From the IMG/VR virus record IMGVR_UViG_3300036829_000026, positions 1 through 29,578 of that record: a DNA stretch of 29,578 bases; one strand, 5' to 3'. The notes below the pieces were generated by a model. That model searched no databases. It was not told the DNA's origin and saw nothing but the letters and a program-made list of their open reading frames with translations. Origin of the DNA: a virus. Made by a program: the position numbers and the translations under genes. Within the stretch, counting starts at the first letter, position 1. Each line of letters starts with the position of its first letter. Shown here one piece after another: positions 1-29,578 of the stretch.

Positions 1-125
1 CCGGCGCGACGTTCGACGATTGGGACATGTGGATCCGGCTCGCGCGGGCCGACGCGAGCTTCTGCTGCGTGCCCGTCGAAACGTGGGACTACCGCTCGGG
101 TGACTGGAAGCAGATGAGCCGATGA
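1..125 (+). CDS. GT2-family glycosyltransferase, C-terminal fragment
   Basis: Only the last 40 codons are inside the window, read in the frame starting at base 3 and ending at TGA 123-125. The peptide contains FDDWDMWIRLA, then FCCVPVETWDYR. This matches the acceptor-side end of GT-A fold family 2 glycosyltransferases, where an acidic D/E-D-W-D-L/M-W segment is followed by a hydrophobic strand and a V-P-x-x-x-x-x-Y-R ending. Such enzymes transfer a sugar from a nucleotide-sugar donor; the acceptor cannot be deduced here. It sits just upstream of head genes, so modification of a virion component or of a host glycan is possible. The catalytic DXD region lies outside the window. The family call is fairly firm for a fragment; the role is inference. 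Confidence 0.62.
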   Translation, partial: GATFDDWDMWIRLARADASFCCVPVETWDYRSGDWKQMSR

Positions 126-153
126 CCCACAGCCGACCGGTAGACTCCGAGCC

Positions 154-214
154 CGTCCGAGCGCCTGTTCGCTCGGGCGACGCCCCGGCCCCGAGGTGGT
201 CCTCGGAGCCGGGG
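154..214 (+). terminator. Tandem strong hairpins after the glycosyltransferase gene
   Basis: Two inverted repeats lie back to back. The first pairs 154-163 with 170-179 (10 bp with one U-G) around a 6-base loop. The second pairs 183-196 with 201-214 (14 bp with one C-A mismatch) around the loop TGGT. No U-tract follows. They begin about 30 bases after the stop codon, so a two-hairpin terminator is the simplest reading. A -10-like TAGACT at 141-146 just before them leaves a short structured RNA as an alternative. Confidence 0.5.
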
Positions 215-246
215 ATCGCTCTACCGGCGGGCCGCGGGGCATTCTA

Positions 247-417
247 ATGGCGATGACCGGCAGCGACGAGGACCGGGTGCTGTCTGACAGCGACGTGTGC
301 CGGATCCTCGGACGCAAGTCGGTCGGCAAGCTCGAACTGTTGCTGACCGAGGACGCGACCTACGAGCGCGACGCGGACGGCAGCTGGCATCGGCTCAGCT
401 CGGAGCCCGCGAAATGA
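247..417 (+). CDS. Small protein of unknown function, possible HTH
   Basis: This encodes 56 residues from ATG 247; ATG 253 is an equally possible start two codons later. No Shine-Dalgarno sequence is evident before either. The hexamer CATTCT at 240-245 is 7 bases before ATG 253, which would suit a leaderless start but is weak. The central segment LSDSDVCRILGRKSVGKLELLL could form a short helix-turn-helix, followed by a TYERDADGSWHRL stretch that could be a beta wing. I do not recognise the family. The stop codon overlaps the start of the next gene (ATGA at 414-417), so the two are translationally coupled. Confidence 0.5.
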   Translation: MAMTGSDEDRVLSDSDVCRILGRKSVGKLELLLTEDATYERDADGSWHRLSSEPAK

Positions 418-617
418 CGCATGAGCAGGCCCGTATGCTCGAGATGATCCGCCGCCAGCACGGCAAGCTGCGTCGCGTCCCGGCGGAATCGGCGCTCGGC
501 GGTCAGCTGCTCGGCAACTGCGTCTCAGACAGCTACGCCTTTCAGTGCTGCGGCTGCGCGGTCGTGTTCACCGTCGAGCCGGACGGCGGAACGGACGTCT
601 GGGAGCTCGTAGATTAG
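414..617 (+). CDS. Small Cys-containing protein of unknown function
   Basis: This encodes 67 residues from ATG 414, which overlaps the preceding TGA by 3 bases. GGAG at 402-405 lies 8 bases upstream, which favours this start over longer upstream options in the same frame. The N-terminal part is helical and basic (EQARMLEMIRRQHGKLRR). The C-terminal half has a Cys, then a Cys-Cys-x-Cys cluster (NCVSDSYAFQCCGCAVVF), which could bind a metal. No family is recognised. The stop codon TAG 615-617 is the last three bases of a repeated promoter-like element, so the last codons (Leu-Val-Asp-stop) are shared with a regulatory site. Confidence 0.68.
   Translation: MTHEQARMLEMIRRQHGKLRRVPAESALGGQLLGNCVSDSYAFQCCGCAVVFTVEPDGGTDVWELVD
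608..617 (+). promoter_or_regulatory. CGTAGATTAG promoter-like element, copy 1
   Basis: This is one of six copies in the window. The -10-like hexamer TAGATT is 610-615. The element overlaps the end of the upstream gene. Seven bases after the hexamer comes GTG 623, where transcription would be expected to start. No TTGACA-like -35 sequence is seen at the usual distance. It would drive the acidic protein at 652-861. Confidence 0.6.
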
Positions 618-622
618 CCCGC

Positions 623-649
623 GTGTCCTGGTTCTCATGGAAGGAGTGA
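623..649 (+). CDS. Possible leaderless 8-residue leader peptide
   Basis: GTG 623 begins an 8-codon frame, VSWFSWKE, ending at TGA 647-649. The start codon falls at the predicted 5' end of a transcript from the upstream element, the same geometry seen at the portal gene and at 3837. The stop codon is 2 bases before ATG 652 of the next gene, so a ribosome finishing this peptide could restart there. The frame is very short and could be chance; the alternative is that ATG 637 starts a longer form of the next protein. Confidence 0.3.
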   Translation: MSWFSWKE

Positions 650-651
650 AG

Positions 652-861
652 ATGGAAGGGTCCGAGGAAGCAACCTACGGAGGCGAGGCTCCGCCCGGCG
701 CCGTGCCGGCGCAGAGCCCGTCAACGATCCCGCCGCAGGACGCGGCGCCTCTCGAGGAGGAGCAGACCGACGAGGAGCAGACCACCGAGGCGCGGCCCGC
801 CGAGGAGGACGAGCCTGCGGAGAAGCCATCGAAGAAAAGCTCCGGGTCGAGCAAGTCCTGA
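652..861 (+). CDS. Small acidic, disordered protein upstream of portal
   Basis: This encodes 69 residues. AAGGAG at 641-646 sits 5 bases before ATG 652, a better start than ATG 637, which is in the same frame but has no ribosome binding site. The sequence is dominated by Glu, Pro, Ala and Thr (a run such as EEEQTDEEQTTEARPAEEDE) and ends in a Lys/Ser-rich tail (KPSKKSSGSSKS). It should be intrinsically disordered, with an acidic body and a basic tail. No domain or family is recognised. It stands alone between a promoter-like element and a strong terminator, so it is probably made as a short separate transcript. Its position next to the portal suggests a packaging or assembly role, but nothing in the sequence proves this. 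Confidence 0.63.
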   Translation: MEGSEEATYGGEAPPGAVPAQSPSTIPPQDAAPLEEEQTDEEQTTEARPAEEDEPAEKPSKKSSGSSKS

Positions 862-865
862 GCTA

Positions 866-904
866 AGGGCCGGAGCCGGGCGCGTAAGCCCCGGCTCCGG
901 CCCT
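866..904 (+). terminator. Strong intrinsic hairpin terminator
   Basis: A perfect 15-bp inverted repeat (866-880 with 890-904) surrounds a 9-base loop and starts 4 bases after the stop codon of the acidic protein. There is no U-tract, as is common in high-GC genomes. It separates that gene from the portal operon promoter at 941. Confidence 0.75.
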
Positions 905-940
905 GCTAACCCCCATTCGCACGATCTAAGGACTGCAATT

Positions 941-950
941 CGTAAATTAG
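941..950 (+). promoter_or_regulatory. CGTAAATTAG promoter-like element, copy 2
   Basis: The hexamer TAAATT is at 943-948, six bases before GTG 955 of the portal gene. The copy differs from the consensus at one base. No usable Shine-Dalgarno sequence lies before GTG 955 (AAGGA at 927-931 is more than 20 bases away), so a leaderless portal mRNA is likely. Confidence 0.62.
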
Positions 951-954
951 GGCC

Positions 955-3066
955 GTGGCGTCCGAGTTGATCCTTCCGCCGGGAGTCGAGGTCGCGGCCA
1001 CGCCGGCGCCGGAGGCGTTCCCGCCGGTCACGGGCCGCGGCGTGATCGTCAACGAAACCGACCTTCCCGACATGGTCGTCGAGACGTACGTCGAGGAGCA
1101 CGCGAGCGTGCTTGGACTGTCGCCGGGGAACAGCTACTCCTACTACGTCGGGCAGGGGTCGCTGCTGGCCCGTCCGAAGTTCCGGCCGCCGACGTCGATC
1201 GTGGAGGAGATCCTCCTTGCCCGCAACCTCGCCGAGCGCGACGACGATGTCGGCGAGACGATCGGCGCGATGGTGGCGCTCGCGTTCGGCGAGGGGATGC
1301 AGCACGTCCACCCCGACGAGGTCGCGGTCGCGATGTGGGACAAGATCGGTCGCAAGGCGAAGATCATCCTCGCGCTGAAGGAGATGTACCGCGAGTACCT
1401 GATCGCCGCGCAGTGCACGACCGCGACGGTGATGAGCCGCGAGACGATCGGCTTCACGCCCCAGGGCGCGGACCGCCAGCGTTCCCGCAGCATCCTGATG
1501 CCGCACATCGGCGTGATCCCGTCAGAGCAGATCCGGGTGATCGGCAACGACCTGTTCGGGACCGCGACGCTCGCCTACCGGCCGTTCTCAGGCCGCCAGG
1601 AGCAGTGGCTGATGCAGTTCTTCAATCCGCGGACGACGGCGGCGCGCAAGGCCGAGATGCGGCGCGAAGATCCGATCCTGACGACGCTGCTGACCGAGCA
1701 GGTGGCGTGGGACGACGTGCGCGAAGGGTCGGTTTCGACCGTGTACGGCGACCCGGGCGACCCAACGATCGGCGCTTACGTGTACACGCTGAACCGCGCC
1801 TACGTCAGCCGGGTGTGCATGCCCAAGGGCCAGTGGCCGCACCCCCGCCCGCTGTTGACCCGCAACTTCCCGTTGCTTGAGGCAAAGCGGCTGCTGTCGA
1901 TCATGGACTACTCGCTGCTCGAGGCCGGCGCGAACTTCCTGGTGGTCGCCAAGAAGGGCTCAGACCAGCGGCCCGCGCTGCCGGAGGAGATCGCCAACCT
2001 GCGCGACACGATCCGCCGCGCGACCCGCTCGGGCGTGATGATCGGCGACCATCGCCTGTCGATCGAGGTCATCACCCCCAACCTCGAGGAGCTGCTGAAC
2101 CCCGCCAAACGGCGGCTGCTTGGCCGCAAGCTCGCGACTGCGATCCTGCGCCTGCCCGACTTCCAGTCTGCCGACGCGGGCTCGGGGCAGTCGGTGCTGA
2201 CCGACACCGAGATCATCGCTCGCGTCGTCGCGTCTGACCGCGAGGATCTGCGGCTGCACGTCGAGGAGGAGATCTATGACCCGATCGCCGACCGCAACGG
2301 CGACAGCCTTGAGGGGCCGCCGACGATCTGGTTCCCGAAGATCATCCTCCAGGGGCTGCAGTACTTCACGCAGCTGATCCTCGGGCTGCGTGACCGCGGC
2401 GACATTCCCCGCCGCTACGCCGTCGAGGCCGCCGGCTTCAACTACCAGGCGGCCGTGCAGCAACGCAAAGCGGAGAAGGCCGCCGGCGACGACCGGGTGC
2501 TCACGCTCCCGGCCGGCGCGGTCCCGTTCTCCGCCGGCGGCGCTGGTGGCGCTGGCGGCCGTCCGTCCGGCTCGGGGCCCAACAACGGCGCGCCCGGCGC
2601 CCGGCCGTCAGACCAGCCCGCGACGGCGCCGAACCGCAACGGCCGTCCGCCCGCGCGCGCCAACGAGGAGGTCCGCGCGATGCTCGACGAGGACTCAGAC
2701 CGGATCTACCGCGCCGGGGAGCGGACCTACGCGATCCTCGAGAGCTACCACGACACCCAGCACGTCGGCCGGATCACCAGCCATGAGCACGCGGCGTTGG
2801 CGCGGATCGAGGAGAACGCGTGCTGCGGCCCTGTCCGCGAAGGGCCGTTTACGGTGCTGCCGGTCAACCCCGGCCACGAGCTGTCAGAGCTGCACGCGAT
2901 CCGGCTGCAGGAGGGCGCGTCGATGATCGTCGGGCGCACCGACTACGGCGCGGTGCTCGCCCGCGCGCTCGTGTTCCGCGAGCCGCGCTACTCGCCGCTG
3001 GAGGCCGAGGAGACGGCGCTGCGGTGGGGCTTTGAGGTCGCGCGCGATGCTGCTGCCGTGGCGTGA
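955..3066 (+). CDS. Portal protein
   Basis: This encodes 703 residues. The portal dodecamer forms the DNA entry vertex of the capsid and docks the terminase and neck. The identification rests on size, on its place before the protease, scaffold and capsid genes, and on a mixed alpha/beta body with a long helical segment rich in RDTIRRATRSG and LEELLNPAKRRLLGRKLATAIL, typical of portal stem and wing regions. Residues about 527-570 form a Gly/Pro/Asn-rich linker. About 130 residues follow it, including a CCGPVREGPF segment, which may be an added C-terminal domain. GTG 955 is chosen because the promoter-like element puts the RNA 5' end there. The last 20 bases overlap the methyltransferase. Terminase should lie upstream of the window. 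Confidence 0.83.
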   Translation: MASELILPPGVEVAATPAPEAFPPVTGRGVIVNETDLPDMVVETYVEEHASVLGLSPGNSYSYYVGQGSLLARPKFRPPTSIVEEILLARNLAERDDDVGETIGAMVALAFGEGMQHVHPDEVAVAMWDKIGRKAKIILALKEMYREYLIAAQCTTATVMSRETIGFTPQGADRQRSRSILMPHIGVIPSEQIRVIGNDLFGTATLAYRPFSGRQEQWLMQFFNPRTTAARKAEMRREDPILTTLLTEQVAWDDVREGSVSTVYGDPGDPTIGAYVYTLNRAYVSRVCMPKGQWPHPRPLLTRNFPLLEAKRLLSIMDYSLLEAGANFLVVAKKGSDQRPALPEEIANLRDTIRRATRSGVMIGDHRLSIEVITPNLEELLNPAKRRLLGRKLATAILRLPDFQSADAGSGQSVLTDTEIIARVVASDREDLRLHVEEEIYDPIADRNGDSLEGPPTIWFPKIILQGLQYFTQLILGLRDRGDIPRRYAVEAAGFNYQAAVQQRKAEKAAGDDRVLTLPAGAVPFSAGGAGGAGGRPSGSGPNNGAPGARPSDQPATAPNRNGRPPARANEEVRAMLDEDSDRIYRAGERTYAILESYHDTQHVGRITSHEHAALARIEENACCGPVREGPFTVLPVNPGHELSELHAIRLQEGASMIVGRTDYGAVLARALVFREPRYSPLEAEETALRWGFEVARDAAAVA

Positions 3067-3601
3067 CGTCGCACTGCGGATCGACGACGAGCGGGAGCCC
3101 GTCATCCACACGTCGCTGACGTCACGCGAAGCGAGAACGCTCGCCGCGCTCGCGGACGGCGGCGTGTGCCTGGAGATCGGCTCGGCGTACGGCTACTCGG
3201 CGATCGTCATCGGGCAGCGCGCCAAGAGCGTGCTGGCGATCGACCCGCACCGGGCGCTGGCCGGGTCGCTGACGGCGATGAAAGACAACCTCGCCGAAGC
3301 GCAGATGGCCGAGAAGGTCGCGATCTGCACGCTGCCGAGCCGGCAGGCGCTGCCGCCGCTGCTCGGACGCGACGTCCGCTACGACCTGGTGTTCGTCGAC
3401 GGCGACCACCACTACGACGAGGTCGCGTTCGATCTTGAGCACGGCTGGAGGCTGGTCAGGCCGGGCGGCAATCTCGCCGTCCACGACTACGGCGAGGACA
3501 CCTGCCGCGACGTGCTGGCCGCCGTGGACGACTTTTATGAGTCGACGCGGCCGCCTCGCACGCGGATTGTCGACACCCTCTGGATCGCGACGCGCTCGTA
3601 G
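3047..3601 (+). CDS. Class I SAM-dependent methyltransferase
   Basis: This encodes 184 residues from ATG 3047, with GAGG at 3034-3037 nine bases upstream; the start lies inside the portal gene. Motif I is CLEIGSAYGYSA (residues 41-52), the acidic residue after strand 2 is in LAIDPH (63-68), and VFVDGDHHYDEVAFDL (115-130) followed by WRLVRPGGNLAVHDYG (134-149) matches the Methyltransf_24 type of Rossmann methyltransferases. These often modify sugars or small molecules, and O-methylation of glycans is common. The substrate cannot be read from sequence. With the glycosyltransferase fragment at the left edge it may belong to a virion or surface glycan modification set. Function class is firm, substrate unknown. 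Confidence 0.86.
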   Translation: MLLPWRDVALRIDDEREPVIHTSLTSREARTLAALADGGVCLEIGSAYGYSAIVIGQRAKSVLAIDPHRALAGSLTAMKDNLAEAQMAEKVAICTLPSRQALPPLLGRDVRYDLVFVDGDHHYDEVAFDLEHGWRLVRPGGNLAVHDYGEDTCRDVLAAVDDFYESTRPPRTRIVDTLWIATRS

Positions 3602-3642
3602 GGGGGCGCTATCTGGCTGGTAGGCTTCTCCGCTGAAGGGCG

Positions 3643-3669
3643 CTGGGATCGAGCTAGGCCCGATCCCAG
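3643..3669. terminator. Hairpin, possible bidirectional terminator
   Basis: CTGGGATCG (3643-3651) pairs perfectly with CGATCCCAG (3661-3669) around a 9-base loop. It lies 41 bases after the methyltransferase stop codon on the + strand and 14 bases after the stop codon of a small minus-strand gene, so it could end transcripts from both sides. A TAGGCT hexamer at 3621-3626 precedes it on the + strand. Confidence 0.6.
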
Positions 3670-3683
3670 GCCCCTCGCGTTGC

Positions 3684-3752
3684 TTATCTCCTGATCTCGC
3701 GGACCAGAAGAATCAGCGCAAGCACGAGGGCCGTCCAGTCCTCATGGGACAT
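3684..3752 (-). CDS. 22-residue membrane microprotein
   Basis: This minus-strand frame reads MSHEDWTALVLALILLVREIRR and stops at TAA (3684-3686). A perfect GGAGG (complement of 3760-3764) lies 7 bases before the ATG, the best ribosome binding site geometry in the whole window. The peptide has a short acidic N-terminus, a hydrophobic core (WTALVLALILLV) and a basic tail (REIRR), typical of a tiny inner-membrane peptide with the positive end inside. A TAGGCT hexamer on the minus strand (complement of 3800-3805) could be its -10. A hairpin follows the stop codon. It is the only minus-strand gene I support here. No family is recognised; chance cannot be excluded at this length. Confidence 0.5.
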   Translation of the reverse strand: MSHEDWTALVLALILLVREIRR

Positions 3753-3822
3753 GGATTGACCTCCGTACTTCACCCGTCCGGGATTGGACGAGCCCTCGGA
3801 GCCTATTCGTCGTCGCGGCGCT

Positions 3823-3832
3823 CGTAGATTAG
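3823..3832 (+). promoter_or_regulatory. CGTAGATTAG promoter-like element, copy 3
   Basis: The hexamer TAGATT is at 3825-3830, six bases before GTG 3837. The spacing is identical to that at the portal gene. It would drive the capsid operon (small protein, protease and scaffold, decoration, capsid). No -35 element is apparent. Confidence 0.65.
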
Positions 3833-3836
3833 GGGC

Positions 3837-3962
3837 GTGCAGACCGTCGCGATCACGCATCTGCGGGCCGGGACGATCACCGCCCGGGAGAGGCGCTATC
3901 TGCTGTTCGCGTGCTCGGTGAAGTACTACAACCTGCTGCGCGTCGCGACCGTGAGCGGCTGA
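3837..3962 (+). CDS. 41-residue leaderless protein coupled to the protease gene
   Basis: GTG 3837 opens a 41-codon frame, beginning VQTVAITHLRAGTITARERR and ending in LLRVATVSG, with TGA at 3960-3962. The start codon coincides with the expected transcript 5' end from the element at 3823, so no ribosome binding site is needed. Its stop overlaps the ATG of the protease gene by one base (TGATG), a classic stop-restart junction. The protein is basic and has no recognised domain. It may be a real small protein or mainly a translated leader that delivers ribosomes to the protease start, which has no clear Shine-Dalgarno sequence of its own. Confidence 0.5.
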   Translation: MQTVAITHLRAGTITARERRYLLFACSVKYYNLLRVATVSG

Positions 3963-5293
3963 TGGACACCGCGATCGTTTTCGAGCGTGGCGACAAGGTC
4001 TACCTCGTCGGGCCGGTCGCGCCGATCGAACCCAAGCCGAACGAGCTCGAGGAGTTCGCGTTCGCCGACGTGATCCGCGACGAGGCGCCCAGCGAGCTGC
4101 TGCTGTGGCTCCGCGGCCAGTACGTCGAGGCCGACCTCCCCAACCTCAACGGGCAGATCTGGTCGAGCGAGGAGCTTGCGATCAAGAGCCTCAGCCCGAA
4201 GCTGATGCCGGTATCGGTGATGCACAACCCGACGCAGACGGTCGGGCTGATCGCCGACACGCGGCTGCTAACCCCCGACGTAAATCAGGTGCCACGGTCG
4301 CGGATCGACACCGCGTTGGCGGTCTGGAAGCACCGTTATCCCGACGTGTGCGAGGAGGCGGTCTACAACTACCGGCAGGGCACGCTGATGCAGTCAATGG
4401 AATGCCTGCCGAGCTGGTATGAGTGCGTGGAGTGCGGCAAGGCGTTCCCGAAACTCCCGCACGGCGCGGAGGCCGCAAACTGGTGCTCGCATCTGAAAGC
4501 CGGTGCGATCGAAACGGCTGCTGCAATAACGCGCGCCCCTCGTAGATTAGGGGACGTCACGTTCACCGGCACCGGGCTCATCTTCGGGAGCCGGGGTGCT
4601 ACGGGAGCGTTCGAGAAGGCACATCTGGACACGCTCGCCGAGGAAGTCGCCGAGTTCCACGGGCGGGCGCAGACCGAGAAGCCAACGAGGAGAAAGCGCC
4701 GCATGGAAACGATCGAGATCCCCCGCAACGAGTACGACGAGCTGAAGTCCGCGGCCGCCAAGAACGGCGAGCTGACGCAGCGGATCACCGGGCTCGAGGA
4801 GGCGGCGGCGAAGGTGCCCGACCTGGAGAAGCAGGTCGACGAGCTGGAGATCGGCAAGAAGAAGGCCGAGGACGACCTCGCCAGCGAGCGGACCACACGC
4901 GAGGGCCTCGAGGAGCAGGCGCGCGCGCGGGCGCTCTCCTCCGAGCGGCTCGCAAAGCTCGGCGACCCGTTCAAGGCCAAGCTGCCCGACAGCGTCAAGA
5001 CCAGGCTCGAGGAGCAGGCCAAGACGATGTCCGACGAGGACTGGACCGACCGGCTCGAGGAGCTCGCCGCGATGACCGGCGTCAAGCCCGACGAGCAGAG
5101 CGAAGGCGGCCAGGGCTCCGGCAACGGCGGCTCAGACGCCGGCACGTTCACCAGAGAGGAAACCGCCAGAGCGAACCTCGGCGGCGGCAACGGCAGCGGC
5201 GCGCAGGAGCCGTCGCGTGTCGCGGTCAGCACCGTCCTCGGCGGCCTGTTCGAGCAGACCCGTCCACAACGTCGCGAGCCGGCGCAGAAGTAG
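3962..5293 (+). CDS. Capsid maturation protease with C-terminal scaffold domain
   Basis: This encodes 443 residues. The ATG at 3962, one base overlapping the preceding stop, is preferred over in-frame upstream starts because those would lie within the small protein. Residues 1-240 look like a prohead protease: VSVMHNP (His88) and MQSMEC (Ser145) are candidate catalytic residues of the HK97/herpes-type serine fold. A likely zinc site follows: Cys155, Cys158, then Cys175 and His177 (ECVECGK and WCSHL). Residues 248-370 form a long coiled coil and the C-terminus is Gly/Ser/Glu-rich, as in scaffolds. Protease-scaffold fusions with a nested scaffold start are known, as in lambda C/Nu3. The catalytic assignment is inference from motif shape and gene order. 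Confidence 0.75.
   Translation: MDTAIVFERGDKVYLVGPVAPIEPKPNELEEFAFADVIRDEAPSELLLWLRGQYVEADLPNLNGQIWSSEELAIKSLSPKLMPVSVMHNPTQTVGLIADTRLLTPDVNQVPRSRIDTALAVWKHRYPDVCEEAVYNYRQGTLMQSMECLPSWYECVECGKAFPKLPHGAEAANWCSHLKAGAIETAAAITRAPRRLGDVTFTGTGLIFGSRGATGAFEKAHLDTLAEEVAEFHGRAQTEKPTRRKRRMETIEIPRNEYDELKSAAAKNGELTQRITGLEEAAAKVPDLEKQVDELEIGKKKAEDDLASERTTREGLEEQARARALSSERLAKLGDPFKAKLPDSVKTRLEEQAKTMSDEDWTDRLEELAAMTGVKPDEQSEGGQGSGNGGSDAGTFTREETARANLGGGNGSGAQEPSRVAVSTVLGGLFEQTRPQRREPAQK
4541..4550 (+). promoter_or_regulatory. CGTAGATTAG promoter-like element inside the protease gene, copy 4
   Basis: The 10-base element is identical to the consensus and lies in frame within codons Arg-Arg-Leu (CGT AGA TTA) of the protease, residues 194-196. 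AGA and TTA are rare codons in this G/C-rich gene set. The site is 153 bases before the internal scaffold start at 4703, so it could provide a separate scaffold mRNA. No start codon follows at 6-7 bases, unlike copies 1-3. Confidence 0.57.
4703..5293 (+). CDS. Nested capsid scaffold protein (in-frame internal start)
   Basis: ATG 4703 is codon 248 of the protease frame. GAGGAG at 4687-4692 lies 10 bases before it, and the protein sequence changes here from a basic linker (TRRKRR) to METIEIPRNEYDELKSAAAK and then a heptad-rich coiled coil to about residue 120 (LEKQVDELEIGKKKAEDDLA). The product would be 196 residues with an acidic, low-complexity Gly/Ser/Asn tail and a basic end (RPQRREPAQK) that could contact the capsid protein. 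Scaffold made in excess from an internal start is the lambda Nu3 solution. The promoter-like element at 4541 supports independent expression. The coiled-coil character is clear; the internal start is inference. Confidence 0.65.
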   Translation: METIEIPRNEYDELKSAAAKNGELTQRITGLEEAAAKVPDLEKQVDELEIGKKKAEDDLASERTTREGLEEQARARALSSERLAKLGDPFKAKLPDSVKTRLEEQAKTMSDEDWTDRLEELAAMTGVKPDEQSEGGQGSGNGGSDAGTFTREETARANLGGGNGSGAQEPSRVAVSTVLGGLFEQTRPQRREPAQK

Positions 5294-5317
5294 TCCGGCC
5301 AGAGGGAGAACTGACCC

Positions 5318-5902
5318 ATGCCCAACACGTTCGGCTCCTTCCAGCTAACCACCGTCGCGGCCCTGCCGAACGTCACCGTGGCGTTCCCGGGCGAGCACTG
5401 GTCAGACGGCAAGGCCGGCTCGGCGATCGTTCCCGGCCAGCTGGTGATCCCGTCCGCGTCGGCGATCGTGGCGAGCATGCACCAGCTCACCACCCTGCGG
5501 ACGTGGGTCGTCGCTCCCTCGGGCGCGCTGGACCCGCGGGCGGCCATTGCGCTGCGCACGGTGCAGATCCCCGACACCAACCCCGGGAACATCTACAACG
5601 AGCAGCTGACCCCGAACCAGATCATGAACCGCGTGATTCCAATCGGCGAGTACGTTCACGCGTACCGGTCGGGATCGTTCCACCTGACGCTCATCAAGCC
5701 CGACGCGACCTACCAGCCGGGCGACCTGCTGGGGTGGGATCCCGCCCAGGCCGCGTTGACCGGCAAGCCGGCCGGGTCGGGCGCGTGGGTCAAGACGGGA
5801 ACGGCAGCCAACGCGCTGATGGAGGTCGAGGAATGGCGTCCGCTCACGTCCGATGCCACCCAAGGTGTCCTGACAGCCAGAACCCTGCGCGTGCAGGAAT
5901 AG
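5318..5902 (+). CDS. Capsid decoration or stabilising protein
   Basis: This encodes 194 residues, with GGGAG at 5304-5308 nine bases before ATG 5318. It is mostly predicted beta strands with no Cys. Phrases such as DGKAGSAIVPGQLVI and YQPGDLLGWDPAQAALTGKPAGSGAWVKTG resemble lambda gpD-like and other head decoration folds, where a P-G-x-L/x-V strand and a hydrophobic core are common. Gene order supports this: scaffold, this gene, major capsid protein, as in lambda D-E. It would bind the expanded capsid surface. An alternative is a minor structural cement protein of another fold. Function by position more than by motif. Confidence 0.66.
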   Translation: MPNTFGSFQLTTVAALPNVTVAFPGEHWSDGKAGSAIVPGQLVIPSASAIVASMHQLTTLRTWVVAPSGALDPRAAIALRTVQIPDTNPGNIYNEQLTPNQIMNRVIPIGEYVHAYRSGSFHLTLIKPDATYQPGDLLGWDPAQAALTGKPAGSGAWVKTGTAANALMEVEEWRPLTSDATQGVLTARTLRVQE

Positions 5903-5912
5903 GAGGCAACTG

Positions 5913-6875
5913 ATGGATCCACATGCTTTCGCGCTCCTGCAGCGAGTTCAGGCCGAGCCCGACGCGACCCGTCGCGCCGAGCTGATGGAGGAGTCCGCGA
6001 CCGAGCTCGGCGCGCACTTCCTGCGCCACCACGCCGACCTCGAGGAGCTCGCGTGGGACATGTACAACGTGACCTGGCGCGACGTGCAGGGCGGCTACTG
6101 GTCGACGCCGGGCGCGGAGGACATCGTCCAGACGCTGATCGAGGTCAAGACGGTCGGCAAGGGCGACACCGACTTCATCGAGGAGGACGTCCGCGGGATG
6201 CGCGCGTACTTCCAGGGCAAGGGCGGTCAGATCCGCTCTGACATCCAGCGCGCCGAGCGGCTGACGATGCCGCGCGAGGAGCTGGTCACGGCGATCGACC
6301 TGCACGCCGACGAGATCGAACTGAACTTCTGGGGGACGCTCGCGTCGCTGCAATCCCAGGCGGCCGAGAAGGTCCGCTCAGCCCCGGCGCAGCGGCTGAT
6401 CGACCTGATCATCACCGCGGTCGCGTCCGGCAGCACGTTTCTGACGGCGGCCGCGGCAACGCTCGCCGACACGCAGCTTGACCCGGTGCTCGACGCCGTC
6501 GCGACGAGGTCCGGCGGGATGGCCTCGATCTTCGGGACGCTGTCGGCGGTCCGCAAGCTCGCGAACGTCGGGCTGGACTTCGGCCCGGGGATGCAGGAGC
6601 GGATCTTCCAGTCCGGCACGATCGCGACCTACAAGGGCTACCCGGTGGTGCAGCTCGGCCAGTGGGAGGACTTCGAGGGCCGCAACGTCATGCCCGACTC
6701 GGAGCTGTACATCATCGGCAAGAACGCGGGCCGGCTGACGTGGTACGGCGGGCAGGCCAAGAGCCAGGTGCTGCAGCTGCCGTCGTTCTACAAGCGCTTC
6801 GAGACGGCGCGCGACGTCGGCATGAGCGTCTACGGCGCGGCTAAGGGCCGTGTCGGGCGTGTCGTCCTGACCTGA
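5913..6875 (+). CDS. Major capsid protein, HK97 fold
   Basis: This encodes 320 residues with a canonical AGGAGG at 5901-5906 six bases upstream, the strongest + strand ribosome binding site in the head region, fitting the most abundant protein. The N-terminal 50 residues are helical (an N-arm with ELMEESATELGAHFLRHHADLEELA). The centre contains helices rich in Glu/Arg (RGMRAYFQGKGGQIRSDIQR). The C-terminal part has YKGYPVVQLGQWEDFEGRNV followed by a short Ile-Ile-Gly-Lys-Asn strand, matching the P-domain/A-domain strand order of HK97-type capsid proteins of actinophages. It follows protease, scaffold and decoration genes. High confidence from order, length and motif. Confidence 0.88.
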   Translation: MDPHAFALLQRVQAEPDATRRAELMEESATELGAHFLRHHADLEELAWDMYNVTWRDVQGGYWSTPGAEDIVQTLIEVKTVGKGDTDFIEEDVRGMRAYFQGKGGQIRSDIQRAERLTMPREELVTAIDLHADEIELNFWGTLASLQSQAAEKVRSAPAQRLIDLIITAVASGSTFLTAAAATLADTQLDPVLDAVATRSGGMASIFGTLSAVRKLANVGLDFGPGMQERIFQSGTIATYKGYPVVQLGQWEDFEGRNVMPDSELYIIGKNAGRLTWYGGQAKSQVLQLPSFYKRFETARDVGMSVYGAAKGRVGRVVLT

Positions 6876-6906
6876 CGCAACCGCCGACCGCCGATGTGAC
6901 GCTCTG

Positions 6907-7224
6907 ATGGGCACCCAGGGCCACGAGGCCGAGGTCTGGGAGCAGATCGCCGCCGATGGTGAGGGCATCGGTCACGACGTCGTGATCCGCTGGTTCCGAA
7001 ACAGCGAGAGCGACAAGGCGGGCGTGCTGCTCTACCACCGCCACGCCGACGGGTCGGTGTGCGGCGGCTCGGTGATGTTCGACGTGCCCGGCAACCCGAC
7101 CAACCGCCCGCGCTGGCAGGTGTCAAGCTGGGACCCGCTGACACTCTCGCCGAGCATCACCGACAAGACATGCTCCGAGGGACTGCATGGGCACATCATC
7201 GACGGCCGCTGGGTGCCCTGCTAG
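6907..7224 (+). CDS. DUF6527-like protein
   Basis: This encodes 105 residues. The C-terminal half contains RWQVSSWDPLTLSPSI, then a Cys-x7-His segment (KTCSEGLHGHIIDGRWVPC). The pattern of tryptophan strand, T-L-S-P-S-I and Cys/His followed by I-x-D-G-x-W/V is the signature I recall for DUF6527, a small probable metal-binding family common in phage genomes. The usual N-terminal C-P-C-G-C cluster is absent: the N-terminal part is instead HDVVIRWFRNSESDKAGVLLYH, so the metal site may be reduced. No Shine-Dalgarno sequence is obvious before ATG 6907, which is 31 bases after the capsid gene. Function unknown; presence between capsid and connector genes is a puzzle. Confidence 0.6.
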   Translation: MGTQGHEAEVWEQIAADGEGIGHDVVIRWFRNSESDKAGVLLYHRHADGSVCGGSVMFDVPGNPTNRPRWQVSSWDPLTLSPSITDKTCSEGLHGHIIDGRWVPC

Positions 7225-7318
7225 CCGCGGGGCGTGTCCGATCTGCGGCAAGCGACTGCTAGCCGCGTGCTGGACCGTCTGCTGCCTGGGTCCGAGAATT
7301 CGACGGTCAGGCTCGTAG
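7187..7318 (+). CDS. Possible 43-residue Cys-rich zinc-knuckle microprotein
   Basis: ATG 7187 has GAGGG at 7177-7181 five bases upstream and overlaps the end of the preceding gene in another frame. The product contains ACPICGKRLLAACWTVCC, with a C-P-x-C-G knuckle typical of small zinc ribbons plus four further Cys within 15 residues. It ends within the promoter-like element at 7314. A competing frame, GTG 7234 to TAG 7321-7323, would give 29 residues ending Leu-Val-Asp at the same element; it has only a weak upstream G-run. Codon third-position G/C is about 70 percent in both frames, lower than in neighbouring genes, so neither is secure. Confidence 0.36.
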   Translation: MGTSSTAAGCPASRGACPICGKRLLAACWTVCCLGPRIRRSGS

Positions 7319-7323
7319 ATTAG
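7314..7323 (+). promoter_or_regulatory. CGTAGATTAG promoter-like element, copy 5
   Basis: The hexamer TAGATT is at 7316-7321. No start codon follows at 6-7 bases; the next gene starts at 7355 behind a GGAGG, so this copy would give an mRNA with a short leader of about 27 bases. It would drive the connector and collagen-like fibre genes. Confidence 0.6.
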
Positions 7324-7354
7324 AGCCAGGCAAAGCGACGATCTGGAGGCTGGC

Positions 7355-7660
7355 ATGGAGCAGCGCGACGAGTTCGCAAACCGCACGCAGGGGTGGGTTG
7401 GCGTAATCAAGCTCAACCGCAAGGGAGACGAGCAGCCGACTGTCGTCGAGCCCCTCGGGCGGGTGTTTTTGACCGCCGAGGAGCAGGAGCTGACCGAGCA
7501 GGCGCACCGCCGGCGCGAGGATTCGCCGTTCGTGGAGCGGACGATCACGCATTTCGACCCGCTGACGCACGATCCCGTCGACACGTTCGTCGCGCCGCTG
7601 CTCGAGCGGATTGAGCCCAAGCGGCCGCGGCGTAAGCGTGCGACTGCAGCCGCCAAGTAG
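7355..7660 (+). CDS. Small structural-module protein of unknown function
   Basis: This encodes 101 residues from ATG 7355, with GGAGG at 7345-7349 five bases upstream. The N-terminal half reads as beta-rich (GWVGVIKLNRKGDEQPTVVE), the middle is helical and charged (EEQELTEQAHRRRED), and the C-terminus is a strongly basic tail (PKRPRRKRATAAAK). No family is recognised. It heads the connector gene cluster and ends 3 bases before the next ATG, so it is probably an accessory head or neck protein; the basic tail may touch DNA or the acidic capsid surface. Confidence 0.68.
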   Translation: MEQRDEFANRTQGWVGVIKLNRKGDEQPTVVEPLGRVFLTAEEQELTEQAHRRREDSPFVERTITHFDPLTHDPVDTFVAPLLERIEPKRPRRKRATAAAK

Positions 7661-7663
7661 GCG

Positions 7664-8278
7664 ATGAACGGGCTGACCGACATTCGCGTGCTGGTCCCGC
7701 AGGTTCAGCGCGCCGTCGAAGGTGTCGTGCGGGCCACCTGGACGCTGACCGTCGACGAGGTCAAGGATCTCGTCGCCGACGCCGCCGCGGACGTGGTGCT
7801 GTACACAGGCTCGTTGTTCGGCGCGCAGCTGGTCGTCACGCACGTCGACGACGTCACGCAGGCGCCCGACGAGTACGCGACGTCGGCGGCGCTGCCGCCC
7901 GAGCAGGCGGCGGTGGTCGCCGCGCAGGCGGCGTTGAGCTACTTCTTCTACCGGTTCTCGGGCTCGAAGATGTCCGAGCGGATCGCCGACGAGGCGTCGG
8001 AGTGGGAGTACACGCTGTCGCCGAGCCTGCTTGCCGGGCAGCTGCGGCTGTTGCAGGAGGAGCGCGACCGGGCGCTGAACTCGATCCCGCCGCCGATCGG
8101 CGGAAACGACATCTACGTGTCGTTTCTGGCGCAGCGCGACCAGCTGACGTCCCGGCTCGTTGAGCCGTGGGTGTACGGCCATCCGGAGGGCTACGGGATC
8201 AACGCGGGCGGGCTGGAGGGCGACTTTCGGTTCGACGCGCTCCCGACCGGCGGCGGCGACTGGTCCGGGGTGCCGTAA
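7664..8278 (+). CDS. Head-tail connector (adaptor) protein
   Basis: This encodes 204 residues. It is mainly helical, with a long Ala-rich helix (EQAAVVAAQAALSYFFYRF) and another at QLRLLQEERDRAL, consistent with the small helical adaptor proteins (HK97 gp6 or SPP1 gp15 type) that bind under the portal. The C-terminus is extended and Gly-rich. It lies 3 bases after the previous gene and its TAA abuts the ATG of the collagen-like gene. Identification rests on the order capsid, connector, head closure, tail completion, tail tube; no diagnostic motif was found. Confidence 0.6.
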   Translation: MNGLTDIRVLVPQVQRAVEGVVRATWTLTVDEVKDLVADAAADVVLYTGSLFGAQLVVTHVDDVTQAPDEYATSAALPPEQAAVVAAQAALSYFFYRFSGSKMSERIADEASEWEYTLSPSLLAGQLRLLQEERDRALNSIPPPIGGNDIYVSFLAQRDQLTSRLVEPWVYGHPEGYGINAGGLEGDFRFDALPTGGGDWSGVP

Positions 8279-9865
8279 ATGCCCGCGACGTTCCCGCCCG
8301 AGGCAACCGCGATCGGGCCGTCCGGACCGATCGGACCGGCGGGGCCAGCGGGACCGTCCGGGCCAGTCGGCGGCCCGGGCCCTCGCCGCCAGCTGTTCAC
8401 CGACGACTACTACCCCGAGGTGGACGTCGAGGGCGCGCAGCTCGGCGACCTGTTCCTCTGCACGCAGGACGGGTCGATGTGGGAGCTCGTGTCGATCGAC
8501 CTGGACGGCACCCAGCAATGGCAGACGGTCGGCAACCTGATGGGGCCGCCGGGACCGGCGGGACCGGCGGGCGCCCCGGGCCCCGGGTTCAATTTCAAGG
8601 GCGTGCTCGCCAGCACCGACGACCTGCCGGCCGCGAGCAAGTCAAAGCTGGCGGACGCGTACATGGTCGGCGACTACCTGTGGGTCTTTGACGGGATCCA
8701 ATGGGTCGACGGCGGCGACATTCAGGGGCCGCCGGGAGCGATGGGCGTGCAGGGCCCGCCGGGGTCGATGGGCGTCCAAGGTCCGCAGGGACCGCAGGGT
8801 GACCCTGGCGTGCAGGGACCGCAGGGCGACCCTGGCCCGCAGGGCGAGGTCGGCCCGGTCAACGCGACTCCCGGCCCGGAAGGGCCTCCCGGCGAGCCGG
8901 GCCCGCAGGGTCCGCAAGGGCCGCAGGGCGATCTCGGGTCGCAGGGGCCAGCCGGTCCGCAAGGGTCGCAGGGTGACCTTGGGCCGCAGGGTCCGCAGGG
9001 TGACGTCGGCTCGCAGGGCGATCTTGGGCCGCAGGGGCCGGACGGGCTGCAGGGCCCCAAGGGCGACCAGGGCGACCCGGGACCGCAAGGGATTCAGGGG
9101 CCCGTAGGTTTGCAAGGCCCCTCGGGCACCGGCGAGGCCGGCGACCAGGGCCCCGCTGGGCCGCAGGGCGACCCGGGGCCGCAGGGTCCGGCCGGGCCGG
9201 CGGGACCCCAGGGCTCGCAGGGAACGAAGGGCGACCCGGGCGACCCGGGGCCGCAGGGAGCGTCCGGACTGGCCGGCGCCGATTCGACCGTCCCCGGACC
9301 TCCCGGCGCGCAAGGCGTGCAAGGCGCCGCCGGACCCAAGGGCGACACCGGCGTGCCGGGCGCGCAGGGGGCGCAGGGCAACCAGGGTTCGGCAGGGCCG
9401 CAGGGACCGCAGGGCGCGCAGGGCGCGACCGGCTCGCAGGGACTGGCCGGGCCGGCGGGATCGCAGGGCGCGCAGGGCGTGCAAGGCCCGCAGGGGCCGA
9501 TGCCCGTCGTGCAGGACGAGGGCACCGCGCGCACGCAGCGCGCCGCGATGAACTTCACCGGCGCGGGCGTCACCGCCACCGACGATTCCGTCAACAACCG
9601 CACCAACGTCAGCATCCCCGGCGACCTCGGCGGCTCGAGCTCGGTGGCGTTCACGACCGGCGCCAACACGTCGAGCACGGCCACGATCACCCACAACCGC
9701 GGTCAGACTGGCTATGCGGTCGTGGTCACGCCGACGACGATGCCTGCGAGCGCCGCGACGCTCGTGGTGCTGAACAAGACCGCGACTACATTCCAGGTTC
9801 AGGGCTTCCTTACCACCAAGGCGGCGCTGACGATGAACTTCGACTGGCAGCTGACCGGCCCGTGA
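8279..9865 (+). CDS. Collagen-like fibre protein
   Basis: This encodes 528 residues. Gly-X-Y repeats occur at residues 13-35, 89-103 and, as a long run with brief breaks, 150-407; Pro-Gln-Gly and Pro-Ala-Gly dominate. Two small globular modules sit between them: residues 36-88 ([20 protein letters not shown]) and 104-147 ([20 protein letters not shown] then [12 protein letters not shown]), the second a module often seen beside collagen repeats in phage fibres. The C-terminal 121 residues are a beta-rich trimerisation or tip domain. The protein should trimerise into a rod. It lies between connector and head-closure genes, suggesting a neck or head fibre rather than a tail tip fibre. The next gene starts in its stop codon (GTGA). 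Confidence 0.85.
8726..9499 (+). repeat. Main Gly-X-Y repeat tract of the fibre gene
   Basis: About 86 consecutive triplets encode collagen-type Gly-X-Y, with breaks such as GPVNATPG and GADSTVPG. At DNA level this gives many near-repeats of GGNCCGCAGGGN type, so the tract is a likely site for slippage and length variation. Confidence 0.85.
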
Positions 9866-10599
9866 TCACCGCCGTCGCCAACAGCTCGTTTGTCGCGTAT
9901 TCGACCGGCGCGCCGACCGGCCTGGCCGGCACGATCGGCGTCCGGATCCTCGACGTGCTCGACAACGAGGTCGTCGCACGGTCTACCGACAACATCACGG
10001 AGATCCTGCCGGGCTCCGGCGTCTACAAGTGGGTGTGCGCCGGGCTTGCGTCGCCGGGCTCCTACCTGATCGTGTGGGACACCAACGGCGGCGCTCCCGC
10101 GTACACCGAGGAGGAGCTGACGGTCACCGCGCCGCCGATGACGCCGCAGGCAGCCCTGTCGGCCGCGCGCCCCTCCCCGAGCCTCAACGGGTTCGCTGAC
10201 GCGCAGGATCAGAAACGCGGGCTGCTCGGCTCCGACGTGACGTTTCTGCAGGCGGCGCAGGTCACGTTCCCGCCCGGCACGCCGATCAACCCCGACACCA
10301 GCGAGCCGTATGACCCGACGATCGAGCCTGCCGCGAGCGCGCAGGCGTCGGCGGTCGTCCGTTGCGGCGTGTACTTCCGCGCGCTCGTCCGCGGCAGCGG
10401 CGGCGAGGCGGCGGCCGGCGCCGCCGGCTGGGAGGAAGTCACCCGGATCTTCGCGATCGCGCCGTATGCCGCCAGGCCGCAGATCGAGGGGTCGGTCGAG
10501 CTGATCTTCCACGAGGACCGGTTCAAGATCCACACGATCAAGGTCGACGAGCTGGTCACCGGATACCGGCGGATGCTTGTCTACGCGGCGGCGACATGA
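9862..10599 (+). CDS. Head-closure protein with N-terminal Ig-like domain
   Basis: This encodes 245 residues from GTG 9862, overlapping the previous stop by 3 bases. Residues 1-95 form a beta-rich domain ([20 protein letters not shown], then GVYKWVCAG and SYLIVWD), seen as a separate module in actinophage neck proteins. The C-terminal 50 residues ([20 protein letters not shown] followed by [12 protein letters not shown]) resemble the small beta-barrel head-closure proteins (SPP1 gp16 type), whose end reads as a strand F-x-x-D-x-Y/F-x-I followed by a basic turn. It would plug the connector until the tail joins. Order of genes agrees. Fusion of the two parts is what I see; the function is inference. 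Confidence 0.62.
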
Positions 10600-11084
10600 G
10601 CACCGTTACGCGCGAGGAGCTGATCGAGGGCAGCCTCATCCAGTACGTCCGCGAGGGGCTGCTCGCCCGCGGGTTTCCGCAGAAGGACTGGAAGCTGCTG
10701 GAAAGCTACCCGTATGGGCTGCAGACGCTTGACATCAACCTGATCGCCGCGGGTTTCAGCTTCGACGACGGCGGCCGCCAGGCGGAGCTCGGTTCCAACC
10801 TCAAGGAGCGTCAGCACACCGCCGAGTTCTTCGTGTTCGGGCTGACGAACACCTGGGCGCGGAATCTCGCCAACGCGATCAAGTTCTCGCTCGAGCAGGA
10901 CGAGAACGGGATGGTGCCGCTGCGCGACGTCACCGACCAGCCGGACATGCCGATCATCGACCGGCTGTACCTCGACACGGTGTTCTCGCACCGCCAGCCG
11001 ATCGTGGACCCCGAGCCGTGGCAGGAGTACACCTGGATCACGACCGTGAAGGTGACCGACATTTACTACCCGAACCTCGCGTGA
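10596..11084 (+). CDS. Tail terminator-like / neck protein
   Basis: This encodes 162 residues from ATG 10596, which overlaps the preceding stop codon (ATGA). Longer in-frame upstream starts lie inside the previous gene and are rejected. The sequence alternates helices (REELIEGSLIQYVREGLLAR) with strands (EFFVFGLTNTWARNLANAIK and TWITTVKVTDIYYPNLA), the size and alpha/beta pattern expected of tail terminator proteins that cap the tube and join it to the neck. A strand with many aromatic residues near the end is typical of this group. No motif is diagnostic. Its place between head closure and the gp10-like protein fits. Confidence 0.56.
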   Translation: MSTVTREELIEGSLIQYVREGLLARGFPQKDWKLLESYPYGLQTLDINLIAAGFSFDDGGRQAELGSNLKERQHTAEFFVFGLTNTWARNLANAIKFSLEQDENGMVPLRDVTDQPDMPIIDRLYLDTVFSHRQPIVDPEPWQEYTWITTVKVTDIYYPNLA

Positions 11085-11087
11085 ACG

Positions 11088-11873
11088 ATGGCGGAGTGGG
11101 TTCGCGGGTTCATCATCCCGGAGGTCGCGGAGGTGCATCTGCTGTTCGGGAGCGTGATCAGGACGGCCGAACGGGTGGTTGCCGCCACGGCCCGCACTCC
11201 GCTTGCGGCGGGGGCCGACGCGACGCTCGCTGAGCTGCGGCGCGCGTACCTCCAGTTCAACGACGGGCTGCGCGACGCGGCGCGCCGGGGGTCAGCCGAA
11301 GCGGTCCGTGGGATGCGCGACCGGTTTGACGCGACGCAAGTGCGGCCAGATACCGACTCCAGTCCCCACCTGCGCGATCTGCTCGTCGCTAAGCCGCTGT
11401 CGTTCGGGCGCATCCAGACGGGCTCTGTCGGGGTCGCGTCGGTGTTGTCGCTGGAGCGCGCGATCAACCGCCGCAGCCCGGGGTACGGCAGCTACTGGCG
11501 GGCGCAGGAGTACGGCACCGGCGGCGGCGAGGTTCCGTCCCAGATCGGCCGGGTGATCTACGGCTATTTCATGTTTGCCGGCGGCGCGGACGCCACTCCA
11601 CCGCAGGCGCAGTATGCGGGCGGCGGCGGTCCGCACCCGATCTTCCAGTCGGCTGGCGGCAGCGTCAACTTCGGGCTGTCCGGCGGCCGTGTCGGCGGGG
11701 TCGCTGCCGGCCCGCGGGGCGGCAGGGGCGGGCTGGGGACGATTGGAACGGAGATCGCGCCGCGGCATTTCATTCGCTTCGGCGCGGACGCCGCGGCGGT
11801 CAGCTGGCGCGAGCGGATCGCTGCGGTGCAGGCCCGCGCGATCGAGCAGATCGGCGCGATCACCGTTCCGTGA
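11088..11873 (+). CDS. HK97 gp10-like tail completion protein
   Basis: This encodes 261 residues and begins 3 bases after the previous stop. The N-terminal 100 residues are helical. The central region carries RSPGYGSYWRAQEYGTGGG, and the C-terminus has EIAPRHFIRFGADAAAVSW followed by a helix, matching the P-x-x-F/Y-x-x-A/G end typical of the HK97 gp10 family of minor tail/neck proteins, where R-P-F-L-R-P is usual. Residues about 165-225 form a Gly-rich insertion (GGGGPHPIFQSAGGSVNFGL) of unknown purpose, making it longer than usual relatives (about 130-180 residues). A 65-base gap with a promoter-like element follows. Confidence 0.6.
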   Translation: MAEWVRGFIIPEVAEVHLLFGSVIRTAERVVAATARTPLAAGADATLAELRRAYLQFNDGLRDAARRGSAEAVRGMRDRFDATQVRPDTDSSPHLRDLLVAKPLSFGRIQTGSVGVASVLSLERAINRRSPGYGSYWRAQEYGTGGGEVPSQIGRVIYGYFMFAGGADATPPQAQYAGGGGPHPIFQSAGGSVNFGLSGGRVGGVAAGPRGGRGGLGTIGTEIAPRHFIRFGADAAAVSWRERIAAVQARAIEQIGAITVP

Positions 11874-11903
11874 ACGCGCCCTGCGGCACTCCTGACCAGC
11901 GTT

Positions 11904-11913
11904 CGTAGATTAG
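11904..11913 (+). promoter_or_regulatory. CGTAGATTAG promoter-like element, copy 6
   Basis: The hexamer TAGATT is at 11906-11911, in a 68-base gap between tail completion and tail tube genes. Predicted start of RNA is near 11918, giving a leader of about 25 bases that contains a small hairpin (CCAGC, 3-base loop, GCTGG). It would drive the tail operon and is the last exact copy in the window. Confidence 0.6.
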
Positions 11914-11941
11914 GGACCAGCAAGGCTGGCTTCGCAAGGTG

Positions 11942-12205
11942 ATGGAGAGCGTGGATCGTCAGCAGTTCGTCCACAGGCGTAAGGGCAGGTACATGGCTCA
12001 GATCCTCGAGGGTTTCGAGGACATGATCGAGCCGCACCTGACGTCGGCTGCCGCAGGCGACATTCAGGCGTTCAAGGGTCTGGTGCGGATGCGGATGGAT
12101 GCGTTGGCGCACGACGCCGCCGATCTGCTCTCGCTCGAAGGGGGCGCGATCAACGGCGTGGCGCAGGAAATGAGAGATCGACTGTCCCCGACCGGACGAC
12201 CGTAG
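11942..12205 (+). CDS. Small helical protein before the tail tube gene
   Basis: This encodes 87 residues from ATG 11942. The start is uncertain: AAGG (11936-11939) is too close to it, GTG 11951 has GGAG only 3 bases away, and ATG 11993 has AAGGG 7 bases upstream, so a 70-residue form is possible. The protein is predicted all-helical with an N-terminal basic patch (RQQFVHRRKGRYM) and an amphipathic helix (LVRMRMDALAHDAADLLSLE). No family is recognised. It is the first gene after the promoter-like element and precedes the tail tube by 12 bases, so it is probably co-expressed with it. Confidence 0.6.
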   Translation: MESVDRQQFVHRRKGRYMAQILEGFEDMIEPHLTSAAAGDIQAFKGLVRMRMDALAHDAADLLSLEGGAINGVAQEMRDRLSPTGRP

Positions 12206-12217
12206 ACAAGGAGCCCG

Positions 12218-13474
12218 ATGAGCATCCAAGCCGGAACGCTGATCTACGTTGGCGGCAACGCCGTCATCGACCGGCTTCAGACCGCGGGGCTCGGCAACGT
12301 GCGAGTGCCGGTCGACGTGGTTCGGGAGATCGGAAACCCGAAGATCGTCGACAAGGTCCCCCAGGACCCGGATTTCACGTTCACGATGGAGAGCTTCGAC
12401 GTCTCCACGCAGCTCGAGGCGTGGCTGACCGGCCAGATCGGCGACGGCACGATCACGGGCGCCCCCGGCGCGGCTGATGCCGCCGGGACGGCGTACAACA
12501 TCGACTCTGACCACTGCGACTACCTCAACGTCTGCTCGCCGTGGCGCGACCCGACGAGCTCGGCGTCGACGGTCAACTTCGGGCATCTGATCCCCGGCTA
12601 CTACGCCAGGCGGATCCGCTACCAGTTCGGCGTCACCGACAACGCGTCCGAGCAGGTCGAGCTCAACGGCGGCTCGTTCTACTACCAGGCCGGCGCGCCC
12701 GTCGAGGAGTACTTCACTGGCAACGGGGCGAACAAGACGTTCACGTCGTCGAGCGCTGCGGTCCCGTACCGCGAGGGCGGCGCGGCCGGCACCACGTTCC
12801 GCTCGATCTTCGGCGTGTGCGTCGACGGGCAGCTGATGGTGCAGAACATCGACTACACCACCACGCCGACCAACAGCGCGGCGCCGGCGGCCGCGTCGAT
12901 CACGTTCGTGAACGCCCCGCCCACCGGCCAGAAGGTGAAGTTCGCCTATTTCACGACCGCGGCCAAATCGTTCCCGCAGTCGGTGCACGCCTCGGCCGTG
13001 GTCAAGCCCGCGGCGGTCCGCGGCCGCAACATCTGCGCGTACATCGGCTCGGGCTCGGCGCGGGTGCTGATCCCGATGGTGCAGACCGCGAACCTCGAGT
13101 ACACGGTCGACGGGACGATCGAGCACGAGTTCTGTCAGATCGAGGCGGTCGGCTTCAACGTCACCGGCACCGACGTGACCGGCGAGATCGTCAGTCGCGC
13201 CCGCGACGCCGCGCAGCTCGGCTCGCTGATCTCCTCGGTGTCGGGGGTCGCCGCCAGCGAAGTGTTCGGCTGGCTGAACACGCACACGGTCGAGCTTGAG
13301 ATCGAGATTCACGATCCGAAGAACCCCGCGAACGTGCTCAAGACCCTGTACGTGTCCGACGCGATCTTCGACGCGCCCGACACCCCGGCGCGAGTCAACC
13401 AGCCGACCGACTTCACGTTCGGCTGGCAATCACAGTCGGGCAGCTACGTCGTCTACAAGGGAGCCAAGCCGTGA
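12218..13474 (+). CDS. Major tail (tube) protein with inserted domain
   Basis: This encodes 418 residues, with AAGGAG at 12208-12213 four bases upstream. The N-terminal 110 residues and the C-terminal 170 (for example LEYTVDGTIEHEFCQIEAVG and KTLYVSDAIFDAPDTPARVN) are beta-rich and resemble tail tube subunits, which assemble as stacked hexamers. Between them, residues about 145-255 hold an inserted module with the pattern EEYFTGNGANKTFTSSS, V-C-V-D-G, YTTTPTNSAAPAAASITFV and APPTGQKVKFAYF, a beta module common on the surface of phage tails. The position directly before the chaperone and tape measure genes supports the call. No sheath gene precedes it, so the tail should be non-contractile. 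Confidence 0.78.
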   Translation: MSIQAGTLIYVGGNAVIDRLQTAGLGNVRVPVDVVREIGNPKIVDKVPQDPDFTFTMESFDVSTQLEAWLTGQIGDGTITGAPGAADAAGTAYNIDSDHCDYLNVCSPWRDPTSSASTVNFGHLIPGYYARRIRYQFGVTDNASEQVELNGGSFYYQAGAPVEEYFTGNGANKTFTSSSAAVPYREGGAAGTTFRSIFGVCVDGQLMVQNIDYTTTPTNSAAPAAASITFVNAPPTGQKVKFAYFTTAAKSFPQSVHASAVVKPAAVRGRNICAYIGSGSARVLIPMVQTANLEYTVDGTIEHEFCQIEAVGFNVTGTDVTGEIVSRARDAAQLGSLISSVSGVAASEVFGWLNTHTVELEIEIHDPKNPANVLKTLYVSDAIFDAPDTPARVNQPTDFTFGWQSQSGSYVVYKGAKP

Positions 13475-13743
13475 TCGCGCTGACCGCGAGCCCCTCCGGC
13501 GGCGAGTTCGAGATCCTCAACGCGCTGCTGGCAGCGCACGCGATCACCGGCTACGACAAGTCGCCGGCGCGGATCAAACGCCATCTCCCCAAGCGGACGT
13601 CCGTTGCGGAGGTCACGACCGTGCTGCAGGCGCAGTCGGCGACCTACGTGCACGCAAGCGGCGGCAACTACAGCCTGACGACGGCGGGGCTGGCGCGCGC
13701 CCGCGCCAACTTCCCGCGCCGCTCGCCGGTTTACATCACATAG
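13471..13743 (+). CDS. Small winged-helix-like protein in the tail operon
   Basis: This encodes 90 residues from GTG 13471, overlapping the tail tube stop codon (GTGA). The pattern EILNALLAAHAITGYDKSPA, then TVLQAQSATYVHASGG and NYSLTTAGLARARANF resembles a small winged helix: helices, then a beta wing, with the Y-S/R-L-T-x-x-G-x-x-x-A closing motif common in such folds. It could bind DNA or serve as a protein interaction module. A gene of this kind between tail tube and chaperone is unusual. No ribosome binding site is clear, so translation probably depends on coupling to the tail tube gene. Confidence 0.6.
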   Translation: MIALTASPSGGEFEILNALLAAHAITGYDKSPARIKRHLPKRTSVAEVTTVLQAQSATYVHASGGNYSLTTAGLARARANFPRRSPVYIT

Positions 13744-13811
13744 CGCCTCGGCGCGCCCTCGGCTCGGCGCCCCGGTTCGGGGCAGGCAGAAGTACCACAG
13801 GCAAGGCGATC

Positions 13812-13836
13812 AGAAGCGGCCCGTGCGGCCGCTTCT
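13812..13836 (+). terminator. Hairpin between tail tube and chaperone genes
   Basis: AGAAGCGGCC (13812-13821) pairs perfectly with GGCCGCTTCT (13827-13836) around a 5-base loop, followed by TGTGTT. It lies 68 bases after the stop codon of the winged-helix-like gene. A leaky terminator here would reduce chaperone and tape measure expression relative to tail tube. An RNA-processing stem is an alternative. Confidence 0.55.
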
Positions 13837-13852
13837 TGTGTTGGAGGCCAGC

Positions 13853-14725
13853 ATGAGCATCACACCAGTCCTCAGCGACAAGCCCGAGATTCCAGTCCCG
13901 GCCAAGTCAGAGCCCGCGTCGCTGTACCGCTATTCGACGTGGGTGCATGTCGGTGTCGGCGCGGAGGGCTGCGCCGAGGTTGACGAGGCGCAGGGCGCCA
14001 ACGGGTGCGGTGACCGCGCCCACTTTCACGCCTGGTGCCGGCTGCAGAACCCGTTGCAGCAGGCGGAGATCCGGGAGCGGGCGCTGGCGGCGAAGGCCCG
14101 CAAGATCCGCCAGCTTCGCGACCCGGCGACGGACGGCTACGAGATTCTGCAGGAGGAGTTCGAATCGCGAGCACGCGAGGGCGACCGCGGTCGCACCGCG
14201 GCGATCGAGGAGCTTTTGGAGCTTGACTACTGGCGCGACTACTACCAGGCGATGCAGGACGTCCGTCAGCTCGACGATCCCAACTCCGACCAGGATGACG
14301 CCAAGCGGTTCGCGCGGATCGAGGATGACCAGGCGCGGCTTCTGCGGCTCGAGGGGATGCCCGACGGCGACCGGCCGTCCGACGAGTATGAGGAGCTCAA
14401 ACGCCACGTTGCCGCCTATCAGGACACGATCGACGACGAGCTCAAACGGATCAGCGACCCCAAGCGCGCGGCGCTGGAGGCGCTGGACACCGGCGGGCTG
14501 CTTGACCAGCTGCGCGACAAGCGGATCGACGCGGAATCCCAGCGCGAGTTTCAGCGCGTGTTCGAGATCCACCAGTGGCTGTCATGCGCCTACCGTCAGC
14601 CCGGCGGTGCGCCGGCGTTCGCGGACCTCGCGGCGCTCGAGCAGGCCGCCCCGGAGGTGATCGAGGGGCTCCAGGCGGTGTTTCTCGATCTCGGCCGCAC
14701 GGCCCAGGAGGCGCAGGGAAATTGA
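13853..14725 (+). CDS. Tail assembly chaperone, short form (gpG-like)
   Basis: This encodes 290 residues from ATG 13853, with GGAGG at 13843-13847 five bases upstream; an in-frame GTG 13823 inside the hairpin is rejected. The N-terminal part holds Cys/His residues (GAEGCAEVDEAQGANGCGDR followed by AHFHAWC), perhaps a metal site. The rest is helical and very rich in Glu, Asp and Arg (KARKIRQLRDPATDGYEILQ, DELKRISDPKRAALEALD). Its place between tail tube and tape measure and the slippery heptamer at its end identify it as the first chaperone reading frame, which in lambda is gpG. It should wrap the tape measure during assembly. At 290 residues it is longer than lambda gpG. Confidence 0.75.
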   Translation: MSITPVLSDKPEIPVPAKSEPASLYRYSTWVHVGVGAEGCAEVDEAQGANGCGDRAHFHAWCRLQNPLQQAEIRERALAAKARKIRQLRDPATDGYEILQEEFESRAREGDRGRTAAIEELLELDYWRDYYQAMQDVRQLDDPNSDQDDAKRFARIEDDQARLLRLEGMPDGDRPSDEYEELKRHVAAYQDTIDDELKRISDPKRAALEALDTGGLLDQLRDKRIDAESQREFQRVFEIHQWLSCAYRQPGGAPAFADLAALEQAAPEVIEGLQAVFLDLGRTAQEAQGN

Positions 14726-14767
14726 TCGCGGACGAGGCATGGGTGGACACGGTGCGCCTCGCCCGCG
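14716..14767 (+). promoter_or_regulatory. Programmed -1 frameshift signal (G GGA AAT plus stem-loop)
   Basis: The heptamer GGGAAAT (14716-14722) is in the X XXY YYZ phase relative to the upstream frame (CAG GGA AAT TGA). It differs from the lambda G/T site, G GGA AAG, in one base. A stem-loop follows after 4 bases: 14727-14738 pairs with 14756-14767 at 11 of 12 positions (one A-C mismatch), with a 17-base loop. Slipping moves ribosomes into the frame at 14722 and makes a 396-residue fusion. Confidence 0.8.
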
Positions 14768-15042
14768 AACTCGGTGACGTGTCCGGCCTACTTCCGACTG
14801 GAATCGCGACGTTACGCGAGATCCCGTATCCGCTGTTGGAGGCGATCAAGGCCGCGCTGATCTTCCTCAGCTTCGAGGAGCTGCCGTCCGAGGACGTGCC
14901 GTCACGGTCGATCTGGACCGACACCCAGGCGCTAAACGCGCACTTTGACCGTGTCCGCCGGCGACGCGACGCGCGCTCCGAGGGGCGTGACGTCGAGGAC
15001 GAGCAGCGCAACAGCGCCCTGGATCTGATGATCGTGGGCTGA
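14722..15042 (+). CDS. Tail assembly chaperone, -1 frame extension (gpT-like)
   Basis: This is the second chaperone frame, 106 codons, in the -1 frame relative to the preceding gene. It would be made as a C-terminal extension after frameshifting at 14716-14722, continuing as LIADEAWVDTVRLARELGDV. A TTG at 14722 overlapping the upstream stop, with AGGAGG at 14706-14711 ten bases before it, also permits independent initiation, so both routes are possible. The extension is helical and ends in a charged region (RRRRDARSEGRDVEDEQ). In lambda the gpGT fusion links the tape measure to the tail tube protein; the same role is inferred here. The tape measure gene starts one base after the stop. Confidence 0.75.
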   Translation: MIADEAWVDTVRLARELGDVSGLLPTGIATLREIPYPLLEAIKAALIFLSFEELPSEDVPSRSIWTDTQALNAHFDRVRRRRDARSEGRDVEDEQRNSALDLMIVG

Positions 15043-15043
15043 G

Positions 15044-18000
15044 ATGGCCGAGTTCATAGATCCCGCATCCCAGGCGCACCTCGACAAGATCGTCGCCGCG
15101 CTGGAGGGCAAGAAGGCCGAGCTCGACAGGATCCTCGCGCAGGCGAAGGAGTCGGTCGGGGAGCTCGGGACGGTGTCTCGCGAGGCGGCCGCGACCCAGC
15201 AGGCGCAGGCGCGGGAGCTGTCGGCCGCCGGACGGGGAGCGCGCGCCAAGAAGGCCGCTCCCGACGCGGAAGCGTTGCAGGCGCGGATCAGGCTGCAAGA
15301 GGAACTGAACGCGCTGATCCAGAAGGAAATCGAGCTGCGGGGCACGGCGGCCGGCGAGGTCAAGGCGGAGGCGGCCGCAGCGACCGCAGCGAACGCCGAC
15401 CTGGTCACGCAGCTGGAGGCGCTCAAGCGATCCGGTGTCGGGTTCCAGACGGCCGGGTCGATCCAACGAGTGCTCAACACGCTGCGTACCGGCGAGATCG
15501 GTGGTGCGCCGGGTGCTCTCGGGACGCCGCAGGCCGCGGCCGCGGCGGGCGCGACCGCGAAGCTCTCAGAGGAACAGCAGCGCCTGGTCGCCAGCGCGCA
15601 GGCCGGCGCCGCCGCCGAATCGCAGCTCGGCGCGGCGGCGCAGCGAAACGTGCTGTTGATGGCGCAGGCCAGCAACGAATACCAGCGCCACGGTGCGCTG
15701 ACGACCGAGTTCATCTCCGCGGCCGCGCGCGGGCAGGTGACGATGCGGGAGTTCGGCGAGCAGATCTCGCAGACGATCGGGAAGTTCGCCGGATGGACCG
15801 CCGCGGCGGCCGCCGTCTACGGCGCGCTCGGCGCGATCCAGGCGCTCGGTCGCGGCGCGGTCGACGCTAACTCCGGCGTGCAGTCGCTCACACGGTTCCT
15901 GCCGGACCTCGACCGCGCGCGCGCGGGCAGGCAGATTGGACAGACCGCGCAGCAGCTCAACGTGCCGGTCAAGGACGTCACCGAGGCCGCGAGCGCGTTC
16001 GCGCGCGTGTTCAAGAACCAGACCGACGTGTTCACCGCGACGAGGGTCGCGATCACCGCCACCAAGCTCGACAACATCAAGCTTGCGGACTCCTACCGCT
16101 ACCTGACCGCCATTACCCAGGAATACGGGCTGGCGGCGTCACAGCTCCCCGGCCTGTTTGACCAGATCGAGGCGGCGCAGGCGAAGGGCGGCGTGCGCCC
16201 CCAGGATCTTCTTCCCGCGCTCGCGCGCTCCCTCGCGGCGATCAGGAACGCCGGCGGTGACCTGAACCAGGCGCTCGCCCTCGAAGCGACCGCGATCCGG
16301 CGGACCGGCCAGACCGGCAATGTCGTCGGCACCGCGTTCTCGCGCGGCGCCTCGAACTTCTTCCGGCTCCCGGCCTCCCAGGCGACCTTCCAGCGGTACG
16401 GGATCGACGCTAATAAGGGCTACACCGACGCGCTGATCAACGCGATCACCAAGGTGTCGGCCGGAGGGTTCTCAGGCGCTCAGGTGCAGGAGATCTCTAA
16501 GGCGTTCTTCGGGCCGCTGCGAGGCGGCCTGCTCGCCGGCCTGCTTCGTTCGGCCGACTCGCTTAAGCAGTTCGGGATTTCTACCGCCCCGCAGAACGCC
16601 GCCGGCCAGGCACAGAAGGAGCTCAACGACCTGCTCAAGCAGGCCAACGAGCAGATCAAGCAGATCGGCACCAACATGCAGGCGCTCGGCGCCGCGCTCG
16701 GGCAGTCCGGGCTACTCGGGCCGCTGGGGCTGTTCGTCAAGCTGCTCAACACCGGGCTGGACACCACGACGAACATGGTGCGCGCATGGAACGAGCTGCC
16801 CGGGATCGTCAAGGCCGTCGCGGGCTACGCCGCTACGGCGTTCGCGGTCCGCGCGGTCACCCAGCGCGCCGGGCTGACGAGCGCAATCCCGTTCCTCGGA
16901 CGCAGCCCAGCGGCCACGCAACGGCAGGCGTTGACGAAGGGGCTGGAGGACGAGCAAGCGTTCTACCAGGAGCAGTACGCCGCAACGGCGCGCAGCGCGG
17001 CGACGGCAACGCTCTCCACGATCGCCGCGGAACGCACCCGTAACGCAGCGGTCGCCGGCGGCACCCAGCAGCAGATCGCCATCGAGGAGCGCAAGTATCA
17101 GGCGGCGCTCCTTCGCCAGCGTGACCTCGAGGCTGAACGCGACGTGCTCGCCGAGCAGACGCTCGGGCTGCAGGAGCGGATCAACGCGGTAACGAAGGAT
17201 CTCAATCGCGGGTTGACGGCACAGCAGGCGGCCACCGCGGCGGGGATCGACTACCGGCTGGCTACGCTCGAGCGGGGGCGGGTGGTCACCGACGCCGTCG
17301 TCCCGGTTCCCCGAGCGCCGGCCAGCGGCGGCATCGGGGTGATCGGCGCGCCGGTCAGACCCGGAGCACGCGGCGGCGCGGGCGGAGCGGTCGGCGCGGC
17401 GACCGCGGGCGGGGTGCTGCTGCCGGCAGGCGGACAGGCCGCCCGTGAGTTCGAGGACGCTGCGCGGGCCGAAGCCGAGCGGGCCGCAGCTATCCAGCAG
17501 GCCGGCGAGCAGCAGACCAGGTTCACCAAGGCGATGGGCGACGCCGGCACGAAGGTCCGTAGTATCGCGACGTCGATCCCGGGCGCGACCGCGACGATCG
17601 GTGCCGCCGCAACCGCGTTCGGGGTGGCGCGCGAAGGCACCAAAGGACTCGTCGCCAAGCTCGGCGGTTGGGGCGGGACGCTGCTCACATTCGCGCTCGT
17701 TGCCGGCCAGATCGACAGCGCCAGCCACGATTTCAATGAGGCCAACCAGCAGGTCCAACGGTCGCTTGACGCCAGCGCCGACAGCTTCGGCCAGGCACGC
17801 CAGCAGGCCGCCAACACGCGACAGTCGATCAAGAGGCTGACCGACAAGGAGTCCGAAGGTCTGCTCGCCGGCGTTCCGCTTCTCGGCGGCATTGCACGCG
17901 CGGCGTCGGACCTGCCGGGGCTTCACCAGCTCAATCAGCTGACCGGCACCTACGACGCCTCCAACCTCGCCAAGCAGCGCAACGAAACGCTGAAGGCTTA

Positions 18001-20245
18001 CGACCAGGCCGGCGAGCAGTCGGTCAAGGAGGTCGAGTCAGGCTGGTCCCAGCTTGAGCAGACGACCCAGGGGCGCCGCGAAATGTACGCCCGCCTGGAC
18101 GCCGCCAGGGCGAAGATGAAGGCGTTCTTTGGCAGCAGCAAGGAGGGGCAGCAGGCGTACCACACCTTCGCCGTCGAGCTTCAGAACTTCTACAACCGCT
18201 TCCAGGCCGCCGGGAATGTCCTGCCGATCGACCCCAACGACATTTTCCGGCAATTCGAGACGCAGAATCTCGCGACGACCGCCACGCAGTTGCAGGGGCT
18301 CGCTGCTCGCACCAAGACCTACGGAACCTCTCGCGGGCAGATCGGCCAGCTCGCCGCGGGCTACCAGTACGTCGCCCAGGCGTACGCCGGCCGCACCGAC
18401 GCGGACTCGCTGCAGAAGATCGAGGGCGCGCGACAGGATTTCCTGACGACCGTCCAGGACGGCGTTCAGCGGGATCTCGACGCCGCCAAGAGCGCCAGGA
18501 CACCGCAGGCCGCGAGCGCACGCACCGCCGACGCGCGAGCGCTGATCGGCGCCGCGAAAGCGGATCTCGTCACGGGCGAGGCCCAGCTCAAAAGGCGCGT
18601 CGACGAGGCGGCGGCGTCGTGGCTGGCGGCGGTCGCCGCGTCGGGCGCGCTCAGCAAGCAGGCCCGGGACGCGTTCGAGCGGTTCTTTAACCTCAAGAGC
18701 CAGCTCGCGGCGGTCAAGAAGTCCGACGCGCTGACAAAGCAGCAGCTCGACCAGCTCGGCCAGAGCACGCTCGACAGCGACCTGGCGAAGATCGACACGC
18801 AGACGGCGCTGCGGACCTCCCGGGTCCAGGGGATCACGCCCGAGGCTGACATCGCCCGCAAGCAGTCCGATCTTGCGGGACTGCGCCAGAAGCTCGCGAA
18901 AGCCAAGGCCGAGGGCGCCAGCTGGCAGACGATCGCGGGACTGCAAACGCAGCTCAACAACGGCGTCCGCGATCTCCTCCAGACCCAGGATCAGTCCGCC
19001 GAGGCGCTCCTGCAATCCCAGAGCGCGCTTGCGACGTCGCGGATCACCGGCAGCGGGCCCGAGGTCGACGCCGCGCGGGCACAGAAGACGCTGCAGGGGC
19101 TCCGCGGCGTGCTCGCGCTGCACCAAAGGCAGGGCGCTAGCCAGGCGACGCTCAACAACGACCAGGCCGCGATCAACAATCAGGTCAACTCGATCAATCA
19201 GACCAACCAGCAGAACGCCGTGAGCCTGCTCGAGGCGCAGAACCAGCTCGCGACGTCGCAGATCGGCGGTATCAGCCCGGAGGCGAACATCGCGCGAGCG
19301 CAGTCGGTACTTACCGGCCTGCGCAGGGTAGCGGCCCTGCACCAAGCCCAAGGCGCCGGCCAGACGCAGGCGATCGTCGACCAGGCCGCGATCAACAACC
19401 AGCTGCAGACGATCGCGGGTGACGCTGCCTCCAACGCCCGCGCGATCACTCAGGCGCAAGGCGACCTCGCGAAATCGCAGATCATCGGCATCAGCCCCGC
19501 CGCGACGATCGCGCGGCTGCGCGAGGACGTCAAGGACGCCGCTCGCGTCCTCGCGGTCGACAGGGCCAACGCCGCCGGTCAGGCCGCCCTGATGACAGAC
19601 CAGGCCGACTACAACAACAAGCTCGAGGCGCTCAACGAGGGGATCAGGTCCAACAACGAGCAGCGCGCCCAGGCGCTATTCACCCTCCAAGAGTCACAAA
19701 CGCAGGATCCGGTCAAGCGCGCCCGGATCGAACTGGCCGCCGCCAGGCAGGCGGCCGCCGACGCGCTGCGCGACTCCGGCAAGAACAGCGCGCAGTACCG
19801 GACCGCCCAGGCGACCGTCAACGACAGACGCCAAGCGCTCAAGGATCAGATCATCACGGGCAAAGAGAACGACGTCCAGTTCCATCTCGAGATGGGACAG
19901 ATCTCGGTGCAGACCGCGATCGACGAGTACCGCGCGCTGCTGAAAATGCACAACCTCACCAAGGCCAAGCGCCGGGAGATCCTCCAGCAGATCCACCAGT
20001 GGGAGACGCAGGGCTCCTCGGACTTCGGGGCGCTGAACCTCGGTTCGATCCGGCTCCCGACCCCGTATGAGATCCGCGCCGGGCTGCTCGCCGCCCAGAA
20101 GGGCCGCAACGAGGTCGCACCGCAAACCAACCATTTCAACGTGACCGTCAACAGCGAGGCGGGCGCGCACGCGTTCTGGGTAGGCGCCGACCGTCACATC
20201 AACGGCACCGGCAAGTCGGTGCAGCGCGCTCAGGGGGTCCGCTAG
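15044..20245 (+). CDS. Tape measure protein
   Basis: This encodes 1733 residues, the longest gene in the window. It sets tail length and is ejected ahead of the DNA. N-terminal residues 1-120 are coiled coil. Hydrophobic, Ala/Gly-rich segments lie near residues 247-272 (FAGWTAAAAAVYGALGAIQA) and 875-890 (GWGGTLLTFALVAGQI), typical of tape measures that insert in the host membrane. Residues 1253-1544 are four tandem 73-residue repeats. The C-terminus (NHFNVTVNSEAGAHAFWVGA) is beta-like and may contact the tail tip. At the usual value of about 0.15 nm per residue the tail would be near 260 nm. No peptidase or lysozyme motif was noticed. Confidence 0.93.
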   Translation: MAEFIDPASQAHLDKIVAALEGKKAELDRILAQAKESVGELGTVSREAAATQQAQARELSAAGRGARAKKAAPDAEALQARIRLQEELNALIQKEIELRGTAAGEVKAEAAAATAANADLVTQLEALKRSGVGFQTAGSIQRVLNTLRTGEIGGAPGALGTPQAAAAAGATAKLSEEQQRLVASAQAGAAAESQLGAAAQRNVLLMAQASNEYQRHGALTTEFISAAARGQVTMREFGEQISQTIGKFAGWTAAAAAVYGALGAIQALGRGAVDANSGVQSLTRFLPDLDRARAGRQIGQTAQQLNVPVKDVTEAASAFARVFKNQTDVFTATRVAITATKLDNIKLADSYRYLTAITQEYGLAASQLPGLFDQIEAAQAKGGVRPQDLLPALARSLAAIRNAGGDLNQALALEATAIRRTGQTGNVVGTAFSRGASNFFRLPASQATFQRYGIDANKGYTDALINAITKVSAGGFSGAQVQEISKAFFGPLRGGLLAGLLRSADSLKQFGISTAPQNAAGQAQKELNDLLKQANEQIKQIGTNMQALGAALGQSGLLGPLGLFVKLLNTGLDTTTNMVRAWNELPGIVKAVAGYAATAFAVRAVTQRAGLTSAIPFLGRSPAATQRQALTKGLEDEQAFYQEQYAATARSAATATLSTIAAERTRNAAVAGGTQQQIAIEERKYQAALLRQRDLEAERDVLAEQTLGLQERINAVTKDLNRGLTAQQAATAAGIDYRLATLERGRVVTDAVVPVPRAPASGGIGVIGAPVRPGARGGAGGAVGAATAGGVLLPAGGQAAREFEDAARAEAERAAAIQQAGEQQTRFTKAMGDAGTKVRSIATSIPGATATIGAAATAFGVAREGTKGLVAKLGGWGGTLLTFALVAGQIDSASHDFNEANQQVQRSLDASADSFGQARQQAANTRQSIKRLTDKESEGLLAGVPLLGGIARAASDLPGLHQLNQLTGTYDASNLAKQRNETLKAYDQAGEQSVKEVESGWSQLEQTTQGRREMYARLDAARAKMKAFFGSSKEGQQAYHTFAVELQNFYNRFQAAGNVLPIDPNDIFRQFETQNLATTATQLQGLAARTKTYGTSRGQIGQLAAGYQYVAQAYAGRTDADSLQKIEGARQDFLTTVQDGVQRDLDAAKSARTPQAASARTADARALIGAAKADLVTGEAQLKRRVDEAAASWLAAVAASGALSKQARDAFERFFNLKSQLAAVKKSDALTKQQLDQLGQSTLDSDLAKIDTQTALRTSRVQGITPEADIARKQSDLAGLRQKLAKAKAEGASWQTIAGLQTQLNNGVRDLLQTQDQSAEALLQSQSALATSRITGSGPEVDAARAQKTLQGLRGVLALHQRQGASQATLNNDQAAINNQVNSINQTNQQNAVSLLEAQNQLATSQIGGISPEANIARAQSVLTGLRRVAALHQAQGAGQTQAIVDQAAINNQLQTIAGDAASNARAITQAQGDLAKSQIIGISPAATIARLREDVKDAARVLAVDRANAAGQAALMTDQADYNNKLEALNEGIRSNNEQRAQALFTLQESQTQDPVKRARIELAAARQAAADALRDSGKNSAQYRTAQATVNDRRQALKDQIITGKENDVQFHLEMGQISVQTAIDEYRALLKMHNLTKAKRREILQQIHQWETQGSSDFGALNLGSIRLPTPYEIRAGLLAAQKGRNEVAPQTNHFNVTVNSEAGAHAFWVGADRHINGTGKSVQRAQGVR
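18800..19675 (+). repeat. Four tandem 219-base repeats in the tape measure gene
   Basis: Units start at 18800, 19019, 19238 and 19457, each exactly 219 bases (73 codons). Each begins with a Q-x-x-L-A/R-x-S-x-I/V-x-G-I/S-x-P-E/A-A/V segment and continues with an A-R-x-Q-x-x-L-x-G-L-R helix and an Asn/Gln-rich coil. The DNA has diverged. A fifth, weaker unit follows at about 19688. Confidence 0.82.
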
Positions 20246-20668
20246 ATGCCGATGAGCGCCCCCGCCGGCCGCAACGCCTTCGGTGACCCCGCCACCGGCG
20301 AGGTTGTGCTGTGGACCTGGAACCACAAGGAGGAGCAGACCGCCGTGCGCCAACGGCACATCGACAATCAGCAACCCACCATCGGACGGTTTCGCACCGT
20401 CCGCGCGATCCGCACCCAGGGCGCGTCTGACGCGGTCGTCTACAGGCTCGCTGGCATGTGCCCCACCCTCGCGCAACACCAGCTCTTTCTCCGCTTCCAG
20501 CAGCTGTCGCTCGCCCAGACGATCTACTTCTTCCACGCCGCCGGCGACAGGTTCGAGTGCGAGCTCTCGGACTACGAGCCGCAACGGCAGTACTTCATGA
20601 AGGGCGCCCGGGGCGAAAACTACCTGTGGGCGTACATCCTCCAACTCGACGTCATCAAGGAGCTCTGA
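20246..20668 (+). CDS. Minor tail protein (distal tail domain)
   Basis: This encodes 140 residues and starts directly after the tape measure stop, with a G-run at 20233-20237 eight bases upstream; ATG 20252 is a second option. The sequence has RTQGASDAVVYRLAGMCPTL, then a helix, then TIYFFHAAGDRFECELSDYE and a closing strand (LWAYILQLDVI). This order resembles small phage distal-tail proteins that form a ring under the tail tube. The same pattern appears at the C-terminus of the protein encoded at 23621-24712, suggesting a shared domain. Role is inferred from position right after the tape measure gene. Confidence 0.6.
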   Translation: MPMSAPAGRNAFGDPATGEVVLWTWNHKEEQTAVRQRHIDNQQPTIGRFRTVRAIRTQGASDAVVYRLAGMCPTLAQHQLFLRFQQLSLAQTIYFFHAAGDRFECELSDYEPQRQYFMKGARGENYLWAYILQLDVIKEL

Positions 20669-20674
20669 TCCGCT

Positions 20675-21079
20675 TTGGCAAACGCGCTATATGACGGTGG
20701 CCGCGAGGGGATCCTCGACGGCTCGATCAACGTATCCAGCGGCACCATCAAGGCGCTGCTCGCAACGAGCGGCTACACCCCCAACACGGCGACGCATCGC
20801 AACGTGTCCGACGTCGGCTCGGGCAACATCGTGGTCCGCTCGAGCTCGTTCACGTCAAAGACGGAAACCGCCGGCGTGTTCAACGCCGCCAACGTCACGT
20901 TCACTGCGGTCACCGGCAGCACGGCCGGCTACATCGTCATCTACCAGGACTCCGGGACCGACTCGACGTCGCGGCTGGTCGCGATCATCGACACCGCCAC
21001 CGGCCTCCCCGTCACACCGAACGGCGGTGACATTTCGATCACCTGGGACACCGGGGCCAACAAGATATTCAAGCTATGA
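20675..21079 (+). CDS. Tail-module protein with MANALYDGGR-type N-terminus
   Basis: This encodes 134 residues from TTG 20675; AAGGAG at 20657-20662 lies 12 bases upstream, which is long. The start MANALYDGGREGILDG, the phrase TKALLATSGYTPN-like (here IKALLATSGYTPNTATH), and the end NGGDISITWDTGANKIFKL belong to a conserved small protein I recall from tail regions of many tailed phages. The family is predicted all-beta and is likely a structural tail or fibre-associated protein, but its role has not been worked out to my knowledge. The codons CTA TAT just after the start are unusual for this genome. Confidence 0.72.
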   Translation: MANALYDGGREGILDGSINVSSGTIKALLATSGYTPNTATHRNVSDVGSGNIVVRSSSFTSKTETAGVFNAANVTFTAVTGSTAGYIVIYQDSGTDSTSRLVAIIDTATGLPVTPNGGDISITWDTGANKIFKL

Positions 21080-21099
21080 CGGAAGGCGGGAGATAGGCG

Positions 21100-22344
21100 A
21101 TGGCGCGCCTGCGTTACAACAATGCGCTGGGCACGCTCGGCGCGTCGCTCGGCTCGAACGTGGGCGACACCACGATCACGTTCGCGTCGGCTCCCGCGTT
21201 CGCGACGATCACCGGCAGCGACTACATCCCGCTTGTGCTGGACCCTCCCTCCGGGTCGTCGCCCAACGCCAGCTTCGAGATCGTCTACCTGACCGCCTAC
21301 ACAGCAGGTCAGACCACCGGGACGATCACGCGCGGGCAGGAGGGCACCTCCAGGGTGGCGCACTCCAACGGGGCGGTGTGGCTGTGCGCGTCGACCGCGA
21401 CGAGCGAGGCGGCGGTCGATGTAAAGACGTTCACCTCGACCTCCTCGACCAACTGGATCAAGCCCGCCGGGTGCACGATGGTCGAAGTGGTGCTGTACGG
21501 CGCTGGCGGCGGCGCTGGCGGCGGCTATAACCAGCCCGGTACCGGCGGCGGGTCCGGAGCAGGAGGTGGTGGCGGCGCGTGCACTCGTCAGAGGTTCCGC
21601 GCTTCCGATCTTCCGGGCACCGTCGCTGTCATTTGCGGCACGGGTGGCACTGGCGGCGGTCCAGCCGTGTCCAATGCTTCCACTGGAACTACAGGTGGTG
21701 CGTCTACGTTCGGCAGTTACGCCGCTGCGGGTGGGGGCGGTGGCGGGCAGGGCGGATCTAACAGCGGCAGTCCTACCGGCGGCAGCGGCGGAGGGCAGAA
21801 CGCAAATGGCACGATCAGCGCTGGCACCGCCATCGCGGGCGGCGGCAACCCCATCGGCACCGCGAAGGACGGCATCGGCGGCGCTGGCGGCGGTGCCTCC
21901 CCTGGCGGCAATGGCAACAATGCCGAGTACGGTGGCGGCGGTGGCGGCGGAGCACCGTCCAGCGGATCGCCCGGCGGCAACAGCATTTACGGCGGTGGCG
22001 GCGGTGGCGGCGCGGGTGGCTTCAGCGGTGCTGGTACAGCTCAGGCCGGAGCCGCAGGAGGAGCGACCGGCAACCAGATCGCCTTCGCTGGAGTGGGCGG
22101 TGTCGCCGGGACGGCAGGCGTAGGCGTGACCGGTACGGCAGGCGGGAACGGCACCGATGGCACTAGCCTGTACGGCGGCTCGGGCGGCGGCGGCGCGGGA
22201 GCACACAGCACGAGCGGCGGTTCCAACGGCGGCGCGGGCGGCGCGGGCGGTGGCGGCGGCGGAGGCGGCGGGGCATCAAGCGGCGGTACTGCCGGAACCG
22301 GCGGCAAGGGCGGCGACGGCCGCGTGTACGTGTACGCCTGGTGA
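21100..22344 (+). CDS. Glycine-rich tail fibre/adhesin, paralog 1
   Basis: This encodes 414 residues from ATG 21100, with GGGAG at 21084-21088 upstream. The N-terminal 110 residues form a conserved beta module (LGSNVGDTTITF, then IVYLTAY and TRGQEGTSRVAHSNGA) used as a tail-attachment module in many phage fibres. Next comes a short link (WIKPAGCTMVEVVLYGAGGG) and then about 265 residues of Gly-rich sequence, with Gly runs divided by short Ser/Thr/Ala/Asn segments, ending in GGKGGDGRVYVYAW. The Gly-rich layout recalls polyglycine type II sandwich adhesins such as gp38 of Salmonella phage S16, which bind receptors. It is nearly matched by the gene that follows. Receptor binding is inference. 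Confidence 0.78.
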   Translation: MARLRYNNALGTLGASLGSNVGDTTITFASAPAFATITGSDYIPLVLDPPSGSSPNASFEIVYLTAYTAGQTTGTITRGQEGTSRVAHSNGAVWLCASTATSEAAVDVKTFTSTSSTNWIKPAGCTMVEVVLYGAGGGAGGGYNQPGTGGGSGAGGGGGACTRQRFRASDLPGTVAVICGTGGTGGGPAVSNASTGTTGGASTFGSYAAAGGGGGGQGGSNSGSPTGGSGGGQNANGTISAGTAIAGGGNPIGTAKDGIGGAGGGASPGGNGNNAEYGGGGGGGAPSSGSPGGNSIYGGGGGGGAGGFSGAGTAQAGAAGGATGNQIAFAGVGGVAGTAGVGVTGTAGGNGTDGTSLYGGSGGGGAGAHSTSGGSNGGAGGAGGGGGGGGGASSGGTAGTGGKGGDGRVYVYAW

Positions 22345-22348
22345 GGCC

Positions 22349-23611
22349 GTGAGCAGGCTGCGGTATAACGATGCGCTGGGCACGCTCGGCGCGCCGCTCG
22401 GCTCGAACGTGGGCGACACCACGATCACGTTCCAGTCCGCGCCCAGCTTCAGCACCATCGTCGCGCCCGACTACATTCCGCTCGTTGTGGACCCACCTTC
22501 GGGACCGTCGCCCAACGCCAGCTTCGAGATCGTCTACCTGACTGCCTACGCGGCAGGTGCGACCACGGGAACGATCACGCGCGGGCAGGAGGGAACGTCC
22601 AGGGTCGCGCACTCCAACGGGGCGGTGTGGCTGTGCGGGCGGACCGCGACGAGCGAGGCGACGGTGGACGTGCAGACGTTCACCGCGACTGGCGCGGGTG
22701 CCACCTGGACCAAGCCGGCGGGCTGCACGATGGTCGAGGTCGTGCTGTATGGCGCGGGCGGCGGTGGTGGTAGTGGTAACGGCTCTGGCAATGCTGGTGG
22801 TGGAAGCGGGGGCGGTGGCGGCGGTGGAGGAGCTTGTACCCGGCAGCGATTCCGTGCGTCAGATCTGCCGGGGACTGTCACAGTAACTTGTGGCGCAGGG
22901 GGCACTGGTCCCGCGGGTACCACTGGTAGCAATGGAACTGCTGGGTCAGCTGGTACCGCTTCTACGTTTGGTACACATGCGGCAGCCGGTGGGGGTGGCG
23001 GCGGTGGTCCGGGTTCTGGAGGTGGGTATATCACTGGTGGTGCCGGAGGAAGTAGCGCTGCAAATGGGATAACAGGTAGTGGTACTGCAGCAATTTCCGG
23101 AGCCGGTAACCCGATTGGCGTAGGCAAGGATGGAGTTGGTAATTCGGGTGGGGGCGCTACAGCGAATGTCACAGCAGGTGGGAATGCTGAATATGGTGGT
23201 GGCGGCGGCGGATCTGGTGGGACTGCTGGCGTTGGCCTCGGGGTCGGTGGTAGCAGCGTTTACGGTGGTGGCGGAGGTGGGGGTGCTGGGGGAATCAGTG
23301 GTGGAGGCACAGCTGCTAATGGCGCTGCAGGAGGCGCAACTGGTAACCAGATCGGGTTCACTGGCGTTGGTGGTGTAAAAGGTACTGGTGGTGTCCAACT
23401 TGGTGGTGTTGGCGGTCCTGGCACGGATGGTACGAGCTTGTATGGCGGCTCTGGCGGCGGTGGCGGTGCTTCTACTACTTCTACGCCTGGCGGTGCTGGC
23501 GGTGCTGGCGGTGCAGGTGGAGGCGGCGGTGGTGGAGGAGGGTCGGCTTTTGGCACGGGTGGCGCTGGCGGCAAGGGCGGCGACGGCCGCGTCTACGTGT
23601 TCGCCTGGTAA
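22349..23611 (+). CDS. Glycine-rich tail fibre/adhesin, paralog 2
   Basis: This encodes 420 residues from GTG 22349, chosen because VSRLRYNDALGTLG aligns with MARLRYNNALGTLG of the upstream paralog; the ribosome binding site is poor (GAGG two bases away). The first 125 residues and the last 15 (GGKGGDGRVYVFAW) are nearly identical to paralog 1, even at DNA level. The Gly-rich centre differs: it uses many GGT and GGA codons and TA-rich stretches, against mainly GGC in paralog 1. That pattern suggests recombination of a foreign central segment between conserved ends. The two adhesins may have different receptor specificity. Both stop within 10 bases of the next start. Confidence 0.77.
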   Translation: MSRLRYNDALGTLGAPLGSNVGDTTITFQSAPSFSTIVAPDYIPLVVDPPSGPSPNASFEIVYLTAYAAGATTGTITRGQEGTSRVAHSNGAVWLCGRTATSEATVDVQTFTATGAGATWTKPAGCTMVEVVLYGAGGGGGSGNGSGNAGGGSGGGGGGGGACTRQRFRASDLPGTVTVTCGAGGTGPAGTTGSNGTAGSAGTASTFGTHAAAGGGGGGGPGSGGGYITGGAGGSSAANGITGSGTAAISGAGNPIGVGKDGVGNSGGGATANVTAGGNAEYGGGGGGSGGTAGVGLGVGGSSVYGGGGGGGAGGISGGGTAANGAAGGATGNQIGFTGVGGVKGTGGVQLGGVGGPGTDGTSLYGGSGGGGGASTTSTPGGAGGAGGAGGGGGGGGGSAFGTGGAGGKGGDGRVYVFAW

Positions 23612-23620
23612 GCCTGAGCG

Positions 23621-24712
23621 ATGGCCTACTGGACTTACGGCGGGTTCTCTTACGGCGGCGAACTAGCTGTACCGGCGGGTCCGGCGCAGACGGTCACCGT
23701 GACCGGGATCCCGTCCGCCGAGGCGTTCGGCGCTTCGCGTATCGCGCACGCCCGGACGCTCGCGCCGGCCGGGATCGCCTCGAGCGAGGCGTTCGGAGCC
23801 GCTCGTGTCGCGCACGTCCTGTCGATCTACCCGGCGGGGATCGCGTCCGCGCAGGCGCTCGGGACGCCGACGATCCCCGGCGGCCTGGTCACGCTCCGCC
23901 CGGGGGGGATCGCCTCCGCGCAGGCGCTCGGCGCGGCGCGCATCGCGGCAACGATCAGGCTGGCGCCGGCCGGGATCCCGTCCGCCGCGGCGCTCGGCGC
24001 GGCGACGGTCGCGTTCGGGGCGATCCTCCCGACCCGGCAGACGATCGCGCCGGCCGGGATCCCATCGGGAGAATCGCTCGGCGCGGCGCTGGTGCTGATC
24101 GTCACCCCGAACGCGGTGTACCCGGTCGGGTGGGCGGAGCTCGAGCCGTTCGGCGTCCCGGCTATCTCGCTGCATCCGACCGTGATCCTCGCGGCCGGGA
24201 TCGCCTCGGCGGAAACGGTCGGCGTGCCGTTGCTGCTGACGACCGCCGCGCCGTCGCCGCCGGCGCCGGGAGCTCCGCCGCGCGCGCCCGCCCCGCGCAA
24301 CTATCTGATCGACCGGATCACCCGTGAGGTGTACCCGTGGCCCGTCAACCATGCGACTGAAGACGCGATCAAGACGCTCGGGCGCCAGCTGCAACGCTCG
24401 GGCATAAACCCCGGCGGGTTCATGATCCGCCAGCGCACGCACCCCGGGGCGGCGCACCTGGCGCTGCACGGCAACATGATCGACCGCACCCAGGCGCAGT
24501 ACCGGACGTTCGTGCGGTTCTTCCGCGAGTGCGACAGCCGCACGTTTGACTACATCGACGCCAGCGGCGACTCCTACCACGTCGCGATCACCAGCTTCGA
24601 CGCCCGGCGCAAGATCTCCCCGACACGCGCCGACGGCAGCTACTTCGAGTACTCGCTCGAGGCTGAGGTGATCGCCGTCAACCAGGGAGCCCTCGCGGGG
24701 CATGTGAGCTGA
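23621..24712 (+). CDS. Minor tail protein with GIASAEAFG repeats
   Basis: This encodes 363 residues. After a short aromatic start (MAYWTYGGFSYGGE) come about eight imperfect repeats of 20-28 residues with the core P-A-G-I-A/P-S-A/S-E/Q-A-F/L-G (residues about 25-208). This repeat is widespread in phage minor tail proteins and probably forms an elongated beta structure. A Pro/Ala-rich linker (PSPPAPGAPPRAPAPR) leads to a C-terminal domain of about 140 residues (RTHPGAAHLALHGNMIDRTQ, then RTFDYIDASGDSYHVAITSF) similar in pattern to the protein at 20246. The order repeats, linker, distal-tail-like domain suggests a spike or fibre anchored in the tail tip. Confidence 0.75.
   Translation: MAYWTYGGFSYGGELAVPAGPAQTVTVTGIPSAEAFGASRIAHARTLAPAGIASSEAFGAARVAHVLSIYPAGIASAQALGTPTIPGGLVTLRPGGIASAQALGAARIAATIRLAPAGIPSAAALGAATVAFGAILPTRQTIAPAGIPSGESLGAALVLIVTPNAVYPVGWAELEPFGVPAISLHPTVILAAGIASAETVGVPLLLTTAAPSPPAPGAPPRAPAPRNYLIDRITREVYPWPVNHATEDAIKTLGRQLQRSGINPGGFMIRQRTHPGAAHLALHGNMIDRTQAQYRTFVRFFRECDSRTFDYIDASGDSYHVAITSFDARRKISPTRADGSYFEYSLEAEVIAVNQGALAGHVS
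23690..24243 (+). repeat. Eight imperfect GIASAEAFG-coding repeats
   Basis: Repeats of roughly 60-85 bases share a core such as CCGGCCGGGATCGCCTC followed by a Glu/Gln-Ala-Phe/Leu-Gly stretch. DNA similarity between neighbouring units (for example near 23896 and 23940) suggests growth by duplication. Confidence 0.75.
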
Positions 24713-24714
24713 CC

Positions 24715-27090
24715 GTGGCTTGGGTGACCCAGCATCTGATCGACATTTGGAACTCCGGCGAGTTCGTCGGTGAGAACACCCCGTCCGCGGTCGTGCAGGT
24801 ACAGCTCGGCCATTGGGTCGACGGGTGGCTGCCATGGGCGGACGGCTCGGACCCGCTCGGCTTTCAACCAAGAGTCCACGCGCAGGTCTACGGGGAGGGG
24901 AACTACGGCGGCGATGCCCCCCACTCCGGGCACTGGTCCAGGAACTGGACCCCGACCGAGGGGTTTCCCACCGGGGTGTGGCACACCCTCCCGAACGTGG
25001 TGTCGATCAAGCGGACCAAGGATCTCTCCCAGAACGGGATCACCGTCCTGGAGATTGTCGTCGACGCGCTCGACTACGAGCCGAAAACCGGCGCGCTCGG
25101 CGACGCGTACCACATTCTCGTGCCCGGCGCGCTCGCTCCGGACCGCAACTACGTCTCCCCGAACCGCCCCGACCCGGGGTGGGAGCTGACGGCCTGGGCG
25201 CCCGCCGGGCAGGAAAGCCGGATTCAGGACAGCGTCGCGATCCGCGTCTGGCAGGGGTACGGCACCCCCGAAACCGCCGGTGGCGCCACACCGCCGGTCG
25301 ATGGCGGCAGCAACGGCGCGTGGACGTTCCGGGGGATGACCGACCAGGTCGACATTGACGGCGAGCCCAATCAGATCACGATCACCGCCCGCAACGGCAA
25401 GCTGCTGACCGACCAGCGGGTGTTCCGCGCGTCCAAGTCGGTGCAGATCAAAGATCCGATCACGTTCTATGACTCCAACGCCGCCGTGGAGCTAAAGCTC
25501 GTCGGCTCGGGCGCGCACGCCAGCTCGGGGACCGACACAGCCTTCGAGGTGCTTGACCATTCGGGCAGCCAATGGGACATCGCCGCCGACCGTTACGCGA
25601 CCCGGTGGCAGAGCGGCGGGGACATCGACGCCGGCTCGCTCGAATGGGTGGAGATCCGGGTGCCGCAGGGCAACTACAAGCAGATCTGGCTGCAGACCGA
25701 GCCGGGTCTGACCGCCTACGTCGGGATTTACGCCAGGCAGCTTGAGTTCCGCACGACCGCCAGCGACCGCGAGATCGTGCTCGAGCAGGACCCGCCGACC
25801 CGCAACGGCAGCGCGATCGACGAAGGCTGGGTCGGTGGCACCACCGCCCCCGGCGGCGGTCACGGCGGCTGGCCGTACATGACGACGGTCACGACCGGCA
25901 CGACACTCCCCGCCATGTATTCGACCCCGACGACGACGCTTGACCGGATCGACCTGCACGGCACCTATGAGCTCGGCAAGCATTCGATCGTGCGGGTCGG
26001 GCTGATGCGACCGCACGGTGCTGGCGCCCCGGCGAAGGTCGGCGAGCTGCACGCCTTCAACAGGGCGGTCGACAAGCAGATCCTTCGCCAGCAGTTCATC
26101 CTCGTCGACGACGCCTCCGAGGTCGTCAAGGTCGTTTTGCGATGGGCCGGGTATGACTATTGGGACGTCGAGAAAGCCAACGTGCGACTGTCGGACGGCA
26201 CCAACTACGGCCCCGGGGTAAAGGTCAGCTCGTCGGGCCGGCTGACGTTCAACCGGTCACAGACGCTGGTCGAGATCATCCAGGAGGTCGGCCGGCAGCT
26301 CGGCTGGATCTTCTTCATCGCCGATCCGGTCGACGCCAACAGCGAGGGGATCCCCACGTTCAGACGCGACTCCAGTCTGCTGACAGACAACCATTACATC
26401 GCCGCGGAGCTCGACGACTCCAAGATGCTCACCGGCCTGAAACGCAAGTCGACCGACGAGGACAAGGCGGTCGTCATCCGGGTGCGTGGCAAGACCGCGT
26501 CGGTTCGCGGCGGCGGCGTTCCCCTCGGCGGCGACAGCGTCCGCCGGATCATGGCCGCCTACTACACCCCGTGGTCGTTCGGATCGCGGATGGGCGGGAT
26601 CCTGCGGCACATCGTCTACCAGGACGATCAGCTGACCACCTACGCGATGTGCCTGTACGGGTGCCTGCGGATCGCGATGCAGGCCGCGGTCGCGATGCAC
26701 ACCGTGATCGCGGAAATCCCCGCGCATCCGCTGATCGAGCTTGACGACCAGGTGACGGTCCTCGACGAGCCGACCGCCACCAACAGCCGGCTGTGGGTCG
26801 TCACGTCCGAGGACACGATGGCGCTCGGCGAGAGCGCCTCCTGGCACCAGACGCTGCAAGGGGCGCTGCTCGACAGCCGCGACCTGCAGGACGTGATCGC
26901 ACAATGCCTCGGCAACGCGCCAATGACGTGCGGCGCGCCCACCGGCCCCCCCGAGTTTCAGGTCGTCATCGACAGTATCGACTGGAACCACGTCCAGAAC
27001 CCATACCGCGTTGCTGATGGCGCGGCCAGCTACAGCGGCTACGCCAGCCCGGTCCTTGCCGGCACCACCCGGCCGTCCCGCAAGCGATGA
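24715..27090 (+). CDS. Tail hub / baseplate-like protein
   Basis: This encodes 791 residues from GTG 24715, two bases after the previous stop. The N-terminal part has TLPNVVSIKRTKDLSQNGIT followed by VLEIVVDALDY, and later DQVDIDGEPNQITITARNGK, strands typical of gp27-like tail hub proteins. Residues about 257-350 look like a carbohydrate-binding-type beta domain (LVGSGAHASSGTDTAFEVLD, WVEIRVPQGNYKQIWL). The C-terminal half (QTLVEIIQEVGRQLGWIFFI, then VVIRVRGKTASVRGGGVPLG and HPLIELDDQVTVLDE) resumes the hub pattern, as in viral tail-associated proteins where a domain is inserted. No peptidoglycan hydrolase motif was seen. It sits after the fibres and before two small tip proteins. Confidence 0.7.
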   Translation: MAWVTQHLIDIWNSGEFVGENTPSAVVQVQLGHWVDGWLPWADGSDPLGFQPRVHAQVYGEGNYGGDAPHSGHWSRNWTPTEGFPTGVWHTLPNVVSIKRTKDLSQNGITVLEIVVDALDYEPKTGALGDAYHILVPGALAPDRNYVSPNRPDPGWELTAWAPAGQESRIQDSVAIRVWQGYGTPETAGGATPPVDGGSNGAWTFRGMTDQVDIDGEPNQITITARNGKLLTDQRVFRASKSVQIKDPITFYDSNAAVELKLVGSGAHASSGTDTAFEVLDHSGSQWDIAADRYATRWQSGGDIDAGSLEWVEIRVPQGNYKQIWLQTEPGLTAYVGIYARQLEFRTTASDREIVLEQDPPTRNGSAIDEGWVGGTTAPGGGHGGWPYMTTVTTGTTLPAMYSTPTTTLDRIDLHGTYELGKHSIVRVGLMRPHGAGAPAKVGELHAFNRAVDKQILRQQFILVDDASEVVKVVLRWAGYDYWDVEKANVRLSDGTNYGPGVKVSSSGRLTFNRSQTLVEIIQEVGRQLGWIFFIADPVDANSEGIPTFRRDSSLLTDNHYIAAELDDSKMLTGLKRKSTDEDKAVVIRVRGKTASVRGGGVPLGGDSVRRIMAAYYTPWSFGSRMGGILRHIVYQDDQLTTYAMCLYGCLRIAMQAAVAMHTVIAEIPAHPLIELDDQVTVLDEPTATNSRLWVVTSEDTMALGESASWHQTLQGALLDSRDLQDVIAQCLGNAPMTCGAPTGPPEFQVVIDSIDWNHVQNPYRVADGAASYSGYASPVLAGTTRPSRKR

Positions 27091-27602
27091 GCCAGTACGT
27101 CTCCACTCACGCGCTCGAGCGGTCGATCCGCGCGATGTCCACCGGCGCGCTGCTGTCGCTCGACGCCAAGCGCACCGACCTTGGCTACGACGCCCTGCAG
27201 GAGATCGAGCACCAGTTCCAGATTCCAATCTGGGGGATCGCCAGCTCCGGCGTCGGATGGAGCACGTTTGACGTGCCGTTCGACGTGCAGTTCTTCTTCG
27301 CCCCCGAGCAGCGCGACTCGCCGCTCGCCGTCCCGCACTTCTCCTACGGGCCCGTGGTGTCCGGTGTCCCGTCCCCGGACGGCGCCAGCGCCGACCCCAA
27401 CAACCCGGACTGCCTCGTCGCCGTGTTCTGCCAGGTGGTCGAATGGTCGCACGACGAGGCGCTCGACGTGACCGACGGGGCAAGGGTCGGCGTCGGGGTC
27501 AGCACGATCGGCAGCGCCGTCGACGTGCGCTTCGACGGGTACGTTCACCTGACCTTCCAGGGCTACGGGAACGTCATCGAGGATCTCACCGACAGTGGCT
27601 GA
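27087..27602 (+). CDS. Minor tail protein of unknown fold
   Basis: This encodes 171 residues from ATG 27087, overlapping the hub stop codon (ATGA). After a helical start (THALERSIRAMSTGALLSLD) the protein is beta-rich: STFDVPFDVQFFFAPEQRDS, LAVPHFSYGPVVSGV, VAVFCQVVEWSHDEALDV and VDVRFDGYVHLTFQGYGNV. The alternation and the closing G-Y-x-H-L-T-F-Q-G-Y-G are similar to small beta-sandwich proteins at phage tail tips; an H-type lectin-like fold is possible but not demonstrated. It is coupled to both neighbours by overlaps of 4 and 1 bases, so it is made together with the hub and the 600-residue protein that follows. Confidence 0.6.
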   Translation: MSQYVSTHALERSIRAMSTGALLSLDAKRTDLGYDALQEIEHQFQIPIWGIASSGVGWSTFDVPFDVQFFFAPEQRDSPLAVPHFSYGPVVSGVPSPDGASADPNNPDCLVAVFCQVVEWSHDEALDVTDGARVGVGVSTIGSAVDVRFDGYVHLTFQGYGNVIEDLTDSG

Positions 27603-29404
27603 TGCCGGTCATTCTTGAGTTCATCGGCTTCGACACCGACCCGATGCCGCCTCGCAACGGCACCGTCCAACAACGGGATTGGGTGCGCAGCGCGATGGCG
27701 AAAACCAGCTATGACTTCGCCGACTGCCAGCTTGTCGTCAACGTGCAAGTGCGGTGGGAGGATACGCTGCCGGCGGCGGCTGACCCCGACACCATGTGCA
27801 CAGTCGATATGGGCACCGACAGCGATGGCGCGCGGAACTTCTCCGTCGTCATCTACAAGTGGGCGGACGACCCGGCCGCGCCGGGGAACGCCGGAATAGC
27901 CGACCTGCGCGCCTACTACGAGCAATCGTTCGTTCACCAGTTAGCCCATGTCGTAGTGGACGGCATTGTCAAAGACAGGTACGGCGGCGGCGACGGCTAC
28001 ATCACCCGTTTCACCGGCCAGTTCTGGAAGCGGGGCACCGACCATCAGTACGGCACCGTCGATGATTGGGGCGGCCCCGGCATCGCCTGGGCGGACTCCA
28101 TCGAGCAGGCCGTTGCCGAATGCTTCAAAGCTGGCTTCTACACGGGCACGCTGGTCGCTCCCGCCAACCGCACGAACTGGCTGATTGACGAGGGCGACCT
28201 GCCGCTCGGCGCGCCGCCCGGCTCGCCCGGCGGCCTCTGGTTGAACTTTGTGCACACGTTCGGATACGCCCTCGCGCAGCATTACGAGGTTGTGCCGTGG
28301 CAAGACCTCGACACCGTAACCGCCCCGGGCGAGTGGGGTCCTGACTTCCCCCGTGATGCCACGTTCTGGGGTTACCCAACGCTCAGCGCCGAGGGCGGGA
28401 TAACCACTGACATCAGTTACACGGCTGGGCCGGACGCGCTACAGGGAATCACGACCCTGGTTCACTCCGGTCCCGGGTTCAGCCTGGACCCGTGGATGAT
28501 GGCCGTCCTCGTCCAGGGCTGGGATGTCACCCAATCGGGGAACTATCGCATCACCATAAAACTAGCGGGCGTACCGGGGCACGACCGCCTCGGTGAAAGG
28601 GGATATGCACAGTTCTATGTTCCCTACCACGCTGCCGGCACCGACCCGGTGAGCGACACGGACTGGGCTGCGGGACTGTATAACGTCACAAAGGACACCG
28701 ACCTGAACCCCGCGTCGGTTCCGCTTCCCGACTCCGGTGCGGGGACCACGGGAGCGCGCGGGCTTTGGATCGGTGTGATGGGCCACCCCAACGGTGATTG
28801 GGAGGCGGGGTACTGGATACCGCTCGACCCCACAACGGGTCACCCGTTCGCGGACTCCGCTGACATACCAGGGTCCATGCCGTCCTTCATGGAGCCGTTC
28901 GCTGGCCCGTCGTCAGGGGGTAAGACCCTGTGGGCCGGACCCAGCGCCACCATGGGCGGGGCGGATCGAAGCGCAGCGCAGGCGATCGTGCAAGTCGACT
29001 GGTCTGCAGCCGGGACCTTGGACCTCGGATATGCGGCATTCGGCCCGATGAGCTTCGCGATTTCGCTTGGCGGCACCCTCGCGCCAGCGAGCGTGCAACC
29101 GCCACTAGGCCAGCAGCAGATCGGGGGCGGCTACCTGTTCGGCGGGGACTACGGCACGCCGTACGTGCCCAACGTGCCGTACCCGTTTCACGGCGGCCTG
29201 AATCCCGGTAGCGTCGCCGCGCTCATACTCCCCGGCGGCGTGCGCCACCGCCGCCGGATCGTCGGCTCCGCGACCGGCACGGCGGCGGGCCTCGCCGGCG
29301 TGAGCATGGTGGGTGCCGGCGAGCCGCCCGGCAGCGTCAACGCGCTGAACCAGAGCCACGGGCAGGCCGGCAGCGGCGACGGGCCCAGCGGGATCGTCCG
29401 CTAG
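27602..29404 (+). CDS. Large minor tail protein with degenerate zincin-like motif
   Basis: This encodes 600 residues from ATG 27602, overlapping the previous stop by one base (TGATG); longer in-frame starts lie inside the preceding gene. Residues 108-125 read YEQSFVHQLAHVVVDGIV, where H-Q-L-A-H matches the metallopeptidase H-E-x-x-H motif except for Glu to Gln. About 50 residues later comes DSIEQAVAECFKAGF, like the E-A-F/V-A-E segment that supplies the third zinc ligand in anthrax-lethal-factor-like zincins. The rest is beta-rich with Gly/Pro loops and a Gly-rich C-terminus (HRRRIVGSATGTAAGLAG). Codon use is less G/C-biased (ATA, TTA, CTA, GTA codons occur) than in neighbours, suggesting a separate origin. 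Host recognition or inactive protease are both possible. Confidence 0.6.
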   Translation: MPVILEFIGFDTDPMPPRNGTVQQRDWVRSAMAKTSYDFADCQLVVNVQVRWEDTLPAAADPDTMCTVDMGTDSDGARNFSVVIYKWADDPAAPGNAGIADLRAYYEQSFVHQLAHVVVDGIVKDRYGGGDGYITRFTGQFWKRGTDHQYGTVDDWGGPGIAWADSIEQAVAECFKAGFYTGTLVAPANRTNWLIDEGDLPLGAPPGSPGGLWLNFVHTFGYALAQHYEVVPWQDLDTVTAPGEWGPDFPRDATFWGYPTLSAEGGITTDISYTAGPDALQGITTLVHSGPGFSLDPWMMAVLVQGWDVTQSGNYRITIKLAGVPGHDRLGERGYAQFYVPYHAAGTDPVSDTDWAAGLYNVTKDTDLNPASVPLPDSGAGTTGARGLWIGVMGHPNGDWEAGYWIPLDPTTGHPFADSADIPGSMPSFMEPFAGPSSGGKTLWAGPSATMGGADRSAAQAIVQVDWSAAGTLDLGYAAFGPMSFAISLGGTLAPASVQPPLGQQQIGGGYLFGGDYGTPYVPNVPYPFHGGLNPGSVAALILPGGVRHRRRIVGSATGTAAGLAGVSMVGAGEPPGSVNALNQSHGQAGSGDGPSGIVR

Positions 29405-29471
29405 GCGGGCTGCTACTCTACGGGGCGCGTTACCTCCGGACGTCGCGTCGTCGACGTTTTCGGTGGAACTT

Positions 29472-29502
29472 GCGGCCTCGGGCAACCGGGGCCGCTCGTT
29501 TT
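29472..29502 (+). terminator. Rho-independent terminator at the end of the tail operon
   Basis: A 10-bp stem with one G-U pair (29472-29481 with 29486-29495) and loop GCAA is followed by CTCG and TTTT (29499-29502). It is 68 bases after the last tail gene and is the only hairpin here with a U-run. An extended -10-like TGCTACTCT (29411-29419) before it could start a short RNA of about 75 bases ending at the same hairpin. Confidence 0.7.
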
Positions 29503-29517
29503 CCAGCCTCCCCCGGG

Positions 29518-29527
29518 CGTAGAATCG
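29518..29527 (+). promoter_or_regulatory. CGTAGAATCG, diverged promoter-like element
   Basis: It matches the repeated element at 8 of 10 positions; the hexamer TAGAAT is 29520-29525. It lies just after the terminator and could drive the next gene beyond the window. ATG 29562 opens a frame (MQFPV) running off the end, without a clear ribosome binding site. No GTG follows the hexamer at 6-7 bases. Confidence 0.35.
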
Positions 29528-29578
29528 CCGCGCGATAGGTAGCTGGCTGGCGACCTCCCGAATGCAGTTCCCCGTATG

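Follow-up and report, generated by a model that had tools for sequence, protein, structure and literature searches.

Scaffold and capsid proteins are required in far greater numbers than the protease that is fused to them. In lambda, the scaffold Nu3 is encoded in frame within the protease gene C, possesses its own ribosome binding site and is made by internal translation; to our knowledge, the phage precedents consist either of internal translation, as in lambda, or of separate genes. Herpesviruses meet the imbalance between scaffold and protease by a promoter within the protease gene. The UL26.5 promoter of HSV-1 lies within the UL26 coding region, and UL26.5 is a 3′-coterminal scaffold gene nested in frame (PMC2949831; PMC4498786). 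Late promoters of T4, in turn, present a -10-like box with no conservation at -35, and are read by the phage protein gp55 (PMC7892883).

Organization of the protease-scaffold locus

The window, that is, the whole stretch of DNA analysed here, is a fragment measuring 29.6 kb that comes from a virus record in IMG/VR, has a GC content of 68% and carries a head and tail gene module. Features whose coordinates are given with two dots, as in 3962..5293, lie on the + strand. The full-length head maturation protease-scaffold ORF (3962..5293) encodes 443 aa and joins an N-terminal protease to a C-terminal scaffold in a single frame. The protease domain (3962..4702) contains the candidate catalytic residues His88 (4223-4225) and Ser145 (4394-4396), both of which are invariant among relatives. 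The N-terminal part resembles head maturation proteases, with phrog_18299 being matched by 7 of the 28 members of the family at E values down to 4.6e-6, and a long helix, predicted as a coiled coil, spans residues 255-332 in the C-terminal part. An AlphaFold model of the ORF has a mean pLDDT of 71. A fold search of the PDB with this model gave only weak matches, none with E below 0.001: T4 gp21 was the best (E 0.014), followed by herpesvirus proteases (S21 type), including that of HCMV (E 0.065). The significant matches of the model in BFVD include annotated prohead proteases. The protease domain also holds an invariant C155-x2-C158-x16-C175-x-H177 pattern (4424-4492), which is like a zinc site.

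The nested scaffold ORF (4703..5293) runs from ATG 4703 through codon 5290, giving 196 residues, and is preceded by the Shine-Dalgarno (SD) sequence GAGGAG (4687..4692). A decoration-like gene (5318..5902), named from gene order and conserved in position, is the first gene past the scaffold, and is followed by the major capsid gene (5913..6875; phrog_2522 major head protein, E 1.4e-6). On the other side, the portal-position gene (955..3066, 703 aa) was assigned from gene order, with no family match. Between it and the protease lies a SAM-dependent methyltransferase gene (3050-3601; Methyltransf_24, E 1.6e-18).

The locus is like UL26/UL26.5 of herpesviruses in that a protease-scaffold ORF contains an in-frame nested scaffold start, and a promoter within the protease gene is predicted here as well. 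It differs in belonging to a bacterial virus, in that the proposed promoter is a 9-base sigma-type box rather than an RNA polymerase II promoter, and in that the phage transcript is predicted to extend into the major capsid gene. The internal ribosome binding site and in-frame start are shared with lambda C/Nu3; whereas lambda makes its scaffold by internal translation, the phages here also conserve a promoter-like DNA element ahead of this start.

Some 40 contigs related to the window, which belongs to a group of uncultured bacterial viruses, were identified. Single-sequence searches recovered only a near-identical contig, and the other relatives needed alignments; a three-sequence alignment retrieved 36 loci on viral contigs and one on an Actinomycetota MAG contig. 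Because the peptides used in the viral search, MPV[TS]VMH and GTLMQSM, do not overlap the element, the set is unbiased for it, two members of the alignment-retrieved set having first been met through a motif search. Exact-motif scans of the viral collection returned mostly chance matches, and the only kin recognised in the first scan were L010, L038, L040 and the near-identical L004. Clustering at 95% protein identity reduced the 35 sequences that reach the site, the window included, to 30 clusters. The proteins of the relatives are 39-55% identical to that of the window.

GX15bay is the only cultured phage that matched, and it did so weakly. It has a separate gene for its scaffold-like protein, the 16.8 kb of it that were examined contain no copy of the motif, and it gave no match to the sigma profile described below. 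The GX15bay 'portal protein' (L005 4375-6357; MK557849.1 25301-27283) reads as a head maturation protease, with an intein-like insert directly before the catalytic-serine motif (SMETV).

Recurrence, orientation and spacing of the element

Six copies of a short element are present in the window, all on the same strand (+). The 11-mer TCGTAGATTAG starts at 607, 3822, 4540, 7313 and 11903, and the variant TCGTAAATTAG at 940. The exact 9-mer core CGTAGATTA occurs five times against 0.002 expected under a trinucleotide model. For the 15-mer CTCGTAGATTAGGGG, two exact copies and six with at most three mismatches were counted, all on the + strand, against a shuffle mean of 0.26. The recurrence of the element in the window is not due to chance.

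The copies differ in their relation to the neighbouring genes. The one at 607..617 contains the TAG at which the upstream ORF terminates. The variant copy (940..950) ends 5 nt before GTG 955 of the portal-position gene, which would make this gene leaderless, and the copy upstream of the protease (3822..3832) likewise lies 5 nt before GTG 3837, the start of a possible leaderless ORF of 41 aa (3837..3962), noted by eye, ending in a TGA that shares bases with the protease ATG (TGATG). The copy at 7313..7323 is upstream of ORF 7355, whose ATG is preceded by an SD sequence (ctggagg), and the motif scan located another (11903..11913) upstream of ORFs 11939 and 12218. The remaining copy (4540..4550) is embedded in the protease-scaffold ORF. 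In a relative, the copy at 6624 of L040 also includes the stop codon of the upstream gene, in a different frame from that at 607.

The middle base of the motif is free across the group, and the 9-mer is hence written CGTANATTA, with a preference for T before and GG after it. In 493 kb from 32 loci, all 123 occurrences are on the gene strand and none is on the opposite one; the reversed-pattern control gave no occurrence either. In all 14 whole records searched, the copies are confined to one strand. Each record has 2-9 copies, clustered in the structural module. At 90 distinct sites other than the internal one, 43 ORFs of 60 aa or more start 5-7 nt past the motif against 3.9 expected; the start rate is at background from 10 to 28 nt and rises a second time at 29-34 nt (19 against 7.8). 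No clear conserved -35 was seen at the 90 sites, only a weak increase in AT content around -17 to -14. Were RNA to start 5-8 nt past the motif, genes would be either leaderless or far enough away to accommodate an SD sequence, which matches the observed offsets.

The sigma factor and the reading of the element

Each of the 13 records that exceed 60 kb encodes a conserved ECF-like sigma factor. The protein is about 190-220 aa in length, with region 2 and a region-4-like helix-turn-helix (HTH). Sigma70_r2 matches all eight aligned members scanned, and region 4 or LuxR-type models match the C-terminal HTH of several members, the region 4 match being weak. SigH and CnrH are the best solved relatives of the profile, and the fold matches of the model are also sigma factors. 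No match to this sigma was found in the fragmentary record of the window itself, nor in 50,697 cultured-phage records (tblastn, E 0.01). A search for a T7-type RNA polymerase gave no match, but no control matched either. A tyrosine recombinase is present in all 11 long relatives tested; in G010 (45742-48009) and 10 other long relatives, the sigma gene is followed by the recombinase gene close by on the opposite strand.

Like ECF (group IV) sigma factors, this protein would have regions 2 and 4 only, within about 200 aa, given the weak region 4 match. Region 4 of a sigma factor normally reads the -35 element, and the CGTA of the motif is similar to the -10 found in certain ECF promoters. Unlike in the ECF case, the sites carry no second, conserved -35 box, and the sigma gene is phage-borne, beside a tyrosine recombinase. 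The combination of a phage-encoded sigma with a -10-like box and no conserved -35 is like that of the T4 late system. However, T4 gp55 is devoid of region 4, whereas the C-terminus of the present sigma factor bears an additional HTH that resembles this region; the box differs too, being CGTANATTA with starts that are leaderless.

We consider it highly probable that CGTANATTA is a late promoter of the phage, and that the copy embedded in the protease frame drives transcription of the scaffold, decoration and capsid genes. Together with the flanking T and GG, it would constitute the single-box promoter of a late, structural-gene regulon, and its reader would most likely be the host RNA polymerase together with the phage's own ECF-like sigma factor; this pairing is proposed from co-occurrence, and the sigma factor could serve other promoters. 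Speaking against this reading are the lack of a conserved -35 for the weak region-4-like HTH to recognise and the absence of a sigma match in the fragmentary record of the window. No description of the motif was noticed in the open-access literature searched. It is also probable, with less certainty, that these viruses represent an undescribed phage group with an ECF-like sigma and a -10-only, largely leaderless late promoter, one copy of which, in the protease frame, would be the counterpart of the UL26.5 promoter. The motif and the sigma could serve as a ready late-gene marker for uncultured phages.

It is conceivable, but in our view unlikely, that a host sigma factor, instead of the phage one, recognises the element as a promoter, given that TANATT fits the TANNNT of an ordinary -10 box and is placed at the right distance from leaderless starts. 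Nevertheless, the motif exceeds a bare -10, and it is CGTANATTA as a whole that shows the complete strand bias. Moreover, most copies belong to the structural module: of the 56 copies counted outside the protease gene in 11 long records, 52 are no more than 19 kb away from that gene. This limit was picked after looking, and the zone it defines covers 47% of the genome on average. The occurrence of the sigma gene in every long relative also argues for the phage-encoded reader.

Far less probable is an oriented repressor site that blocks transcription in lysogens, like the stoperators of cluster A mycobacteriophages, which are short and asymmetric, follow the direction of transcription and occupy small intergenic gaps close to gene boundaries (PMC9283540). 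The tyrosine recombinase in all the long relatives tested leaves room for lysogeny and repressor sites. But stoperators are 13-mers at more than 20 genome-wide sites, so that the sites here differ from them in count, location, spacing and composition, and both the fixed spacing of 5-7 nt to start codons and the -10-like AT core better fit a promoter.

A signal acting in RNA, for processing or translation, is very improbable. TTAGG is faintly SD-like where it stands 5-7 nt before a start codon, but the element is also found 29-45 nt before genes that have an SD sequence of their own and 150-198 nt before the nested start. Given such varied offsets, the element has no fixed relation to translation.

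The copy inside the protease frame

Inside the protease-scaffold ORF, CGTAGATTA occupies 4541-4549 and is read as codons 194-196, CGT AGA TTA (Arg-Arg-Leu), as (4541-3962)/3 = 193. This in-frame reading had been put forward in the first-pass annotation, together with the GAGGAG, an ATG placed 153 bases past the element and a product of 196 residues, and all its coordinates proved correct. Its statement that AGA and TTA are rare also holds, since they account for 10 of 538 Arg codons and 3 of 685 Leu codons, respectively, in 26 window genes.

The in-frame CGT-N-TTA is kept in all 35 sequences that cover the site. Among the 30 clusters, CGT and TTA are each found in 30, and the middle codon is ATA in 28, AGA in one and ACA in one. 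The AGA codon itself is thus not conserved: the middle residue is Ile in most sequences, Arg in the window and Thr in two (L077 and L242), whereas no variation was seen at Arg194 or Leu196. Changes in the middle codon are confined to the motif's degenerate base, which in this alignment is the base that the protein can set. In G020, most other copies carry C at this base and the internal copy carries T. Elsewhere in the protease-scaffold gene, TTA makes up 5 of 891 Leu codons (0.6%) and ATA 18 of 357 Ile codons. Of 249 columns tested for codon bias, the three of the element rank first to third, followed in fourth place by the Arg column whose AGG provides the nested SD sequence; as the binomial scores assume independent sequences, more trust is due to the ranks than to the p values. 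The nested start (ATG or GTG) with its SD sequence is kept 150-198 nt past the element in 30 of 30 relatives. A larger alignment, used in a subsequent search, brought in five further contigs, one with a GC content of 48%; each has both the element and the nested start.

Selection for the DNA element, which had been suggested from codon choice in the window, is well supported by this comparison: no relative spells the same residues with other codons, the five later contigs included. Two explanations at the level of the protein are both hardly credible. In one of them, the rare codons ATA-TTA, which sit at the end of the protease domain, would aid folding by slowing the ribosome as it passes from protease to scaffold; we reject it, because the same 9-mer also stands in non-coding positions, spans stop codons and falls in different frames (window 607, L040 6624), indicating that the string is conserved and not its codon reading. 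In the other, Arg-Ile-Leu alone would be constrained and the codons inherited by chance; the invariance of Arg194 and Leu196 agrees with this, but codons are scrambled at other conserved Leu and Arg columns (the modal codon share is 0.37-0.64 at other conserved Leu columns), and the middle residue varies where the DNA motif does not, so that protein constraint is rejected as the sole cause unless codon drift elsewhere has been misjudged.

A late promoter therefore remains our preferred reading of the internal copy. With the scaffold and the protease in one frame, there is no intergenic space for a capsid promoter, and it must be spelled in codons; the proposed spelling is CGT-NNA-TTA. RNA would start about 5-8 nt past the element, at 4555..4558 in the window by analogy with the start-codon offsets of the leaderless sites, giving a leader of roughly 145-190 nt before the SD sequence and the in-frame ATG. 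The internal transcript would yield scaffold without protease, would also omit the portal, and would run on through the decoration-like and major capsid genes. In none of the 28 relatives where both could be placed does a further copy separate the internal element from the major capsid gene, which would make the internal site the capsid-proximal promoter. The predicted outcome is many scaffolds and capsid proteins per protease.

We infer a separate transcription from the strand bias, the leaderless spacing to starts elsewhere and the phage sigma in every long relative. The earlier proposal of separate scaffold transcription is supported to this extent, but the predicted transcript comprises scaffold, decoration and major capsid genes and not the scaffold alone. 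Its further claim, of an arrangement beyond the lambda C/Nu3 style, stands in that a promoter-like element is present in addition to nested translation; this is not without precedent, as the UL26.5 promoter within UL26 illustrates. If the reading is right, tailed phages possess a transcriptional solution to the imbalance, kept across proteins as diverged as those compared here, and the element would be a clean case of a single DNA string under two codes.

Two observations concern the window further downstream. A collagen-like protein with Gly-X-Y repeats is encoded at 8279-9865, and two adjoining similar glycine-rich proteins are encoded at 21100-22344 and 22157-23611, an apparent duplication.
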